Positions 1 to 64,000 of a stretch of 64,000 nt of DNA are shown here, one piece after another. Each line of letters starts with the position of its first letter. Position 1 is the stretch's first letter. The notes below the pieces were generated by a model. It made no database searches. It was given only the letters and a program-made list of their open reading frames with translations, and was not told the origin of the DNA. A program made the translations under genes and the position numbers. Source of the stretch: an uncultured Kangiella sp. (GTDB lineage Bacteria; Pseudomonadota; Gammaproteobacteria; Enterobacterales; Kangiellaceae); assembly GCA_947503435.1 (NCBI GenBank), contig CANNDL010000001.1, forward strand, positions 209,469 to 273,468. Direction: 5' to 3'.

Positions 1-47
1 CAACGAAGTTATCGACTAGTGAAATAACTACTTTTGATTTTTATGAT

Positions 48-75
48 AAAGCCCAGCAATTGCTGGGCTTTTTTT
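48..75 (+). terminator. Rho-independent terminator
   Basis: A 10-bp perfect stem (arms 48-57 and 62-71, GC-rich core GCCCAGC) with loop AATT is followed by a T-run to 75. It ends a plus-strand unit that entered from the left. Only the last few codons of that gene could lie in 1-30: two frames reach stops at 17-19 and 25-27, so the gene cannot be named. Confidence 0.85.
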
Positions 76-161
76 ATTCCATAATTCGCCATATTTGCCC
101 CATCAATTAACAATGTTTGTTTGGTTTAATGATTCTATTCAAGTAATTAAAGGTGATAAGA

Positions 162-374
162 ATGTGTGTTTTAGTGGTACCAGATGAATTAAAGCAGTTA
201 CAAATACAACAGCAAGAAGAACGATTACAGTTCTTGCAAACTCAAAAGCAATATAACCATGCGTTTGAAAACTATTGGCAAATACTTAATAAAGATAAAT
301 TAACAATAGTTGAAAGAGAAAAAACGACGGATGAGGCTTTTTTGGAAATGGTGCATTTTCAGCATATGCCTTAA
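162..374 (+). CDS. Small hypothetical coiled-coil protein
   Basis: A 70-residue open frame. I chose the ATG at 162 over the GTG at 153 because AGGTG at 151-155 gives a ribosome-binding site at the right spacing. The product is rich in Gln, Glu and Lys and is predicted mostly helical (a Q/E/R-rich stretch near residues 12-35), ending QHMP. No signal peptide, membrane segment or catalytic motif is visible, and I do not recognise a family. It is monocistronic, between the terminator at 48-75 and the convergent dehydrogenase gene. Its last codons and stop lie in a perfect inverted repeat (356-392). The RBS and plausible composition favour a real gene, but a spurious frame cannot be excluded. Confidence 0.5.
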   Translation: MCVLVVPDELKQLQIQQQEERLQFLQTQKQYNHAFENYWQILNKDKLTIVEREKTTDEAFLEMVHFQHMP

Positions 375-392
375 TTGAACATATGCTGAAAA
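356..392. repeat. Perfect 13-bp inverted repeat across a stop codon
   Basis: Arms 356-368 and 380-392 (TTTTCAGCATATG and its exact complement) flank an 11-nt spacer. The hairpin contains the end of the small gene at 162-374 and stops 8 nt short of the convergent dehydrogenase gene. No T-run follows on either strand, so it is not a textbook intrinsic terminator. It may protect 3' ends or slow polymerase between convergent genes. Confidence 0.6.
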
Positions 393-400
393 TATTTAAG

Positions 401-1159
401 TTACTGTAATCGAGCCGCAGCATCTAAACGTATAGTATTGCCGTTTAGGTATTGATTCTCGACAATATGGCGGACTGTATGTGCGAACTCTGCAGGTGTA
501 CCAAAGCGAGATGGGTTTGGAATACCAGCAGCAATTTGCTCACAAATTTCAGGTGTAATTTTTTCCATCATTGGGGTTTCAAATACTCCAGGTGCAATAG
601 CCATTACTCTAACGCCAATACGGGCAAATTCACGCGCTAAAGGTAACACCATGCCGGTTATGGCGGCTTTGGTCGCAGAGTAAGCAGTTTGCCCCTTCTG
701 ACCTTCATAAGCAGCAATGGAAGCGGTATGAATGATAACGCCGCGCTCACCATTTACAGAATCTTGTTCCTGCATATGGCGAGATGCTGCTCTAGTCAGG
801 AGGAAGCTTCCAACTAAATTAATATCCACAACTTTTTGGAAATAATCAGCAGGCATAGGGCCTTTTTTACTGTGTATTAAACCCGCACCTAATATACCTG
901 CACAACCAATGGCTAAATTAATCCCTCCCATATGCTGTGCAGCTTTATCGGCGGCTGAGTCAACTTGCATTTCTTGACTGATGTCTGTTTCAATAAAGTG
1001 GGCGTTAGATCCTAATTCCGCAACAGCCTTTTGACCTTGCTCTTGATTGATATCTAGTAAGGCGACTTGACCGCCATTGTCGATAATCATTTTGGCACAG
1101 GCAAAGCCAAGTCCAGAAGCGCCACCGCTGATAATGGCTTTTGTAGTCGAAATGTTCAT
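401..1159 (-). CDS. Short-chain dehydrogenase, 3-hydroxyacyl-CoA dehydrogenase type 2-like
   Basis: A 252-residue classical short-chain dehydrogenase/reductase. The cofactor motif GGASGLG is at residues 12-18, and Asp36 at the end of beta-2 favours NAD over NADP. The catalytic set is Ser147 (TASIAAY), Tyr160 and Lys164 (YSATK), with Asn114. Length and the SGGASGLG/YSATK context resemble the HSD17B10-like 3-hydroxyacyl-CoA or 2-methyl-3-hydroxybutyryl-CoA dehydrogenases of fatty-acid and isoleucine breakdown; the exact substrate is inferred. Cytoplasmic. It lies 42 bp downstream of batD on the same strand and could be read from the Bat operon, though its metabolic role looks unrelated. It converges with the small gene at 162-374. 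Confidence 0.85.
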   Translation of the reverse strand: MNISTTKAIISGGASGLGFACAKMIIDNGGQVALLDINQEQGQKAVAELGSNAHFIETDISQEMQVDSAADKAAQHMGGINLAIGCAGILGAGLIHSKKGPMPADYFQKVVDINLVGSFLLTRAASRHMQEQDSVNGERGVIIHTASIAAYEGQKGQTAYSATKAAITGMVLPLAREFARIGVRVMAIAPGVFETPMMEKITPEICEQIAAGIPNPSRFGTPAEFAHTVRHIVENQYLNGNTIRLDAAARLQ

Positions 1160-1201
1160 AGATAACTCAGTTTATTTTGTTGACGATATTCTACCAGTAT
1201 T

Positions 1202-2887
1202 TTACTCAGGATAAAGGGGAGGTAGTGTTTGTTGATTAGCAGATGTTGTTTTAGAAAACTTAATCTTTGTTAGTAGCTGATAAATTTTAGGACCATCCCA
1301 ACGCTCATTGTCTGCTTTGTGCTTTGAGTACAAGGCGGACTGTAAGTTTTTTAGCTCTTCAGCCAGCTCTTGATTCGGGCTGCTTTTGATTAGTTGATTA
1401 AGATTGGTGACCTTAAACTTTGAACGCTGATTGACCCAGTTGATGGCCGCCTGAGCAAGTTGCAACGGATCTTCTAGTGACGATGCCTGTTTTAAGTTTA
1501 ACTGAGCTTTGTTGGACTCTTTTGCAATTGTATTTTCTACAGCACTAGTTTCGACTTTAATTGCTCTAGGGCGTTTGAATAAATAAAGCATAGACGTGAG
1601 TAGCCATAATGAAGCAAAAATAATGGCCAGAATTTGCCAAAGCGGGCTAGATTTAGCAACTTTTTCAACATCAATTGGTAAGGTACTAGTTGGAGTTGCT
1701 TGACTGATGGTAGGGAGAGCTACTGCATTGGATTGAGCGTTTATGCTAATAGTTATTGGTGCCATTTCAGCAAACGCTTGCTCATCTTTAGTCGTATCCC
1801 AATAAGGAATTTTTATTGCTGGTATCGTTACTTCGCCTGTGGCATTTGGTATTACTGCAAGTTTCTCTAAATGGTAGCTATTCACGCCATTGGCATTAAT
1901 TATGTTTTGGATGATAGGTTTGTCGCGATAAATTTTAAGCCCAGGAACTTCTGGAAATTCAATGTTGGGTAATTGCTCTGGCAGTAGTGCTACTCCTTTA
2001 ACATAAAAGTCTAGAGTTGCTGGTTTACCCACCTCAAAATTATGGCTATCAGCTTGCCACTCCGCACTAAGCTGAAGGCTTTTAGCGGGTATCCATGGTA
2101 GCTCTGCGGTTGCTGGTTTAGGATTTACTTGAACAGTAAATGGTTGTGATTTTAATTCAATAGGTCTGTAGCGGCTTAGGCTACCAAATGAGGCCTGTGT
2201 ATCGACAATATTGGTGCGAAAAGTAATAGGTGGGATTGCTAATTCACCGCTTTTTTGTGGAAAAATCACATACTTTTCTTCTTTAACGTTGTATCGAACA
2301 CCTTCATGTAATAATTGGAATTCCGAAGCTTCCCCCAGTTTTTTAGTGACTGCATTGTTGACGTGTAGAGGACTTAAGTTATGACGCCTACTGGCTACGG
2401 AGCTATAGATGCGGACGCTATATATGATTTGTTGTTGAACATAGACCTCTTCGTCACTCAGTCTCGCGGTAAGCTTAATCTTTGAATTTGGATTTATCTC
2501 ATCTAAGTTTTTTAATGCAGGCAAAACACGAATGCTTATCGGCTGTGACTGTTCATTGCCAATACTGAATTTAGGAATACTAAAAGTACCCGCTTGTGTA
2601 GAAAGCATGGTTACGGTCCAGCCCATGCGGTTAGCGAATTGACGATCAATGACGGTGCTTTTGCGAAAGTGCTCGCTTCCTAAAACTTGAAACTCCTCAG
2701 GAAGAAATTCTAAAGTTTGCTGAGCCGATAAGGTTTTTGGGTCTTCGACATGAATAGTAAGCTGAAATGTTTCGTTTACTCTAATATCGTTCCGATCGAG
2801 TGTAAGTTCAATTTCTGCAGCCAACTCGATAGAGAAAAGTAGGAGAAAATATATTGTTAGAGTTGTTAGTGACTTTATAATTTTCAT
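1202..2887 (-). CDS. batD: BatD-like exported membrane protein
   Basis: A 561-residue protein, taking the ATG at 2887. A longer frame starts at 2926, but that start overlaps the upstream gene and adds 13 residues before an otherwise normal signal peptide (MKIIKSL then a hydrophobic stretch). The large middle part is beta-rich and extracytoplasmic, with repeated Ig-like strands typical of the BatD/oxygen-tolerance family. A single membrane helix follows (LWQILAIIFASLWLLTSM), then a cytoplasmic tail of about 130 residues. BatD proteins are thought to act with the membrane-anchored VWA proteins BatA and BatB and a MoxR ATPase in envelope stress tolerance; the mechanism is poorly known. It is the last bat gene, 4 nt after the VWA-TPR gene. 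Confidence 0.85.
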   Translation of the reverse strand: MKIIKSLTTLTIYFLLLFSIELAAEIELTLDRNDIRVNETFQLTIHVEDPKTLSAQQTLEFLPEEFQVLGSEHFRKSTVIDRQFANRMGWTVTMLSTQAGTFSIPKFSIGNEQSQPISIRVLPALKNLDEINPNSKIKLTARLSDEEVYVQQQIIYSVRIYSSVASRRHNLSPLHVNNAVTKKLGEASEFQLLHEGVRYNVKEEKYVIFPQKSGELAIPPITFRTNIVDTQASFGSLSRYRPIELKSQPFTVQVNPKPATAELPWIPAKSLQLSAEWQADSHNFEVGKPATLDFYVKGVALLPEQLPNIEFPEVPGLKIYRDKPIIQNIINANGVNSYHLEKLAVIPNATGEVTIPAIKIPYWDTTKDEQAFAEMAPITISINAQSNAVALPTISQATPTSTLPIDVEKVAKSSPLWQILAIIFASLWLLTSMLYLFKRPRAIKVETSAVENTIAKESNKAQLNLKQASSLEDPLQLAQAAINWVNQRSKFKVTNLNQLIKSSPNQELAEELKNLQSALYSKHKADNERWDGPKIYQLLTKIKFSKTTSANQQTLPPLYPE

Positions 2888-2891
2888 GCTT

Positions 2892-4598
2892 TTACCAAGT
2901 CTTTGAAGGTTGAGAGCGATAACCACGGCGATTATATTCGAGTTTCATTTTGTTTCTAATTAGTCGACCCGGGTCATCTGAGATCTTTTTAAGCCATTGT
3001 TCAAGTTCTTGCTGCTTTTCTTGTTCCGACATTTCTTTCATTTGCTGTTCTTGAGTTTTCTTTTCTTGTTCCTGTTGCTCAGAGTCTTGCTGCTGGCTTT
3101 CTTGTTCCTGCTGTTGTTGATCTTGTTCTTGCTGTTCTTGTTGCTCTTGTTCTTGCTGTTGCTGTTGTTCTTGCTGCTCCTGCTCGGATTGGCTTTCTTG
3201 TTGCTCTTGTTCTAATAGCTCCTCAATGACCTTTTTATTATAGATGGCATCTTGATGTGCTGCGTTAATATCGATAGCTTCTTGGTAGGCGTTAATCGCT
3301 GCTTGATATTGCCCTGCCATAGCTAATGAATTACCTAAATTATAATGCTCATCAGCGGACTCTGCTTGTGACAAATAACTTGAGGCGGCATCATAATTAC
3401 CATTTCTATAAGCGGCGATAGCTTTCCAATTTTGATCACGGAAATGTTTTTCTGCGCTTTGCAAGTCGCCATTTTTGTAGTGTTTTTGACCTTGCTGATC
3501 CTTGTTTAAAAACAACTTATCACTTACTGAAGCTTCAACTGCTTGGAAGGGAGCAATAGAAGCAAAACAAGTAACTAACAGTAAAGCTAGGATATTTTTA
3601 TTTTTAAATGAATAGAGCACAATTGGGATTAAAACAATCACGAGCCAGTAGCCAGAATCATTCCAGCTATCAGCAAAGATATCTTCTTTTTGGAAGTTGC
3701 TTTCCAACGGATTTAAGATAGTTTGGCTTAAAATTTCTATATCACTGCCATCCGCAGATATCGCCGTTAAACTAGCTCCGACCTTATCAGAAAACTGTGC
3801 AAGTTCTGCATAGTTTAGTTTAGGCACTACAATATTACCTTGAGAGTCTTTTAAGAATCTCCCTGCAGCCATTTTAATCGGTGCTCCCTGTTCAGTGCCA
3901 GCGGCTAAAATTTTTAGATGGTATTGATGATTATTCAGTTGTGACTCAATCTCATTGAGTTGATGTGGTTCTGCCCCGTCTGTGACCCAAATAATATTGC
4001 CCCGAACCTGCTCGGCATTCTGTAATAACTCTATGGCCTTGTTAATACCAAGTTGCGGTTGACTTCCTTTTATGGGCATCAATTCTGTCTGTAAAGGGCG
4101 AATTAGATTCTCAATGGTTTTTTCATCACTGGTTAAAGGGCTTAATATAAAAGCATCGCCGGCATAAACTATTAAAGCGGTATTACCTTCGGCAATCCTT
4201 TCAAGTAAGTCGTAAAGCTTAAATTTTGCACGGGATAAGCGATTGGGTTCTATATCATGCGCATCCATCGAGCTGGATAAATCTAGCACGATAACGTTTG
4301 CATCGTTGTTAGAATAAATAGGTTGCGGAAGCTGCTGCCAACTAGGTCCAGTCAAAGCAAGAACCAATAGTAGCCAAAAGCTTAATAGCAGGCTATTGCT
4401 AATTTTTTTACGAGTGTTGTTTTCACTGTTAGGTAAGATCCACTTTAGTAAATGCTGATCTATTAAATTGCTCCAATTACTTTGATAGTTTTTATGACTT
4501 ACTTGCCAAAAGAATAAAGCGGCTACCGGTATAAGCAATAGCCAAGCCCAGGGCCGAATAAAATGAACTCCCAAGACTTCATAAATCCAGTTAGACAT
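2892..4598 (-). CDS. BatB/BatC-type membrane protein: VWA domain fused to TPR and Q/E-rich tail
   Basis: 568 residues. Two N-terminal membrane helices (about 14-31 and 68-85) precede a von Willebrand A domain with the metal-site motif D106-L-S108-S-S110. Two further hydrophobic segments lie near 316-350, followed by TPR repeats (about 365-460, with an EHYNLGNSLAMAGQYQAAI-type repeat). A roughly 75-residue run almost only of Gln and Glu leads to a short basic C-terminus. Known BatB carries the VWA domain and BatC the TPRs; here they are one polypeptide, as in many proteobacteria. It probably docks with BatA and is remodelled by the MoxR ATPase. It overlaps batA by 8 nt, indicating translational coupling. 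The CAA/CAG/GAA-rich DNA at about 2995-3215 is a low-complexity tract prone to length change. Confidence 0.85.
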   Translation of the reverse strand: MSNWIYEVLGVHFIRPWAWLLLIPVAALFFWQVSHKNYQSNWSNLIDQHLLKWILPNSENNTRKKISNSLLLSFWLLLVLALTGPSWQQLPQPIYSNNDANVIVLDLSSSMDAHDIEPNRLSRAKFKLYDLLERIAEGNTALIVYAGDAFILSPLTSDEKTIENLIRPLQTELMPIKGSQPQLGINKAIELLQNAEQVRGNIIWVTDGAEPHQLNEIESQLNNHQYHLKILAAGTEQGAPIKMAAGRFLKDSQGNIVVPKLNYAELAQFSDKVGASLTAISADGSDIEILSQTILNPLESNFQKEDIFADSWNDSGYWLVIVLIPIVLYSFKNKNILALLLVTCFASIAPFQAVEASVSDKLFLNKDQQGQKHYKNGDLQSAEKHFRDQNWKAIAAYRNGNYDAASSYLSQAESADEHYNLGNSLAMAGQYQAAINAYQEAIDINAAHQDAIYNKKVIEELLEQEQQESQSEQEQQEQQQQQEQEQQEQQEQDQQQQEQESQQQDSEQQEQEKKTQEQQMKEMSEQEKQQELEQWLKKISDDPGRLIRNKMKLEYNRRGYRSQPSKTW

Positions 4599-5622
4599 GG
4601 TTGGGCTCCTTAGAACTGAGTTGAGCTCGATTTCTCGGCACTCGAATCGACTTGATTAATTTGCTAATGAAGCTCAACACTAATATCAATAACAAGGGGA
4701 CAAAGAATAAAGCTTTAGTAGGGCGATAGGATTCAGCATCTTCTTCTACCGGCTCTAATTGATCAATAACTTGATAAATTTGATCAAGTTCATCAGTATC
4801 ACGAGCTCTAAAGTAGCGACCGCCGGTTAACTCAGCAACTTGAGTCAGAGACTCTTCATCTAATTCACGAGAAGGATTAAAACGTCGACTAAATAAACCA
4901 TTATTGGTCACTACTTCATCCGCGCCAATTCCAATGGTATAAATAGTAACTCCGGCATGCTCCGCTAATTGAGCAGCTTGCATCGGCTCCATTATTCCGG
5001 CGTTATTAACTCCATCCGTTAGTAGGATTAAGACACGGTTTTTAGCATTTCTATCCTTTAAGCGCTTGACCGCTAAGCCAATGCTGTCACCTATGGCTGT
5101 GGCAGACGGGCCTGCTAAGCCGATCTCGCTTTCATTAAGCATAATCTGTACGGTCTTTAAATCAAAACTTAATGGAGTCTGCAAGTAGGCTTGCTCACCA
5201 AATAGAATTAAACCAATTCGGTCGCCTTGACGACGCTCAATAAAGTCATTCAAAATATGTTTTACGGCAACTAATCGATCCACTTGTTTACGCGCAACCA
5301 CCATATCCTTCATTTCCATGCTGCCTGAAACGTCAATGCTAACCATTAAGTCACGGCCACTTGCTGGCATTCTTATTGGATCGCCAACCCATTGCGGACG
5401 ACTTGCTGCTAATAATAGTAATATCCAAATTAAAAATAAGACCCAAGGAAAATTAAAGCTTGAATCTTGATGCTTTTGATTGAAGTGTTGCCATTGCAAA
5501 AATATGGGTGCTTGTAAGGCATTTTGCTGCTCTTTGCGCTGGCTTAACCACCAAATTAAAATGGGTAACGGTAATAGTAACCAAACCCAAGGCCATGCAA
5601 GTTCAAACACGGTTAGCACCAT
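4591..5622 (-). CDS. batA: BatA-like membrane VWA protein
   Basis: 343 residues: two N-terminal helices (about 8-27 and 58-74), a von Willebrand A domain with intact MIDAS motif D97-V-S99-G-S101, and a C-terminal membrane helix near 308-325. This is the BatA layout, with the VWA domain on one face of the inner membrane between helices. The ATG at 5622 overlaps the upstream DUF4381 gene by 20 nt; a GTG at codon 5 is an alternative start nearer the usual family beginning. It lies in the moxR-DUF58-DUF4381-batA-batB/C-batD operon, so its role is inferred as a metal-dependent adhesion partner in the MoxR/Bat complex. Confidence 0.9.
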   Translation of the reverse strand: MVLTVFELAWPWVWLLLPLPILIWWLSQRKEQQNALQAPIFLQWQHFNQKHQDSSFNFPWVLFLIWILLLLAASRPQWVGDPIRMPASGRDLMVSIDVSGSMEMKDMVVARKQVDRLVAVKHILNDFIERRQGDRIGLILFGEQAYLQTPLSFDLKTVQIMLNESEIGLAGPSATAIGDSIGLAVKRLKDRNAKNRVLILLTDGVNNAGIMEPMQAAQLAEHAGVTIYTIGIGADEVVTNNGLFSRRFNPSRELDEESLTQVAELTGGRYFRARDTDELDQIYQVIDQLEPVEEDAESYRPTKALFFVPLLLILVLSFISKLIKSIRVPRNRAQLSSKEPNHV

Positions 5623-6085
5623 TGGGTAGCATCAGGATCCACTGTTTAGACTGCGCAAACAGCTGCTCTTTATTCGTTGAAGAGATGTTATTGGCATCTT
5701 GATAAACAGAATCCTTTAGTAAAATTAAAGATTCATCATTCCAAACATTTGCTCCTGTTTGTATCAAAAACTGAATCCAACTATCTTGTGTTAATGACGC
5801 GACTTGTTGCTTAGGGAAATGACCAAGGCTTACTCGCTTTAGCAAAACTTCAAGTTGGATTAACCAGTCTTCATCATCAGAGGAAGCAACTGCTTCAATC
5901 TCTTTTATAGCAATTTTACTAAGGCGAAATTTTTTAGTTTGATGAACCCGGTAAATAATAAAAGCCACTAGAGCGCTAATAAAAAAGAATATTAGCAACC
6001 ACCAACCAATCGCCAATGGCCACCAGCTGACTTCCGCTGGCAAATGAACATCCTTTAATTTAGCCAATAATTCTGGATTAGCCAT
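5603..6085 (-). CDS. DUF4381 membrane protein of the MoxR/Bat operon
   Basis: 160 residues with one strong membrane helix near 22-45 (WWPLAIGWWLLIFFFISALV). It is preceded by a short segment containing LHLPAEVSWWP-like residues (here DVHLPAEVSWWP) and followed by a basic, helical cytoplasmic domain. This is the DUF4381 family, always found between a DUF58 gene and a VWA gene in such operons; its molecular function is not established. It overlaps DUF58 by 8 nt upstream and batA by 20 nt downstream, so translation is likely coupled through the whole operon. Confidence 0.8.
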   Translation of the reverse strand: MANPELLAKLKDVHLPAEVSWWPLAIGWWLLIFFFISALVAFIIYRVHQTKKFRLSKIAIKEIEAVASSDDEDWLIQLEVLLKRVSLGHFPKQQVASLTQDSWIQFLIQTGANVWNDESLILLKDSVYQDANNISSTNKEQLFAQSKQWILMLPNGANRV

Positions 6086-7094
6086 GGCTCACCTTTTCAG
6101 CATTAAACATCGCGGCTTGCCTCTCATGAGCTAGAGGGTTTAGCTGTAAATGATTTACCGGGTGAGCAGTACTTAGTTGGGTGAAATAACAACGGTTATC
6201 GATAAAACGTTGTTTGATTTGTGCAACTCTTTGTTGAAAGTGCTGTTGGTAATTCGCTAAGTTCTTTGCATTATTAGCATTAAAACCAAGCGTTTGTTGG
6301 CCATCGGTAACTCTATAATGGCCAGCCACTGCAATATCTTGCTCAATTGGGTCGGATAACATGACTCCGTAAATATCATTGTTTTGCGCAAGGTGGGATA
6401 GGTGTTTATCACAATCTTTAGAAAAGTCCATAAAGTCACTTATGATGTAGATTAAACAACCACCTTTAGTTAAATGACGTAGTCGTACTAAGGAATCGGT
6501 AAGAGCTGTTTTGTTAATTTGAAAGCCATTGTCTGGAGTATGGTTTCGGTATAGCTGATGTAATCTTTGATTATGAAGCTCAAGGATTTTTTGTAGCAAT
6601 CTTAAGCCATCTTTTCGTCTATTTGAGGGTTTAAGTTCTATATGATCGTTTACATTATTAAGTAGGGCGCCAACTCGATTTCCCGAATTAAAAGCTGCCC
6701 AAAAGGCCCTTGCTGCCTGTAAAGACGCTAGCGTAGACTTAAATCGGTTTTTAGAGCCAAAGAACATCGAGTCCTGTAAATCTAGCAAAATAAATACCGG
6801 GCGCTCGCGCTCTTCTTGAAAAATTTTAGTGTGGACCTTGCCCGTTCTCGCGGTGACTCGCCAGTCGATAGTTCGAATATCATCGCCAGCTTGATACTGG
6901 CGAACCTCGGAAAACTCCATACCTCGACCTTTAAAGGGCGATAAATGACCGCCGACTAAATGAGCTTTGGTCTTTTTGCTTGGCAAAGGGATTTTGTCAT
7001 TGGCCATAAATTGGCAGGCAATTAATTGCTCCAAACTTAACTCAATTGTTTCAGCTTGCATCGAAATGCGGCTGGCAGAATTTGTTTTGCTCAT
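6078..7094 (-). CDS. DUF58 protein of the MoxR/Bat operon
   Basis: 338 residues with no membrane segment. It shows the DUF58 signature: an approach segment HLVGGHLSPFKGRGMEFSE, the conserved YQAGDDIRTIDWRVTARTGK region, then a degenerate VWA-like fold (FILLDLQDSMFFGS) in which the metal-site pattern is D-x-Q-D-S instead of D-x-S-x-S. DUF58 proteins are regular partners of MoxR AAA+ ATPases and probably act as cytoplasmic adaptors; that is family knowledge, not visible here. It sits 12 nt after moxR and overlaps the DUF4381 gene by 8 nt. A second DUF58 gene is at 14647, of a different subtype with membrane helices. Confidence 0.9.
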   Translation of the reverse strand: MSKTNSASRISMQAETIELSLEQLIACQFMANDKIPLPSKKTKAHLVGGHLSPFKGRGMEFSEVRQYQAGDDIRTIDWRVTARTGKVHTKIFQEERERPVFILLDLQDSMFFGSKNRFKSTLASLQAARAFWAAFNSGNRVGALLNNVNDHIELKPSNRRKDGLRLLQKILELHNQRLHQLYRNHTPDNGFQINKTALTDSLVRLRHLTKGGCLIYIISDFMDFSKDCDKHLSHLAQNNDIYGVMLSDPIEQDIAVAGHYRVTDGQQTLGFNANNAKNLANYQQHFQQRVAQIKQRFIDNRCYFTQLSTAHPVNHLQLNPLAHERQAAMFNAEKVSHG

Positions 7095-7106
7095 AAGGTC
7101 GCTTGT

Positions 7107-8096
7107 TTATGGCGCCGGAACCAATTGGATTAATTGTTCAATAATATGATTACTATTGATGCCTTCAGCTTCAGCTTGATAGCTCAAAATAATTCTATGG
7201 CGTAATGTATCAAATAATACTGACTGAACATCGCCAGGCGTAACATAGTCACGACCATCAAGCCAAGCATTGGCGCGCGCGCAACGGTCAAGTGCGATAG
7301 TTGCTCTTGGACTAGCTCCAAACTCAATATAATTGGCTAGATTACCGTCATACTTTTGCGGCTCACGAGTCGCCAAAACTAATTGCACTAGATACTCTTC
7401 AACTTCTTTAGCCATATAAATAGAAATAACTTCCTCTCGGGCTTTAAATAGCTGCTCTTGGCTTAACTCATTGATATCGGGTTTACTTTGCTTAAGCGCT
7501 TCTCGACGATTTAATGCCAATATTGCTGCTTCAGCTTCATTGTCGGGATAGCCAACTTCGATGTGCATTAAGAATCGATCGAGTTGAGCTTCAGGCAAAG
7601 GATAGGTGCCTTCCTGTTCGATAGGGTTTTGTGTGGCCATCACTAAAAATAGCGGAGGTAATTCAAAACTGTTATTTCCCACACTTATTTGTCTTTCTGC
7701 CATGGCTTCTAATAATGCTGACTGTACTTTTGCTGGAGCACGGTTAATTTCATCAGCTAATACTAAGTTGTGAAACAAAGGGCCTTTCTGAAAACTGAAG
7801 CTCGAATCTTGTGGGCGGTAAATTTCAGTACCTGTTAAATCCGCAGGGAGAAGGTCAGGCGTGAACTGAATTCGTTGAAAGTCACCTTGAATAACGGTGG
7901 AAAGTTCTTTAATAGCACGGGTTTTAGCTAAACCTGGAGCACCTTCAACCAATAAGTGGCCATCGGCTAGCAAGGCCACTAGTATTTTGTGCACTAGCGC
8001 TTTTTGGCCGATAATTCGAGAGCTTAAGTATTGCTCTAGCTCAGAAAAAAGTGTTTTAGCCTCTGAAACCTGTGATTTTTGTAATTCTTGATTCAA
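7107..8096 (-). CDS. moxR: MoxR-family AAA+ ATPase (Bat operon)
   Basis: 329 residues. Walker A GAPGLAKT (52-59), Walker B LVLADE (111-116), sensor 1 ATQNP, and the PLPEAQLDRFL segment identify a MoxR-type AAA+ ATPase, a cytoplasmic chaperone that remodels VWA-domain partners. It is the first gene of the seven-gene minus-strand unit running to the dehydrogenase at 401. The frame begins with TTG at 8096; no in-frame ATG exists before the conserved ATPase core and the ribosome-binding site is weak, so low translation or a slightly different start is possible. A TATAAT -10 box about 35 nt upstream (8131-8136) supports transcription from here. A second MoxR is at 13720. Confidence 0.93.
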   Translation of the reverse strand: MNQELQKSQVSEAKTLFSELEQYLSSRIIGQKALVHKILVALLADGHLLVEGAPGLAKTRAIKELSTVIQGDFQRIQFTPDLLPADLTGTEIYRPQDSSFSFQKGPLFHNLVLADEINRAPAKVQSALLEAMAERQISVGNNSFELPPLFLVMATQNPIEQEGTYPLPEAQLDRFLMHIEVGYPDNEAEAAILALNRREALKQSKPDINELSQEQLFKAREEVISIYMAKEVEEYLVQLVLATREPQKYDGNLANYIEFGASPRATIALDRCARANAWLDGRDYVTPGDVQSVLFDTLRHRIILSYQAEAEGINSNHIIEQLIQLVPAP

Positions 8097-8130
8097 AATA
8101 TTGTTCTATCCATACCTAGCAGTAATAGGC

Positions 8131-8159
8131 ATTATAATCTAAAGAAGTTAAGCCGTCTT
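8131..8159 (-). promoter_or_regulatory. Probable sigma-70 promoter of the moxR-bat operon
   Basis: On the minus strand a perfect TATAAT (plus-strand 8131-8136) lies 17 bp from AAGACG (8154-8159), which matches the -35 consensus at only three positions. Transcription would start near 8124, leaving a leader of about 28 nt before the TTG start of moxR. Confidence 0.5.
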
Positions 8160-8271
8160 GTGTACCTGTATTCTGCAATAAATTGCAACTAATTGTTTCT
8201 TGAAGCAATTATTTAACATTGTAAGGCTCTAATAGTAACTATTTACGGATTATGACGTCGTCACCGTTGGA

Positions 8272-8289
8272 TTTAAACGTTTGTTTGAA
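8272..8289 (+). promoter_or_regulatory. PsrA-like fatty-acid operator upstream of fadIJ
   Basis: TTTAAAC-GTTT-GTTTGAA is an 18-bp palindrome with one mismatch to TTCAAAC-N4-GTTTGAA. PsrA, the TetR-type fatty-acid regulator of many gammaproteobacteria, is known to bind this class of palindrome in front of fad genes. It ends 54 nt before the fadI start. A second, odd-length palindrome TGACGTCGTCA lies just upstream at 8253-8263. Assignment to PsrA is by motif and context; no psrA gene is in the window. Confidence 0.55.
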
Positions 8290-8343
8290 AAAATGAATTC
8301 ATCAGGTACAATCAGTTGTAAGAATATTATTTGGAGTCACTCT

Positions 8344-9693
8344 ATGAGCGCAGAATCTACTGCAAAACCCAATAAAGCTCCGGCCAAAAAGCCTGCAGCT
8401 CGAAAAGCCAAACAAGACCGAGTTGCCATTGTTTCGGGCTTAAGAACTCCATTTGCAAAACAGTCCAGTCATTACCGTGGCATAAATGCGATTGAATTGG
8501 GCAAAATGGTTGTGAATGAATTAATCACCAAGACAGAACTGGATCCAATGTTAATTGAGCGCGTGGTGTTTGGTCAGGTGGTGATTTTACCAGAAGCACC
8601 TAATATTGCTCGTGAAATTGTTTTGGGTACGCCTATGAACGTAAGAACGGACGGCTATTCGGTTTCTCGTGCTTGCGCGACCAGTTTTCAATCTATCGCC
8701 AGTTTGGCTGAGTCGATTATGCTGGGAGATGTTAGTGTGGGTATTGCTGGTGGTGCAGACTCTTCTTCTGTTGTTCCTATTGGAGTCAGCAAAAAACTAT
8801 CTCTTGCATTGGTTGATTTGCAAAAGGCCAAAACCTTTGGTCAGAAAATGTCGATCTTGAAAAATCTACGCCCTAAAGATTTATTACCTGTGCCACCTGC
8901 GATTAAAGAATATTCTACGGGTCTAAGCATGGGGCAAAATGCTGAACAGATGGCGCGTGATCGCGGTATTACTCGGGAAGAGCAGGATGCATTAGCTCAT
9001 CGCTCACACACTTTAGCAGCACAAGCATGGGAAGCAGGTAAATTAGACGATGAGGTGATGACTGCTCATGTTCTTCCTTATACTAAAGAACCTTTAAGCC
9101 GTGACAATATTGTGCGCTTTAATTCTAGCCTTGAGGGCTACGCTAAATTACGCCCAGCCTTTGATCGTAAATACGGAACCTTAACCGCGGCTAATTCGAC
9201 GCCTTTAAGCGATGGCGCGGCAGCAGTAGTATTGATGAGTGAATCTAAGGCTAAGGCATTGGGATATGAGCCATTGGGCTATATTAAGAGTTATGCCTTC
9301 TCAGCCAATCAGGCAGATCATGATATGTTAATGGGTCCATCTTACTCTACGCCATTGGCATTGAAAAAAGCTAAGATGAAATTAAAAGATTTGGACTTGA
9401 TTGATATGCATGAAGCCTTTGCCGCTCAGGCGCTTTCTAATGTTCAAGCGTTTGGTTCTACTCAATGGGCAAAAGAAAATTTAGGGCAAAGAACCAAGAT
9501 TGGCGATATTGATATGGATAAATTCAATGTTAATGGTGGCTCTATTGCCTATGGTCATCCATTTGCAGCAACCGGCGCAAGAATGATTACTCAAACATTA
9601 AATGAATTAAAACGTCGCGGTGGAGGCGTGGGTTTAACCACCGCTTGTGCAGCTGGCGGCTTGGGCGCAGCAATGATAGTGGAGGTTGACTAA
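8344..9693 (+). CDS. fadI: 3-ketoacyl-CoA thiolase FadI
   Basis: 449 residues from the ATG at 8344, which has GGAG 8 nt upstream; a frame extension to 8281 runs through the operator and is rejected. It cleaves 3-ketoacyl-CoA to acetyl-CoA and a shortened acyl-CoA, the beta subunit of the anaerobic-type beta-oxidation complex. The thiolase signatures are present: nucleophile Cys in [10 protein letters not shown], the His of [13 protein letters not shown], and the C-terminal Cys in [11 protein letters not shown]. The N-terminus carries a short Lys/Pro/Ala-rich extension (about residues 5-22) before [14 protein letters not shown]. The gene ends TAATG, overlapping fadJ, so the two subunits are translationally coupled. 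Likely induced by fatty acids through the operator at 8272. Confidence 0.95.
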
Positions 9694-11840
9694 TGGCTAA
9701 GGACAACATTTTTCAATTTGAATTACAGGATGATGGCATCGCATTAATCACCTTTGATTTAATTGGTGAAGCGCAAAATGTACTCAAACAAGAATTTATT
9801 GATGAAGCAGAAAACTTAATTGATGAAGTCGCTTCACAAAAAGACATCCAAGGGATTATCTTTCGAAGCGGAAAGCCCAAAAGTTTTATTGCTGGCGCTG
9901 ATATTAATATGCTTAATGCAGCCAATACTATTGAAGAGGCAGAGCAAATAAGCCGTAATGGCCATGCTATTTTTAATAAATTAGAAGGTTTGAAGGTACC
10001 AGTAGTTGCAGCTATTGACGGTGCTTGTTTAGGTGGCGGTCTTGAGTTTGCCTTAGCTTGTCATGGCCGCGTTTGTACTGATTCGAAAGCAACTAAGCTA
10101 GGCTTACCAGAAGTTCAACTGGGTTTGTTGCCCGGCGGAGGTGGTACTCAGCGTTTGCCAAAGTTAATTGGAATTGCTGCTTCACTAGATATGATGCTAA
10201 CGGGCAAGCAAGTGTTTCCAAAGCAAGCATTAAAGTCTGGCTTAGTGGATGAAGTAGTACCAAGCGCAAACTTAATGAAGGCAGCTCGTAAGCGAGTGAA
10301 GCAGCTACGCAAAGGCGTAAAAAAGAAGCAGTCTTATTTTTCATTAAAAGGCTTGCAAAAATTAGCGCTAGAAGAAAATCCATTAGGCCGAAATGTATTA
10401 TTTGATCAAGCAAAAAAGCAATTGCTGAAAAAAACTAAAGGTAATTATCCTGCTCCTGAAAAGATCCTAGAGTGTGTGGAAAAAGGTGTTTCTCAAGGGA
10501 AAGATGCTGGCTATGCCGTTGAAGCCAAGAATTTTGCTGAACTGGTAATGTCATCAGAAGCTAAAGCCTTAATTAGTATTTTCTTCGCCACTACAGAACT
10601 CAAAAAAGATACGGGCATAGATTCGGATGCTGAAGCTGTTCAAGTGGACAAAGTTGGCGTATTGGGCGGCGGTTTAATGGGCTCTGGTATCGCATATGTT
10701 TCGGCAGATAAAGCTGGAAAAATGGTGCGTCTAAAAGATATAAATGCTGAAGGTATTAGCAAAGCTTTGAATTATTCTTGGAAGCTTATTAGTAAAAAAT
10801 TAAAGCGTCGCTTTATCAGTGATGCAGATGCAAAGAAAACCATGGCTCGCTTAACGGGATCCGTGGATTATTCCGGATTCCATGATTGCGACATGGTGAT
10901 TGAAGCGGTTTTCGAAAAATTGGAATTAAAGCATCAAATGGTAGAAGAAGTTGAAGCTAATTGTTCTGATAGAACAATTTTTGCCACCAATACTTCATCA
11001 ATTCCAATTACCGATATTGCCAAAGCCGCTAAGCGCCCAGGACAAGTGGTAGGGTTGCACTACTTTTCACCGGTGGAAAAGATGCCGCTATTGGAAATTA
11101 TAAACACTCCTCAGACTGAAGATTGGGTAGTGGCAACGTGTGTTGAACTAGGAAAGCGACAAGGTAAAACCCCCATAGTGGTTAATGATGGTGCTGGTTT
11201 TTATGTAAATCGTATTTTAGCGCCCTATATGAACGAAGCAGGTCATATGCTATCTGAAGGGATCGCGGTTGAAAAATTGGACAAGGCTCTAGTTAAAGCC
11301 GGTTTCCCAATAGGCCCCATTACCTTATTAGATCAGGTGGGTATCGATGTGGCTACTAAGGTTGCACCAATTTTGGAAGGCGCTTTTGGTGAGCGTATGG
11401 CACCGCCTAAATTATTTGAAAAGCTTATCGGTGACGGCCGTTTGGGTAAGAAGAATGGCAAAGGCTTCTATAAGTACGGCTCTAAAAAGAAAGGGCCGAA
11501 AGAAGTGGATGAGTCGGTTTATCAGTTACTTGGAATAGAGCCAACTCAATCAATAGCAGCTGATGAAATCGCTGAGCGCAGTATTTTGATGATGCTAAAT
11601 GAAGCCGCCCGTTGCTTAGATGAGGGCATTATACGCAATGCGCGTGATGGTGATGTAGGTGCTATTTTCGGCATTGGATTCCCACCTTTCCAAGGTGGGC
11701 CTTTCCGCTACATGGATAAACTAGGAATTGATAAGGTTGTTGAACGTCTTGAGCACTACCAAGAGCAACTTGGTGAACGATTTGCCCCAACCAAAAAGCT
11801 AGTTACTATGGCCCAACAAAAAGATACATTCTATAACTAG
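9693..11840 (+). CDS. fadJ: Fatty-acid oxidation complex alpha subunit FadJ
   Basis: 715 residues. The N-terminal half is an enoyl-CoA hydratase/isomerase domain (AIDGACLGGGLEFALACH, and LGLPEVQLGLLPGGGGTQRLP, which holds the catalytic Glu). The C-terminal half is 3-hydroxyacyl-CoA dehydrogenase, with NAD-binding GVLGGGLMGSGIA and the catalytic region GLHYFSPVEKMPLLEII. It performs hydration and NAD-dependent oxidation of acyl-CoA intermediates and feeds FadI. Length and order match FadJ and not the shorter thiolase partner or the isolated HBDH enzymes. Start ATG shares its A with the fadI stop. A strong terminator follows at 11865. Confidence 0.95.
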   Translation: MAKDNIFQFELQDDGIALITFDLIGEAQNVLKQEFIDEAENLIDEVASQKDIQGIIFRSGKPKSFIAGADINMLNAANTIEEAEQISRNGHAIFNKLEGLKVPVVAAIDGACLGGGLEFALACHGRVCTDSKATKLGLPEVQLGLLPGGGGTQRLPKLIGIAASLDMMLTGKQVFPKQALKSGLVDEVVPSANLMKAARKRVKQLRKGVKKKQSYFSLKGLQKLALEENPLGRNVLFDQAKKQLLKKTKGNYPAPEKILECVEKGVSQGKDAGYAVEAKNFAELVMSSEAKALISIFFATTELKKDTGIDSDAEAVQVDKVGVLGGGLMGSGIAYVSADKAGKMVRLKDINAEGISKALNYSWKLISKKLKRRFISDADAKKTMARLTGSVDYSGFHDCDMVIEAVFEKLELKHQMVEEVEANCSDRTIFATNTSSIPITDIAKAAKRPGQVVGLHYFSPVEKMPLLEIINTPQTEDWVVATCVELGKRQGKTPIVVNDGAGFYVNRILAPYMNEAGHMLSEGIAVEKLDKALVKAGFPIGPITLLDQVGIDVATKVAPILEGAFGERMAPPKLFEKLIGDGRLGKKNGKGFYKYGSKKKGPKEVDESVYQLLGIEPTQSIAADEIAERSILMMLNEAARCLDEGIIRNARDGDVGAIFGIGFPPFQGGPFRYMDKLGIDKVVERLEHYQEQLGERFAPTKKLVTMAQQKDTFYN

Positions 11841-11864
11841 TTGATTTTAAAAAATGATAAAGTA

Positions 11865-11893
11865 AAGCCCAGCTAAAAGCTGGGCTTATTTTT
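11865..11893 (+). terminator. Terminator of fadIJ
   Basis: Perfect 10-bp stem AAGCCCAGCT / AGCTGGGCTT (11865-11874, 11878-11887) with a 3-nt loop and following ATTTTT. It lies 25 nt after the fadJ stop. Confidence 0.85.
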
Positions 11894-11914
11894 AAGCTCA
11901 CAACCCTGTGTACT

Positions 11915-11940
11915 TAAAAAAATAGCGGCAGAGCCGCTAT
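11915..11940 (-). terminator. Terminator of the small membrane-protein gene
   Basis: Stem 11922-11929 / 11933-11940 (ATAGCGGC and its complement), loop of 3 nt. Read on the minus strand it is followed by seven T (complement of A at 11915-11921). It faces the fadIJ terminator and ends the minus-strand gene at 11982-12140. Confidence 0.8.
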
Positions 11941-11981
11941 ATCAGAGGACTATGACAATTTTGTTCTAATAAATACTTAGT

Positions 11982-12140
11982 TTACTCAAAGATACGTTTT
12001 AGCAGTGGACGCGATGCCAGTGTGATCGCTAAAGCCATGACTAACTCTTTGTTTGTATTGAAGTAACTCATTACATCAGGGGTCGAAATTATATATTTTG
12101 ATGCTACCAATAATACGATCAAGCCAATTAAATATTTCAT
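11982..12140 (-). CDS. Small hypothetical membrane protein
   Basis: 52 residues starting at the ATG at 12140, which is preceded on its strand by a purine-rich AGAGAAA; a frame eight codons longer begins with hydrophilic EQKKRN and is less likely. The product has one clear membrane helix (KYLIGLIVLLVASKYII), a short polar turn, a second weakly hydrophobic helix (ELVMALAITLAS) and a basic end RPLLKRIFE. No family is recognised. It is bracketed by its own terminator (11915) and the terminator of the next gene (12287), so it seems to be a monocistronic unit, which supports it being real. Confidence 0.55.
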   Translation of the reverse strand: MKYLIGLIVLLVASKYIISTPDVMSYFNTNKELVMALAITLASRPLLKRIFE

Positions 12141-12286
12141 AATGTTTCTCTTTTTCTGTTCCAAATTATGTTTGGTTTTGGATTGTCAGAAAATTTAACA
12201 CTTTCAATGGCGGCTTAATGTGCGCAATATCGCACTAGCGGGGTGCCATTTGTGAACTGGATAACAAAAGTGTCAGAAAATTATAC

Positions 12287-12321
12287 AAATGGTGGCTTGA
12301 GTCACATTAGCCACCATTTTT
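12287..12321 (-). terminator. Terminator-like hairpin after the OM barrel gene
   Basis: 11-bp perfect arms AAATGGTGGCT (12287-12297) and AGCCACCATTT (12309-12319) with an 11-nt loop. It lies just past the stop of the minus-strand gene at 12326. The T-run is better on the plus strand (ATTTTT) than on the minus strand (ATTTGTATAATTTT). Confidence 0.65.
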
Positions 12322-12325
12322 AAGC

Positions 12326-12946
12326 TTAGAAGTTAGCTCTTAAAGATAGTTGCGAGGTGGCGCCTGTAGCTTCTTCGCCAATGGTTAAGCCAACAGACCA
12401 AGTTCTATTAAGATAATATCTTAGTTCGGCACCAAAAATGGTATCATCATCTTCGAAATTGGCTTCGTCAACATAAGTAGATAAATCTACGTCTTTATAA
12501 CCAGCGAAAATAGAAGACTCCCAATTTGCGCTCCAACGAGTTCTAGCGCCAAGTTTTACTTGGAAACCATCACCATCATTACCATAGGTAGTTTGCGGGA
12601 TTACACCTTCTGCGTCTTGTTTTAAGTAACCTATTTCACCAAATAAATCTGATGAGCGAGTCATTGCCGTATGATAGCCAAGATTCAAGCTGAACTCGGT
12701 AGCATCAACATCGGCAGTTTGTCCACCCGCCCAAACATCCGCTGATTGAGTATTATAAGTCGTACGCCAATATAAAGAGTCAGTCCAATCTAGGCTAATG
12801 TCAAAGTTGTAGCCTGATTTATCACCGGTTAATTCCCCAGCGCTGTGAATTAAGCCAAATTGGAAGTTGTTATAACTTAATTTATCATTTGCTGTTGCGG
12901 CAAAACTTGCGCAAGCAAGTGATAAAGCAATCATTGTTTTTTTCAT
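12326..12946 (-). CDS. Outer-membrane beta-barrel protein
   Basis: 206 residues. A Sec signal peptide (MKKTMIALSLACASFAATA, cleavage about residue 19) is followed by alternating hydrophobic/polar strands suited to an 8-stranded OmpA-like barrel, ending ...LSLRANF with the C-terminal Phe recognised by the BAM machinery. I cannot assign it to a named family; small OmpW/OmpX-like or porin-like opacity proteins are alternatives. It resembles the next gene (13050) in size, signal peptide, periodicity and Asp-rich loops, and the two may be distant paralogues. Each has its own terminator, so they appear separately transcribed. Confidence 0.75.
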   Translation of the reverse strand: MKKTMIALSLACASFAATANDKLSYNNFQFGLIHSAGELTGDKSGYNFDISLDWTDSLYWRTTYNTQSADVWAGGQTADVDATEFSLNLGYHTAMTRSSDLFGEIGYLKQDAEGVIPQTTYGNDGDGFQVKLGARTRWSANWESSIFAGYKDVDLSTYVDEANFEDDDTIFGAELRYYLNRTWSVGLTIGEEATGATSQLSLRANF

Positions 12947-13011
12947 AAGAGATCCATAATTTCATTCGATGCCAGAATCATACTAAAAAATAAAGTAAAA
13001 CCCTAGCTATT

Positions 13012-13037
13012 AAAAAAGCCGCCTTGTTGGCGGCTTT
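13012..13037 (-). terminator. Terminator of the second OM barrel gene
   Basis: Stem AAAGCCGCC (13015-13023) / GGCGGCTTT (13029-13037) with loop TTGTT. On the minus strand it runs into six T. It lies 12 nt after the stop of the gene at 13050. Confidence 0.88.
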
Positions 13038-13049
13038 ATGAAGATTAAC

Positions 13050-13580
13050 TTAGAAATTATAGCGTAAACTAACTCCATAGTGCTCATCTAGCTCATCATC
13101 GTTACCAATTTCCAGTGCTACAGAGAATTGATTGTTAAAATGATAACGACCTTCGACGGTTAAGTCAGTGGATTCTAAAACATCTGAGTAGGATGCATAG
13201 CCACCAAGCTCAAAGTTTTTTGACGCCATTCCACGGAATCCTAAACGGGCATTAAAACCATCATCATCTGCAAATCCAACATCAATATCTTCATAGCCTA
13301 ATTCAGCTAAGAAATCGACGCTTGAACTAATCTCTGTTTTGTAACCAAAATTTAAACGAGTAGCTTTAAAGTCGCCACCAAAATCGCCATCTAAATCGGT
13401 ATAATCGATACGGCCGTAAAAATTCTGATCAAACTCTTTAGATAGTTCAAAATTTAAGCCGTCAGCACCGTCATAATCAAGGTAACCTAAATCCAAATAG
13501 TCATAGCTAACATTGTCCGCAAGTGCTAATCCCGATGTTAGTGCCAGAGTGGTTGCTAAAAATACTTTCTTTAATGACAT
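13050..13580 (-). CDS. Outer-membrane beta-barrel protein, Asp-rich loops
   Basis: 176 residues. The signal peptide is MSLKKVFLATTLALTSGLALA (cleavage before DNVSYDYL), followed by eight probable amphipathic strands separated by loops very rich in Asp (YDYLDLGYLDYDG, DLDGDFGGDF, GFADDDGF). The C-terminus is VSLRYNF with a terminal Phe. The high Asp content might bind divalent cations, which is speculation. It ends with its own terminator and lies 104 bp upstream of the related gene 12326, pointing the same way. Confidence 0.75.
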   Translation of the reverse strand: MSLKKVFLATTLALTSGLALADNVSYDYLDLGYLDYDGADGLNFELSKEFDQNFYGRIDYTDLDGDFGGDFKATRLNFGYKTEISSSVDFLAELGYEDIDVGFADDDGFNARLGFRGMASKNFELGGYASYSDVLESTDLTVEGRYHFNNQFSVALEIGNDDELDEHYGVSLRYNF

Positions 13581-13719
13581 TATTATTTCCTCATGTATAT
13601 TAGTGTTTATGTCGAAAGTAATTTTGTAGCTTTATAAATGAATGCAAACTGAATTCATTTGAAATAAAAGCTACTGTTAATAGTCTGTTACATTTAGCAA
13701 TTAAAAAAATAGGAAAGCT

Positions 13720-14637
13720 ATGCATAACGCTTTAACACCAGTATTAAATCAGCTCAATAAAGTAGTACTTGGGAAATCACATCAAGTAAAATTGTCAGTG
13801 GCTTGTTTATTGGCAAAAGGGCATTTACTGATTGAGGATTTACCAGGAATGGGTAAAACCACTTTAGGTCAAGCCATAGCGAGAGTCTTCGGTTTGGAGT
13901 TTCAGCGAATTCAATTTACCAGCGATATTCTCCCTGCGGATATTATTGGTGCTAACATTTATGATAAAAACGATAGTCAATTTAAATTCCACGCAGGCCC
14001 GATTTTTAGTCAGTTAATTTTAGGTGATGAAATTAATCGAGCTACTCCTAAAGCACAGAGTGCTCTATTGGAAGCGATGGAAGAAGGGCAGGTTACCGTT
14101 GAAGGTGAAACTTTTCCTTTGCCCGATCCTTTTTTTGTAATTGCTACGCAGAACCCTTCGCATCAAGTTGGTACTTATCCTTTGCCAGAATCGCAGCTCG
14201 ATCGTTTTTTGTTTCGACTGGAGTTAGGGTACCCTGATCCGAGTTTTGAAAGAGTGTTATTGAAAGGCCAGTCTGGAAGACAGAACTTGCATGAGATCGA
14301 ACCCTTGTTAGACCTTGAGAAATTGGCAGAGATACAAAGTACAGTAACAAAAATTACCGTTAGTGAGCATCTCTTAAATTACGTGATTGGCTTAATTAAA
14401 GCTACGAGACAAAGCCCAGATTTTGAGCATGGATTATCTCCGCGTGGTGGTTTAGCATTGATTGCAGCGGCAAAGGCTTGGGCGTTTTTGGATGGTCGTG
14501 ATTATGTATTACCCGAGGATATTCAGCAAATCTTTATTCCCACAGCAGCCCATCGTTTGGAGTTTTCACAAAAAGGCTCCGGCTCAGTGCATCAATTAGT
14601 GGATGAGCTGTTAGAGCAAGTGAAAGTTCCTAGCTGA
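13720..14637 (+). CDS. MoxR-family AAA+ ATPase (TgpA operon)
   Basis: 305 residues. Walker A DLPGMGKT (40-47), Walker B LILGDE (99-104), sensor IATQNP, and YPLPESQLDRFLFRLELGYP. ATG at 13720 with AGGAA 8 nt upstream. It heads a three-gene operon (ATPase, DUF58, transglutaminase) known in Pseudomonas around TgpA. The ATPase probably remodels the DUF58/transglutaminase partners, but the substrate is unknown. It is clearly distinct from the MoxR at 7107 (EDLPGMGKTT against EGAPGLAKTR), representing a different MoxR subfamily. Confidence 0.92.
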   Translation: MHNALTPVLNQLNKVVLGKSHQVKLSVACLLAKGHLLIEDLPGMGKTTLGQAIARVFGLEFQRIQFTSDILPADIIGANIYDKNDSQFKFHAGPIFSQLILGDEINRATPKAQSALLEAMEEGQVTVEGETFPLPDPFFVIATQNPSHQVGTYPLPESQLDRFLFRLELGYPDPSFERVLLKGQSGRQNLHEIEPLLDLEKLAEIQSTVTKITVSEHLLNYVIGLIKATRQSPDFEHGLSPRGGLALIAAAKAWAFLDGRDYVLPEDIQQIFIPTAAHRLEFSQKGSGSVHQLVDELLEQVKVPS

Positions 14638-14646
14638 ATTATCACA

Positions 14647-15594
14647 ATGGGCTTGATTCAAAGAATCCATGAAAAATTCTATCGCTGGGTTGATGCTAGG
14701 TTAGCTGCACAGCCAGAAATTCAGTTGCGACAAAAGAATATCTATATTCTTCCAACCCGTTATGGTTGGTTAATGTTAGGGATAATTGTGTTGATTTTGA
14801 TAGCGGCTACCAATTATCAAAATAATATGGGGTTTATGGCGGGCTTTGTGCTGTTGGCTATTGGTGCTTTGTCAATTTTCTACACTTATAGAAATTTACG
14901 TCAACTTAAAATAAGAACTTTAAAGCCTGAACCAGTTTTTGCTGGAGAACAAGCAACCTTAGCCATAGAACTGGTAAATCAAACTGAACAATATCGAGCT
15001 AGCGTAGGTTTAGGCGGAAATAAAAAGCAATTAAAGTTGCTGGATGTACATCCAAACGGAATTCAGACTCATCAAGAAATATTTGTAGGTGTAAAAAGAG
15101 GGTGGTTTTCACTTCCCCGTATTTTAATTACCAGTGTGTTTCCATTTGGGATTTTTCAAGTGTGGTCTTGGTTTAGATCGCCCTATCAAGTACTAGTGTA
15201 CCCAAAGCCAATTGAACCACCGTTGCCACTATCTGATGGCGCCGTAGGCGATAAAGACGGCAGTCAATCGATTAAAGGTAGTGAAGATTTTTATGGAGTT
15301 AAGGAATACCAAATTGGAGATCCTTTGAAACAGGTAATGTGGAAAGCTTACGCGCGTGAGCGAGGGATGCTGGTAAAAGAGTTTGAAGAAAAGGTTGGTG
15401 AGCAACAATTGTTTAGTTGGCAAGCGGTAGCGCATTATGAAAAAGAACTGGCTTTGTCTTATTTATGTTATGAATTAATTCAAGCTGACCGTAAGGGCAT
15501 AGATTTTGGTCTCCAACTACCTAATCAATCCTTCGAGTTATCGAAAGGCAACAAGCACTTGCATGATTGTTTGCAAGCGCTAGCACTTTTTTAG
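14647..15594 (+). CDS. DUF58 membrane protein (TgpA operon)
   Basis: 315 residues. Two adjacent membrane helices near residues 38-78 (GWLMLGIIVLILIAATNY and MGFMAGFVLLAIGALSIF) are followed by a cytoplasmic DUF58 domain with the hallmark GSEDFYGVKEYQIGDPLKQVMWKAYARERGMLVKEF-type segment. Unlike the DUF58 at 6078 it is membrane-anchored and lacks the VWA-like second half. It starts 9 nt after the MoxR stop and ends 10 nt before the transglutaminase start. The family is always genetically tied to MoxR; its biochemical role is unproven. Confidence 0.88.
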   Translation: MGLIQRIHEKFYRWVDARLAAQPEIQLRQKNIYILPTRYGWLMLGIIVLILIAATNYQNNMGFMAGFVLLAIGALSIFYTYRNLRQLKIRTLKPEPVFAGEQATLAIELVNQTEQYRASVGLGGNKKQLKLLDVHPNGIQTHQEIFVGVKRGWFSLPRILITSVFPFGIFQVWSWFRSPYQVLVYPKPIEPPLPLSDGAVGDKDGSQSIKGSEDFYGVKEYQIGDPLKQVMWKAYARERGMLVKEFEEKVGEQQLFSWQAVAHYEKELALSYLCYELIQADRKGIDFGLQLPNQSFELSKGNKHLHDCLQALALF

Positions 15595-15604
15595 GAGTTA
15601 TTCT

Positions 15605-17572
15605 TTGCAAGCACCGGAACTCAATATCCAAAGGGAAGGCATCATACCAATGCTGATTGCCATTCAGGCAATAGTTTTGTTCCCTTTATGGTTTGAGATT
15701 CCTGTATGGATAACGGGAATTACTCTGCTGCTCTTAGCCACTAAGTGGCTTACGTATAAATTTGAGGTAAAGCTGCCATCCTGGTTAGTTCTTATTTTTG
15801 TTTTTTCGGCTTTAGCTGGAGTGTTTTTATATTTTAGAACTATCAGTGGGCGTGATGCTGGCGTCGGATTGATATGTTTGATGTATGGCTTTAAATTACT
15901 TGAATCTAAAAGCTATCGTGATGCGGCTTTAACACTATTTATTTCCTTTTTTATAATGGTGATGGCTTTTTTATTTAATCAATCTATTGCCATGGGGCTT
16001 TATTTATTAGTTGCCATGACTGCGATTTTATCAGGGCTTGTGGCGCTTAATTCAATTCAAGGGGTAAAAGGAATTAAGCATCTCGGACGCATATCTGGGG
16101 TAGCTTTATTGCAAGCTTTGCCAATCATGTTAGTTCTATTTTTTCTATTTCCGAGATTACCTGGTCCTTTATGGGCTATGCCTGATTCGAGCCAAGGAGG
16201 AACTGGTATTTCGGATAGTATGAGCCCAGGTGATATCGGTTCTTTAACGACTTTTGACGATCCCGCTTTTCGAGTGAAGTTTGAAGGTGAGATACCTAGC
16301 GCTAGCGATATGTATTGGCGTGGCATGGTATTCTCTAATTATGACGGTTTGACTTGGCGCGAGGGTGCTCGTTCGCCTACACGGACTGCTAATATTCCTT
16401 CTTATGAGCCTTTATACAGCTATCGTGTCCAAATGGAGCCTAATAAATCTAGATGGTTGTTTGGCTTGGAACAATTAGCAGAGTCACCTAAAGGAACTTT
16501 TTTATTTAACGACTTTACTTGGCGTCGACCTCAAAAGATCACAAGTCAATTCAGTTATGCAGCAGAAGCTGTACGTTATGAATATCAAGGTGTGGCACTT
16601 TCGGAGTTTCATCGCAGAGTCAACTTGCAGCTACCGGCAACTGGTAATGCAGAAACACGTCAATGGTCGCAAGAATTGTATAATCAATCAGGTTCTACTA
16701 ATGACTTTATTCAACGCATACTGAATATCATTAACCAGCAAGAATTTCGCTATACTTTAACGCCGGAAGTTTTAGAAGATGAAGTAGTAGACGGTTTTTG
16801 GTTGGGCACTCGAGAAGGTTTTTGTGAGCATTATGCAGGCGCTTTTGTATTTATAATGCGTGCAGCAGGAATTCCTGCAAGAGTAGTAACGGGTTACCAA
16901 GGTGGTGAGTACAATCCTTATGGTGACTTTTATTTAATTCGACAATCAGACGCTCATGCTTGGACAGAAGTTTGGATAGACAATCAAGGTTGGGTGCGAA
17001 TTGATCCCACTGCGGCTATACACCCCACTAGAGTCGAAGCTGATCTAAGGAATAGAGCCAATCGCAGAGATGATTGGTTCAGCGATAAAACAATTGGTTT
17101 TGATTTACCTCAAGACTTCTTACAAAAGTTACGTATGCGCTGGGATGCGGTTAAAAGCTTTTGGGATGATTCGCTTATGAGTTATGGTCAAGAGCAACAA
17201 AATGATTGGCTATCCAAGCTTGGGATTCGCTCAAATCAATGGCGTTATTTAGGATACGCTTTAGTAGCCACCTTGCTATTGAGCGGTTTGACGCTTGGTT
17301 TTTGGTTGTTGCGGAAATCGAGTCGTCGTGATCAGATCGAAAAATATTATGAGTTGATTAAAGCTAAGTTGGTTAAGTTTGGTGTGGAAATCCCAGATCA
17401 TTTTGGACCTATGGCGCTATTAGAATTGCTTTCTGCTGAGCATACTGAATTACACAAAAAATTTGCAACGCCAATCAAGTATTATATAAAAATTCGTTAT
17501 CAAACAGAATCGACACACAGTGCAGATAATGAATGGATTAAGCGTTTTAAAGCGCAAGTCAAAAAGCTATAA
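15605..17572 (+). CDS. tgpA: TgpA-like membrane transglutaminase/protease
   Basis: 655 residues. Six N-terminal membrane helices (DUF3488, about residues 10-190) precede a periplasmic transglutaminase-like domain with an intact triad: Cys407 (EGFCEHYAG), His451 (SDAHAW) and Asp467 (RIDPTAA). A further helix near 556-575 and a cytoplasmic tail (DUF4129-like) follow. P. aeruginosa TgpA is a membrane transglutaminase important for viability; the natural substrate is not known. The start is TTG at 15605, supported by a strong AGGAGTT 7 nt upstream; the first ATG is 15 codons later and lacks such a site. Third gene of the MoxR/DUF58/TgpA operon. Confidence 0.9.
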   Translation: MQAPELNIQREGIIPMLIAIQAIVLFPLWFEIPVWITGITLLLLATKWLTYKFEVKLPSWLVLIFVFSALAGVFLYFRTISGRDAGVGLICLMYGFKLLESKSYRDAALTLFISFFIMVMAFLFNQSIAMGLYLLVAMTAILSGLVALNSIQGVKGIKHLGRISGVALLQALPIMLVLFFLFPRLPGPLWAMPDSSQGGTGISDSMSPGDIGSLTTFDDPAFRVKFEGEIPSASDMYWRGMVFSNYDGLTWREGARSPTRTANIPSYEPLYSYRVQMEPNKSRWLFGLEQLAESPKGTFLFNDFTWRRPQKITSQFSYAAEAVRYEYQGVALSEFHRRVNLQLPATGNAETRQWSQELYNQSGSTNDFIQRILNIINQQEFRYTLTPEVLEDEVVDGFWLGTREGFCEHYAGAFVFIMRAAGIPARVVTGYQGGEYNPYGDFYLIRQSDAHAWTEVWIDNQGWVRIDPTAAIHPTRVEADLRNRANRRDDWFSDKTIGFDLPQDFLQKLRMRWDAVKSFWDDSLMSYGQEQQNDWLSKLGIRSNQWRYLGYALVATLLLSGLTLGFWLLRKSSRRDQIEKYYELIKAKLVKFGVEIPDHFGPMALLELLSAEHTELHKKFATPIKYYIKIRYQTESTHSADNEWIKRFKAQVKKL

Positions 17573-17602
17573 TGACACAACTTTTGTGAACCTAAGAACA
17601 CT

Positions 17603-18214
17603 ATGGCTGATATAGCGCCAATTCACGATTTTTTATTGTGTAAAACACCACAAGTTTGGTTAGAAAAAGCGATAACTGAATTAGAAACGGTGCTGATTGA
17701 TCATGCGCACTGTGAAAAAAAAGCAGCTGCTACGGCAGTTAAGCAAATGTTTCGCTATCCAGAACATATCGAGTTATTAAAAAAATTATCACAATTAACT
17801 CGTGAAGAAGTTTTGCATTTTGAGCAAGTTTTGGAATTTATCGAAAAACGCGGCATTAAATACAAGGCGATTAAGCCATCACGCTATGCAGCAGGTTTGC
17901 ATAAATATGCCGCAAAGGATGAGCCGCAACGCCTAATTGATGGGCTTATTATCGGCGCTATTATAGAGGCTCGTTCTTGTGAGCGTTTTCATGCTTTAGT
18001 GCCATATTTTGCTGAAAGTGAACCTGAACTTTCTAAATACTATAAATTTTTATTAAAGTCAGAGTCGCGTCATTTTATGGATTATCTGGAATTAGCTAAA
18101 CGTTATTCCGATGAAGATATTACAGAACGAGTGCAGTTTTTCTTGGAAAAAGAAAAAGAGCTAATCGAATCTCCTGATCCATTATTTCGCTTTCACTCAG
18201 GTGTTCCAGCCTAA
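17603..18214 (+). CDS. miaE: tRNA 2-methylthio-N6-isopentenyladenosine hydroxylase MiaE
   Basis: 203 residues. MiaE is a non-haem di-iron monooxygenase that hydroxylates the isopentenyl side chain of ms2i6A37 in tRNA. The carboxylate/His iron ligands are visible: the HAHCEKKAA segment (Glu38), EEVLHFEQV (Glu69, His72), EARSCERFHAL and ESRHFMDYL, matching the ferritin-like four-helix bundle with two ExxH-type motifs. It lies 30 bp after tgpA on the same strand with no terminator between, and may be co-transcribed. Presence implies that miaA and miaB exist elsewhere in the genome. Confidence 0.93.
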   Translation: MADIAPIHDFLLCKTPQVWLEKAITELETVLIDHAHCEKKAAATAVKQMFRYPEHIELLKKLSQLTREEVLHFEQVLEFIEKRGIKYKAIKPSRYAAGLHKYAAKDEPQRLIDGLIIGAIIEARSCERFHALVPYFAESEPELSKYYKFLLKSESRHFMDYLELAKRYSDEDITERVQFFLEKEKELIESPDPLFRFHSGVPA

Positions 18215-18233
18215 AATTACGTAAGGAATTAAT

Positions 18234-18941
18234 ATGTCAAAATTGCTTTTACTAAGCGCTTCAAGAGAAGGGCGAACCGATTATTTGGAACACGCTTTAC
18301 CAATGATTGATAGCTTTTTGTCAGAGTCTATCAGTAATATTTTATTTATCCCTTATGCTGGTTTTGCCCTTGGTTATGATGCTTATGAGCAGAAAGTGAA
18401 TCATGCATTTAAAGGAATAAACAAATCTGTTACATCTATTCATCAATACGACGATCCCATAAAAGCCGTTGAAGAGGCCGATGCTATTGCGATAGGTGGC
18501 GGTAATACTTTTTATTTATTAAAGCAGCTATATGATAATGAGTTGATTGATACGATCCGTAGAAAAGTAAATTCGAGTACGCCTTATATTGGCTGGAGCG
18601 CTGGCTCCAATATGGCGGGCTTAACCATTTGCACCACTAATGATATGCCGATTGTTCAGCCTCGAAGTTTTAAGGCCTTAGGTTTAGTGCCATTCCAAAT
18701 TAACCCTCATTACACAGACTATCAGCCACCTAACCATAATGGCGAAACACGTGCTGAACGTATTTATGAATACACCTGTGCTAACCCTGATAAATATGTG
18801 GTGGGTATTAAAGAGGGTACAGCTTTAGAGCGCGATGGTGATAAGCTATATCACCGAGGCGATAAAGGTGGTTTGGTGTTTAGAGATGGAGAGGGTATCC
18901 GAACCATTAAAGCTGATTCGGATGTGAGTTGGTTGCTTTAA
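18234..18941 (+). CDS. pepE: Dipeptidase E (alpha-aspartyl dipeptidase)
   Basis: 235 residues, the usual PepE length. Serine peptidase of family S51 that hydrolyses N-terminal-Asp dipeptides in the cytoplasm. Seen: the AIGGGNTFYLLKQL segment, the nucleophile elbow YIGWSAGSNMAG with the catalytic Ser, the TTNDMPIVQP motif holding the Asp, and the His in INPHYTDY. It starts 19 nt after miaE with GGAA upstream of the ATG. Its stop codon falls in the loop of a terminator hairpin (18927-18952), and it converges with lpxH. Confidence 0.93.
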   Translation: MSKLLLLSASREGRTDYLEHALPMIDSFLSESISNILFIPYAGFALGYDAYEQKVNHAFKGINKSVTSIHQYDDPIKAVEEADAIAIGGGNTFYLLKQLYDNELIDTIRRKVNSSTPYIGWSAGSNMAGLTICTTNDMPIVQPRSFKALGLVPFQINPHYTDYQPPNHNGETRAERIYEYTCANPDKYVVGIKEGTALERDGDKLYHRGDKGGLVFRDGEGIRTIKADSDVSWLL

Positions 18942-18958
18942 AACAACCAACTTATTTT
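18927..18958 (+). terminator. Terminator overlapping the pepE stop codon
   Basis: 9-bp perfect arms AGTTGGTTG (18927-18935) and CAACCAACT (18944-18952), 8-nt loop, followed by TATTTT. The pepE stop codon (18939-18941) is in the loop and the lpxH stop abuts the T-run. Confidence 0.65.
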
Positions 18959-19673
18959 AATTGAAATAATGACTCTCTATATCAGTTCCATTGATAGTTA
19001 AATATTGCCCTTTTTCGCCCCAGTCACTCAGTACAATTCGTTGGCAATGCTTACCATCCACTTCTAGATCATGAAAATCAGGTCTATGAGTATGACCATG
19101 AATTAGGATAGTGGCATTATGCTCAGCTAAAGCTTCTTCTACGGCCTTTGGATGCACGTCAGTAATCGATTCCGCTTTATTTTCTTGGGCATTTTTACTT
19201 TTTTGGCGCAAGTCAGCCGCTATCGCACGTCTAACGGCAAGCGGTTGCGATAATAGTTGTTGTTGCCAAACATCGGAGCGAACCATTTTACGAAACTCAA
19301 GATATTCCACATCATCCCAACAAAGCGAATCGCCATGCATTAAAATTGCGTTTTGCTCGCCAATAGCTAATGAATGAATTTCATCAATAATTACGCCACC
19401 AGTCTTCTTGGCAAATTCTTCCGCTAATAAAAAGTCTCGGTTTCCGTGTTGGAAATAAAGTTTTTTGCTCGAGTCTGAATAAGCTTTAAATTGCTGAATG
19501 ATTGACTCGACAAATTCTGAGTCATCATCATCGCCAATCCAGCTTTCAAATAGATCGCCTAATACATAAAGTTCTTGAGATTTAGGTGCGACTTCAGCCA
19601 TGTATTTAGAAAAGAGCGCCGTTAAATCAGGTCGCTCTTCGCAAAGATGTAGATCAGATATAAAATGAATCAT
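18957..19673 (-). CDS. lpxH: UDP-2,3-diacylglucosamine diphosphatase LpxH
   Basis: 238 residues. Calcineurin-like phosphoesterase that removes UMP from UDP-2,3-diacylglucosamine to give lipid X in lipid A synthesis, peripheral to the inner membrane. Metal-binding motifs are complete: FISDLHL, GDLFESWIGDDD, QHGNRDFLL, HGDSLCWDD and HGHTHRPDFH. The LpxH-specific spacing and the CWDD-YLEFRKMVR segment separate it from other metallophosphatases. Its ATG overlaps the ppiB stop by one base (TAATG), the same lpxH/ppiB/cysS neighbourhood seen in E. coli. Confidence 0.95.
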   Translation of the reverse strand: MIHFISDLHLCEERPDLTALFSKYMAEVAPKSQELYVLGDLFESWIGDDDDSEFVESIIQQFKAYSDSSKKLYFQHGNRDFLLAEEFAKKTGGVIIDEIHSLAIGEQNAILMHGDSLCWDDVEYLEFRKMVRSDVWQQQLLSQPLAVRRAIAADLRQKSKNAQENKAESITDVHPKAVEEALAEHNATILIHGHTHRPDFHDLEVDGKHCQRIVLSDWGEKGQYLTINGTDIESHYFN

Positions 19674-20173
19674 TAGTCGTTAATAGTCGCTTTTTCAATC
19701 ATCACCGTTTCAACCGGCACGTCTTGATGGACACTATGTGAACCCGTTTCAACGCCCTTAATCGCTTCAACCACATCCATGCCTTCGATTACTTGACCAA
19801 ACACGCAATAACCCCAGCCTTGCATAGACTCGTTCTGGAAGTTTAAGAAATCGTTATCTTTAGTATTAATAAAGAATTGGCACGAAGCTGAATGAGGATC
19901 CATGGTACGAGCCATGGCAATTGAACCATTTACATTCGATAAGCCATTGTTGGCTTCATTTTCGATAGGTGCTTCGGTGTCTTTTTGCTCCATATCGGGG
20001 GTAAAACCACCGCCTTGGATCATAAAATTTGAAATAACTCGGTGGAAAATAGTACCTTCATAATGGCCTGCACGAACATAATTGAGGAAGTTTTCAACGG
20101 TTATTGGCGCTTTTTCTTTATTTAATTCTAGAACGATATCGCCATGGTTCGTAGTGAGGGTAACTGTAGACAT
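19673..20173 (-). CDS. ppiB: Cytoplasmic peptidyl-prolyl cis-trans isomerase B (cyclophilin)
   Basis: 166 residues, no signal peptide, so the cytoplasmic PpiB type. Cyclophilin active-site segments are visible: [15 protein letters not shown], the [16 protein letters not shown] stretch, and the conserved [16 protein letters not shown]. It catalyses proline isomerisation during folding. First gene of the ppiB-lpxH operon, divergent from cysS with a 143-bp gap that must hold both promoters. Confidence 0.95.
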
Positions 20174-20316
20174 AATTTTACCTATAAATTTAAAAATTGC
20201 CGTAGCCTAGATGCTGCTCAATGGCTACAATATCAAGCTTAATTTGCCGCATATAATAATGCTTTTGAGCGCAAAAAGCTAAATTGAAACTATTTAAATA
20301 AATAAAGAGAACAACC

Positions 20317-21714
20317 ATGCTACAGATCTATAACAACCTCACGCGTCAGAAAGAAACCTTTAAACCATTAGTCGATGGCAAGGTATCTATGTATGTGTGT
20401 GGCGTCACCACTTATGATCTGTGCCATATTGGCCATGCCCGTACCTACGCTTCGTTTGATGTGATAAGCCGTTATCTTCGATTCAAAGGATTTGATGTGA
20501 CTTATGTGCGCAATATTACGGATATTGATGACAAAATCATTGAGCGCTCTAATGAAAATGGCGAAGTATTTAATGAGTTGACTGCTCGTTTTATTCAAGA
20601 AATGTATGTGGACTTCGATGCCATTGGTTTACAGCGTCCTGATTTAGAGCCAACCGCAACAGGAACTATGGATGGCATTATCGAGATTATCGAAACGCTT
20701 ATTGAAAAAGATTATGCGTACGTTACAGAGTCAGGCGATGTGAATTACTATGTTCCCAAATTTAAAGATTATGGTAAGTTATCAAAGCAAGATTTAGAGC
20801 AACTAAATACCGGTGAGCGCGTTGCAGTCAATTCTGAAAAGCGTGATCCGATGGACTTTGCTTTATGGAAAGCTGCCAAACCGAATGAACCTACTTGGGA
20901 TTCGCCATGGGGTAAAGGACGTCCTGGTTGGCATATTGAATGTTCGGCTATGTCGAAGAAATGCTTAGGCGAGACTTTTGATATTCATGGTGGCGGTTCG
21001 GATTTACAGTTCCCGCACCATGAAAATGAAATTGCTCAATCAGAAGCGGCTAATGGTTGTACTTTTGCCAACACTTGGATTCATACCGGCATGGTGCAAG
21101 TTGATGCTGAAAAAATGTCTAAGTCGTTGGGTAATTTCTTCACCATTCGGGACGTTCTACAGCAGTATCGTCCAGAATCAGTACGATATTTCTTAATGAA
21201 CGGCCATTATCGCAGTCAGTTGAGCTATACCGAAGCCAATTTACAAGCAGCAGATGCTTCCTTAGAGCGTTTATACACGGCCTTACGTGGAGTGGACTTA
21301 ACTCTTGCCTCTGGCGAAGAGATAGATCTTCTTACTCAAGCAGAAGCTAAATTTGTTGAGTCGATGGATGATGATTTCAATGTTCCTGAAGTGCTACCAG
21401 TACTATTTGATTTAGCTAAAGAAGTGAATCGCTTGAAAGCCACTGATATGCCGAAAGCTGCGACCATTGCTATCAAGCTAAAAGAGCTGGCAGGCGTATT
21501 AAGCTTATTACAGCAAGATCCTGAAGAGTTTCTAAAGTCTGGCTCAGGGGACTCGGATGTTTCTGATGCTGAAATTGATGACTTAATTCAACAGCGCTTA
21601 CAAGCTCGAACCGATAAAGATTGGGCAAAAGCTGATGAGATTCGAGACAAGTTGAATGAACTTAACATCGAGTTGGAAGATGGTGCTAGTGGGACTAGTT
21701 GGCGTCGTAAATAA
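20317..21714 (+). CDS. cysS: Cysteinyl-tRNA synthetase
   Basis: 465 residues, class I synthetase charging tRNA-Cys. Signatures: [16 protein letters not shown] (zinc Cys plus HIGH), the [11 protein letters not shown] zinc segment, [13 protein letters not shown], and the KMSKSLGNF loop. Length matches the E. coli enzyme (461). Slightly unusual is YDLCHIGH, where many species have [24 protein letters not shown] upstream of the ATG is the ribosome-binding site. Divergent from ppiB, convergent with the XRE gene 4 nt away. Confidence 0.97.
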
Positions 21715-21715
21715 A

Positions 21716-21740
21716 TAGTCAACCTTTACGCAGTTGACTA
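21716..21740 (-). terminator. Terminator overlapping the XRE stop codon
   Basis: 8-bp perfect arms TAGTCAAC (21716-21723) and GTTGACTA (21733-21740). On the minus strand the hairpin is followed by TTTATTT. The arm contains the stop codon of the XRE gene and lies 2 nt past the cysS stop. Confidence 0.55.
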
Positions 21741-22456
21741 AAAACGGATAACTCCCAGTCTCGTAATCCAACTACAAGGCTGGTTCCTTTTTTGTCATCA
21801 AGATCTAAACCTTTATCTTGCCTAAGAAGCGCTCTATATTCTAATGCTAACTCTTCCATTAATTGTTGTATTTTAAGATTGGAATCATCAGAGAGCATTC
21901 CTGAAATAAAAACAACTTTTTCATTTTTTTTGCTAAATGCCGATTGAAAAAATTCTTTTTGAATGTGCTTGGCAAAGAAGTTTTGTATCGGCCCACCCGG
22001 CTGCCAAGCAAATCTAGAGCTGACCTTTTTGCGTATTTGATTAAAGGGCAACAGCTCAATAAATTTGATTTTATCAAGCTTAGTTAAATAGCCAATTAAC
22101 TCTATTTGATTAAAATCATACCGCTGTAACATCTCATCATAATTCCAACCAGACAAACACAATGAAGCCGTTAGCAGTAATTTTTTATCAGACAGCAACT
22201 CTTTTTCCTGTTGTAAGGTTAGCTCCGATATTTTGGTTTTGTTTTGCTGTGCGAGTTGAGCCAATTCAATCAAATCTAAATGAAGCCGCTCGCAGATAAG
22301 TTCTAATCGATCTAAATTAAATTTTTGCTGAGCAAACATGCGCTTAACATTAGCTTCGCTCATGGAAAGATCTCTTGCTAATTCCTTATAGGTAATTCCC
22401 TTAGCTTTAAGCTGGCTCTTTATAGCCAGAATTAAGTCGGATGTTTGGCTGCCCAT
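21719..22456 (-). CDS. XRE-family transcriptional regulator
   Basis: 245 residues. An N-terminal Cro/C1-type helix-turn-helix (about residues 8-62, TYKELARDLSMSEANVKRMF as the recognition region) is joined to a long C-terminal part that may sense a ligand or mediate dimerisation; I do not recognise that part. The C-terminal half holds hydrophobic, aromatic-rich segments (SSRFAWQPGGPIQNFFAKHI) seen in a family of uncharacterised gammaproteobacterial XRE regulators. It is divergent from the phospholipid operon at 22580, separated by 123 bp of very AT-rich DNA with palindrome ACTTTAAAGT at 22480-22489, so it may control that operon and itself. That link is inference. Confidence 0.8.
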   Translation of the reverse strand: MGSQTSDLILAIKSQLKAKGITYKELARDLSMSEANVKRMFAQQKFNLDRLELICERLHLDLIELAQLAQQNKTKISELTLQQEKELLSDKKLLLTASLCLSGWNYDEMLQRYDFNQIELIGYLTKLDKIKFIELLPFNQIRKKVSSRFAWQPGGPIQNFFAKHIQKEFFQSAFSKKNEKVVFISGMLSDDSNLKIQQLMEELALEYRALLRQDKGLDLDDKKGTSLVVGLRDWELSVFSQLRKG

Positions 22457-22479
22457 AATTAAAAGGTTATAAATAATAT

Positions 22480-22489
22480 ACTTTAAAGT
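22480..22489. promoter_or_regulatory. Palindrome in the XRE/phospholipid-operon divergent region
   Basis: ACTTTAAAGT is a perfect 10-bp palindrome 24 bp upstream of the XRE start in an AT-rich divergent intergenic region (22457-22579). A second short dyad TGTGT-CGCT-ACACA lies at 22550-22563, directly upstream of the ynbA-like start. Either could be an operator; AT-rich palindromes also arise by chance. Confidence 0.3.
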
Positions 22490-22579
22490 TATTCATATAA
22501 TACTTTATTTTAATAAGTTGTCTATAGCTATGCTTTTTGTGATTCTGGCTGTGTCGCTACACACAACCAAGGATTTACT

Positions 22580-23182
22580 ATGTTAAGCGTATATCAATTA
22601 AAGCCTAAGTTTCAGAATAGCCTAAGACCATCGGTCAACTGGTTAGCGGCTAAAGGCATCAGTGCCAATCAAGTTACTCTATTTGCATTGTTGCTTTCTA
22701 TTGTTTCAAGCATGGCGTTAATTCTGCTTGAACAAGTCTCATTACTTTGGCTATTAGCACCCTTATTATTAATTCGCATGGCGCTGAATGCGATAGATGG
22801 GATGTTAGCGAAAGAGCATAAACAAAAGACTAAGCTAGGCGCTTACCTTAATGAAGTCGCTGATGTGTTATCCGATGTAGCATTGATAGCGACTTTAACC
22901 ATCGTTCCTGAAATTAGCATATTGGCTTTGCTAGCTTTTGCTTTTATCGCCATTTTGACCGAGTTTGTTGGCGTAATGGGGCCCATGGTTTCTAGTGAAC
23001 GCCAATATCAAGGTCCAATGGGAAAAAGTGATCGTGCGTTGTTAATTTCACTTATAGCTATTGGGCTAGCTGTATTTCCAAGTCTATCTATTTTTATTAA
23101 TCCTATTTTAATGATTGCAACTTTATTTGCCGTATTAACGATAGTTAATCGTGTTAAAGCTGTGATCCAAGACAACCAATAG
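22580..23182 (+). CDS. ynbA: YnbA-like CDP-alcohol phosphatidyltransferase family protein
   Basis: 200 residues, almost entirely membrane helices. The CDP-alcohol phosphatidyltransferase signature is present but modified: LNAIDGMLAKEH...GAYLNEVADVLSD. The usual D-x2-D-G-x2-A-R-x8-G-x3-D-x3-D has Asn for the first and third Asp and Lys for Arg. E. coli YnbA, as I remember it, shares LNAxDGMLA and xLNExxDVxSD, so this is a subfamily trait rather than decay. Such enzymes swap CMP of a CDP-alcohol for another alcohol; the substrate of this subfamily is unknown. First of four closely spaced genes, next to a CDP-diglyceride synthase homologue as in ynbAB. Confidence 0.85.
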   Translation: MLSVYQLKPKFQNSLRPSVNWLAAKGISANQVTLFALLLSIVSSMALILLEQVSLLWLLAPLLLIRMALNAIDGMLAKEHKQKTKLGAYLNEVADVLSDVALIATLTIVPEISILALLAFAFIAILTEFVGVMGPMVSSERQYQGPMGKSDRALLISLIAIGLAVFPSLSIFINPILMIATLFAVLTIVNRVKAVIQDNQ

Positions 23183-23194
23183 AAGGAGTTTATT

Positions 23195-24181
23195 ATGATT
23201 TTTGACTTCGCAACCATGCTCCCTGTGTTCAAAGTATTTTTTGCCTTGGTGGTATTTTTATCGCTAGCCACGGTTACTTGCTTTTTTATCAATAAACGCA
23301 AAGCTGTGACAGCAGACGGCGGCTCAATGAAAAACGAATTGCAGTTACGGATTAATTCTTGGTGGGTCATGATAGGAGTGTTTGGGCTTTCTTTATTATT
23401 TGGTCCTATAACCACGATTTATCTTTTTGCCATTTTGAGCTTTGTGGCTCTTAAAGAATATTTTTCGATGACTCCTACTCGTAAGGCAGATCGTCAAGTT
23501 TTGTTTTGGGCCTATTTAATCATTCCTTTGCAATACTATTGGGTCGCTATTGGCTGGTATGGAATGTTTATTATTTTCATCCCTATTTATGCATTCTTGT
23601 TTATGCCATTTCGAATGGTGTTGGCTGGTGAAACCAAAAACTACTTAAAAGCTGCGAGTAATATTCATTGGGGCTTGATGTTAACGGTTTTTACATTAAG
23701 TCATCTAGCTTTTTTAGTGGTATTGCCATTACAAGGTGCAGAAGTAGAGCTAACCAATGGCTTGAGAGTTTCATCCGAAGGTGCAGCTTTGTTGCTATAT
23801 CTAGTAGTGCTTACTCAGCTTAATGATGTGAGCCAATTTATCAGTGGCAAATTATTCGGCCATACTCCTATCACGCCAACGGTAAGCCCGAATAAAACTC
23901 GTGGCGGCTTAATTGGTGGCCTAATTTTTACCGGGTTATTAGGTGCTTTATTAGCAAATAGCTTAACGCCGATGGTTTGGTGGCAGGGTATGTTAGTCGG
24001 TTTTGGTATTTCTTTAGCAGGCTTCATTGGTGATATTTCTATGTCTGCAATTAAACGTGATGCCGGTATTAAAGACACGGGACAACTTTTACCGGGTCAT
24101 GGCGGGATTTTAGATCGCTTGGATAGTTTAACTTTTACCGCGCCGCTATTTTTCCATTTGATGCACTACTATTTTTACTAG
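23195..24181 (+). CDS. ynbB: YnbB-like phosphatidate cytidylyltransferase (CdsA family)
   Basis: 328 residues with about eight to nine membrane helices. The C-terminal CdsA signature is clear: SPNKTRGGLIGGLI and GFGISLAGFIGDISMSAIKRDAGIKDTGQLLPGHGGILDRLDSL, containing the S-x8-KR-x2-KD-x3-PGHGG-x2-DR pattern. CdsA makes CDP-diacylglycerol from phosphatidate and CTP. This protein is longer than a housekeeping CdsA (about 285) and sits with a YnbA homologue, so it is likely a second, specialised cytidylyltransferase. AGAAGGAG precedes the ATG, 12 nt after the ynbA-like stop. Confidence 0.9.
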   Translation: MIFDFATMLPVFKVFFALVVFLSLATVTCFFINKRKAVTADGGSMKNELQLRINSWWVMIGVFGLSLLFGPITTIYLFAILSFVALKEYFSMTPTRKADRQVLFWAYLIIPLQYYWVAIGWYGMFIIFIPIYAFLFMPFRMVLAGETKNYLKAASNIHWGLMLTVFTLSHLAFLVVLPLQGAEVELTNGLRVSSEGAALLLYLVVLTQLNDVSQFISGKLFGHTPITPTVSPNKTRGGLIGGLIFTGLLGALLANSLTPMVWWQGMLVGFGISLAGFIGDISMSAIKRDAGIKDTGQLLPGHGGILDRLDSLTFTAPLFFHLMHYYFY

Positions 24182-24189
24182 GAGTGACT

Positions 24190-24873
24190 ATGAATACCTT
24201 AAAGCAAAATATCTTAAAGGCGAGTAATACAGTATTAAGGTTTTTATTCTTTATTGTGATAGTTCGTCCTTTAGTAAAAATCGTGATAGGGCTGCGTTAT
24301 CACAGTCCTATTAACCTACCCAAAAATGGCAAGGCTATTGTAGTTGCCAATCATAATAGCCATCTTGATACCATGGTTTTGATTTCGATGATGCCATTAA
24401 GGTTATTGTCAAAAATCCAACCAGTGGCGGCGGCGGATTACTTTACTAAGAATAGATGGGTGAAGTGGTTTGCCTTGAAGATTATCGGCATCTTGCCAAT
24501 AGTTAGGAATAAAATGGATGGGAAATCGGATAATCCTATTGAGTTATGCAAAGAGGCTCTTGAGCATGGAAAAATTTTAATCTTTTTTCCTGAAGGTTCC
24601 CGCGGTGAACCTGAAAAAATGTCTGAGTTGAAGTATGGCATTACAAAGTTGGCCAAAGAGTGTCCAGAGGTATCTATTTATCCTGTTTATTTACATGGGC
24701 TCGGAAAAGTGATGCCTAAAGGTGATGCAGTATTAGTCCCTTTCTTTTGTGATATAGCCTTTTCAGAGCCGATGAGTTTTCAGCAATATCAAGCTGATTT
24801 CTTTGAGGTATTAAAAGCTAGTTTTGAACAAATGCATGACTCTATTAAATACCCTGATTGGGGTTATGAATAA
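24190..24873 (+). CDS. PlsC-like 1-acylglycerol-phosphate acyltransferase
   Basis: 227 residues from the ATG at 24190 with AGGAG 6 nt upstream; the GTG at 24184 overlaps that site and is rejected. The acyltransferase motifs are NHNSHLD (motif I, H-x4-D form), then a basic segment, FFPEGSRGEPEKM (motif III type EGSR), and IYPVYLHGLGK (motif IV). It would acylate a lysophosphatidate-like acceptor at the inner membrane, with a hydrophobic N-terminal helix (LRFLFFIVIVRPLVKIVI). It is between the CdsA-like and DedA-like genes, giving a compact lipid-synthesis set: acylation, CDP activation, head-group transfer. Confidence 0.9.
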   Translation: MNTLKQNILKASNTVLRFLFFIVIVRPLVKIVIGLRYHSPINLPKNGKAIVVANHNSHLDTMVLISMMPLRLLSKIQPVAAADYFTKNRWVKWFALKIIGILPIVRNKMDGKSDNPIELCKEALEHGKILIFFPEGSRGEPEKMSELKYGITKLAKECPEVSIYPVYLHGLGKVMPKGDAVLVPFFCDIAFSEPMSFQQYQADFFEVLKASFEQMHDSIKYPDWGYE

Positions 24874-24875
24874 CT

Positions 24876-25427
24876 ATGTCAAATAGAGATAATAAAAATT
24901 TATTCAGTGGGCTTTGGGGTTTTGCCGAAGCCACTCTGTTTTTTATTTTGCCCGATGTTTTACTCAGTTACTTTGCGCTAAATAAAAAAGAACCTTTGTG
25001 GAAGTATTGTTTATGGGCCTTAAGTGGAGCACTGATTGGAGGCGCCTTACTTTATTGGCTAGGAGCCTTTTATCAAACAGTTTGGTGGCAACTTATAGAA
25101 TTGGTTCCAGCCATCAATACAGACTTAATGAATAAAGTCGCGAGTTGGATGAGGCAGGATGGCCTGACTGCAATTTTATTAGGCCCAAGCCAAGGACTTC
25201 CTTATAAAACTTTTGCGGTGCAAGCCTTTGATAATGGAGTAGGTTTTTGGCAGTTTATGTTGATCAGTATTCCAGCAAGACTTATACGGTTTCTTTTGTT
25301 TGCCTATGTTGCAAGATTACTAAGTATGACTCTTATGAAAAATTTCTCTAGAAGAACATTGTTAGTCATATGGATGACAATATGGGTCATTAGCTACTTT
25401 ACCTATTTTTCCATGTTTCCTTCATAG
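24876..25427 (+). CDS. DedA/YqaA-like small membrane protein
   Basis: 183 residues with four to five membrane segments (FFILPDVLLSYFAL; WALSGALIGGALLYWLG; FWQFMLISIPARLIRFLLF; LVIWMTIWVISYFTYFSM). The LPDVLLSYFAL-x-...-GALIGGALLYWLG layout and the central amphipathic GPSQGLPYKTFAV segment resemble the SNARE-associated/DedA-YqaA fold that includes lipid flippases. In E. coli ynbABCD no DedA protein is present, so this fourth gene is a variation. It starts 2 nt after the acyltransferase stop. A lipid-scrambling or flipping role in the operon is plausible inference. Confidence 0.7.
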   Translation: MSNRDNKNLFSGLWGFAEATLFFILPDVLLSYFALNKKEPLWKYCLWALSGALIGGALLYWLGAFYQTVWWQLIELVPAINTDLMNKVASWMRQDGLTAILLGPSQGLPYKTFAVQAFDNGVGFWQFMLISIPARLIRFLLFAYVARLLSMTLMKNFSRRTLLVIWMTIWVISYFTYFSMFPS

Positions 25428-25433
25428 GCGCAT

Positions 25434-25470
25434 AAAAAAGCCGCTAACCTCATATTGAGAGTGGCGGCTT
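25434..25470 (-). terminator. Terminator of folD
   Basis: Stem AAGCCGC (25438-25444) / GCGGCTT (25464-25470) with additional inner pairing, read on the minus strand into six T. It lies between the convergent DedA-like gene and folD. Confidence 0.75.
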
Positions 25471-25486
25471 GTTCAATCATTATTAA

Positions 25487-26341
25487 TTAGTCGTGCAAGT
25501 GCTCGCAAGCAAATAATGTATTGCTCATTAGCATGGCGACGGTCATTGGGCCTACGCCACCTGGAACAGGGGTGATCCAAGATGCGCGTTCTTTGGCTAC
25601 GTCAAATTCAACATCACCGGCAAGTTTACCGGTTTCTAAGCGATTGATGCCTACGTCAATTACGATGGCGCCAGGTTTGATCCATTCGCCTTTGACCATG
25701 TTAGGAATTCCAACACCAACTACAACAATATCCGCTTCGGAGACCTTTTTCGGTAAGTCTTTGGTTTTGCTGTGGCAGAAGGTGACGGTACAGCGCTCCA
25801 TCAATAGTTCCATGCCCATTGGTCGGCCTACGATATTAGATACGCCAACGACTACTGCATCTTTGCCTACCAAGTCGATGCCAGTTTCTTTTAGCATCAC
25901 CATCACACCATAGGGAGTACAAGGGCGCATGGTGGGCATTTTTTGGGTTAAACGGCCCATATTGTAGGGATGGAAGCCATCAACGTCTTTATCGGCCTTA
26001 ATTCGCTCAAGAATGACATTGGAATCTAGGTGTTTTGGTAATGGAAGCTGCACTAAAATGCCATCAATTGCGGGATCGTCATTTAAAGAGTCGATCTGGC
26101 GCAATAATGAGTCTTGAGTAGTGTCTTCATCCATCACGAATTTTTGTGAGATAAAGCCGACTTTCTCGCAAGCTTCGACTTTTTTGCCGACGTAAATTTG
26201 AGAAGCTGGGTCGCCGCCAACCAATACTACCGCTAAACCCGGCGCGCGTAGCCCTTTATCCAGACGTGCATGGACTTTTTCGGCTAATTGAGACTTTACT
26301 TTTTCAGAAATGGCTTTGCCATCAAGAATTTGTGCTGACAT
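25487..26341 (-). CDS. folD: Bifunctional methylenetetrahydrofolate dehydrogenase/cyclohydrolase FolD
   Basis: 284 residues, typical FolD length. It interconverts 5,10-methylene-THF and 10-formyl-THF with NADP. Seen: the substrate segment [17 protein letters not shown] with the catalytic Lys, [21 protein letters not shown], the NADP-binding [15 protein letters not shown], and [15 protein letters not shown] near the end. ATG at 26341 is just upstream of the tRNA cluster, divergent from it. It ends with the terminator at 25434. Confidence 0.97.
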
Positions 26342-26477
26342 GGTGAATAACTACCTAAAATAATTCAAATGAGCGTTTGAAAGTGCGATATTGTCGCAAT
26401 ATTTAGCTCTTTGCTCAATCCTTATTCAGCTTTTATTGCTAATTAGCAAATATCACTAAAAAATGCCTGAAAAAGTG

Positions 26478-26506
26478 TTGACGCATTTATTGGGAGTCAG
26501 TATTAT
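26478..26506 (+). promoter_or_regulatory. Strong sigma-70 promoter of the tRNA-Pro-Arg-His-Leu operon
   Basis: TTGACG (26478-26483), 17-bp spacer, TATTAT (26501-26506), followed by the GC-rich discriminator GCGCTCCC before the start point. A GC-rich discriminator is the known hallmark of stable-RNA promoters under growth-rate/stringent (ppGpp) control. Transcription would start near 26513, about 65 nt before tRNA-Pro. Confidence 0.8.
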
Positions 26507-26577
26507 TGCGCTCCCTGTTCGGGTTAGCCAGTTCTCACAAGTTTTTTACTAAGAGACGGGGCCGAATAAGGCAAAAT

Positions 26578-26654
26578 CGGCGATTAGCGCAGTCTGGTAG
26601 CGCGCCTGCTTTGGGTGCAGGATGTCGGGAGTTCAAATCTCTCATCGCCGACCA
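26578..26654 (+). tRNA. tRNA-Pro(TGG)
   Basis: 77 nt with encoded CCA. Acceptor CGGCGAT pairs with ATCGCCG; the anticodon loop TTTGGGT gives TGG; T-arm GTTCAAATC. First of four tRNAs in one transcript. Confidence 0.96.
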
Positions 26655-26691
26655 ATTTTTTAGTCATTTGTTATGTGGTATCGATTCAAAT

Positions 26692-26768
<77 letters not shown>

Positions 26769-26805
26769 TTTGCGTTTCGGGCAAACAAATGATGCAACGA
26801 ATTAT

Positions 26806-26882
26806 GGTGGGCGTAGCTCAGTTGGTAGAGCCCTGGATTGTGATTCCGGTTGTCGTGGGTTCAAATCCCATCGTCCACCCCA
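26806..26882 (+). tRNA. tRNA-His(GTG)
   Basis: 77 nt counting the extra G-1 at 26806, which pairs with discriminator C at 26879, the identity element for histidyl-tRNA synthetase. Acceptor GTGGGCG with CGTCCAC; anticodon loop TTGTGAT gives GTG; CCA encoded. Confidence 0.96.
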
Positions 26883-26982
26883 TATTTTTAGCTTCGACTA
26901 CCAAATCAGAAGCGTGAAATAACATAATACGGTTCGATGAGGGCTGTCGGGGCGTAAGCCCGCTAAAAGCAGTACGACATAT

Positions 26983-27067
26983 GCGAGAGTGGTGGAATTG
27001 GTAGACACGCTGGATTTAGGTTCCAGTGCCGCGAGGCGTGAGAGTTCGAGTCTCTCCTTTCGCACCA
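26983..27067 (+). tRNA. tRNA-Leu(TAG)
   Basis: 85 nt, class II with a long variable arm (TGCCGCGAGGCGT region). Acceptor GCGAGAG pairs with CTTTCGC; the anticodon loop TTTAGGT gives TAG, reading CUN codons; CCA encoded. Confidence 0.96.
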
Positions 27068-27095
27068 TTTACTTCTAATCAATTCAAGTAAATGG
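27065..27095 (+). repeat. Hairpin directly 3' of tRNA-Leu, including its CCA
   Basis: Arms CCATTTACTT (27065-27074) and AAGTAAATGG (27086-27095), 11-nt loop. The 5' arm begins with the CCA end of tRNA-Leu, so in the precursor the CCA could be base-paired, which would affect 3' processing. Confidence 0.5.
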
Positions 27096-27124
27096 TTCTT
27101 AGATAATCCTTCATCAATAATTAT

Positions 27125-27155
27125 GACAAAGTAATGACTATTGCTTTGTCTTTTT
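27125..27155 (+). terminator. Terminator of the tRNA operon
   Basis: 11-bp stem GACAAAGTAAT (27125-27135) / ATTGCTTTGTC (27140-27150, one G-T pair), loop GACT, followed by TTTTTG. It separates the tRNA operon from tig. Confidence 0.8.
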
Positions 27156-27197
27156 GCCGTTTGAAAATTATTAGGTTTAATCTTACGGAGATTAATA

Positions 27198-28487
27198 ATG
27201 CAAGTTTCAGTTGAAACCAGCCAAGGTTTAGAAAGAATTTTAACAATAGATGTTCCTGCAGAGAACATTGACGGTGCAGTACAAAAGCGCTTACAAGATA
27301 TGGCGCGTAATGTGAAAATGAATGGCTTCCGTCCAGGTAAGGTGCCATTTAGTGTTGTTAAGAAGCGTTATGGCGCTTCAGTTCGTCAAGAAGTATTAGG
27401 CGAAGTAATGCAACGTCATTATTTTGAAGCTGTACAGCAAGAAAAATTAATGCCTGCAGGCTACCCTCAATTAGAGCTAGTAGAAAACACAGATGGCGAG
27501 AACCTTAAGTTCACTGCTAAATTTGAAATCTATCCTGAAGTTCAATTAACTGCATTTGATAAATTAGAGATTACTGCTAAGACTGCTGAAGTAACGGATA
27601 CTGATTTAGATGGCATGCTTGAAACATTGCAAGGTCAGCGTGCAACTTGGAAAGAAGTTAAGCGCAAATCTAAGAAAGGCGATCAAGTAGTAATCGACTT
27701 TACTGGTACCGTTGACGGTGAAGCATTTGCTGGTGGTGAAGCAAAAGAATTCCCGTTAGAGCTTGGTTCTGACAGCATGATCCCAGGCTTTGAAAAGCAA
27801 ATCATTGGCGCAAAAGCGGGTGAAGACGTGAGCGTTGAAGTTGCTTTCCCAGAAGACTATCACGTTGAAGAGTTGAAAGGTCAAGATGCCGTGTTTGCTA
27901 CTCACGTGCATACAGTCAATGCAAAAGAGTTACCTTCTTTAGAAGATTTAGCCGAAGCATTAGCAGCTGAAGATATTGATGCTTTAAAGTCTGATGTAAA
28001 AGACAATATGGAGCGTGAACTTCGTAACGCTTTAAAAGCTCAAGTAAAAGGCCAGGTAATGGACAAGTTAGTTGAGTCTCATGAGTTTGACGTTCCAAAA
28101 GCAATGATTGATCAAGAAATCGATCGTATGCGTCAAGAGATGTTACAGCAAATGCGTGCTCCACAGGGTGCCGACACTCCGGACTTACCTGCAGATTTAT
28201 TTGAAGAACAAGCAAACCGCCGTGTGACTTTAGGTTTGGTTGTTGCTGAAATTATTAAAAGCGAAGAGTTAAAAGCGGACGAAGAAAAAGTACGCGCTCA
28301 AGTTGAAGAGTTAGCAGCTGTATACGAACAACCACAAGAAGTCATCGACTGGTATTATGGCGACCCTCAACGTTTACGTGAAGTTGAATCATTAGTACTT
28401 GAAGATACAGTGGTTGACTTGGTGCTAGAAAAAGCTAAAGTATCGGAAGAGTCTGTAAAGTTTGATGACATTATGAATAAAAAGTAA
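27198..28487 (+). CDS. tig: Trigger factor
   Basis: 429 residues, a ribosome-bound chaperone and prolyl isomerase. The ribosome-binding signature GFRPGKVPFSVVKKRYG is near residues 44-60. The FKBP-type domain lies at about 155-245 (GDQVVIDFTGTVDGEAFAGGEAKEFPLELGSDSMIPGFE), followed by the helical arm domain. ATG at 27198 with ACGGAG upstream. It starts the conserved tig-clpP-clpX-lon-hupB-ppiD quality-control cluster and has its own terminator before clpP. Confidence 0.97.
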   Translation: MQVSVETSQGLERILTIDVPAENIDGAVQKRLQDMARNVKMNGFRPGKVPFSVVKKRYGASVRQEVLGEVMQRHYFEAVQQEKLMPAGYPQLELVENTDGENLKFTAKFEIYPEVQLTAFDKLEITAKTAEVTDTDLDGMLETLQGQRATWKEVKRKSKKGDQVVIDFTGTVDGEAFAGGEAKEFPLELGSDSMIPGFEKQIIGAKAGEDVSVEVAFPEDYHVEELKGQDAVFATHVHTVNAKELPSLEDLAEALAAEDIDALKSDVKDNMERELRNALKAQVKGQVMDKLVESHEFDVPKAMIDQEIDRMRQEMLQQMRAPQGADTPDLPADLFEEQANRRVTLGLVVAEIIKSEELKADEEKVRAQVEELAAVYEQPQEVIDWYYGDPQRLREVESLVLEDTVVDLVLEKAKVSEESVKFDDIMNKK

Positions 28488-28508
28488 TTCATAGCGTCAG
28501 TAGAATTA

Positions 28509-28535
28509 AAAAGCGGGCTAAGGCTCGCTTTTTTT
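28509..28535 (+). terminator. Terminator of tig
   Basis: 10-bp stem AAAAGCGGGC / GCTCGCTTTT (one G-T pair), 4-nt loop, T-run to 28535. Confidence 0.85.
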
Positions 28536-28579
28536 ATGAGTATTAAAAATATAAAAGAAAGTACCCAAAAGGATAATGC

Positions 28580-29227
28580 ATGAACAACCCCAAAAATCCT
28601 ATTATTACTAATCAAGAGTCAATTGTTACCGACCCATATGCTGGCGGTTTGATTCCGATGGTAGTTGAGCAAACCTCTCGTGGTGAGCGCTCATATGATA
28701 TTTATTCGCGTTTATTAAAAGAACGCGTCATTTTCTTAGTAGGCCCTGTAGAAGATTATATGGCCAATTCAGTCGTCGCTCAGATGCTATTTTTAGAGTC
28801 AGAGAATCCTGAGAAAGATATTTATTTGTATATCAATTCTCCAGGTGGTGTTGTGACAGCTGGGATGGCGATTTATGACACCATGCAGTTTATTAAGCCT
28901 GATGTCAGCACGGTTTGTATTGGTCAAGCGGCCAGTATGGGTGCCTTCTTATTAACTGGTGGTGCAAAAGGTAAGCGTCATTGTTTGCCAAATTCTCGTA
29001 TGATGATTCACCAACCATTAGGCGGATTCCAAGGGCAAGCGTCTGATTTTGAGATTCATGCAAAAGAAATTATTGACTTGAAAAAGCGTTTAAATGGAAT
29101 TATGGCCAACCATTGTGATCGTCCTATTGAAGATTTAGAGCGAGATACGGATCGTGATAATTTTATGACGGCTGAAGAAGCGGTAGAATATGGCCTAATT
29201 GATTCGGTTATTAATTCGCGAAAGTAA
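28580..29227 (+). CDS. clpP: ATP-dependent Clp protease proteolytic subunit ClpP
   Basis: 215 residues. Serine protease chamber subunit; the triad is Ser119 ([11 protein letters not shown]), His144 (MIHQPLGG) and Asp193 (TDRDNFM). The first 15-20 residues are probably a cleaved propeptide. AAAGGA lies upstream of the ATG. Normally clpX follows directly; here a terminator (29243) and two accessory genes separate clpP from clpX by about 4 kb, so the protease and its ATPase are transcribed apart. Confidence 0.97.
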
Positions 29228-29242
29228 AGTTTTATAAAGATT

Positions 29243-29269
29243 AAAAGCCTGTTTTTGCAGGCTTTTTTT
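29243..29269 (+). terminator. Terminator of clpP
   Basis: Stem AAAAGCCTG (29243-29251) / CAGGCTTTT (29258-29266), 6-nt loop, seven T in all. It ends the clpP transcript before the antiporter gene. Confidence 0.88.
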
Positions 29270-29386
29270 ATATCTGTTCCAAAAGCGGTTCAATGCTAAA
29301 TAATTTGTAACAAGTTTACAATTGAATTGTCCAATCTTAGAAGGTTTACTGCACCATATGCTTTCAACCTTGGGGACACCAAAAGC

Positions 29387-31009
29387 ATGGAAAAGCAATA
29401 TCGGCGGTTAAGTTTCATTGAGCGTTTAATTTCTCGTTTTGCTTGGGTAAAACCTGGTGAAGGAAGAAGCGTGTTGCTATTGTTTTTTGGTTTGTTTACC
29501 TTAATGTTCGCCTACTACTTGTTAAAAGTTATTCGCGATCCCTTGATTTTAAAAGATGGCACTGCGGAATTAAAAAGTTATACCACGGCGGCTCAAGCGG
29601 TGGTCTTGCTGTTCATCATTCCTTTCTTTACTCAATATTTTTATAAGTTTTCAAACGCTAAAGACAAAACTTTGTTCATTCGTAAAGTGGTGGTGATATT
29701 TGCCGGCTGCTTGTCAATTTTCGCTGTTGGCGTCGCTTTCAATTGGTCCATCAGTATTGCTTTTTATATTTGGTTAGGTGTTTTTAGCGTTATTTTAGTG
29801 TCGCTCTATTGGTCATTTTGTGCAGACTGCTTTAATGTCAAAAGCGGGCAGCGACTTTTTGCGATTATAGCCGTTGGCGGTTCAATCGGTGCTTGGTTTG
29901 GCGCTAAAGCTGCTGGTTGGTTATATCCTATTATTGGCGTATTGGGTCTTATATTTATATCTACAGTATTGTTATTGGCTTTAGCAACCATTATCAAAAT
30001 CAGCATGAAGTCCATACCAGAAGATGCAAAACCGATTGATAAGTATGAGAAAGAAGCGCAAAAAGCAGAATGGCACCGCGGATTTGAATTGATATTTAAA
30101 CGTAAATATTTATTGGCTATCGCAGTATTTATTACGTTATTAAATTGGATTAACTCAATGGGTGAGTATGTTTTAGCCAAGTTTGTTAAACAAGCAGTGG
30201 CTACTACGACAAAAGCTCCTGAATTGTTTATGACTGAGTTTTATTCCAATTATATTGGTTGGTTCACTTTAATAGGACTGGTACTTCAACTTTTTGTGGT
30301 GACCCGATTATTCCGATGGATTGGAGTGGGTACCTCAATTATGATTTTACCTTTTGTGATGATGATTAACTATGGCCTACTGTTCTTAATGCCCGTATTC
30401 ACTATCGCCAAATGGACTTTGATTGCCGAAAACAGTGTTAATTACTCAATCCAAAATACGAGTCGTCATGCTTTATTTTTGCCTATTCCTCGTGAAGAGA
30501 AGTACTTAAGCAAGAATGTTATCGAGGCTTTCTTTTATCGATTCGGAGATCTGTTATACGCTGCTACCGTATTTATTGGAGTAACCTATTTTGATTTAGG
30601 CATTAGTGGTTTTATTGCTTTTAACTTTATTATGGCCTTGGGGTTATTTGGAGTGGCGATGTATATTCGTAGTGCCAATCAAAAGCAGTTGGATGACTCT
30701 GAACCTAATTCACCTCCAGTACTACATAATCCTATGGAGCCGCAAGTAGTGTCATCAGGCGCTAGGACAGTATTAACTATTCCTGAAAATACCTTTGTAG
30801 ACCCTGATTTAGGAGACGCTATTCGTTATCGAATTGAGCCTATAAATGGTTCTTTACCAAGTTGGTGTCAGTTTGATTCGACAAACTTACGATTAAAATT
30901 AGAACCTCCAGTAGGCTATGTTTCATCAATCGATATTCGCTTAATAGCTTACGATTTTGATGGTCTGCAGGCTGATACAGAATTAAATATTCAAGTGGAG
31001 CAGCCTTAA
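29387..31009 (+). CDS. Tlc-type nucleotide antiporter-like membrane protein with cadherin-like C-terminal domain
   Basis: 540 residues from the ATG at 29387 (GGGGA about 10 nt upstream); a TTG at 29327 gives 20 more residues but has no ribosome-binding site. Residues about 1-435 form roughly 11-12 membrane helices with Tlc/NTT family features: WVKPGEGRSVLLLFFGLF, FAYYLLKVIRDPLI, SLYWSFCADCFNVKSGQRLF and IAVGGSIGAWFG. The Tlc family exchanges ATP/ADP or other nucleotides in obligate parasites and plastids, with less-studied relatives in free-living bacteria. Residues about 440-540 are a soluble beta-sandwich like CADG/putative-Ig (NSPPVL, IPENTFVDPDLGDAIRYRI, GSLPSWCQFD, IRLIAYDFDGLQADTELNIQV). 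I know of no described protein with this fusion. Convergent with the kinase-phosphatase gene 3 nt away. The transported substrate is not established. Confidence 0.75.
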   Translation: MEKQYRRLSFIERLISRFAWVKPGEGRSVLLLFFGLFTLMFAYYLLKVIRDPLILKDGTAELKSYTTAAQAVVLLFIIPFFTQYFYKFSNAKDKTLFIRKVVVIFAGCLSIFAVGVAFNWSISIAFYIWLGVFSVILVSLYWSFCADCFNVKSGQRLFAIIAVGGSIGAWFGAKAAGWLYPIIGVLGLIFISTVLLLALATIIKISMKSIPEDAKPIDKYEKEAQKAEWHRGFELIFKRKYLLAIAVFITLLNWINSMGEYVLAKFVKQAVATTTKAPELFMTEFYSNYIGWFTLIGLVLQLFVVTRLFRWIGVGTSIMILPFVMMINYGLLFLMPVFTIAKWTLIAENSVNYSIQNTSRHALFLPIPREEKYLSKNVIEAFFYRFGDLLYAATVFIGVTYFDLGISGFIAFNFIMALGLFGVAMYIRSANQKQLDDSEPNSPPVLHNPMEPQVVSSGARTVLTIPENTFVDPDLGDAIRYRIEPINGSLPSWCQFDSTNLRLKLEPPVGYVSSIDIRLIAYDFDGLQADTELNIQVEQP

Positions 31010-31023
31010 TAGTTAATTAAGGC
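31003..31023. repeat. Hairpin containing both stop codons of a convergent pair
   Basis: 8-bp arms GCCTTAAT (31003-31010) and ATTAAGGC (31016-31023), 5-nt loop. It spans the TAA of the antiporter gene (31007-31009) and the TAA of the lipoprotein gene (31013-31015). There is no T-run on either side. Confidence 0.5.
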
Positions 31024-32992
31024 GCTCTAGGATTAAATTTCTTCGTTTTAGGATGGAATCAATTTGTTTTCGATGAAGGTGTTTGCCCAGAGCTTTCTTC
31101 AAATTTTCCTTATCGAGTTTCAATAACATCTCTTTAAAGGCTGAAGATATATTATTTGGCGGCGTTAAGCGTTCTGATACCTCATTGTCATACTTTGGTA
31201 AGCTATTTTTTACTCTAAATGCCCGAGTATGATCTATCAGCCAAAGCTGCGCATCATCTTCCGTATAAAGTTCGTTGCCTGTATTTCGATCTTCGTTGTA
31301 AATAAGCCAATCGAATATTTGCATTAATTCTCGGCCCGACTCTTTAGTACAATAACCCTTAAGTTTGCGCTTTTCTTCGATTAGTTGGGTGTTACTCACT
31401 GAGTCTTCTACCCAATACTGTAAAATTCCGTCTTTGCCGTCATGCTTGTATTCCATAACAAACGGAACCATATTTAATCCTAATAATCGGTCTAGTTTGT
31501 AAGCAGCTAAATCATAAATATATCTATCCGCAAAATTACCAGCTTTACCCCAACGCTTATCTTCAAGCTTCTTATCGGTATCTAAGTATTTAAAGATGGC
31601 TCTATGTTGCTTGCCATTCAAATCGAATGTTAAACGGATTGGATTGGTATAAAAGTCGCCTAACTCTTTCTGGGCGGTTACTTTTGCGTTTTGGTAATAA
31701 TTGATTAGGTACTCGTCGGTAAAGCCGTTAGGACTAACTGGCTTACGCACGGGATCAACCATTGGCTGCTTGTTTTGATCGTCATTAATATTGAGGACTT
31801 TCAATTGATTATTAGTAATGTCGACTACACTAGGATTTCCTTTGTAATAAGCCTGTGACATACCAGTATCTAGCATAATGACTTTGCCACCAAAGCGTGA
31901 ACGAACCTGTAAGCTATCGTCAGGTGTGTGACCTAGGAATATTTGGTTGGCGTTAAAATAATTTAAAACCTCATTGACGGTATTTTCCTCTGAGTATTCG
32001 TGACAGTACATATTGCCGCGATACCAAGTAGGGCCAAAGGAGCTGAAAAGCAATGAGTCGGCTAACTTAACAAACTTCTTTGCCTTTTTTATAGTCGAAC
32101 GTTTCTTTAATGCGCGGCTTTGTATTTTGCCATCTACCAGTGCTTGGGCAACATCGCGTTGTTCGTACTTGCTAAAATAGTATTTAAATAGTCCTGCATC
32201 GATCAACTCACGCCACAGGCGACTGTACTCTTCTAGATCTTGTAATAATTGAGCATTAATCTCCTCAACGTTTTTATTGGTTCTAGGTAGTTCTTGAGAA
32301 AAGCCACCATGGGCAAATAGTTTATTTTGAATTTTTAAGATTATATTTTTTTTAAGCAGCCACTGCCCGTACTTCCCATCAGGTGCATAAGCATTAATGT
32401 GGCCGAAAAAACCTGGCGGATACAGCTTATTAAATTTAGCTAAACTCTCTTCGGTATCATCCTTCTTTGAATATCGTAAATAATCTTCATAAACTTCTTT
32501 TCTTAATTCCTTTGGTTCATCGCCTGCGAAAGCTGCAAACTCGGCTTTTGAGACGTATCGCAAATCTCCTCGAATATTCATGACTTCATGATTACCTAAA
32601 GCCATTTCAAACGCGCCACCAGCTTCTTTAGCTTGTTGTTCTAGCAGCATGTAAAAATCTAGAATTTGTCTTGAGTCTGGGCCTCTATCAATTAAGTCGC
32701 CAAGACTAACTAAAATTCTATTCCCCGCCATCCAATTGCCATCATCATCGATGATTTGAGCTTTTTTTAATAGCTTAAACATGGTTGCAAAATCACCATG
32801 TACGTCAGCTATCACCGTTATTGGTCGAGTACCGATTTGGTCAGGGTTATTTGTATCAACCTTGCTCGCACTAATAGTAGTTAAATTAATTGATTGCTCT
32901 TTGGCTGTAGAGGCGCAAGAGGTGAGGGTAGCAGCAGCGACTGTGGTGAATAAAGTAGTCCCTAACGAAACCACCCGAAGTTTAGTAAACAT
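31013..32992 (-). CDS. Exported lipoprotein fusing a PPP/ApaH-type metallophosphatase to a FAM20/PI4K/HipA-like kinase domain
   Basis: 659 residues. A lipoprotein signal peptide ends in lipobox L23-T-S-C26, with Ala at +2, so outer-membrane sorting is expected. Residues about 57-390 are a calcineurin-like/PPP metallophosphatase: D63-V-H65-G-D, G98-D-L-I-D-R-G104, G133-N-H-E136, later AHGGFS and FLGHTPDD. Residues about 440-659 look like an atypical kinase: Lys468 in AIFKYL (nucleotide lysine), the catalytic-loop pattern F560-D-W-L-I-Y-N-E-D568-R-N-x2-N573, and the metal-binding Asp587 in LIDHTRAF. That pairing is known from FAM20 secretory kinases, PI4-kinases and HipA-like proteins. The product would be an extracytoplasmic enzyme able both to add and remove phosphate. 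Family calls are by eye; the kinase half could instead be a lipid kinase or a pseudokinase. Confidence 0.75.
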   Translation of the reverse strand: MFTKLRVVSLGTTLFTTVAAATLTSCASTAKEQSINLTTISASKVDTNNPDQIGTRPITVIADVHGDFATMFKLLKKAQIIDDDGNWMAGNRILVSLGDLIDRGPDSRQILDFYMLLEQQAKEAGGAFEMALGNHEVMNIRGDLRYVSKAEFAAFAGDEPKELRKEVYEDYLRYSKKDDTEESLAKFNKLYPPGFFGHINAYAPDGKYGQWLLKKNIILKIQNKLFAHGGFSQELPRTNKNVEEINAQLLQDLEEYSRLWRELIDAGLFKYYFSKYEQRDVAQALVDGKIQSRALKKRSTIKKAKKFVKLADSLLFSSFGPTWYRGNMYCHEYSEENTVNEVLNYFNANQIFLGHTPDDSLQVRSRFGGKVIMLDTGMSQAYYKGNPSVVDITNNQLKVLNINDDQNKQPMVDPVRKPVSPNGFTDEYLINYYQNAKVTAQKELGDFYTNPIRLTFDLNGKQHRAIFKYLDTDKKLEDKRWGKAGNFADRYIYDLAAYKLDRLLGLNMVPFVMEYKHDGKDGILQYWVEDSVSNTQLIEEKRKLKGYCTKESGRELMQIFDWLIYNEDRNTGNELYTEDDAQLWLIDHTRAFRVKNSLPKYDNEVSERLTPPNNISSAFKEMLLKLDKENLKKALGKHLHRKQIDSILKRRNLILERLN

Positions 32993-33174
32993 GAATCACT
33001 CCTTATGACTCTAATAGCTCAAAATTAGCATACTTTACAGAACGGCAGAAGCATAAAAAGATTCAAGTTGTTTCAGATTTGAGCAGATTTACTGAAAATT
33101 TACGCTATGGGCAGTATTTTTCTTTTGTTGCCCTCTAGATTTTGTTAATGTTATCTCATATAGAAAGAAATAAT

Positions 33175-33200
33175 TTGAAGGTTTAGGATTGATCCCCATT
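33175..33200 (+). promoter_or_regulatory. Heat-shock (sigma-32) promoter of clpX
   Basis: TTGAA (33175-33179), 14-bp spacer, CCCCATT (33194-33200). This agrees well with the sigma-32 consensus CTTGAA-N13-17-CCCCATnT. It lies 41 nt upstream of the clpX start and gives clpX its own heat-inducible transcription, needed because clpX is detached from clpP here. Confidence 0.7.
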
Positions 33201-33240
33201 ATGAGGTATTAATCGTAAGTCCAACTAGACTGAGGGTCTG

Positions 33241-34506
33241 ATGAGCGACAATTCTGATAAAAAAACACTCTATTGTTCATTTTGTGGAAAGAGTCAGCAT
33301 GAAGTTAAAAAACTAATTGCTGGTCCCCGCGTATTTATCTGTAATGAATGCGTGGATTTATGTAATGACATCATTATAGAAGAAGTTAAAGATATTGCCG
33401 CGAGCAGTAATTCTCGTGATTTACCATCGCCGAAAGAGATAAGTGACTTTCTAGAAGAATACGTTATCGGTCAAGATCGTGCTAAAAAAGTACTTTCAGT
33501 AGCTGTATATAATCATTATAAACGCTTGGAAAATGAGCCGAATTCTTCTGAAAACCAAGAAGTTGAATTAGGCAAAAGTAATATTCTTTTAATAGGCCCC
33601 ACTGGTTCTGGTAAAACGTTATTAGCAGAAACTTTGGCCCGTATGTTAGAAGTGCCATTCACTATGGCTGATGCGACGACGCTAACCGAAGCAGGTTATG
33701 TTGGTGAAGACGTTGAAAACATTATTCAGAAGCTTTTGCAAAAATGCGATTACGATGTTGAAAAAGCTCAACGGGGTATCGTATACATTGATGAAATTGA
33801 TAAAATTTCTCGCAAGTCTGATAATCCATCAATTACCCGAGACGTTTCTGGCGAGGGAGTGCAACAAGCTTTACTGAAGTTAATCGAAGGTACAGTGGCT
33901 TCGGTTCCTCCTCAAGGTGGCCGAAAACACCCACAGCAAGAGTTTTTGCAAGTAGATACCAGTAACATTTTATTTGTTTGCGGTGGCGCATTTGCAGGTG
34001 TTGAAAAAATCATTCAAGAACGCACTGAAAAGGGCGGTATTGGTTTTGGTGCAGATGTAAAAGAAACTCATGATGGCAAAGCAATTGGTGAGATGCTAAA
34101 GAATATTGAGCCGGATGACTTAGTAAAGTTTGGTTTAATTCCAGAGTTTATAGGCCGTTTACCAATTGTAGCAACTCTTCAAGAGCTAGATGAGCATGCT
34201 TTAGTCAGGATTTTAACTGAGCCGAAGAATGCATTAACTAAGCAATACAATAAATTACTGATGCTTGAAAACGTAGAACTAGAATTTCGCAAAGATGCAT
34301 TGCAAGCAATCGCTAAAAAAGCAATGCAACGTAGAACGGGAGCCCGTGGTTTACGATCTATCCTTGAAGAAATTTTATTAGACACCATGTATGAATTACC
34401 TTCGCTAGAAAATGTTAGCAAGGTGTGTATTGATGCAGCGGTAGTAAAAGGTGAGGCTGAGCCTTTATTGATTTATGATTCTCAGGTAAAAGCAGCTTCA
34501 GAATAA
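33241..34506 (+). CDS. clpX: ATP-dependent Clp protease ATP-binding subunit ClpX
   Basis: 421 residues. The N-terminal zinc domain has Cys12, Cys15, Cys34 and Cys37. The AAA+ core has Walker A GPTGSGKT, Walker [12 protein letters not shown], the GYVGEDVE pore loop, and the IGF-type loop [10 protein letters not shown] that docks on ClpP. It unfolds substrates for ClpP. It has its own sigma-32-like promoter; no terminator with a T-run follows, so lon may be partly read from it, though a GC-rich hairpin lies at 34535-34553. Confidence 0.97.
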
Positions 34507-34534
34507 CTTTTCTATTAGCATCAATCTCTTAAAC

Positions 34535-34553
34535 AGGGCTCATCCTGAGCCCT
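34535..34553 (+). terminator. Hairpin between clpX and lon
   Basis: Perfect 8-bp arms AGGGCTCA (34535-34542) / TGAGCCCT (34546-34553), loop TCC. The stem is strong but not followed by T, so it may be a weak terminator, a pause site or an mRNA-stabilising hairpin. A TATAGT-like -10 for lon lies at about 34579. Confidence 0.45.
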
Positions 34554-34616
34554 AATGAATGCTGTAATAATTATTAACTATAGTAGGTTAATAAAAAGAA
34601 CCAGGATAAAAGCTCA

Positions 34617-37046
34617 ATGCAAAGCGATACTCAAGAAACAATTGTAGAAACTCATAATAAGCAACTACCTTTATTGCCACTAAGAGATGTGGTGGTGTTT
34701 CCTCATATGGTTATACCCCTATTTGTCGGACGTGAAAAATCCATATTGGCTTTAGAAGAAGCGACAAATGGCGATAAGCAGGTCATGCTAGTGGCGCAAA
34801 AAGAAGCGTCGGAAGATATGCCAGAGCCAGATCAAATTTTTGATTATGGTTGTGTTGCGACCATCTTGCAGATGCTTAAACTACCTGACGGTAATGTAAA
34901 AGTATTAGTGGAAGGTGTGCAGCGTGCGAAAGTAGTTCAATATACAGAAACTGAACCGATGTACGTGGCAGAAGTTGAGACAGTAGCTAATGTATCACTT
35001 AATCCTTCAGAAGAAGATGGTTTGGCCCGTGCAGCACTGTCTAATTTTGATAAATACGTAAAGCTGAATAAAAAAGTTCCAAGCGAAATCTTAACTTCGC
35101 TTTCGGGTATCGATGAGCCAAGCCGTTTAGCCGATAGCATAGCAGCCCATATGGCACTCAATATTCAGGATAAGCAACAAATCCTAGAAATGCATAATAC
35201 TTCGGAGCGTCTTGAGCACTTGATGAGCAAGATGGAAGGCGAAATGGAGCTGTTGCAAGTTGAAAAGCGGATTCGTAGTCGCGTTAAGAATCAAATGGAA
35301 AAGAATCAACGCGAATATTATTTGAATGAGCAGATTAAAGCTATTCAAAAAGAACTTGGCGAAGGTGAAGAAACTGCTTCTGAACACGAAGAGATAGAAA
35401 AGAAAATTAGTGAATCGGGCATGACCAAGGAAGCTAAGGAAAAAGCCGAAGCCGAATTGAAAAAATTAAAGATGATGTCACCTATGTCAGCGGAAGCTAC
35501 GGTTGTCCGTGGTTATATAGATTGGTTATTAGGAGTACCTTGGAAGAAGCGCTCCAAAGTTAAACACAACTTATCTAACGCTGAAGACACCTTGAATGCA
35601 GATCATTATGGTTTGGAAAAAGTTAAAGAACGTATTTTGGAGTATCTCGCGGTTCAACAGCGTGTGAAAAAGTTGAAAGGGCCAGTGTTGTGTTTAGTGG
35701 GGCCTCCGGGCGTGGGTAAAACCTCATTGGGTCAATCCATCGCTAAAGCCACTGGTCGTAAGTACGTTCGCATGGCCTTAGGCGGTGTACGAGATGAAGC
35801 TGAAATAAGAGGGCATAGACGAACTTACATTGGCGCCATGCCGGGTAAGATTATGCAGAAGATGAGCAAATCTACAGTTAAGAATCCATTATTCTTGTTA
35901 GATGAAATTGATAAGATGGCAATGGATATGCGTGGTGATCCTTCTTCAGCTTTACTAGAAGTGCTAGACCCTGAGCAAAACCATACTTTTAACGATCATT
36001 ATTTGGAAGTGGATTATGATTTGTCAGAAGTGATGTTTATCGCTACTTCAAATTCCATGAATATCCCAGCACCGTTGTTAGATCGGATGGAAGTCATTCG
36101 TATTCCAGGTTATACCGAAGATGAAAAAGTAGAAATTGCCACTCGTTATTTATTGCCTAAACAGATGAGTAATGCTGGTCTACGTGAGAATGAATTGCAA
36201 CTTTCAGAATCAGGTATCAGAAGTATTATTCGCTTCTATACTCGTGAATCAGGCGTGCGTAATTTAGAACGTGAGCTTGCAAAAATTTGCCGTAAAACGG
36301 TAAAAGAACAACTGCTTGCTAAGAAAGAAAAGAAAACTATTAAAGTCCATAAAGGTAATATCGATAAATACCTTGGTGTTCAACGATTTGATTATGGTAA
36401 AGCGGGCGACAACAACGAAGTTGGTCAAGTCACTGGTCTAGCCTGGACATCCGTAGGCGGTGAATTATTAACGATTGAGTCTGTTATTGTCGATGGTAAA
36501 GGTAAAACTAGTTTTACAGGTCAACTTGGCGATGTGATGAAAGAGTCGATTCAAGCGGCAATGACTGTGGTAAGGAGCCGTTGTTTAGCGCTAGGTATTG
36601 AACCCGACTTTTATGAGAAGAAAGACATTCACGTCCACGTTCCAGAAGGCGCCACACCGAAAGACGGTCCTAGCGCAGGTATTGGCATGTGCACAGCATT
36701 AATTTCTAGCTTAACCAAAATACCCGTACGCAAAGATGTGGCTATGACGGGAGAAATTACTTTGCGCGGTGAAGTTTTGCCAATTGGCGGTTTAAAAGAA
36801 AAGTTATTAGCCGCTCATCGAGGTGGTATTAAAACCGTTATGATTCCAAAGGACAATGAGCGTGATCTAGCAGATATACCAGCTAACATTAAAAAAGATT
36901 TAGAAATAAATTGCGTGAAGTGGATCGATGAAGTTATTGATATTGCTTTGGAGCGTCCGCCAGAGCCAATTAGTCGAACCGATGAAAGTAAACCTAAGGC
37001 TGCTACTAAGAAGTCTAGCAAGTCTGAGGATATCCATCCTCACTAG
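34617..37046 (+). CDS. lon: ATP-dependent protease La
   Basis: 809 residues, a soluble LonA. N-terminal substrate domain ([19 protein letters not shown]), AAA+ module with Walker A GPPGVGKT and the long conserved [24 protein letters not shown] region, and a protease domain with the Ser-Lys dyad Ser686 ([10 protein letters not shown]) and Lys729 (GGLKEK). The extra Lys/Ser-rich tail after residue 785 ([19 protein letters not shown]) is slightly longer than in E. coli (784). Degrades misfolded and short-lived proteins. It lies 110 bp after clpX and is followed by hupB, the standard order. Confidence 0.97.
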
Positions 37047-37119
37047 TAGTAGTAAGTGATTGAAATTTGCGCAAAAGCCTTGTATTTAAAGGTTTTTGCG
37101 CCATTTCTACGAAATTTCC

Positions 37120-37149
37120 TTGACACCTCAAAGTGCAAGTTGCTATAAC
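37120..37149 (+). promoter_or_regulatory. Sigma-70 promoter of hupB
   Basis: Perfect -35 TTGACA (37120-37125), 18-bp spacer, TATAAC (37144-37149). Transcription would start near 37156, about 80 nt before the hupB GTG. A strong promoter is expected for an abundant nucleoid protein. Confidence 0.75.
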
Positions 37150-37237
37150 AAACAACCTCATTAAGAACCAATGACAATCAAGTTGGTTTTAATAGTAAAA
37201 AAACATCTTAATAACTCTAGAATTAAGGGGAAAGAGA

Positions 37238-37510
37238 GTGAATAAATCAGAATTAATCGATGCAATCGCAGCAGGTTCAGACATTTCTAAAGCAGCTGCA
37301 GGTCGCGCATTAGACTCAATGATCGGTGCAGTAACTGAGTCATTACAAAAAGGTGAATCAGTGTCATTAGTAGGTTTCGGTACCTTCGCTGTAAAAGAGC
37401 GTGCTGCCCGTCAAGGTCGCAACCCGCAAACTGGCGAAACTATCCAAATTAAAGCTGCAAAAGTTCCTGGATTTAAAGCTGGTAAAGCGCTTAAAGACGC
37501 GGTAAACTAG
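37238..37510 (+). CDS. hupB: DNA-binding protein HU-beta
   Basis: 90 residues. Histone-like HU that bends and compacts DNA as a dimer. Signature [22 protein letters not shown] with the flexible arm and the Pro that intercalates into DNA. Starts [11 protein letters not shown] from a GTG at 37238 with AAGGGGA upstream. The DNA-arm Arg and Lys are all present. Two tRNA genes follow with no terminator before them, so hupB, tRNA-Val and tRNA-Asp may share a transcript ending at 37757-37783. Confidence 0.97.
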
Positions 37511-37522
37511 CCGCCGTTTTCT

Positions 37523-37598
37523 GGGTGGTTAGCTCAGTTGGGAGAGCATCGCCCTTACAAGGCGAGGGTCACTGGTTCGAGCCCAGTACCACCCACCA
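37523..37598 (+). tRNA. tRNA-Val(TAC)
   Basis: 76 nt with encoded CCA. Acceptor GGGTGGT pairs with ACCACCC; the anticodon loop CTTACAA gives TAC; T-arm GGTTCGAGCCC. It begins 12 nt after the hupB stop. Confidence 0.96.
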
Positions 37599-37631
37599 AG
37601 ATTCTTTATCATTCATTTGATAACTAGAATC

Positions 37632-37668
37632 AGTCTTTTAAGTGACCCTGAACATATCTTAAAAGACT
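37632..37668 (+). repeat. Perfect 11-bp inverted repeat between tRNA-Val and tRNA-Asp
   Basis: Arms AGTCTTTTAAG (37632-37642) and CTTAAAAGACT (37658-37668), 15-nt loop. It lies wholly in the spacer of the tRNA pair, where a hairpin could mark RNase cleavage during maturation. It has no T-run and is not a terminator. Confidence 0.55.
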
Positions 37669-37673
37669 AAGCT

Positions 37674-37750
37674 GGAGCGGTAGTTCAGCTGGTTAGAATA
37701 CCGGCCTGTCACGCCGGGGGTCGCGGGTTCGAGTCCCGTCCGCTCCGCCA
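37674..37750 (+). tRNA. tRNA-Asp(GTC)
   Basis: 77 nt with encoded CCA. Acceptor GGAGCGG pairs with CCGCTCC, discriminator G as required for Asp; the anticodon loop CTGTCAC gives GTC. Confidence 0.96.
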
Positions 37751-37756
37751 TTATTT

Positions 37757-37783
37757 AAAAACGCGCCTCAGGGCGCGTTTTTT
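37757..37783 (+). terminator. Terminator after tRNA-Asp
   Basis: Stem AAAACGCGCC-type (CGCGCC 37762-37767 / GGCGCG 37772-37777), flanked by A-run and T-run to 37783. It ends the hupB-tRNA unit. Confidence 0.88.
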
Positions 37784-37961
37784 GTTCAAGCGACTTCTGC
37801 GAAGCTATATGTCTTCGTTAAAGATTTGCTAGTAAATGCTTAGCGCCATTGCACAAGTTATGCCGCATTCTGCAAATTCTTATAAGTCCTTTGTAATTAA
37901 TATAATTAAAGCTCTATAAAATTGTGCTTTTGTAAGTTAAATAAAATGTAGGTACATAGCT

Positions 37962-39854
37962 ATGATGCTAGAAAGAATACAGCAGAAAATGGAAGGACCA
38001 GCGATGAAAGTGGTGTTGGCGATCATCATCATTTTCTTTGTGTTTGCTGGTTACTTTGGGGCAAGTATTGTTGCACCAGGTAATGAGCAGGTTGCGAATG
38101 TTGATGGCGTTAGTATTACTTCAGCAGAAATTGATAACGTCATTCAAAATCAAAGACGTCAAAATCCGAATTTCGAACAACAGTATCCAACCGAAGCTAG
38201 TAAGGCATTATTACGTGAACAGGTACGTAATCAATTAATCAACGATCGCGTTTATAGCAACAGTATTGATAATGCGGGTTTAACTGCATCAAAAGAGCAA
38301 ATTGTTGCACAGATTCATAGCATGCCAGAGTTTCAGTTAGGCGGTGAGTATGATCCGGAAACGGCTAAAACTATCATGGCACAAAATGGTATTAGCGATT
38401 CTCGTTTATATGCTATTGCTAAAAATCAAATTGTTCGTGATCAATTCAGTAAAGGTGTATCTGAAACTGGTTTTGTAACAGATAAAGAAATCGAAGCTTT
38501 TTACCGAATCCAAGAACAAACTCGCGATGCTCGCGTTTTGACCGTTCCTAAAGCTAAGTTTTCTGATGATGTAACCGTAACGGATGAAGAAAAACAAGCT
38601 TATTACGATGAGCATAAACTTGAATTTGAACAGCCTGAGCAAGTTAATTTGCAATACTTGGTAGTCTCGAAAGATAAATTAGCTGAAGCACTTAAAGTCT
38701 CAATAACAGATGAGCAAGTTGCAGATTTTTATAACAATGATACTAATAAAGCGGAGTTTGTTTCGCCAGATAATATTCAAGTGGCTCATATTTTAATCGC
38801 TAATGAAGAGTCAGATGCTGAAAGTAAAGCGGCAGATTTATTGGCGCAAATAAATGCTGGTGCAGACTTTGCAGAATTAGCCAAAGAACACTCTAGCGAT
38901 AGCTTTAGTGGTGCTGAAGGTGGTGTATTGCCAGAAACGCAAGCGCACGCGGGTAATTCAGGTTGGGTTCCAGAGTTTGAAGTTGCTGCCCTAGCACTGA
39001 CTACTCCTGGGCAAGTATCTGAGCTGGTTAAAACAGATTTCGGTTATCACATTATCAAGTTACTTGAACGTAAAGCTGGGGATTCTCAAGCCCTAGTGGA
39101 TGTGGCTGAAGAAATTAAATCTCGCATTGCTCAAAGCCAAGCTGAAACAGAATTTTTTAAAAAGAAAGCTCTTTTAGATGATGCTTTGTTTAGTACTGAA
39201 ACAATTGAAGCTTTAGCTAAAACTGCTGAGCTTGAATTAATGGAAAGTGGATTTTTCCCTTCAAGTGCTGCGCCATTAGATTTAAATCATCCAGCTTTAA
39301 TTGAACAGGCATTTAGTGAGCGTAATATCCAGTCAAAAGAAATTTCTGATGAGATTAATATCGGCGAACAAGCTATTGCTTATATTGCTGTTAAAGACCA
39401 TCAGGCAGCAGGTATTAAACCAATTACTGAAGTTGATACACAAATTGTAAATACGCTCACTCAAGAAAAAATTACTGCTGATACTAATGCATACGCTGAA
39501 TCTATTAAGAAAGCTTTAGAAACAGACGAATCGGTCGATGCTTTATTGGCGGACAAGGAAATTGTTTGGATTGAGAACAATAGTTTTGGTTCTCGTGATG
39601 CGAGTTTAAGTCCAGAGCTAGCTTCTGTTTTGTTTAAGCAAGTTGCTCCGTCAGAGAAGCCGTTAATTGCAGTTGAAAATTTATTTTCAGGTGATGTAGC
39701 GGTAATTGAATTGCGCAAAGTAAATTATCCGGATGTATCGCTACTGGATGATGCTAAAAAGCAACAACTTAAATCGTTACTTGCAAACCTTAACTCACGT
39801 AATGATTTTAATAATCTAGTTGGCGAGCTTCGCGAAAAGAGCGACATACAATAA
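37962..39854 (+). CDS. ppiD: Periplasmic folding chaperone PpiD (SurA-like, membrane-anchored)
   Basis: 630 residues, as in E. coli (623). A single N-terminal membrane anchor (about 16-37, MKVVLAIIIIFFVFAGYFGA) holds a large periplasmic domain. A SurA_N-type segment (about 50-190) is followed by a parvulin domain (about 265-370: VAHILIANEE, EHSSDSFSGAEGGVL, VKTDFGYHIIKL). PpiD is a chaperone near the Sec translocon; its isomerase activity is weak. The gene order hupB-(tRNAs)-ppiD is standard. ATG at 37962; a second ATG follows immediately, and either may be used. It ends at the bidirectional terminator 39867. Confidence 0.95.
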   Translation: MMLERIQQKMEGPAMKVVLAIIIIFFVFAGYFGASIVAPGNEQVANVDGVSITSAEIDNVIQNQRRQNPNFEQQYPTEASKALLREQVRNQLINDRVYSNSIDNAGLTASKEQIVAQIHSMPEFQLGGEYDPETAKTIMAQNGISDSRLYAIAKNQIVRDQFSKGVSETGFVTDKEIEAFYRIQEQTRDARVLTVPKAKFSDDVTVTDEEKQAYYDEHKLEFEQPEQVNLQYLVVSKDKLAEALKVSITDEQVADFYNNDTNKAEFVSPDNIQVAHILIANEESDAESKAADLLAQINAGADFAELAKEHSSDSFSGAEGGVLPETQAHAGNSGWVPEFEVAALALTTPGQVSELVKTDFGYHIIKLLERKAGDSQALVDVAEEIKSRIAQSQAETEFFKKKALLDDALFSTETIEALAKTAELELMESGFFPSSAAPLDLNHPALIEQAFSERNIQSKEISDEINIGEQAIAYIAVKDHQAAGIKPITEVDTQIVNTLTQEKITADTNAYAESIKKALETDESVDALLADKEIVWIENNSFGSRDASLSPELASVLFKQVAPSEKPLIAVENLFSGDVAVIELRKVNYPDVSLLDDAKKQQLKSLLANLNSRNDFNNLVGELREKSDIQ

Positions 39855-39866
39855 CTTGTAAGCAAC

Positions 39867-39897
39867 AAAAAAAGCCTCGTTTAACGAGGCTTTTTTT
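39867..39897. terminator. Bidirectional terminator between ppiD and sapF
   Basis: 13-bp perfect stem: seven A, then GCCTCG (39867-39879) paired with CGAGGC plus seven T (39885-39897), 5-nt loop. It works on both strands for the convergent ppiD and sap operon. Confidence 0.92.
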
Positions 39898-39917
39898 GTG
39901 CTATTTTTTATTTTGTT

Positions 39918-40706
39918 TTAATCCTTAACCGCTTTTTTATATCCAGCCGAAGCTGCCAGTAGCTTTTGAGTATAGGGGGATTGCGGTTGGCTAAACACCT
40001 GATTAACGGGGCCATACTCTTCCTGTACACCTTTATGCATTACTAACACCTTATCGCTAAAGTGCTGTACTAAACCTAAATCGTGGGAAATAAATACGTA
40101 TGCAAGCTGTAATTCTTCTTGTAAATCTAAGAGTAAATTAATAATTTGCGCTTGAACTGAAACATCTAAAGCAGATACGGGTTCATCAGCAACTATTACT
40201 TTAGGGTTTAGCATTAATGCTCTAGCGATAGCGATTCTTTGGCGCTGGCCTCCAGAAAAAGTATGGGGATAACGTTCGGCATATTCAGAACGAAGTCCAA
40301 CTAGCTCTAGAGCTTGGCGGATTTTTTGTTGAATTTGTATGCGGTTGTCGTTTTTTGCATTAAGCAGGGGTTCGGCAAGAATTTGTGCAATGGTTGCCCT
40401 AGGATTAAAAGATGTGCGAGGGTTTTGAAAAACCATTCTGATCTCTTTATACCAAGGGAACTTCTTATCTTCTAAGATGTTTTCGCCATTAAAAAATAAC
40501 TGTCCAGAATCAGGCTTTTCTGCACCAACCAAAAGTCTAGCTAAAGTAGATTTTCCAGAACCAGACTCTCCAACTACTGCTAGCGTTTGCCCTGGGTTTA
40601 TTGAAAAACTAGCGCCTTTTAAAACTTCTAAATGACGTTCTTTAAAAGGATTATTGGAGACCTTATATGACTTCCTTAATAAATTTGCTTTAAATAAATT
40701 CGCCAT
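39918..40706 (-). CDS. sapF: Peptide ABC transporter ATP-binding protein SapF
   Basis: 262 residues. ABC ATPase with Walker A GESGSGKST, signature SGGQRQRIAIARAL and Walker B VIVADEPVSALD, without the C-terminal Cys-rich/oligopeptide domain seen in SapD. It is the last gene of sapABCDF. The Sap system takes up antimicrobial peptides and other cargo in pathogens, and E. coli SapBCDF exports putrescine. Its start overlaps the sapD stop by one base. Confidence 0.88.
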   Translation of the reverse strand: MANLFKANLLRKSYKVSNNPFKERHLEVLKGASFSINPGQTLAVVGESGSGKSTLARLLVGAEKPDSGQLFFNGENILEDKKFPWYKEIRMVFQNPRTSFNPRATIAQILAEPLLNAKNDNRIQIQQKIRQALELVGLRSEYAERYPHTFSGGQRQRIAIARALMLNPKVIVADEPVSALDVSVQAQIINLLLDLQEELQLAYVFISHDLGLVQHFSDKVLVMHKGVQEEYGPVNQVFSQPQSPYTQKLLAASAGYKKAVKD

Positions 40707-41695
40707 TATTTACTTTCCTGCTTGGCTTCTTCAATCAAAGGGAAGTGACAACGGACCTGGCGACCGTGCAAGCTTTTTAGTTGAGGCATTTCAACGCACT
40801 GACGACTGGCATAAGGACAGCGAGGCCCCAAGTTACAGCCAACAGGCAAATGCCTCATAGGGGGGGTTGTACCGGGTAAATTATACAGGCGGCGGCCTTT
40901 CTTATAGTGCATGCCAAAGTGTGGAACACTGTCGAGCAGTGCTTTAGTATAAGGGTGATAAGGCTCGGTAAGGAGCTTGTAGGTTTTTGCCGACTCAACC
41001 ACTTGCCCTGAATACATGACATGAACTTTTTCACTGGTTTCCGACAAGATAGAAAAGTCATGAGTGATAAGCATTAAAGCCATATTTAGATCTTGATTAA
41101 GCTGCATCAATAAATCAAGAATTTGAGATTGAACGGTAACGTCTAGCGAAGTAGTCGGCTCATCTGCAATTAATAATTTTGGTTTGCATGCAAGCGCCAT
41201 AGCGATCATTACTCTTTGATTCAAACCGCCTGATAATTGATGAGGGTATTCTTTGTAGCGCCTTTTAGCATCTTGAATCCCGACGGAGGCTAATAACTCT
41301 AATGAGCGATCGCGGCATTGCCTAGAGTTGCCACCACCATGAGAACGTACAGTTTCATCCAACTGATAACCGATTGTTAGCGCTGGGTTTAAGCTAGAGG
41401 TTGGATCTTGAAAAATGATAGAAATATTGTCGGTTATCAAGCGTTTGCGCTCAAATGGCGACATCCGGTTTAAATCTTGGCCCTCTAAGGTAAATAAATC
41501 AGCCTGTGCTATTGCCGACGGAGATAGTAGATCGGCTATAGCTAATGCCATAACGCTTTTTCCAGAGCCAGATTCACCGATTACTCCAATAACTTGCCCG
41601 GGATCAATTTTAAACTTGAACTTGTCTACAGCGGTAACTAACCCGTGATCGGTTTTAAAATTTACGCTGAGGTTTTCAATATGTAATAAATGCAC
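40706..41695 (-). CDS. sapD: Peptide ABC transporter ATP-binding protein SapD
   Basis: 329 residues: ABC ATPase core (GESGSGKSV; LSGGLNQRVMIAMALA; LLIADEPTTSLD) plus the C-terminal oligopeptide-transport domain with a Cys cluster, CNLGPRCPYASRQC...VRCHF. The four-cysteine motif resembles the Fe-S or metal site in DppD/OppD-type proteins. The start is GTG at 41695 with AAGG 7 nt upstream. SapD also supports potassium uptake in E. coli (Trk). Between sapC (9 nt) and sapF (1-nt overlap). Confidence 0.9.
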   Translation of the reverse strand: MHLLHIENLSVNFKTDHGLVTAVDKFKFKIDPGQVIGVIGESGSGKSVMALAIADLLSPSAIAQADLFTLEGQDLNRMSPFERKRLITDNISIIFQDPTSSLNPALTIGYQLDETVRSHGGGNSRQCRDRSLELLASVGIQDAKRRYKEYPHQLSGGLNQRVMIAMALACKPKLLIADEPTTSLDVTVQSQILDLLMQLNQDLNMALMLITHDFSILSETSEKVHVMYSGQVVESAKTYKLLTEPYHPYTKALLDSVPHFGMHYKKGRRLYNLPGTTPPMRHLPVGCNLGPRCPYASRQCVEMPQLKSLHGRQVRCHFPLIEEAKQESK

Positions 41696-41704
41696 TGGCT
41701 AACC

Positions 41705-42604
41705 TTATTGGTTCAATTGGGGATCTAGGGCATCGCGAAGCCCATCGCCTACCAAATTGATTGATAGAATGGTCAAGAATATGGCAAGCCCCGGTAAAGC
41801 CATTGTCCAAGGAGCGTACTGAATATACGAGCGTGATTCGGCTAACATAGTCCCCCATTCGGCTAAGGGGGGTTGAGCTCCTAGACCAAGAAAGCCCAAT
41901 GCCGCTATATCTAATAATGCTGTTGAAAAACTAAAAGTTAGCTGCACAATCACTGCTGGAACAATATTCGGGCCTACATGCTTAGTAAGTAATCGTATAG
42001 AGTTAGCGCCATCAAGCTTGGCTGCTATGCAATAATCTTTGCATAGCTCCTGTGAAATGCTATTTTGCGTGAGCTTAACGAACTGCGGAATTAAAACTAA
42101 AATAACCGCATAAACAGCATTGCTCAATCCAGGACCTATGATTGCTACTACGGCAATCGCTAATAAAAGTGAAGGCAAAGATAGTAGTAGATCCATTATG
42201 CGCATTAAGATACTGCGCAACAATGGCGGCAATAAAGCTGCAATAGCACCTATTAATACCCCAGTTCCGGCTGCAATTAATACAATAAACCCTGCTAAAA
42301 ATAACGATAGCCGAGCGCCGTGTAATAGTCGAGAGAGCAGGTCTCTGCCCAGGTCGTCGGTTCCTAAAAAGTGAGTAAAGTTGCCACCTTGATTCCACAC
42401 AGGAGGGTGAAAGCTACGACTACTAAATTGTTGTGCAGGATCAAAAGGTGCTATCCAAGGACCGATAATCGCTAGAAGAACGGCAGCCGCTAATATGATA
42501 GAGCCGAATAAAGCCCCATTGTTCTTACTAAACATTAACCAAGAGGGTTTTGCCTTAAAGTGTTTTAAACGCATTGAGAGGCCATTTACTTTCGCGTAAT
42601 TCAT
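41705..42604 (-). CDS. sapC: Peptide ABC transporter permease SapC
   Basis: 299 residues, six membrane helices; an OppC/DppC-type N-terminal segment (GSIILAAAVLLAIIGPWIAPFDP) and the permease EAA-type loop near ITKHVGPNIVPAVIVQLTF. The conserved FLGTDDLGRDLLSRLLHGAR is the OppC-family mark. Forms the membrane channel with SapB. ATG at 42604, 10 nt after sapB, and 9 nt before the sapD start. Confidence 0.9.
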   Translation of the reverse strand: MNYAKVNGLSMRLKHFKAKPSWLMFSKNNGALFGSIILAAAVLLAIIGPWIAPFDPAQQFSSRSFHPPVWNQGGNFTHFLGTDDLGRDLLSRLLHGARLSLFLAGFIVLIAAGTGVLIGAIAALLPPLLRSILMRIMDLLLSLPSLLLAIAVVAIIGPGLSNAVYAVILVLIPQFVKLTQNSISQELCKDYCIAAKLDGANSIRLLTKHVGPNIVPAVIVQLTFSFSTALLDIAALGFLGLGAQPPLAEWGTMLAESRSYIQYAPWTMALPGLAIFLTILSINLVGDGLRDALDPQLNQ

Positions 42605-42614
42605 TTAAGTATCC

Positions 42615-43577
42615 TTATGACAAAGGGCGGCGTTTTCTTGGGTCTAAATAATTAGCCATTATTTCTAGCATTAAATTAAATAGGATTACTAAGGAGGAAA
42701 GTGCAAGAATTCCGGCTTGAATGCTGGGGTAGTCTTGCCGAGATACTGAACTAAGTAGCCAACTTCCGACTCCTGGCCAGGCAAAAATATACTCAGCAAT
42801 AATGAGGCCAGTCATTAAGATACTAATCTGCAATCCACCAATGGTGAGTAACGATTGCATGGCATTTCTTAAGGCGTGTATCCATATAATTCTATTTTCT
42901 GGTAAGCCTTTTGAACGAGCAGTGCGAATATATTCAAATTTCAAAATATTAACTAAAGAGGAGCGAGTCATGCGCGCCATTATTGCCATGGGAATCCAGC
43001 TTAAGGTTACAGCGGGGAGAACCAGGTGATTTAAAGCGTTGAAAAATGCGGCACTACCATAGTTATGGTTACTAATTAAAGTGTCTATCAGCATAAAACG
43101 AGTAATTGGTTGAATATAATAAGCATAGTCTATTCTGCCGGCAACTGGGCTAATACCTAGGTAAAGTGAGAAAAATAAAACTAGTAATAATCCCCACCAA
43201 AATACCGGCATCGAATAACCGACTAAGGTTGCGCTCATTAACCCTTTATCTAGCCAGCCACCACGATTTTTGGCAGCCATAATTCCAAAAAATAGCCCAA
43301 CAAATATAGCCAGTATTAGCGAAAAACTTAGTAACTCGATAGATGCGGGAAAGTGTTTTAATAATTCAGTGAAAACGTCGTTGCCTGATAAATCTGAGTT
43401 GCCCCAATTGGCTGTTAATAAGTAGCCTAAGTATTCAAAATATTGTGGGAACCAATGAGTCGACTGATAGTCATGCAAAGGCGTTGTCGCTTGTTGACTG
43501 ATGCCAAAAGTTAGAATGGTTAAGCCTAAAAAGCTAACTAGTGCAGTGATCAGTATTCGAAACAGCGATAGCAACAT
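42615..43577 (-). CDS. sapB: Peptide ABC transporter permease SapB
   Basis: 320 residues with six membrane helices, DppB/OppB type: the N-terminal helix (LFRILITALVSFLGLTILTFGIS), a long periplasmic loop, and the EAA loop EYIRTARSKGLPENRIIWIHALRNA. Its ATG overlaps the sapA stop (43577), indicating translational coupling. It pairs with SapC. Confidence 0.9.
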   Translation of the reverse strand: MLLSLFRILITALVSFLGLTILTFGISQQATTPLHDYQSTHWFPQYFEYLGYLLTANWGNSDLSGNDVFTELLKHFPASIELLSFSLILAIFVGLFFGIMAAKNRGGWLDKGLMSATLVGYSMPVFWWGLLLVLFFSLYLGISPVAGRIDYAYYIQPITRFMLIDTLISNHNYGSAAFFNALNHLVLPAVTLSWIPMAIMARMTRSSLVNILKFEYIRTARSKGLPENRIIWIHALRNAMQSLLTIGGLQISILMTGLIIAEYIFAWPGVGSWLLSSVSRQDYPSIQAGILALSSLVILFNLMLEIMANYLDPRKRRPLS

Positions 43578-45274
43578 TAGAGTTGTTCCTGCTTGTTTTT
43601 TTGAGAATCAGGCAGTTTTTTTATATCCGTTGATTCCTGTGCGAAGTGGACCCCTTCGAAACTTAAAGTACCTAATGGCGATAAAGTCACACCCTTTATT
43701 TCATTTTGAATTAACATGTTGTTTGGGGTATGCGCAATGGGCAACCAAGGCTTGGCTTCTGCAAAAAGTTTTTGCGCCTGAATGTAGTAATCTTTACGTT
43801 TCTCGGGCGAAGTTTCTTGTCGGGCTTGTAATATTAGCTGGTCAAAATTGCGATCACACCAACGAGCATAGTTACTTCGATTTTGGCTGGCTAAACAACT
43901 TAGCAATGGAGTAAGAAAATTGTTCGGATCTCCATTGTCAGCATTCCATCCAAGTAGAACAGTTTGATGATGGCCTAGCCTAACTCGACGCAAAAAAGTA
44001 CCCCATTGGTAGCTGACAATATTAGATTGTATGCCGATTTCTAATAAATCCTGTTGGATCATTTCGGCCATCTTACGAGCATTCGGATTGTAAGCTCTTT
44101 GAACAGGCATAGCCCATATATCTAATTCAAAGCCGGAGGAATAGCCAGCTTCTAATAGTAGTTGCTTGGCTTTTTCTGGGTTGTATTGGGTGCTTGTTAA
44201 CTCATTGTCATATGCCCAGGAGCTTGGACCTAAAGGACCCTCGGCTTGAATCGCTTGGTTATCATAGACCGAGCGTATAATCGCTTTTCGATTTATTGCC
44301 AAACTAAGTGCTTGGCGTACTTTTACATTGTTAAAGGGTTCTTTTTCAGTATTGAAAGCCCAGTAAGCGACATTTAGTGCTGAGGTTTGAATAGATTTGA
44401 TCGAATCATCTTGATTGGCAAGTTTTATATGAACTGGTAAAGGGTAGCGCATCATGTCGCATTCACCAGCTGAAAATCGCGCAAATCGCATCGCAGGATC
44501 AGGGGTTATTGCGTAGACTAAATTTTTTATAGGGCTTATATATGCGAAGTGCTGATCAAAGCGTTTGAATCTTAAGTAAGAGTCGGTTTCATAAGCTACA
44601 TACTGAAAGGGGCCAGTGCCTATTGGGTTCTTATCAAATAACTCTAGCTGCTCCTTTTGCATTAAAAAGTCAGAATACTCTTTTGACTGAATAGGTAGAA
44701 AAGGAGTTGCTAATATAGAAAGGAATGGGCTTTCGGGGCGAGTGAGTTCAATTTCTACTTGGTAATCATCAATTTTTTTGATATTTCGAATTAAGGTTCC
44801 AAGCCCTTGTCCCTTAAAATAAGGGTAATTAGCACCATACAGGGCATGCAAAGGGTGGCTTGGTTGTTTTTGCCGATTGATGCTGAAAATCACGTCATCG
44901 GCATTAAATTCTCTGTTCGGACTAAAGTATTGATTTGAATGGAATTCCACCCCTTGTCTAAGCTTAAAGCGGTATTTGGTACCGGTTTCATCAATAGTCC
45001 ACTCTGTGGCCAAACTGGGTCTAAGTTCAGTAGTCCCAGGCTGGTAATCAATTAGCTGGTTATAAATAGTTGCGCTGGCAGCATCTATGGTTGTTCCAGA
45101 GGTGCTGGTTTGTGGATTCAAGGTTATTGGGCTGCCCTCAGCACAATAAATCAGAAGCTGCGAATTTTTCTTATGGGCAGGCGCTACTGACTGCTCGCAA
45201 CCTACTATGAAGATTATCGAAGCTAGAATGATTGCTTTTGTAATTGAGGTTCTGAACTCAGATACAAAACTCAT
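43577..45274 (-). CDS. sapA: SapA-like periplasmic substrate-binding lipoprotein
   Basis: 565 residues from the ATG at 45274; a TTG eight codons upstream (45298) is possible, and neither has a clear ribosome-binding site. The signal peptide ends in lipobox I-V-G-C (Cys26 of the shorter form), so it is lipid-anchored. It has the SBP_bac_5 (extracellular solute-binding family 5) fold: ADDVIFSINRQ, GTGPFQYVAYE, and VRQALSLAINRKAIIRSVY. In the family it delivers peptides to SapBC; E. coli SapA is periplasmic, so lipidation is a variation. First gene of sapABCDF. Confidence 0.88.
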   Translation of the reverse strand: MSFVSEFRTSITKAIILASIIFIVGCEQSVAPAHKKNSQLLIYCAEGSPITLNPQTSTSGTTIDAASATIYNQLIDYQPGTTELRPSLATEWTIDETGTKYRFKLRQGVEFHSNQYFSPNREFNADDVIFSINRQKQPSHPLHALYGANYPYFKGQGLGTLIRNIKKIDDYQVEIELTRPESPFLSILATPFLPIQSKEYSDFLMQKEQLELFDKNPIGTGPFQYVAYETDSYLRFKRFDQHFAYISPIKNLVYAITPDPAMRFARFSAGECDMMRYPLPVHIKLANQDDSIKSIQTSALNVAYWAFNTEKEPFNNVKVRQALSLAINRKAIIRSVYDNQAIQAEGPLGPSSWAYDNELTSTQYNPEKAKQLLLEAGYSSGFELDIWAMPVQRAYNPNARKMAEMIQQDLLEIGIQSNIVSYQWGTFLRRVRLGHHQTVLLGWNADNGDPNNFLTPLLSCLASQNRSNYARWCDRNFDQLILQARQETSPEKRKDYYIQAQKLFAEAKPWLPIAHTPNNMLIQNEIKGVTLSPLGTLSFEGVHFAQESTDIKKLPDSQKNKQEQL

Positions 45275-45666
45275 TGTTATTTTTGCTTTAAGACTCAATG
45301 GCTTATCATAACAAGTTTCTTTGGAATCACCTAGAAAACTGGCCGATGTGTTAAAAAGCTAACAAATTGTAATTTTATTTACATGGCTGGGTCATAATTA
45401 CTGTAAGCTAAATGTAAATACTTGTGTTTCTTAAGAAAAATCAGAGAGATCAAGTTGAAAGGGCTATTTTATTTACCTATACTGGAATACTCGCCGAAAT
45501 TTAACTGGTTGTTAATTTTGGGGATTCGCCCTTTAATGGCGGGGCTTGGGGCCACCTCTTATAGGATAAATAGCCCACTTTACTGTTGAGCCGAAAATAA
45601 TATGCTTGAAAGCGCTTGTTATAAGATGTTTTCTAGCGCTAAATACGATTGAATAGATAAGGCAAA
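45275..45666. other. Intergenic region between sapA and an unknown exported-protein gene
   Basis: 392 bp that must carry divergent promoters. It holds a dyad TGTAA-N6-TTACA (45368-45383), resembling the TyrR palindrome but 2 bp short of its 18-bp spacing. It also holds a 44-codon frame with TTG start and purine-rich leader AGAGAG (45455-45589), and the repeated AGCGCT at about 45611 and 45635. A G-rich stretch (about 45540-45555) is close to the end of that frame. No promoter of good quality is obvious. Confidence 0.6.
45455..45589 (+). CDS. Possible short open reading frame
   Basis: 44 codons from TTG at 45455 to TGA at 45587-45589, with AGAGAG 8-13 nt upstream. The predicted peptide has a hydrophobic centre (NWLLILGIRPLMAGLGA). 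It lacks homologues that I recognise. The TTG start and its position in a regulatory region make it only a candidate; it could be a leader peptide or chance. Confidence 0.2.
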   Translation: MKGLFYLPILEYSPKFNWLLILGIRPLMAGLGATSYRINSPLYC

Positions 45667-46848
45667 ATGAAGAAGATAATCGCAATCTTATCCAGTTTGA
45701 TAGGGATATCTAGTGCTCCTATGATGGCGCAAGATGATATGCCTTTGCCTAATGATTTGTTTAAAGAATTTTCTCAACTGTCTGAGCAAAGCCTGAATTC
45801 TAATCTTGCAGGCTTGAAATCAACCTCTTTATATATAGAACAAGAAACACAGAGTCATTTATTGAGCTTAAAGAGCGACAGTTCTTCACTAGCAGACCCT
45901 AACGGACAGTGGTCGGTATCATTTGATTTAAACCGCTTAGGACTTTCTGATAATCAATTTGATTTTGATTCTCAATTTAATGTTAATGAGCAACCAAGTT
46001 ATGATTGGGAATTAGGGACTAGTCTTGTTTCTCCCGATCAAACCTCTCGCTTTTACGTGAACTACGGTAACCGCAAAGTACCAATTTCTATCAGTTTTGA
46101 TGATAGCCCCAATAGTTTTCCTAGCTTGCAAGAGGAAGCTTTGAATGTCGGTTTTGAACAAAAATTAAATGAAAGCTGGGCAGTCAGCATCGCTTATTTA
46201 AAGGAAAATAACGATTATCAATCGCTCGCAGCCAGTAATTTAGTGGATACTTCACACCACCAACTGAATTATTTGTTTGATTTTAATAATAGTAATAAAT
46301 TGGAGACGGTTAATTTCTCTCCTTTTAATCATGATTTGAACCAGGCTGGCTTTTTAGATGATATTTCTGCGATTCAAATTAAGGTGTCAAGACAGATGAG
46401 TGATTCGTTAGTGTTAAGTGCGAGTGCTTCGCAAGGCGAATCGGATTATATTTCTGGACTAGAATTGAATGATTTCTCCTCACCATCTTCACCATTAGTA
46501 AATGAAGCGTCGCTAAAATCGCAACAGCTAGCACTAGAAGGCCAATATCAGCTTAGTGAAAGCTGGTCTTTAGATGCTAATATTGAGCACCAAATTGATC
46601 AGCTAAGTGCAATTAAGAACATTAATTCAAATGATTTTAGCCAACTTGATGCAACTACATTAGATATAGGAGTGCAATACCAATCTAATTGGGATCAAGT
46701 GGGCGTAGTTATTCGAATTGATTTGATGAACTTGCTTGGCGTTAGTCAGGCACAAGCGGGTCAGATGGGCTTGGATCAAAATGGCTTGAAGCCATTTAGT
46801 TTTGATAGCCCTAAATACATTAAAGTTAGCGGCAGTATTAACTTCTAA
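45667..46848 (+). CDS. Unknown exported protein, probable outer-membrane barrel
   Basis: 393 residues. The signal peptide MKKIIAILSSLIGISSAPMMA is followed by a mature protein dominated by Ser, Asn, Asp and Gln with alternating hydrophobic residues and many Trp/Tyr/Phe, suggesting 12 or so beta strands. It ends KYIKVSGSINF with a terminal Phe, the outer-membrane sorting signal. No domain is recognised. It lies between sapA (divergent) and the TonB operon (downstream, same strand, separated by a probable promoter at 46957), so it is likely monocistronic. A role with the TonB system is possible but unsupported. Confidence 0.65.
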   Translation: MKKIIAILSSLIGISSAPMMAQDDMPLPNDLFKEFSQLSEQSLNSNLAGLKSTSLYIEQETQSHLLSLKSDSSSLADPNGQWSVSFDLNRLGLSDNQFDFDSQFNVNEQPSYDWELGTSLVSPDQTSRFYVNYGNRKVPISISFDDSPNSFPSLQEEALNVGFEQKLNESWAVSIAYLKENNDYQSLAASNLVDTSHHQLNYLFDFNNSNKLETVNFSPFNHDLNQAGFLDDISAIQIKVSRQMSDSLVLSASASQGESDYISGLELNDFSSPSSPLVNEASLKSQQLALEGQYQLSESWSLDANIEHQIDQLSAIKNINSNDFSQLDATTLDIGVQYQSNWDQVGVVIRIDLMNLLGVSQAQAGQMGLDQNGLKPFSFDSPKYIKVSGSINF

Positions 46849-46956
46849 TTGTTTATAAAATAGGCACTTTTTTGTTTTTTTGCACTCTTAACAATTAGAA
46901 CAACAAATTTAACCGAGGGTTAATCGAAATAATCGCCATAAAGCCTCATTAGTTTG

Positions 46957-46985
46957 TTGACCGATATATGCTTTGACTTTATAGT
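46957..46985 (+). promoter_or_regulatory. Sigma-70 promoter of the TonB operon
   Basis: TTGACC (46957-46962), exact 17-bp spacer, TATAGT (46980-46985). The predicted leader is about 140 nt and contains a small hairpin AACCGT-TTAT-ACGGTT (47077-47092). I see no clear Fur box overlapping it. Confidence 0.65.
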
Positions 46986-47131
46986 TGGTCTCTTTGTTTT
47001 CTCAGAGTGGCCAATCTAAGGCTATTTTAAAAGAATTTTATAAGAAAGGATCTTTTTTAACCCTTTTTTATAAAGCAACCGTTTATACGGTTGATAACAA
47101 TAGATTTCTAAGTTGAAATTTGGGTATGTAT

Positions 47132-47908
47132 ATGAAAAAAATATTAACATTGAATAAAACAGCGTTGGCCGTTATCACTGGCGCTTTCTTAGGAGGAACA
47201 GCTGTTGCTGGGCCATTCGAATCTTCGGTGAGCGTTGAAAAACGTATCGATAAAGCGGCTGTAGGATCTCAAGCTAAAGTTGACAGACTTGCTGAGCAAG
47301 CTGCTGATGCTGCTTTTGAGTATCGTAATACATTAAGCCGAGTTGACAGCTTAGAGACATTTAATACTCAGCTAAGACGTCAAGTATCTAGCCAAGATAC
47401 CTCTATCACCAATATGGCTTCTGAGATGGAATCTATCGATGAAACTGAAAAAGGTGTACTTCCTTTAATGGATGAGATGATTAACACATTAGAACAGTTT
47501 GTGGCGCTTGATATCCCATTTAATTTAGACAAAAGAACGCAACGTATCGCTGAGTTAAATCGTATGATGGATGATGCAGACGTTTCGGTTTCTGAAAAAT
47601 ATCGTAAAATTCTTGAGGCTTATCAAATTGAGATGGGCTACGGAAACGTAATGCAAGCAGATTCAGGTTCAATTGACCGTGACGGTCAAAATGTTGAAGT
47701 TGATTTCTTGCGCGTTGGTCGAACTGCTTATATCTACTTATCTAAAGATCGTTCTAGTGGTCGTTACTGGAATAAAGCAGACAAGCAATGGGTCGATTTA
47801 CCAAGTGAATATATCGAGGAAGTTGGCGAAGCTATAAAAATGTCAGACGGTATTGTTCCAGTTGAAATGTTTAAGATCCCAGTAGCAGTAGCGGAGGCAG
47901 CGCAATGA
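47132..47908 (+). CDS. DUF3450 periplasmic protein of the TonB operon
   Basis: 258 residues from the ATG at 47132 (alternative ATG at 47126 and TTG at 47120; no strong ribosome-binding site separates them). The signal peptide MKKILTLNKTALAVITGAFLGGTAVA is followed by a long helical, coiled-coil part (about 40-130, EKRIDKAAVGSQAKVDRLAEQ-like heptads) and a globular C-terminal part (VDFLRVGRTAYIYLSKDRSSGRYWN). DUF3450 genes regularly precede ttpC; the function is unknown but a periplasmic partner of TtpC is likely. Overlaps ttpC by 4 nt. Confidence 0.85.
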   Translation: MKKILTLNKTALAVITGAFLGGTAVAGPFESSVSVEKRIDKAAVGSQAKVDRLAEQAADAAFEYRNTLSRVDSLETFNTQLRRQVSSQDTSITNMASEMESIDETEKGVLPLMDEMINTLEQFVALDIPFNLDKRTQRIAELNRMMDDADVSVSEKYRKILEAYQIEMGYGNVMQADSGSIDRDGQNVEVDFLRVGRTAYIYLSKDRSSGRYWNKADKQWVDLPSEYIEEVGEAIKMSDGIVPVEMFKIPVAVAEAAQ

Positions 47909-49251
47909 AAAAAATAATCACTTTATCTTTGGCTGCAATTGTGGGCTTAACAGCTAACTTATCTACGAATGCAGCTACAACTCTTGATGATTTATTACGC
48001 GAAGTTCGTAATCAAGAGCAATTACAGCAGCAAGTTAACGCACAACGTGAAGCTGATTTCCGCGCTAATAAAGCTACGCAGGAGCGTAAATTACGTGATG
48101 CACGTGCTAAATTAGCAGCAGCTGAAGCTACCGCTAACCGTTTGCAAGCTCAATTCCAAGCAAATGAGCTTCGTTTAACTGAGTTAGAAGAAGAGTTACG
48201 TGCAAAGCAAGGTAACTTGGGTGAGTTATTTGGTGTGGTTCGTCAGGCTGCTAATGGCATTCAAGGTGATATGACGGCTTCAATTATTAGCGCTCAATAC
48301 CCTGGACGTGGTGCTTTACTAGCTGGGTTGAATGACTCTGGTACTCCAAGCATGACAGAATTACGTGATTTCTATGTATTGCTATTACAAGAAATGACAG
48401 AGCAAGGTAAAACAACTTCATTTACTACTGACGTGGTAAATAAAGAAGGTATTACTGAATCTCAAACGGTTAAGCGTATTGGTGCATTCAACTTATTACA
48501 AGGCGGCGAATACTTAGATTTTGAAAATGGAAAAATTAATCAACTTCAAGTACAGCCTGCAACAAAAGTATTAGATACCATTTCTGATTACGATTCAGCT
48601 ACAGCGGGTGGTTACGGCAGTTTATATGTTGATCCATCTAAAGGTGGTATTTTAAGAATTCAAAAGCTTAAAGTTGGATTGTTAGAGCGTTTAACAACAA
48701 TCAAATATATGGGCGCAGCGGGTATCGCGGTTGCAATATTATTAGTGATTGGATTATTAATTTGGGCATTCAGCTTTGTTTCATTGTACTTCGTAACTGG
48801 CCCTGCAATTAGTCGTCAAAAGAAAAATTCTACGCCTAAGAACAATCCTCTTGGTCGTATCATGAAGGTTTATCTGGCGAATAAGAACGAAGATACTGAA
48901 AACCTTGAGTTGAAACTTGATGAAGCAGTATTGAAAGAAACGCCGAAAATCGAGCGTGGTATTAACTTAATTAAAGTAATCGCAGCGGTAGGTCCATTAT
49001 TAGGTCTATTAGGTACAGTAACTGGTATGATCGACGTATTCCAATCGATTACCCTGCACGGTACTGGCGACCCTCGTATTATGGCTGACGGTATTTCTAA
49101 AGCCTTGGTAACTACGGTTTGGGGTTTGATTTGTGCGATTCCATTAACGCTTCTACATGCAGTTGTTGCTGGTAAGAGTAAGAACATCATTCATACTTTG
49201 GAAGAGCAAAGTACAGGCTTGATGGCTCAACACGAAGAGAACAACTCTTAA
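47905..49251 (+). CDS. ttpC: TtpC-like MotA/TolQ/ExbB-family protein
   Basis: 448 residues. A signal peptide (about 1-23) leads to a long periplasmic coiled coil (about 30-105, NEQ-, AKL- and EATAN-type heptads). A membrane helix (about 268-295, GIAVAILLVIGLLIWAF) and a cytoplasmic section follow, then two helices with the MotA/ExbB proton-channel motif (LIKVIAAVGPLLGLLGTVTGMID; ALVTTVWGLICAIPLTLLHA). This is TtpC, the extra component of Vibrio TonB2 systems required for iron-siderophore uptake. The overlap with DUF3450 (ATGA) suggests translational coupling. Confidence 0.88.
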   Translation: MKKIITLSLAAIVGLTANLSTNAATTLDDLLREVRNQEQLQQQVNAQREADFRANKATQERKLRDARAKLAAAEATANRLQAQFQANELRLTELEEELRAKQGNLGELFGVVRQAANGIQGDMTASIISAQYPGRGALLAGLNDSGTPSMTELRDFYVLLLQEMTEQGKTTSFTTDVVNKEGITESQTVKRIGAFNLLQGGEYLDFENGKINQLQVQPATKVLDTISDYDSATAGGYGSLYVDPSKGGILRIQKLKVGLLERLTTIKYMGAAGIAVAILLVIGLLIWAFSFVSLYFVTGPAISRQKKNSTPKNNPLGRIMKVYLANKNEDTENLELKLDEAVLKETPKIERGINLIKVIAAVGPLLGLLGTVTGMIDVFQSITLHGTGDPRIMADGISKALVTTVWGLICAIPLTLLHAVVAGKSKNIIHTLEEQSTGLMAQHEENNS

Positions 49252-49260
49252 GGTAGGCAC

Positions 49261-49773
49261 ATGGAAATTATTTACACCATTTTAGATTTTATAGCCAAAG
49301 GGGGAAATCTCCTCTGGTTCATCGCTGGTGTGTTATTCCTAATGTGGACTTTTATTGTAGAGAGAATTTGGTATATCTATGGCGAATTCCCTAAGCAAGC
49401 TCGTATGAAGATTGCTGAATGGGATGCACGCGAAGACACTATGTCTTGGAAAGCCCATAGAATAAGAGATTATTGGATTTCGGATGCAAAGATTTCATTA
49501 AACAATAATCTCTTGTTTATCAAAACTCTTATTGCAGTGTGCCCTTTATTAGGTTTGGCTGGCACCGTTACAGGTATGATCGACGTATTTGATAGTATGT
49601 CTGGTCAAGGCTCTGGTAGTGCGAGACAAATGGCAGCTGGTATTTTTAAAGCAACAATCCCAACAATGGCGGGTATGGTTGCAGCTCTTTCTGGTTTGTT
49701 TGTAAGCAACCGTTTAGAGCAAGCTGCATTTGTGAAGTCGCATCAGTTCGCTGATAGCCTTCCACACCACTAG
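49261..49773 (+). CDS. exbB2: ExbB-like TonB-system proton-channel protein
   Basis: 170 residues: three membrane segments (about 14-32; 88-107; 128-150) with the ExbB motif LIAVCPLLGLAGTVTGMIDVF and the conserved pattern GIFKATIPTMAGMVAALSG. Works with ExbD to use the proton motive force to drive TonB. The short size (about 170, against 240 for classic ExbB) is typical of TonB2-type operons. It lies 9 nt after ttpC and 18 nt before exbD. Confidence 0.92.
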   Translation: MEIIYTILDFIAKGGNLLWFIAGVLFLMWTFIVERIWYIYGEFPKQARMKIAEWDAREDTMSWKAHRIRDYWISDAKISLNNNLLFIKTLIAVCPLLGLAGTVTGMIDVFDSMSGQGSGSARQMAAGIFKATIPTMAGMVAALSGLFVSNRLEQAAFVKSHQFADSLPHH

Positions 49774-49791
49774 ATTTTAGGTATAGATTGA

Positions 49792-50193
49792 ATGGCAATT
49801 AATACTAAAAAGAAGCAAGAAGATGTCGATATCGACATGACGCCTATGCTGGATATCGTATTCATTATGTTGATTTTCTTCATCGTGACTACGGTATTCG
49901 TTAAGCAAGCTGGTGTAGAGGTTAATAAAGCCTCGGGAACAACAGCATCCCCTTGCGATAATGCTTACGTGTTTATCGCAATCGATGATAAAAGTCGTAT
50001 CCATATGGATAAAACTGAAATCCAGCCTGCAGAAATCAAATCCAAGTTAGATTCACTTCGAGTGGAAAACCCTGAAGGTTCGGTTGTCATTCAGGCAGAT
50101 GAAGAGGCGCGCGCTGGTGTGGTTCTAGATGTATTAGACCAAGCACGTAAAACTGGCGCGAAAGTTTGTAACGCTATAGATCAGGAGAAATAA
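49792..50193 (+). CDS. exbD2: ExbD-like TonB-system protein
   Basis: 133 residues. One membrane helix (about 22-43) with the proton-relay Asp in the ExbD signature DIDMTPMLDIVFIMLIFFIV, then a periplasmic domain ending CNAIDQEK. It has a TolR/ExbD fold, lying between exbB and tonB with ATG at 49792 and AGATTG upstream. Confidence 0.93.
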   Translation: MAINTKKKQEDVDIDMTPMLDIVFIMLIFFIVTTVFVKQAGVEVNKASGTTASPCDNAYVFIAIDDKSRIHMDKTEIQPAEIKSKLDSLRVENPEGSVVIQADEEARAGVVLDVLDQARKTGAKVCNAIDQEK

Positions 50194-50194
50194 G

Positions 50195-50824
50195 ATGGGC
50201 AGAGTAGCAATAAGTGCATTGATTTCTTTTGGTATCGTAGTAGGCCTATTCTTGTTAATGAATAGTCTCATCGGTACGGGTGAAGGCTCTACTGAGCGAG
50301 ATAATACGTCTATTGATATTGGCGCAGTTTTAGAGGAAAAAGAAGTTCAGCGTAAAGAACGTCGTGTTCCGAAGAAGCCACCGCCTCCAAAAGAGCCACC
50401 ACCGCCACAGCAGCAAGTACAAGAGCAAAATAAGGTAATTACCAACATTGTAAATGTTCAAATTGATAACCTTGATGCTACTTTTGAAGGCGAAGGTCTT
50501 TATGCTGGCTCATTAGGCCAACAAGGTACAGGTTTTGCGGGTTTTGGTGATGGTGATGCAATTCCATTAAGTACGGTTCCAGCACAATACCCTCAAGATG
50601 CTAATATTAAAGGTATCGAAGGGTATGTTAAATTTGTGTTTGATATACAACCTGATGGTTCTCCTGCAAACATTAAGATAACGGAATCAAAACCACGCCG
50701 AGTATTCGACAAAGAAGCTCGTCGGGCGATTCGCCGCTGGAAATTTAAGCCAAAGCAATATAACGGCCAGCCTGTAGTGCAGAAAAATATGCGCTATACC
50801 ATGGAATTCCAGCTAGATAACTAA
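50195..50824 (+). CDS. tonB2: TonB-like energy transducer
   Basis: 209 residues. One N-terminal helix (GRVAISALISFGIVVGLFLLMN), a charged Pro-rich spacer (PKKPPPPKEPPPPQQQV, about residues 63-80), and the C-terminal TonB domain (PAQYPQDANIKGIEGYVKFVFDIQPDG...RRAIRRWKFKPKQYNG). Energises outer-membrane receptors for iron complexes or vitamin B12. It starts 1 nt after the exbD stop. The TonB2 type is a little shorter than classic TonB. Confidence 0.92.
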   Translation: MGRVAISALISFGIVVGLFLLMNSLIGTGEGSTERDNTSIDIGAVLEEKEVQRKERRVPKKPPPPKEPPPPQQQVQEQNKVITNIVNVQIDNLDATFEGEGLYAGSLGQQGTGFAGFGDGDAIPLSTVPAQYPQDANIKGIEGYVKFVFDIQPDGSPANIKITESKPRRVFDKEARRAIRRWKFKPKQYNGQPVVQKNMRYTMEFQLDN

Positions 50825-50835
50825 GAGGTATTGAT

Positions 50836-52188
50836 ATGAGTAAAACTAAAGTTTTCATGGCATTGCTTTTAGCTTCTATACCTTTCTCTGGTGCTCAAGC
50901 TTTAAGTACAAAATATACCGGCAGTTGCTCTGTTCTTGCTAAAGAAACAGGGAAGTATCCAGATAGAAAAGTAACTGGCTTCAAAAATCCAGCTACTTAT
51001 AAAAAAATGGAAGTTATTAATCAACAGATGGCAGACGGCCAAAAGGCTCAAGCCAAAGCTAGTTTGTTAGAGATTAAAAGTTCTTCATCCGATAAGTTTG
51101 CTTTATCTATTGTTAATCAATATTTAGCTCGTTTAGCTTTTGAAGCTGAAAATTTTAATCAAACGGTTCAGTACGCACGTGAAGTTGTAAATTTAGATGC
51201 TTTGCCAGTAAAGGCAATTCTTTCTATGAAAAAGCAAGTTGCTTGGGCTTATTTAGGTAAAAAAGATTATAAAAATGCTATTAGCTGGATGAAACAATAT
51301 TTTGATCAGGTGATCAAGCCACCAGTTTCAGATTACAAAGCATTAGCGCAACTTTATTATCAAGATAATGACTTCAAAAATGCAATTTGCCCGGCATATA
51401 TTGCTTTGAGCAAAACTACAAAGAGTAAAGACAAAGAGTCTCTTTATAAAATGCTTTTCGGCCTTCATTATAATTTGAAGGATATGGCTGGTAGTGCAAC
51501 AATCCTTTCTGAGATGATTAACTATTATCCAGATAATAAGAAGTATTGGGAGCAACTTTTCTCAATTGAGTTCCAAAGAGGAAAAGAAGATACGGCTTTA
51601 GCGATTTACGAATTAGGCTACAAAAAAGGCTTATGGACTACTGCCAAAGAGTATAAGAATTTGGCTTCTATGCATTCTAATTCTGGAGCTCCCTTGGTAG
51701 CTGCTAAAGTTATTGAAGAAGGTTTTACTAAAGGTATAGTTCCAAAGAATCTCGAAAATTTGAAATTATTAGCAAGGTTTTATGACAGTGCAAAAGAGCG
51801 TGATGCAGCTATTAAAACTTATGATCAACTTTCCGGGATGTCAAATTCGGGTGAGTTTGCTTACAAGATTGGCCTAAACTATTTTGAAGAAGAAAAGTAT
51901 CAGCAGGCTATTAAATACTTCCAAGAAGCTGTAAGAAAAGGGAATTTAAAATCTGTTGATAGAGGTTACTCATATCTCCAAATGGGTGCCGCTCAATTTT
52001 ATCTTGGCAATGAAAGCGCTGCTATTTCAGCGCTTAACAAAGCTAAAGGTATCGATAAAACCAGAAAAAATGCTACCTCTTGGATGGCTTTTATTAAGCA
52101 AAAGCAAGATATTCGTGAGCAACTAAAGAAAGATGCTGAAGCCCTTGAGGCTGAAGTTGCAGCAGAAGCCAGCGAGCCATCAACCTAA
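50836..52188 (+). CDS. TPR-repeat exported protein of the TonB operon
   Basis: 450 residues. Signal peptide (MSKTKVFMALLLASIPFSGAQA) and about ten helical tetratricopeptide-like repeats, the clearest near 335-400 (FAYKIGLNYFEEEKYQQAIKYFQEA, AAQFYLGNESAAISALNKA). It ends with an acidic-Ala helix (KDAEALEAEVAAEASEPST). A TPR gene typically follows tonB2 in these clusters; it probably scaffolds the periplasmic side. It is separated by 11 nt from tonB2 and ends at a hairpin terminator that also covers the next gene's ribosome-binding site. Confidence 0.85.
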   Translation: MSKTKVFMALLLASIPFSGAQALSTKYTGSCSVLAKETGKYPDRKVTGFKNPATYKKMEVINQQMADGQKAQAKASLLEIKSSSSDKFALSIVNQYLARLAFEAENFNQTVQYAREVVNLDALPVKAILSMKKQVAWAYLGKKDYKNAISWMKQYFDQVIKPPVSDYKALAQLYYQDNDFKNAICPAYIALSKTTKSKDKESLYKMLFGLHYNLKDMAGSATILSEMINYYPDNKKYWEQLFSIEFQRGKEDTALAIYELGYKKGLWTTAKEYKNLASMHSNSGAPLVAAKVIEEGFTKGIVPKNLENLKLLARFYDSAKERDAAIKTYDQLSGMSNSGEFAYKIGLNYFEEEKYQQAIKYFQEAVRKGNLKSVDRGYSYLQMGAAQFYLGNESAAISALNKAKGIDKTRKNATSWMAFIKQKQDIREQLKKDAEALEAEVAAEASEPST

Positions 52189-52193
52189 ATAAC

Positions 52194-52217
52194 AGGCCTC
52201 CATCGAGGCCTTTTTTT
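52194..52217 (+). terminator. TonB-operon terminator overlapping the next gene's RBS
   Basis: Stem AGGCCTC (52194-52200) / GAGGCCT (52205-52211), 4-nt loop CATC, seven T to 52217. The ATG of the next gene follows at 52218, and the GAGG of the 3' arm (52205-52208) is that gene's only plausible Shine-Dalgarno sequence, 9 nt before the ATG. Confidence 0.85.
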
Positions 52218-53858
52218 ATGACGAAAGTTTTATTTAAACTAGTAATAATATTTTCTTTGCTAGCAATTATTCCAATTTCCGCCAAGGAAATACGAATAAC
52301 AGTAGATGAAAAAATAGGTGACGATACTCGCTTAAGAGTTATTAGCTCCGAAGATGAAGACGTAACTGTTTTAATAACAGCTAAAGATTTAACTCCAAAC
52401 AAGCCTCTTTTTAATTCAGTAGAGTTGTTTTGCTATGAAAATGGCATTAACTGTATGTTCAATAGTGGCAATGTTTTCAGTCAACTCTCTTTTATTGCCA
52501 GCCCTCAATCAATAGATTTACTATTTAATTTTATACAAGAGCATCAAGAACCCTTACAACATTCAGCGGATATTGATGTATTAATTCTGGGAAATGTCAA
52601 TCAACAAAAAATGCTTGGCTCTTTATACAGTCAATGGTCTAAGTTCAAAGCATTAAACAAAAATAGTAGCAATTTGAGCTCTATTCAATTTAGCGTAGAT
52701 GACCTTAAAGATAAAAAGCATTATTGGACCAAAGTATTTGCTCAACTATTATTATGTGAATCCGATGAATTTTATGAAAGAGAGTTCTTGTTAAATGAAG
52801 AGGGCTTATATTGTAATTACGATTCTTCTGCAAAGATCCTCTCGCCTGGAAATATCGCAAATATCAAATCAAATTTGTATAGTAAATACCTGATCAATCG
52901 GGAGAGTAATAAATCTTTATTAAGGTTGTTACAAAAATTTCGAGTTCCTAATAGCCTGGAAGCAATTGATGAATTTATAAATTTATTACCCTCACTGTCG
53001 ATAGAAAGCATTCATAATTTATATCTTGAATATTTCAACTCGGTTCCCGTAACAGGTTTAGACTCTGGACATGAAAACCCTTCTAGTGTTACTGCAGCTG
53101 TAGACAGCAAGCTCATTGAAGTATCTTCAGTTGATGGTCCCTTATGGGGGGTTACATTGATAATGGAAGAGCAATTAGATGTATGTCAGATTTTAAACTG
53201 TTCTAATCTTGAACAGCAGTTAGCTATAGATTACTTCTATAGCGATAAAACATGGATGTTCCTACAATTCCATAGGGACGATGCCGAAAAGCAAATCAAC
53301 GTAATAGCAGAACAAATATTAAAACCTCTTAGTATTACCAATGTGTTTTCAAAGTTAAATTCTAAAGTCATAGTATTTGCAAATGATGATAAAAGTGCAT
53401 TATCCCCATTAGTAAAAGCCCTAGATGGGACTATTACTAGTACATCATTAGGTATCATTGATCCTAAAAGGACAGAAAATAATAATCATTTCTCAAAGGG
53501 CTGTAGTGAAACAAATGCTATTGGAGCGCCTTATTGGGCAAATGAGGCATTACTCAATTACTATTATCGGTATGAAGAAGCTAAACAAGCAAGTGACGAG
53601 GGGTTTAGTGAATGGCGAATAACGGATCATTTCTGCAAAGTTGCTGCTAAAAAAAGCATCATTTTCGATAGCGAAACTTTTGAACTACTAAAAAACGCAT
53701 TAATCTCAAGTGTTAAGGCAACAGAGAGCAATAATTATATTTATCGTTCTTTTGTTCTTTATTACCAATTGGATATCAAAAGCCTTTTGCTTAAGCAGCT
53801 CGAATCATTAACTTTTGCCGAATTTCAGTATTACGCAAAAGAAATAGGTGTGCGTTAG
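52218..53858 (+). CDS. Unknown exported protein, possible degenerate M16-like peptidase
   Basis: 546 residues. A signal peptide (MTKVLFKLVIIFSLLAIIPISA) leads to a soluble mature protein. Short stretches resemble the insulinase (M16) fold: NSVELFCYENGINCMFN with SFIASPQSIDLLFNFIQE (inner-domain pattern), DVLILGNVNQQKML (sheet and turn before the linker) and SLSIESIHNLYLEYFNSV (second-half start). The catalytic HxxEH motif that would come at residues 40-60 is absent, so if homologous it is a pseudo-peptidase. It follows the TonB operon and shares its terminator with the RBS, so expression may depend on readthrough. The similarity is weak and by eye; unknown function is the safe label. Confidence 0.55.
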   Translation: MTKVLFKLVIIFSLLAIIPISAKEIRITVDEKIGDDTRLRVISSEDEDVTVLITAKDLTPNKPLFNSVELFCYENGINCMFNSGNVFSQLSFIASPQSIDLLFNFIQEHQEPLQHSADIDVLILGNVNQQKMLGSLYSQWSKFKALNKNSSNLSSIQFSVDDLKDKKHYWTKVFAQLLLCESDEFYEREFLLNEEGLYCNYDSSAKILSPGNIANIKSNLYSKYLINRESNKSLLRLLQKFRVPNSLEAIDEFINLLPSLSIESIHNLYLEYFNSVPVTGLDSGHENPSSVTAAVDSKLIEVSSVDGPLWGVTLIMEEQLDVCQILNCSNLEQQLAIDYFYSDKTWMFLQFHRDDAEKQINVIAEQILKPLSITNVFSKLNSKVIVFANDDKSALSPLVKALDGTITSTSLGIIDPKRTENNNHFSKGCSETNAIGAPYWANEALLNYYYRYEEAKQASDEGFSEWRITDHFCKVAAKKSIIFDSETFELLKNALISSVKATESNNYIYRSFVLYYQLDIKSLLLKQLESLTFAEFQYYAKEIGVR

Positions 53859-53910
53859 TTTCGGACATATATCCTTACTTTTATTAACAAACATATCCTT
53901 ATCAATAGGC

Positions 53911-53916
53911 TATAAT
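53911..53916 (+). promoter_or_regulatory. Probable -10 box upstream of ycjX
   Basis: Perfect TATAAT at 53911-53916, 35 nt before the ycjX GTG. No good -35 lies 16-18 bp upstream. Two near-copies of ACATAT(AT)CCTTA (53866-53879 and 53891-53902) in front of it may be an activator site. I find no sigma-54 (-24/-12) motif, unlike E. coli ycjX. Confidence 0.4.
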
Positions 53917-53950
53917 CAATACTATATTAAAAGATAAGCTGGGGAGCTTT

Positions 53951-55330
53951 GTGGGCGTTAAACAACAGATTAGAGAAGCTGTTGAGCTTGTTGAGCGTGG
54001 TTTAGATAAGAATGTCCGTATTTGTGTTACTGGCCTTAGCGGGTCCGGTAAGACTGCGTTTATCACTTCATTAGTTAATCAGTTGCTCCATCAAAAATCA
54101 TCGACTACGTTACCGTTTTGGCTTGCTCATGCAGAAAAACGTGTATTGGCGGTTAAATTAATCCCTTATAATGATCTGCATATACCAGAGTTTCCATATG
54201 CTGAGTCGTTGCAGGCTATAGAAAATAGATTGTGGCCTTCTTCTACTCGCAATATCAGTCAAATTAGAATCAGTGTTAAGTATCAAATAAAAAACAAATG
54301 GATAAAAAAACTTCAAAAAACTAGCCATTTAAATATAGATGTAATCGATTATCCGGGTGAATGGCTTTTAGATTTGCCTTTGCTGAATTTAGATTACGAG
54401 AATTGGTGTTTACTATTCAATGATTGGGTTTCAAAAGGCAAACAGGCAAATTTGTCTTTAGAATGGCTAAATAGTTTTAGTAGTGATACTGGCCAGATTA
54501 GTAAAACTGATATAAAAGGTTTGTCTGAATCTTTTAGGCAATTTTTGCTTAAATGTAAAACTAGTGAAGAAGCCATCGAATTTATTCAGCCTGGAAGGTT
54601 TATATTGCCCGGTGATCTAGAGGGGGCTCCCGTCTTAGATTTTTTCCCGATTCCAGCAAATGCGAATGTCGACAAGAATGGGGAAGCATATAAAATTTTG
54701 GTTCAACGCTACGAATATTATCGTGATAATGTGGTCCAGCCATTTTTTAAAGAATACTTTTCTAAAGTCGACCGCCAGGTATTATTAGTTGATGTTTTAA
54801 AAGTATTAAATCAGGGATTCGATTCTTACAAAGAACTGCAACAGACTTTGTCCAAATTAGTAACAAGCTTTAATTATGGGCAGACTAACTGGTTAAAGCG
54901 AATGTTCCAACCTAAGATTAATAAGCTGATTATTGCAGCCACTAAATCTGACCAGGTGCCACCTGAACAACATATGGCAATGAAGTCATTTCTCGCGCAA
55001 ATGTTAATGGATGCGGAAAACCAAGTTAGTTACCAAGGAGTAAATGTGAATACTTTGGTATTTAGCGCTATTCAAGTTTCTGAGTCAGTAACAGCTGAGC
55101 ATGACAATAAAAGAATTTCATGTGTGAAAGGTGTTGAATTAGACAATGGAGAAGATGTTGTTAATTATCCAGGTAAAATTCCAGTGGAGCCAATGACACG
55201 AAAGCAATGGAATGAGCAAGAGTTTAATTTCATCAATTTTGCAATTCCCGATTTGACAACAGATAGGCAATTACCGCATCAAAGAATGGATAGGTTGATC
55301 GAGTTATTGGTAGGAGATAAATTTTTATGA
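53951..55330 (+). CDS. ycjX: YcjX-like P-loop GTPase family protein
   Basis: 459 residues. N-terminal P-loop GLSGSGKT (about 29-36) and the DUF463 (YcjX) fold: DVIDYPGEWLLDLPLL, DFFPIPANANVDKNGEA, KLIIAATKSDQVPPEQH. E. coli YcjX is a predicted GTPase of the phage-shock regulon linked with YcjF. Starts with GTG at 53951 and GGGGAG 4-10 nt upstream. First of four overlapping genes ycjX-ycjF-natA-natB. Confidence 0.9.
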   Translation: MGVKQQIREAVELVERGLDKNVRICVTGLSGSGKTAFITSLVNQLLHQKSSTTLPFWLAHAEKRVLAVKLIPYNDLHIPEFPYAESLQAIENRLWPSSTRNISQIRISVKYQIKNKWIKKLQKTSHLNIDVIDYPGEWLLDLPLLNLDYENWCLLFNDWVSKGKQANLSLEWLNSFSSDTGQISKTDIKGLSESFRQFLLKCKTSEEAIEFIQPGRFILPGDLEGAPVLDFFPIPANANVDKNGEAYKILVQRYEYYRDNVVQPFFKEYFSKVDRQVLLVDVLKVLNQGFDSYKELQQTLSKLVTSFNYGQTNWLKRMFQPKINKLIIAATKSDQVPPEQHMAMKSFLAQMLMDAENQVSYQGVNVNTLVFSAIQVSESVTAEHDNKRISCVKGVELDNGEDVVNYPGKIPVEPMTRKQWNEQEFNFINFAIPDLTTDRQLPHQRMDRLIELLVGDKFL

Positions 55331-56376
55331 ATGAAAAGCCAATAAAATTTGCATCGGAACAAGTTGATACGGAAGTTAATAAAGAAAATTTAGAGAACCT
55401 TGATTCACTATTAAATGATGAGTTAAAACAATTACCAGCAGGTATTAACAGCTCAAAATTATTGCAACCTAAAAGCAAAACTAAATTATTTAAAGCTTTT
55501 GTAGTTTCTTTAACGGGGCTTATTACCTCAGCGGCTATTTACGAAGCTTGGTTATTTATACAGCAGATGTTTGCAATCAATCCAATTCTTGGAGGAATTG
55601 TATCAGCATTAGTCGGAGTCGTATTAGTTACGGGTATTGGATCATTAATAAAAGGACGCGTGAAGTCAAAAAGGCTGTCAAAAAGAGAAATTTTGCGGGC
55701 TGAGCTAAAGACACTTGATGCTAATGAGACCTATGGCAAAGCAAGGTCGAAATTAGAAGATATTAGCCAAGAATTTCAACAAGAGGTCGATATATCGAAA
55801 TCACTAGCAATTTTTCAGCAATCAGCTCAGCAATCTCATAATGACTCTGAGCTCATTAAAATATATAGTGATCAAGTTTTGGCTGGCTTGGATAAATTGG
55901 CTTTGGAAGCGATAAATAAACATGCTACTGAGTCAGCAATAATGGTTGCTTTAAGCCCACTAGCAGCAGCAGATATGGCGCTTGTTGCTTGGCGCTCAAG
56001 TAAGATGTTGCAGGAAATTTCAAGAATATATGGCTGCCCCCAAACGGCGTTTGGTCGCTTAGGACTGACTAAGCAAGTGGCTACTAATTTAATGTTGGCA
56101 GGGGCCAGTGAATTGATTGCTGATGCTAGTGTAGAATTACTGGGCAAAAGTGTTGCCGCTACGGTGTCTACAAAAGTAGCGCAAGGGATTGGTGTTGGTA
56201 TTTTAATTTCAAGGTTTGGTATCCAAACCATGCGACTATGCCGTCCTATTGAGTTTACAGAAGATAGCCGGCCCAAACTTGGAGATGTACGAAAACTCAT
56301 CACCACTAAAGTAGTCGCTATGATCACTACCAAGAAAAAGAATCAAGTATTAAAACAAGGGGAAAAAGATGATTGA
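55327..56376 (+). CDS. ycjF: YcjF-like DUF697 membrane protein
   Basis: 349 residues. It has an N-terminal cytoplasmic acidic region, two membrane helices (about 57-100: FVVSLTGLITSAAIYEAW, LGGIVSALVGVVLVTGIGSL), and the TIGR01620/DUF697 C-terminal part (ATESAIMVALSPLAAADMALVAWRSSKML, AGASELIADASVELLGKSVAA). Overlaps ycjX by 4 nt (ATGA). In E. coli YcjF partners YcjX under PspF control; here it instead leads into natAB. C-terminal Lys-rich tail. Confidence 0.88.
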   Translation: MNEKPIKFASEQVDTEVNKENLENLDSLLNDELKQLPAGINSSKLLQPKSKTKLFKAFVVSLTGLITSAAIYEAWLFIQQMFAINPILGGIVSALVGVVLVTGIGSLIKGRVKSKRLSKREILRAELKTLDANETYGKARSKLEDISQEFQQEVDISKSLAIFQQSAQQSHNDSELIKIYSDQVLAGLDKLALEAINKHATESAIMVALSPLAAADMALVAWRSSKMLQEISRIYGCPQTAFGRLGLTKQVATNLMLAGASELIADASVELLGKSVAATVSTKVAQGIGVGILISRFGIQTMRLCRPIEFTEDSRPKLGDVRKLITTKVVAMITTKKKNQVLKQGEKDD

Positions 56377-57166
56377 ACTTAAAAACCTTGCTAAGACTTT
56401 TGTTTACGATAAAAAAGAAGCAAAAGCTAGGCAAAAGAAAGAGGTAAAAGATCCGCGAGAAGGTGATGGTGTTTTTCATGCGGTTAAAAACGTAAATTTG
56501 AATGTCGAACCTGGTAAGGTTTTAGGTCTTCTAGGCCCAAATGGAGCGGGTAAAACGACAACTTTACGTATGCTATCAACTGCTTTGCAACCGACTTCCG
56601 GACAAATTTTAATTGATGGAAAGGATGTTACTAAAGATCCCATTTATGCTACTAAGCAAATTGGTTTTTTATCGGGTAAGACGGGGCTGTATCACCGTTT
56701 AACCGTCCAAGAAAACGTAGAATATTTTGGCAGAATGCATGGCTTATCTAAGGACGTTTTGGCGGAAAGAGTGGAGCAGATTTTCACACTGCTAGACATG
56801 CATTCTTTCGCAAGTAAACGTGCTGATGATTTATCAACTGGTATGACACAAAGAGCATCTATTGCGCGCGCTGTTATTCATAATCCTAGAGTTCTCGTTT
56901 TTGATGAGCCAACTACAGGGTTGGATGTTATTTCTGCAAAAACGGTTTTAGATTTTATTGAGTCTTATCGCGGGACTGAGATGTCGGTAATTTTTTCTAC
57001 TCATCATTTGCATGAGGTTGAGCAGTTATGCGATCAAGTATGCTTAATCGACTTAGGCGAGTCTAAGTTTTTTGGCTCAACTGAAGAGTTTAGACAAATC
57101 TCTGACACAGGCGATTTATACTCATCATTTTTAAAGCTTGTAGAACAACAAAAAGAGGTGGCATAA
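56369..57166 (+). CDS. natA: NatA-like ABC transporter ATP-binding protein
   Basis: 265 residues. ABC ATPase with Walker A GPNGAGKT, signature LSTGMTQRASIARAV, Walker B VLVFDEPTTGLD, and a switch His in STHHLHE. The N-terminus has a distinctive Lys/Arg-rich insert (YDKKEAKARQKKEVKDPREG), also seen in gammaproteobacterial NatA-type proteins. It powers the permease at 57168, in family terms Na+ efflux or drug export. Start overlaps ycjF by 8 nt. Confidence 0.85.
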   Translation: MIELKNLAKTFVYDKKEAKARQKKEVKDPREGDGVFHAVKNVNLNVEPGKVLGLLGPNGAGKTTTLRMLSTALQPTSGQILIDGKDVTKDPIYATKQIGFLSGKTGLYHRLTVQENVEYFGRMHGLSKDVLAERVEQIFTLLDMHSFASKRADDLSTGMTQRASIARAVIHNPRVLVFDEPTTGLDVISAKTVLDFIESYRGTEMSVIFSTHHLHEVEQLCDQVCLIDLGESKFFGSTEEFRQISDTGDLYSSFLKLVEQQKEVA

Positions 57167-57167
57167 A

Positions 57168-58364
57168 ATGTGGTTAGTTTATAAGAAGGAGCTACTTGAG
57201 CTATTAAGAGATAAAAGAACCTTAATACTTTCAATCTTATTGCCTACGCTTATTTTCCCAATTATTTTCTTTTTTGTGGGTAAATTTAGTGCTGATCGTA
57301 ATGCTGAGGCACAAGCACAAGATATTAAAATTGCTTTTGTAAATGTTGAACAAATGCCTGGATTGAAAGCACTGTTTACCAGAGAGAAGGGTTTTGTTGA
57401 AGTGGATTTACAATCTTCAGATTATGAAAACCAAATTCTCGGAAAGAGCGTTGACTATATCGTTGAAATCCCTGAAAACTCATTAGCTCCTAGAGAGTCA
57501 AAAGAGCAGCAATCTATAAATTTACACTATAAGGGTGCTTCGAATTTAAATCGTATATTATCCAGCCGAATAGATAAGGTGTTTGAAAGCTACAATAACA
57601 CTGAACGTAAAGCTTTAGGGGAGGCTTACAATATCCCAAATCGTTCTTTAAAAGCTTTCAATCAGCCTGTGGACGTAGTTAATAAAAACTATGCTTCTTC
57701 TCGTGAAAAAATAGGCGAGTTAGCTGGGCCCTTTACGGCATATATGTTGATTTTATTGGCTATTGCTGGAGCAATGTACCCTACACTTGAAGTTGGTGTG
57801 GGTGAAAAAGAGCGGGGAACGTTGGAAACCTTGTTATTAACTCCAATGAAGAAAAGTAAGATTGTATTAGCAAAGTTTGGCGTCATCTTTAGTGCGAGTT
57901 TTGCCTCGGTCGCTGTTACCCTGCTCAGTTATCTATTCTGGGCTTATATATTTACCACTAGCTTTAACCTTAAAGGTTTGGGCTTTATGTCCAATATTTC
58001 TACACTTGATATTCTTTTGATTGGTGTTTTATTAATACCATTAACCAGTATATTTGCCTCAGTGATGTTGAGCGCCTCCATTTATGCTAAAAACATGAAA
58101 GAAGCTCAAGCGTATATGTCACCGATTATGATGATGGGTTTTGTACCGGTCATAGTGGCTTTTGTACCAGGCATGGAATTAAACTGGAAAACAGCCTTAA
58201 TTCCGGTTACTAACGTTGCATTGGCTATGAAGGATTTAATTAAAGGTACTGTAGACTATGGAATGATTGCGGTACTTCTGCTTTCGACAATACTTATAGC
58301 AGGAGCTTTACTATACTTTGTCACTCAGTTCTTTAAGAAAGAAAAAGTGTTATTTAGAAGCTAA
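57168..58364 (+). CDS. natB: NatB-like ABC-2 permease
   Basis: 398 residues. An N-terminal helix (ILSILLPTLIFPIIFFF) is followed by a periplasmic loop of about 145 residues, then five helices (AYMLILLAIAGAMYPTLEV; ASFASVAVTLLSYLFWA; LDILLIGVLLIPLTSIF; SPIMMMGFVPVIVAF; VLLLSTILIAGALLYF). The loop holds GVGEKERGTLETLLLTPMKKSKI, the ABC-2 membrane coupling segment. NatAB of Bacillus extrudes Na+; the substrate here is unknown. Starts 1 nt after the natA stop, and ends with a bidirectional terminator. Confidence 0.85.
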   Translation: MWLVYKKELLELLRDKRTLILSILLPTLIFPIIFFFVGKFSADRNAEAQAQDIKIAFVNVEQMPGLKALFTREKGFVEVDLQSSDYENQILGKSVDYIVEIPENSLAPRESKEQQSINLHYKGASNLNRILSSRIDKVFESYNNTERKALGEAYNIPNRSLKAFNQPVDVVNKNYASSREKIGELAGPFTAYMLILLAIAGAMYPTLEVGVGEKERGTLETLLLTPMKKSKIVLAKFGVIFSASFASVAVTLLSYLFWAYIFTTSFNLKGLGFMSNISTLDILLIGVLLIPLTSIFASVMLSASIYAKNMKEAQAYMSPIMMMGFVPVIVAFVPGMELNWKTALIPVTNVALAMKDLIKGTVDYGMIAVLLLSTILIAGALLYFVTQFFKKEKVLFRS

Positions 58365-58375
58365 TATTTTGCAAT

Positions 58376-58405
58376 AAAAAAGAGCACTTAGGTGCTCTTT
58401 TTTTT
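58376..58405. terminator. Bidirectional terminator between natB and mltD
   Basis: 12-bp stem: A-run then GAGCAC (58376-58387) / GTGCTC then T-run (58392-58403), short loop. Serves convergent natB (+) and mltD (-). Confidence 0.88.
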
Positions 58406-58413
58406 GTGCCAAT

Positions 58414-59802
58414 TTATGATGAAGGCCAAATCTTTATAGATTGTCCAATTCGCAATATCTTGCTGGTTGACAGCCCATTCCAGCGGGCAATTTTTTGAGT
58501 GGAAACTTTAAATTTCTTTGCTATTTTCCACAAGCTATCACCTGATTTAACTTTGTAAATACGATACTTACGTCTCTTCTGGTAGTCGCTCAACTTCGAG
58601 AAAAAAGCATTTTCTTCTGCACTGACTTCAACTGCACCTGGCAACTTTAATGTATGTCCTACTTTTATGCGATCCGTTTTTAAGTTATTTAACTTTTTTA
58701 TGGTGCTAACTTTAGTCTTATTGTTTTTTGCGATTTTGCTAAGGCTATCACCGGCTTTAATCTTATAGCTAAAACTAACGTTAAACATGGCTTTGGGTAA
58801 GTTGGCTAAATGATTTTCAAAGCCTTTCATTGACTCTATAGGCACTAGTAAGTCAGCTTTCTTATGCTCTGTCGGAATAAATAACTTATTGAATGCTGGA
58901 TTCAATTTATAAAATTTATTTTTTTCTAGCCCGGTTAATGTCGCTAGCTGTACCAAATTTATGGGTGCTGAGACTTCTACGCTGGAGAATTGGGGCTTAT
59001 TTTGGATAGGTGTTAAATTTAAATTAAATTTATCTTGGTTAATTAAAACATTTGATAGCGCTAACCATTTTGGAATGTGCCTTCTAGTTTCTTTTGGTAA
59101 TTTTAAAGACCAAAAGTCAGTAGGTTTGCCCGATTTTTTATTGCGCTTAATGGCTTTTAAGACATTGCCTTGACCATAGTTATAAGCAGCAACCGTTAAC
59201 AACCAGTCGCCTTTAAATAATTTGTTTAAATACTGATAATAATTAAGTGCGGCGTTAGTCGATGCAACAACATCTCTGCGACCGTCATACCATTCGTTGA
59301 TTTCTAAGCCAAATCCTTTTGCAGTTCTAGGCATGAATTGCCAGAGCCCGGCTGCTTGTACTACTGAGTGTGCTAAAGGATCGAAGTTAGATTCGACCAT
59401 AGGGGTAAATGCTAATTCCAGTGGCATTTGACGCTTTTCTAACTCTTGAATAATAAAGTATAGGTAAGGGGCCGCCTTATCAGTTTTATTATTGAGCATG
59501 TGAGCATGTTTTAGGAAATACTTTTCAAATTGAGTAATTCGAGGGTGCTGTATATTAGTCAGTTGTTGCTTACTATTGATGTACTGCCACAAATCAATTT
59601 CCGGTTTGACTACTACGGCTGGCAGTTCAGAAGTTGCTTCATCTACTGCGATTTCAGTATTGTTATCTGTTGGCTGAACCTCAACAGAATTATCTATAAT
59701 AGGGGTTTCTGCAGTATTACTTTTCTGAAAGGGCGTTAAAGCGCAGCCAGAAGTAAGGCTTACCAAAAGAACTAATGCTATAAGTCTTTGATTTGTTGTC
59801 AT
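58414..59802 (-). CDS. mltD: Membrane-bound lytic murein transglycosylase D
   Basis: 462 residues. Lipoprotein signal with lipobox T-S-G-C20. The SLT domain (about 125-240) has catalytic Glu137 in FTPMVESNFDPLAHS, the GLWQFMPRTA motif and VAAYNYGQGNVLKAIK. Two LysM domains bind peptidoglycan (about 346-390: SYKIKAGDSLSKIAKN; and 416-460: IYKVKSGDSLWKIAKKF). It cleaves glycan strands by the anhydro route. A long Thr/Val/Glu-rich linker follows the Cys. Gene order mltD-gloB-yafS-rnhA-dnaQ matches E. coli exactly. Confidence 0.95.
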   Translation of the reverse strand: MTTNQRLIALVLLVSLTSGCALTPFQKSNTAETPIIDNSVEVQPTDNNTEIAVDEATSELPAVVVKPEIDLWQYINSKQQLTNIQHPRITQFEKYFLKHAHMLNNKTDKAAPYLYFIIQELEKRQMPLELAFTPMVESNFDPLAHSVVQAAGLWQFMPRTAKGFGLEINEWYDGRRDVVASTNAALNYYQYLNKLFKGDWLLTVAAYNYGQGNVLKAIKRNKKSGKPTDFWSLKLPKETRRHIPKWLALSNVLINQDKFNLNLTPIQNKPQFSSVEVSAPINLVQLATLTGLEKNKFYKLNPAFNKLFIPTEHKKADLLVPIESMKGFENHLANLPKAMFNVSFSYKIKAGDSLSKIAKNNKTKVSTIKKLNNLKTDRIKVGHTLKLPGAVEVSAEENAFFSKLSDYQKRRKYRIYKVKSGDSLWKIAKKFKVSTQKIARWNGLSTSKILRIGQSIKIWPSS

Positions 59803-59808
59803 TGAATG

Positions 59809-60582
59809 TTAAAAATTATCTTTTAAGCGACGCATACTAGCAAAAATTTCAAAGTCCTGCTGATCATTTCTATTGGTCAACTGATTAATTCTTAGTGCAA
59901 CTGCTGGAATGTGGCATCTAAAAAAGGGATTAGTTTTTTGTTCACTACCAACAGATGAAGGAAGTGTTACTTTATCAAGGTTTCTTAAATTTTCGCATTC
60001 AATGGATAGTAGCTCGATATCAGAATTGTTAGGTTCTACGTAACGAGCAAATTTTAAATTAGCTAGGGTATATTCATGGGTGCAAAAGACTTGAGTTTCA
60101 CTTGGCAACTTGGCCAATTTCATTAAAGACTGGTGAAATTGTTGAGGCTGGCCTTCAAACATACGGCCGCAACCTGCTCGAAACAAGGTGTCGCCGCAAA
60201 AGAGTAATTGCTTTGATTTATCGTAATATACGATGTGGCCTAATGTGTGGCCAGGTACATGCAATATTTGAAAATTTAAACAGCCATTTAAAAGTGATAC
60301 TTGATCACCATCAGATAGATAGGTATCACAAAAATTTAAGTCGTCATATGAAGAGCCATAAACTCGGCATTGGTATTGACCCTTTAAAGCCTCAACCCCG
60401 CCAATGTGGTCATTGTGGTAGTGGGTAATAATGATGGCATCTAAACTTAAGTTATTTTGTTCGAGATATTGGATTACAGGGACTGAGTCACCTGGGTCAA
60501 CCACAATAATTTTATTAGACGTTTCATCATGGAGCGCCCAAATATAATTATCACTAAAAGCTCTAATAGGGTGAATTTTCAT
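59809..60582 (-). CDS. gloB: Hydroxyacylglutathione hydrolase (glyoxalase II)
   Basis: 257 residues. Metallo-beta-lactamase fold with the binuclear metal motif H54-Y-H56-N-D58-H59 in IIITHYHNDHIGGVE, and GHTLGHIVYYD, FCGDTLFRAGCGRMFEG, and CTHEYTLANLKFA. It hydrolyses S-lactoylglutathione to lactate in methylglyoxal detoxification. 6 nt before mltD on the same strand, so gloB-mltD are likely an operon; divergent from yafS. Confidence 0.96.
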   Translation of the reverse strand: MKIHPIRAFSDNYIWALHDETSNKIIVVDPGDSVPVIQYLEQNNLSLDAIIITHYHNDHIGGVEALKGQYQCRVYGSSYDDLNFCDTYLSDGDQVSLLNGCLNFQILHVPGHTLGHIVYYDKSKQLLFCGDTLFRAGCGRMFEGQPQQFHQSLMKLAKLPSETQVFCTHEYTLANLKFARYVEPNNSDIELLSIECENLRNLDKVTLPSSVGSEQKTNPFFRCHIPAVALRINQLTNRNDQQDFEIFASMRRLKDNF

Positions 60583-60659
60583 AATAGGACAAACTTGCCT
60601 GTGAATCTGGGACGGGTTAGCATGAACATAATAAGTTGTAATAAGGAAGTCAATCTATA

Positions 60660-61376
60660 GTGGCTTTATTAAATGAGCTCAGCTGGCCTTTACTGCCTGC
60701 TGGAAACCGTATTCGTTATATCTGGCAAGAATGGTTGCAGAACCGTTTAGAGAGCTATCAAGGCGGTTATTTATTAACTTTAGATAGCCTTACTCAATGT
60801 TTGAATATGCCTGATAATGTTTTTGATGTACATGTCAAGTTGGGCCCGAGTTTGGCTCATGAGGTCAATGCTGATCCTGAGTCATTACCCTTAGATGCAG
60901 ATTCTATTCAAGCCAGTGTAGTCAGTTTTGGGTTTGATTACACAAAAACAGGCTCAATTTTGCTGGGTGAAATTCATCGCACGCTAGAGCCTCAAGGGAA
61001 TTTATATGCGCTGCTATATGCTCCGAATAATCCCTGGTATTTAAAAGCTAAAGCCGGCTTGAGTGATTCTCGCAAGCAGTTGGCTGCACAGCATATAGGC
61101 ATGAACCGGTTTAAAGATTGGTTGGGGTTGTTAGGCTTTGAAGTGCACGAGTGTGAAGTCATTGGTTGCCCTTGGTGGCGTGGCTTTAGTCATTTTCAGA
61201 AGAAATCCGATATGCCAAAAGCTTGGCTTTCTGCCCCGATCGCTTATATGATCAAGGCACAGAAAAAAGTGGCAACTATGAATCCCATAAAGCCATTGGA
61301 TAAAGATTTGGCCGTGGCAATGAGTGGTAATTTGGCCAATGTTTCTCCCAAGTCAATTTTAAGAGTTGTGGAATAA
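60660..61376 (+). CDS. yafS: YafS-like methyltransferase-fold protein
   Basis: 238 residues. Methyltransf_11-type fold: the motif-I position reads [15 protein letters not shown] rather than a GxGxG loop, then [26 protein letters not shown] (motif II/IV), [16 protein letters not shown], and [11 protein letters not shown]. coli YafS, as remembered, has the same loss of the Gly-rich motif, so SAM binding is doubtful or altered. The start is GTG at 60660 with AAGGAAG upstream. It is the same position, next to gloB and rnhA, as in E. coli. Physiological role unknown. Confidence 0.8.
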
Positions 61377-61377
61377 C

Positions 61378-61869
61378 GTGAAAAAAGTCGAAATATTTAC
61401 TGATGGTGCTTGCAAAGGGAATCCTGGAGTAGGCGGTTGGGGCGCTTTATTGCGATATGGGCAGCATGAGAAGAAGCTTTACGGCGGCGAACTAGAAACT
61501 ACCAATAACCGAATGGAATTAATGGCTGCAATAGAAGCTTTGAAAGCTTTAAAAAAGCCGTGTGAAGTTGAGCTGACCACCGATTCCAGTTATGTCAAAA
61601 ATGGCATCCAAACTTGGATGGATGGTTGGAAAGCTAAAGGCTGGAAAACCTCTAATAAAAAGCCCGTTAAAAATAAAGATTTATGGCAGGCTTTAGATGC
61701 AGAAGTCAGTCGACATACAGTAAATTGGCATTGGGTAAAAGGGCACAGTGGGCATGTAGAAAATGAAATTGCGGATGATTTAGCAAACCTTGGCGTTGAT
61801 AAAGTATTAGCTGAGCAAGATCTAATCGCTGCAAGACGTAAAGTTGCTGCGAATAACCAACCAGAATAA
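61378..61869 (+). CDS. rnhA: Ribonuclease HI
   Basis: 163 residues from the GTG at 61378, giving [17 protein letters not shown] like other RNase HI; a TTG 12 nt earlier would add MWNN without a better ribosome-binding site. Four catalytic acids: Asp9 (IFTDGA), Glu in [15 protein letters not shown], Asp in TTDSSYV, Asp in NEIADDLAN; also HWVKGHSGH. Cleaves RNA in RNA-DNA hybrids. Overlaps no upstream gene (1 nt gap from yafS stop). dnaQ follows 14 nt later. Confidence 0.95.
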
Positions 61870-61883
61870 TTAGAACATAAATT

Positions 61884-62576
61884 ATGAGACAAATTGTATT
61901 AGATACAGAAACTACAGGTTTAGAGCCGTCTGAAGGTCATAAGATTATTGAGATTGGTTGTGTTGAATTAGTCGATAGAAAGTTAACCGGCAACCATTAT
62001 CATCAATATTTGAAACCGAATCGTGAAATCGATGAAGGGGCGATCGAAGTTCACGGTATTACGAATGAATTTCTAGCGGACAAACCGTTGTTTGAAGATG
62101 TCGCCGACGACTTTTTAGCCTTTGTTGACGGTGCAGAGCTGGTAATTCATAACGCCCCATTCGATATAGGCTTCCTTGACCATGAATTATCGTTGCTAGA
62201 GGCTCGGAAAGGCTCCATGAGCGACTATTGCACGGTCTTGGACACCTTAACCTTAGCGCGCCAAATGCACCCAGGGCAACGCAATAGTTTAGATGCACTG
62301 TGTAATCGTTATGATATAAGAAATGATCATCGCGAATTGCATGGCGCTTTACTCGACTCTGAAATTCTAGCCGATGTGTACTTAAGGATGACTGGTGGTC
62401 AAACTAATTTGACTCTTGGCAACCAAGCTAGTGCTAGCGCTGGGCAAGCGGGAGAAATTAAAGTTAGAAAGATTTCATCGGAACGAAAGCCATTAAGAAT
62501 TATAAAAGCAAATGAGGAAGAGCTAGAAGCGCATCAAAAAAAATTAGATTCGTTAACTGAAGCAATTTGGGAATGA
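61884..62576 (+). CDS. dnaQ: DNA polymerase III epsilon subunit
   Basis: 230 residues. 3'-5' proofreading exonuclease. ExoI motif D7-T-E9-T in VLDTETTGLEPSEGHKI, ExoII in HNAPFDIGFLD, ExoIII HRELHGALLDSEILADVY. The C-terminal tail (about 190-230, ERKPLRIIKANEEELEAHQKKLDSL) would bind the alpha subunit. rnhA-dnaQ are classically adjacent; here they are collinear instead of divergent as in E. coli. Bidirectional terminator follows. Confidence 0.95.
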   Translation: MRQIVLDTETTGLEPSEGHKIIEIGCVELVDRKLTGNHYHQYLKPNREIDEGAIEVHGITNEFLADKPLFEDVADDFLAFVDGAELVIHNAPFDIGFLDHELSLLEARKGSMSDYCTVLDTLTLARQMHPGQRNSLDALCNRYDIRNDHRELHGALLDSEILADVYLRMTGGQTNLTLGNQASASAGQAGEIKVRKISSERKPLRIIKANEEELEAHQKKLDSLTEAIWE

Positions 62577-62579
62577 ATT

Positions 62580-62608
62580 AAAAAAGCAGGCTAAAGCCTG
62601 CTTTTTTT
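62580..62608. terminator. Bidirectional terminator between dnaQ and nhaB
   Basis: 11-bp stem AAAAAGCAGGC (62581-62591) / GCCTGCTTTTT (62596-62606) with A-run and T-run, 4-nt loop. Serves convergent dnaQ and nhaB. Confidence 0.9.
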
Positions 62609-62620
62609 GTTATCAATGAG

Positions 62621-64000
62621 TTAGTGAGCCTTACCTGAATCCTTATCTTTTAACTGCTCAATCGTATGATGATTGATTAGCTCTTTTTCGTACAAGGTGG
62701 CCGTTGCGGGCTTTAAGAAATACATTACTGCGAATAAACCAACAATGGTCATAACGATAGTGTATGGCAATGCCATTAACACCATTCGCATATACGACAA
62801 TCTAATTAATGGTGCTAGGCCACTGGTTAATAAGAATAAGAAGGCTGCTTGCCCGTTTGGTGTTGCAACACTTGGGATATTCGTACCTGTATTAATGGCT
62901 ACAGAAAGTAAGTCAAAAGTATCACGGTTAATTACGCCATTTATCGCAGCTTGTTTAATTTCACCAACATAAACAGTCGCAACAAAAACATTATCACTAA
63001 TAGCGGATAAGACGCCGTTGGCGAGGTAGAAAGCGGCCACTTGTGAGTCGCTATCTAGGGTGAAAATGTATTGAATGATTGGCGTGAATAATTGCTGATC
63101 GAAAATCACAGCAACAATTACGAAGAAAACGGTTAATAAAGCAGTGAAAGGTAATGCTTCTTCAAAACTTTTACCAATGGCGTGCTCATCAATGACACCT
63201 GTAAATGCACTGGCCAAAACAATAACAGACAACCCAATCAGGCCAACGTGGTCAGTTAGATGCAATGCAAGCGCAACAATTAACCAAACGCCTACCAAGC
63301 CCTGCATGATTAAATTCCAATCATCTTTTTTGGTCCTTTTTGCATCACGTTTTGCTTGGTCATCTTCCATGACTTCGCGTACAGAAGCAGGTAAGGTTCG
63401 ACCGTAGCCTAAAATTTTAGTTTTTTCTAAGAAAATACAAACTAAAATGCCTGCAACCAAAACTGGCATGGTTATTGGCGCCATACGTAAGAAGAATTCA
63501 CCAAAAGCCCAACCAGCGGTATTGGCGATTAATAAGTTTTGTGGTTCGCCGACTAGAGTACAAACGCCACCAAGTGCCGTTCCGATTACGGCATGCATCA
63601 TTAAGCTGCGTAAGAAAGAACGGAACTGCCTTAAATCTGCTCTATGCAATTCGTAGATTTCTTCGTCGGTATTGATATCTTCTCGATCTTTGTAATCAAT
63701 GCCAGCCGCAACCTTATGGTAAATACCATAAAAGCCCACGCCAACTGAAATGATTACGGCTGTAACGGTTAGGGCATCTAAAAATGCTGATAAGAAAGCT
63801 GATACCAATAAAAACATTAGCGAGAGTGATACTTTAGATTTTACGCCTAGCAAGATTCTCGAAAACATAAATAGCAGCAACTGCTTCATAAAGAAGATGC
63901 CCGCTACCATGAATACTAATAATAGCAGCACATCTAAATTTCCTACTACCTTTGACCAGACCGTATCAATCGAAGTCAATCCCAAAAAAACTGATTCGAG
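62621..64000 (-). CDS. nhaB: Na+/H+ antiporter NhaB, 5' end cut by the window
   Basis: The frame is open through the right edge, so the start is outside; 459 codons are present (E. coli NhaB about 513). Some 9-10 membrane helices, with the NhaB segments [90 protein letters not shown], and [22 protein letters not shown]. It extrudes Na+ in exchange for protons and so supports pH/salt homeostasis, fitting a marine habitat. The in-frame Leu-Glu-Ser-Val-Phe before the first possible TTG continues the family sequence, confirming that the gene is truncated by the window and not by a real start at 63985. Confidence 0.93.

Follow-up and report, generated by a model that had tools for sequence, protein, structure and literature searches.

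The window, a stretch of 64,000 nucleotides from an uncultured Kangiella sp. (contig CANNDL010000001.1), carries two convergent genes whose stop codons are separated by 3 bp (Table 1). One encodes a predicted exported fusion of a PPP-type phosphatase and a FAM20/PI4K-like kinase, here called KP, with K for its kinase part and P for its phosphatase part. The other, T, encodes a neighbouring transporter of the NTT family, whose start codon we read from the sequence. An earlier note on this DNA had drawn attention to the fusion, and the open reading frame it gave was exact at both ends. The two genes sit between clpP and clpX (27198-37046), which are usually adjacent, and they occupy the same site in the Kangiella relatives checked, where the genes run tig, clpP, T, KP, clpX, lon, again with T and KP convergent.

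Table 1 Features of the KP and T genes in the window
Feature	Coordinates	Strand	Remarks
T, 12-helix NTT (ATP/ADP translocase) family transporter	29387..31009	+	540 aa, likely ATG start at 29387
C-terminal Ig-like (He_PIG) domain of T	30713..30997	+	PF05345, 1.6e-6
KP, predicted exported PPP phosphatase-FAM20-like kinase fusion	31013..32992	-	659 aa, ATG start
FAM20/PI4K-like kinase domain of KP, residues 425-659	31016..31720	-	K468, D568, N573, D587
PPP-type phosphatase domain of KP, residues 57-400 (approximate boundary)	31793..32824	-	Pfam, PDB, Foldseek, motifs
Putative signal peptide of KP with lipobox LTSC, Cys26	32915..32992	-	Read from sequence

The N-terminal half of KP is a complete phosphatase domain of the PPP type. 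Pfam Metallophos (PF00149) matches residues 57-357 at E 4.6e-13 (50.5 bits against a cut-off of 21.5), and the DxH, GDxxDRG, GNHE, HGG and GHT motifs are all there, with DVHGD at 63-67, GDLIDRG at 98-104, GNHE at 133-136 and GHTPDD from 354, as previously located. The nearest solved proteins are the cold-active phosphatases of Shewanella (2z72, 1.7e-39), and a Foldseek search with the KP structure model retrieved 1v73 at 3.2e-19. These enzymes (1v73, 2z72, 2zbm) are also of the PPP type, but they are stand-alone proteins of ~340 residues with no kinase half. AceK and bacterial Pnkp do hold opposed kinase and phosphatase activities within single chains, an arrangement that KP would share, and the NCBIfam Pnkp model matches the phosphatase half weakly (1.4e-6); however, AceK and Pnkp are cytosolic and their kinase folds are of other kinds. 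Relatives of the phosphatase on plasmids were sought among 72,556 records, of which two matched, neither covering 80 percent of the query.

The C-terminal half, searched alone, stays below the Pfam cut-offs of three related families: HipA_2 (PF20613; 5.8e-6, 26.2 bits against 27), Fam20C (PF06702; 2.9e-4, 21.0 bits against 26.8) and PI3_PI4_kinase (PF00454; 9e-4, 19.7 bits against 27.1). We also built a profile from an alignment, A3, of 26 relatives picked as active-looking. Among these members, 19 match PF00454, 18 match PF20613 and, at E 0.1, 14 match PF06702, while TIGR03843 (the SCO1664 family) matches all 26, at best with 1.4e-15; the window kinase itself reaches 41 bits against a cut-off of 172.4. 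When compared with solved structures, the A3 profile finds FAM20B (1.2e-11), FAM20A (2.2e-10), FAM20C (1.3e-8) and a nematode FAM20 (9e-6), with PI4-kinases at 0.15 and above and no HipA structure among the PDB matches at E 10. We also considered a HipA toxin-antitoxin system and rejected it: the kinase half lies below the HipA_2 cut-off, carries an export signal in its chain, and has T and clpX as neighbours.

The likeness to FAM20A/B/C (PF06702), which act outside the cytosol as the KP kinase is predicted to do, extends to an AA[YF]xLDRLLG region of the N-lobe, to the DR of the catalytic loop and to a later Asp followed by Phe, all of which align. K468 is aligned with the FK lysine of FAM20, D568 with the DRH-loop Asp and D587 with this later Asp. 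Unlike the FAM20 proteins, the window kinase is bacterial, has half their length or less, falls under the Pfam cut-off, is fused to a phosphatase and is paired with a transporter; its loop reads DRNTGN, with Asn where the DRHHYE of FAM20 has Glu. With the PI3/PI4 and HipA_2-like kinases it shares the DRxxxN loop and the fold, and PI4KII is among its best Foldseek matches, but its predicted export and its scores under both Pfam cut-offs set it apart. In the accessible part of PMC9758233, FAM20 clusters are termed eukaryotic or Metazoa-specific. The accessible text of PMC5865150, a structure paper on FAM20 evolution, has no occurrence of the string 'bacteri', and that of PMC7948968 has a single 'bacteria', in its reference list.

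K468, D568, N573 and D587 were all found at the residue numbers previously assigned to them. The last three are invariant within A3, whose members were chosen as active-looking, and among 76 distinct kinase ORFs this triad is intact in 58 and broken in 18. R569 is not invariant, and neither is Lys468, although the earlier note had placed it correctly in KP: in the 58 triad-intact kinases its column holds K in 39, Q in 14, R in 4 and a gap in one. Other members of the kinase fold catalyse AMPylation or glutamylation (e.g. SidJ), and the kinase-like half of KP might likewise perform another transfer, or might merely bind a nucleotide. SidJ is named in the reference list found in the accessible part of PMC7948968. 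The glutamines at the Lys468 column and the 18 broken triads would suit such a role; the retention of the D-N-D triad in most kinase ORFs, and the loss of T that accompanies its loss (see below), argue against it, and we regard it as improbable.

The combination of the two domains in one chain, the central claim of the earlier note, is supported by Pfam, by the profile and by structure prediction. The AlphaFold model of KP is confident (pLDDT 90.2, pTM 0.88). Its best Foldseek matches are the Shewanella phosphatases, and PI4KII-beta (2.7e-7) and DrFam20C1 (3.3e-7) come within the first eight; Foldseek output gives no aligned region, and the assignment of these matches to one or the other half of KP is presumptive. 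By motif, both active sites look intact. Both domains occur together in 42 distinct fused ORFs from Gammaproteobacteria and Acidobacteriota, and the fusion is not a product of chance. Chance assembly of the motifs was a candidate that we rejected on these 42 ORFs together with the confident model.

Export, also proposed before, is likewise a common predicted trait of the relatives. A crude criterion, positive charge followed by a hydrophobic stretch, detects a signal-peptide-like N-terminus on 41 of 42 fused ORFs, on 24 of 28 that have the phosphatase only and on 33 of 34 that have the kinase only; the sole kinase-only miss and one of the phosphatase-only misses are fragments. Since such starts are found on fused and split ORFs, kinase and phosphatase would be exported in either form. 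The claim that KP is a lipoprotein holds for the window more than for the family: LTSC is present at residues 23-26 of KP, but a lipobox-like motif occurs in only 5 of the 42 fused ORFs and is missing from the other 37. Besides leaving by its signal peptide, KP is probably lipid-anchored in the window's species, and we rejected lipid anchoring as a defining trait of the KP family.

T belongs with the NTT translocases (PF03219) by sequence profile and by fold. A profile of 24 T relatives finds Chlamydia pneumoniae NTT1 (9j3n, 4e-26) and Arabidopsis NTT1 (9j3j, 1.9e-17) in the PDB, and with the T model (pLDDT 84.5, low-confidence in the Ig-like tail) the first four PDB matches of Foldseek are NTT structures, other major-facilitator proteins coming next. 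Window T alone gives no match to Pfam TLC (PF03219) at E 10 and none to any NCBIfam model; Pfam reports only MFS_1, below cut-off, and He_PIG. The TLC cut-off is exceeded by four of seven partner transporters of relatives (L009, L014, L015 and L025, not L070, L072 and L079). The last three also carry the Ig-like He_PIG tail, which in T would face the cytosol if both ends of the 12-helix bundle lie inside, an odd arrangement. A second, more distant NTT paralogue lies outside the window in the same genome (G000:C5:26714-27913), not beside a kinase match. Apart from NTTs, no family is known to exchange ATP and ADP across bacterial membranes. Certain charged residues on which plant NTT depends are conserved only in part in the alignment, read by eye, and for that reason the cargo of T may not be ATP/ADP.

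NTTs and NTT-HEAT fusions have been surveyed in free-living bacteria, where their roles were called unknown (PMC5381601, 2017); the words 'kinase' and 'periplasm' do not occur in the accessible part of that survey. Two acidobacterial partner transporters carry HEAT repeats, as those fusions do, whereas window T ends in an Ig-like domain and has no TLC match.

We analyzed how K and T are linked across 40 genomes from the Kangiellaceae, to which the window belongs, 34 of them at least 90 percent complete and none picked for NTT proximity. KP matches, phosphatase-only ones included, occur in 26 genomes and the two-domain protein in 21, of which 17 have an intact kinase triad in at least one copy. 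In every one of these 17, the fusion has a close T copy, at E 1e-156 or better, as its direct neighbour. Close T copies were found in none of the four genomes with only degenerate kinases (G024, G025, G030, G031) and in none of the 19 genomes of this sample without the fusion. The association of T with an intact kinase is significant by a Fisher test not corrected for kinship (p 1.1e-11). Many of the 40 genomes also carry a more distant NTT paralogue (~1e-60), which does not stand beside KP. Three loci with a broken triad (L007, L082, L064) lack T and keep clpP, clpX, tig and lon, with clpP directly after KP; L005 also lacks T, and its clpP side differs. When 369 genomes sampled at class level were searched with the kinase profile, it retrieved the window, two genomes whose kinases are degenerate (G206 and G371) and two weak matches.

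This pattern bears on whether T and KP might instead serve import. T could take up outside nucleotides, with KP acting as an ecto-phosphatase on nucleotides or phosphorylated nutrients, and its kinase half serving as a regulator or ATP sensor and not as a kinase that uses a phosphate donor. The characterised NTTs described in the accessible part of PMC5381601 are all importers, in parasites or plastids, and phosphatase-only relatives with neither K nor T are common. A salvage role would, however, tie T to the phosphatase; T stays with the intact triad and is absent upon triad loss even where the phosphatase is intact, which counts against import and leads us to consider it unlikely.

A phosphatase tree was built from 57 loci of a table of 70 rows, part of the loci having been chosen for a nearby NTT; the 13 rows left out had short flanks, were fragments, were second or dead-phosphatase copies, or had one contig cut. 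K and T are both present at 37 loci and both absent at 17, with K alone at two and T alone at one. Each changes at least ten times on the tree. Among seven independent pairs whose branches are supported, T follows K in a mean of 5.4 and opposes it in none (sign test, p only 0.03 to 0.125). The exceptions are active-looking kinases with no T nearby (L071, L096, and L074 at a contig end) and one T beside a non-intact kinase (L102).

The Acidobacteriota were sampled with 247 genomes, again not picked by NTT proximity. The kinase profile matches 49 of them at 1e-5 and 47 at 1e-20, and at least 99 carry an NTT at 1e-20. An NTT is present in all 47 genomes with a clear kinase, versus at least 52 of the 200 others, the triad having been read in a minority of these kinases; the two weak-kinase genomes (1e-8) have no NTT among the matches listed. 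Of the 130 clear kinase hits, at least 36, spread over 20 genomes, have an NTT within 5 kb, when 1.05 would be expected by chance, and the other 94 are not within 5 kb of any NTT among the matches listed. Twenty loci were fetched, about a dozen of them picked for a nearby NTT and thus not a random sample; 13 have an NTT in the stretch and seven have none. The order P-T-K is found in L014, L015, L017 and L023, P-K-T-K-K-K in L084, KP-T-K in L085 and KP-T-K-K in L086, and KP and T occur together, on the same strand or on opposite ones, in L012, L089, L091 and L099. In this phylum, phosphatase, NTT and kinase often cluster, fused or split. Genome G425 (L026) shows a kinase expansion, with 14 profile matches.

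The genomic and evolutionary linkage of kinase and transporter is strong. We also considered that K and T are adjacent merely because their loci descend from a common ancestor, and that they do not work together. In favour of this, the Fisher tests are not corrected for kinship and part of the loci were picked for a nearby NTT; but gene orders and orientations differ between lineages, losses are paired on the tree, and T is cleanly absent from otherwise collinear loci. We hold this explanation to be very improbable.

Copies also appear to divide the labour. Two tandem KP copies flank T in both L072 and L073. The first has all phosphatase motifs and a broken kinase triad, while the second has lost its phosphatase motifs and retains D-R-N-D. 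The first copies of the two loci group on the phosphatase tree with a support of 83, and therefore one duplication may explain both. L074 has another copy with a dead phosphatase and an intact kinase. Four loci (L084, L085, L086 and L088) have a kinase in which position 568 is Cys; it adjoins the phosphatase or is fused to it, and intact kinases are close by. These broken triads beside intact kinases recall the FAM20A pseudokinase with FAM20C.

Other neighbours of the modules were compared by clustering their ORFs. The clusters are mostly antisense shadows, together with DUF5666-like secreted, cNMP-binding and partner-switch proteins, and no conserved substrate gene was seen beside the module in both phyla. 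A small secreted protein, weakly DUF5666-like in one copy, lies beside split acidobacterial kinases (L013 478-906, L014 10001-10429, L015 5612-6025, L017 6924-7301, L026 7690-8088) and is a possible partner or substrate. Related proteins lie beside the module in L009 (5132-5866), L010 (5123-5818), L091 (6784-7272), L098 (42-458) and L099 (7916-8428). The module-adjacent protein of L099 is a cyclic-nucleotide-binding domain, which fits the NTT-HEAT-cNBD neighbours described in the accessible part of PMC5381601. Partner-switch type proteins (HATPase_c_2, STAS, and SpoIIE with FHA and GAF) occur near modules in L084, L016 and L025.

The earlier note had suggested that KP would be a self-contained phosphorylation switch. 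Its observation is confirmed, and its interpretation supported in part: the opposed domains do lie in one chain with an export signal, but the switch is probably not self-contained, because an NTT-family gene accompanies the intact kinase triad with few exceptions. The transporter makes the finding stronger than the note had stated.

Our model, which we somewhat favour over its negation, is of a phosphorylation module that works outside the cytoplasm and consists of KP and T. KP would leave the cytoplasm via its signal peptide. Its FAM20-like C-terminal half would phosphorylate an envelope protein or glycan, and its N-terminal PPP half would take the phosphate off again. T, as an inner-membrane antiporter of the NTT family, would move cytosolic ATP out in exchange for the ADP that results from the kinase reaction. 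If T supplies ATP in this way, the kinase of KP could act where ATP is otherwise scarce. We infer that both halves of KP are enzymatically active, that T carries ATP and does so outward, and what kind of target is modified; ATP/ADP exchange is the simplest account of an antiporter that tracks the intact kinase and not the phosphatase.

The target may differ from a protein. In a variant of this model, the kinase would be either a sugar kinase resembling FAM20B or a lipid kinase, acting outside the cytoplasm on a glycan or lipid from which the phosphatase trims the mark. Its best solved match is indeed the glycosaminoglycan xylosylkinase FAM20B, the fold is equally close to PI4KII, and a Kdo-kinase model matches 7 of the 26 kinases weakly (best 1.8e-5). 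The nearest solved phosphatase, in turn, is named a protein-tyrosine phosphatase, which speaks for a protein. We see this variant as quite possible, a little short of an even chance.

No characterised bacterial example of such a system was found in an open library of PMC papers, and the suggestion that the system is undescribed stands within that scope. Its parts are of known kinds, and its activities are predicted. More broadly, we give an even chance to the proposal that bacteria have a three-part extracytoplasmic system, in which a FAM20-related kinase and a PPP phosphatase work against each other, often as parts of one exported protein, and a dedicated ATP/ADP antiporter supplies the compartment with energy.

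An extracytoplasmic kinase needs a source of ATP, and the companion NTT-family gene could explain the supply. The finding points, by sequence relationship, to bacterial relatives of the animal secretory kinases. If the proposal is true, it would describe a bacterial counterpart of Golgi phosphorylation and give a function to the NTTs of free-living bacteria. K and T appear and vanish together, which makes the role of NTTs in free-living bacteria directly testable, and likewise the existence of reversible, ATP-dependent phosphorylation in Gram-negative envelopes.
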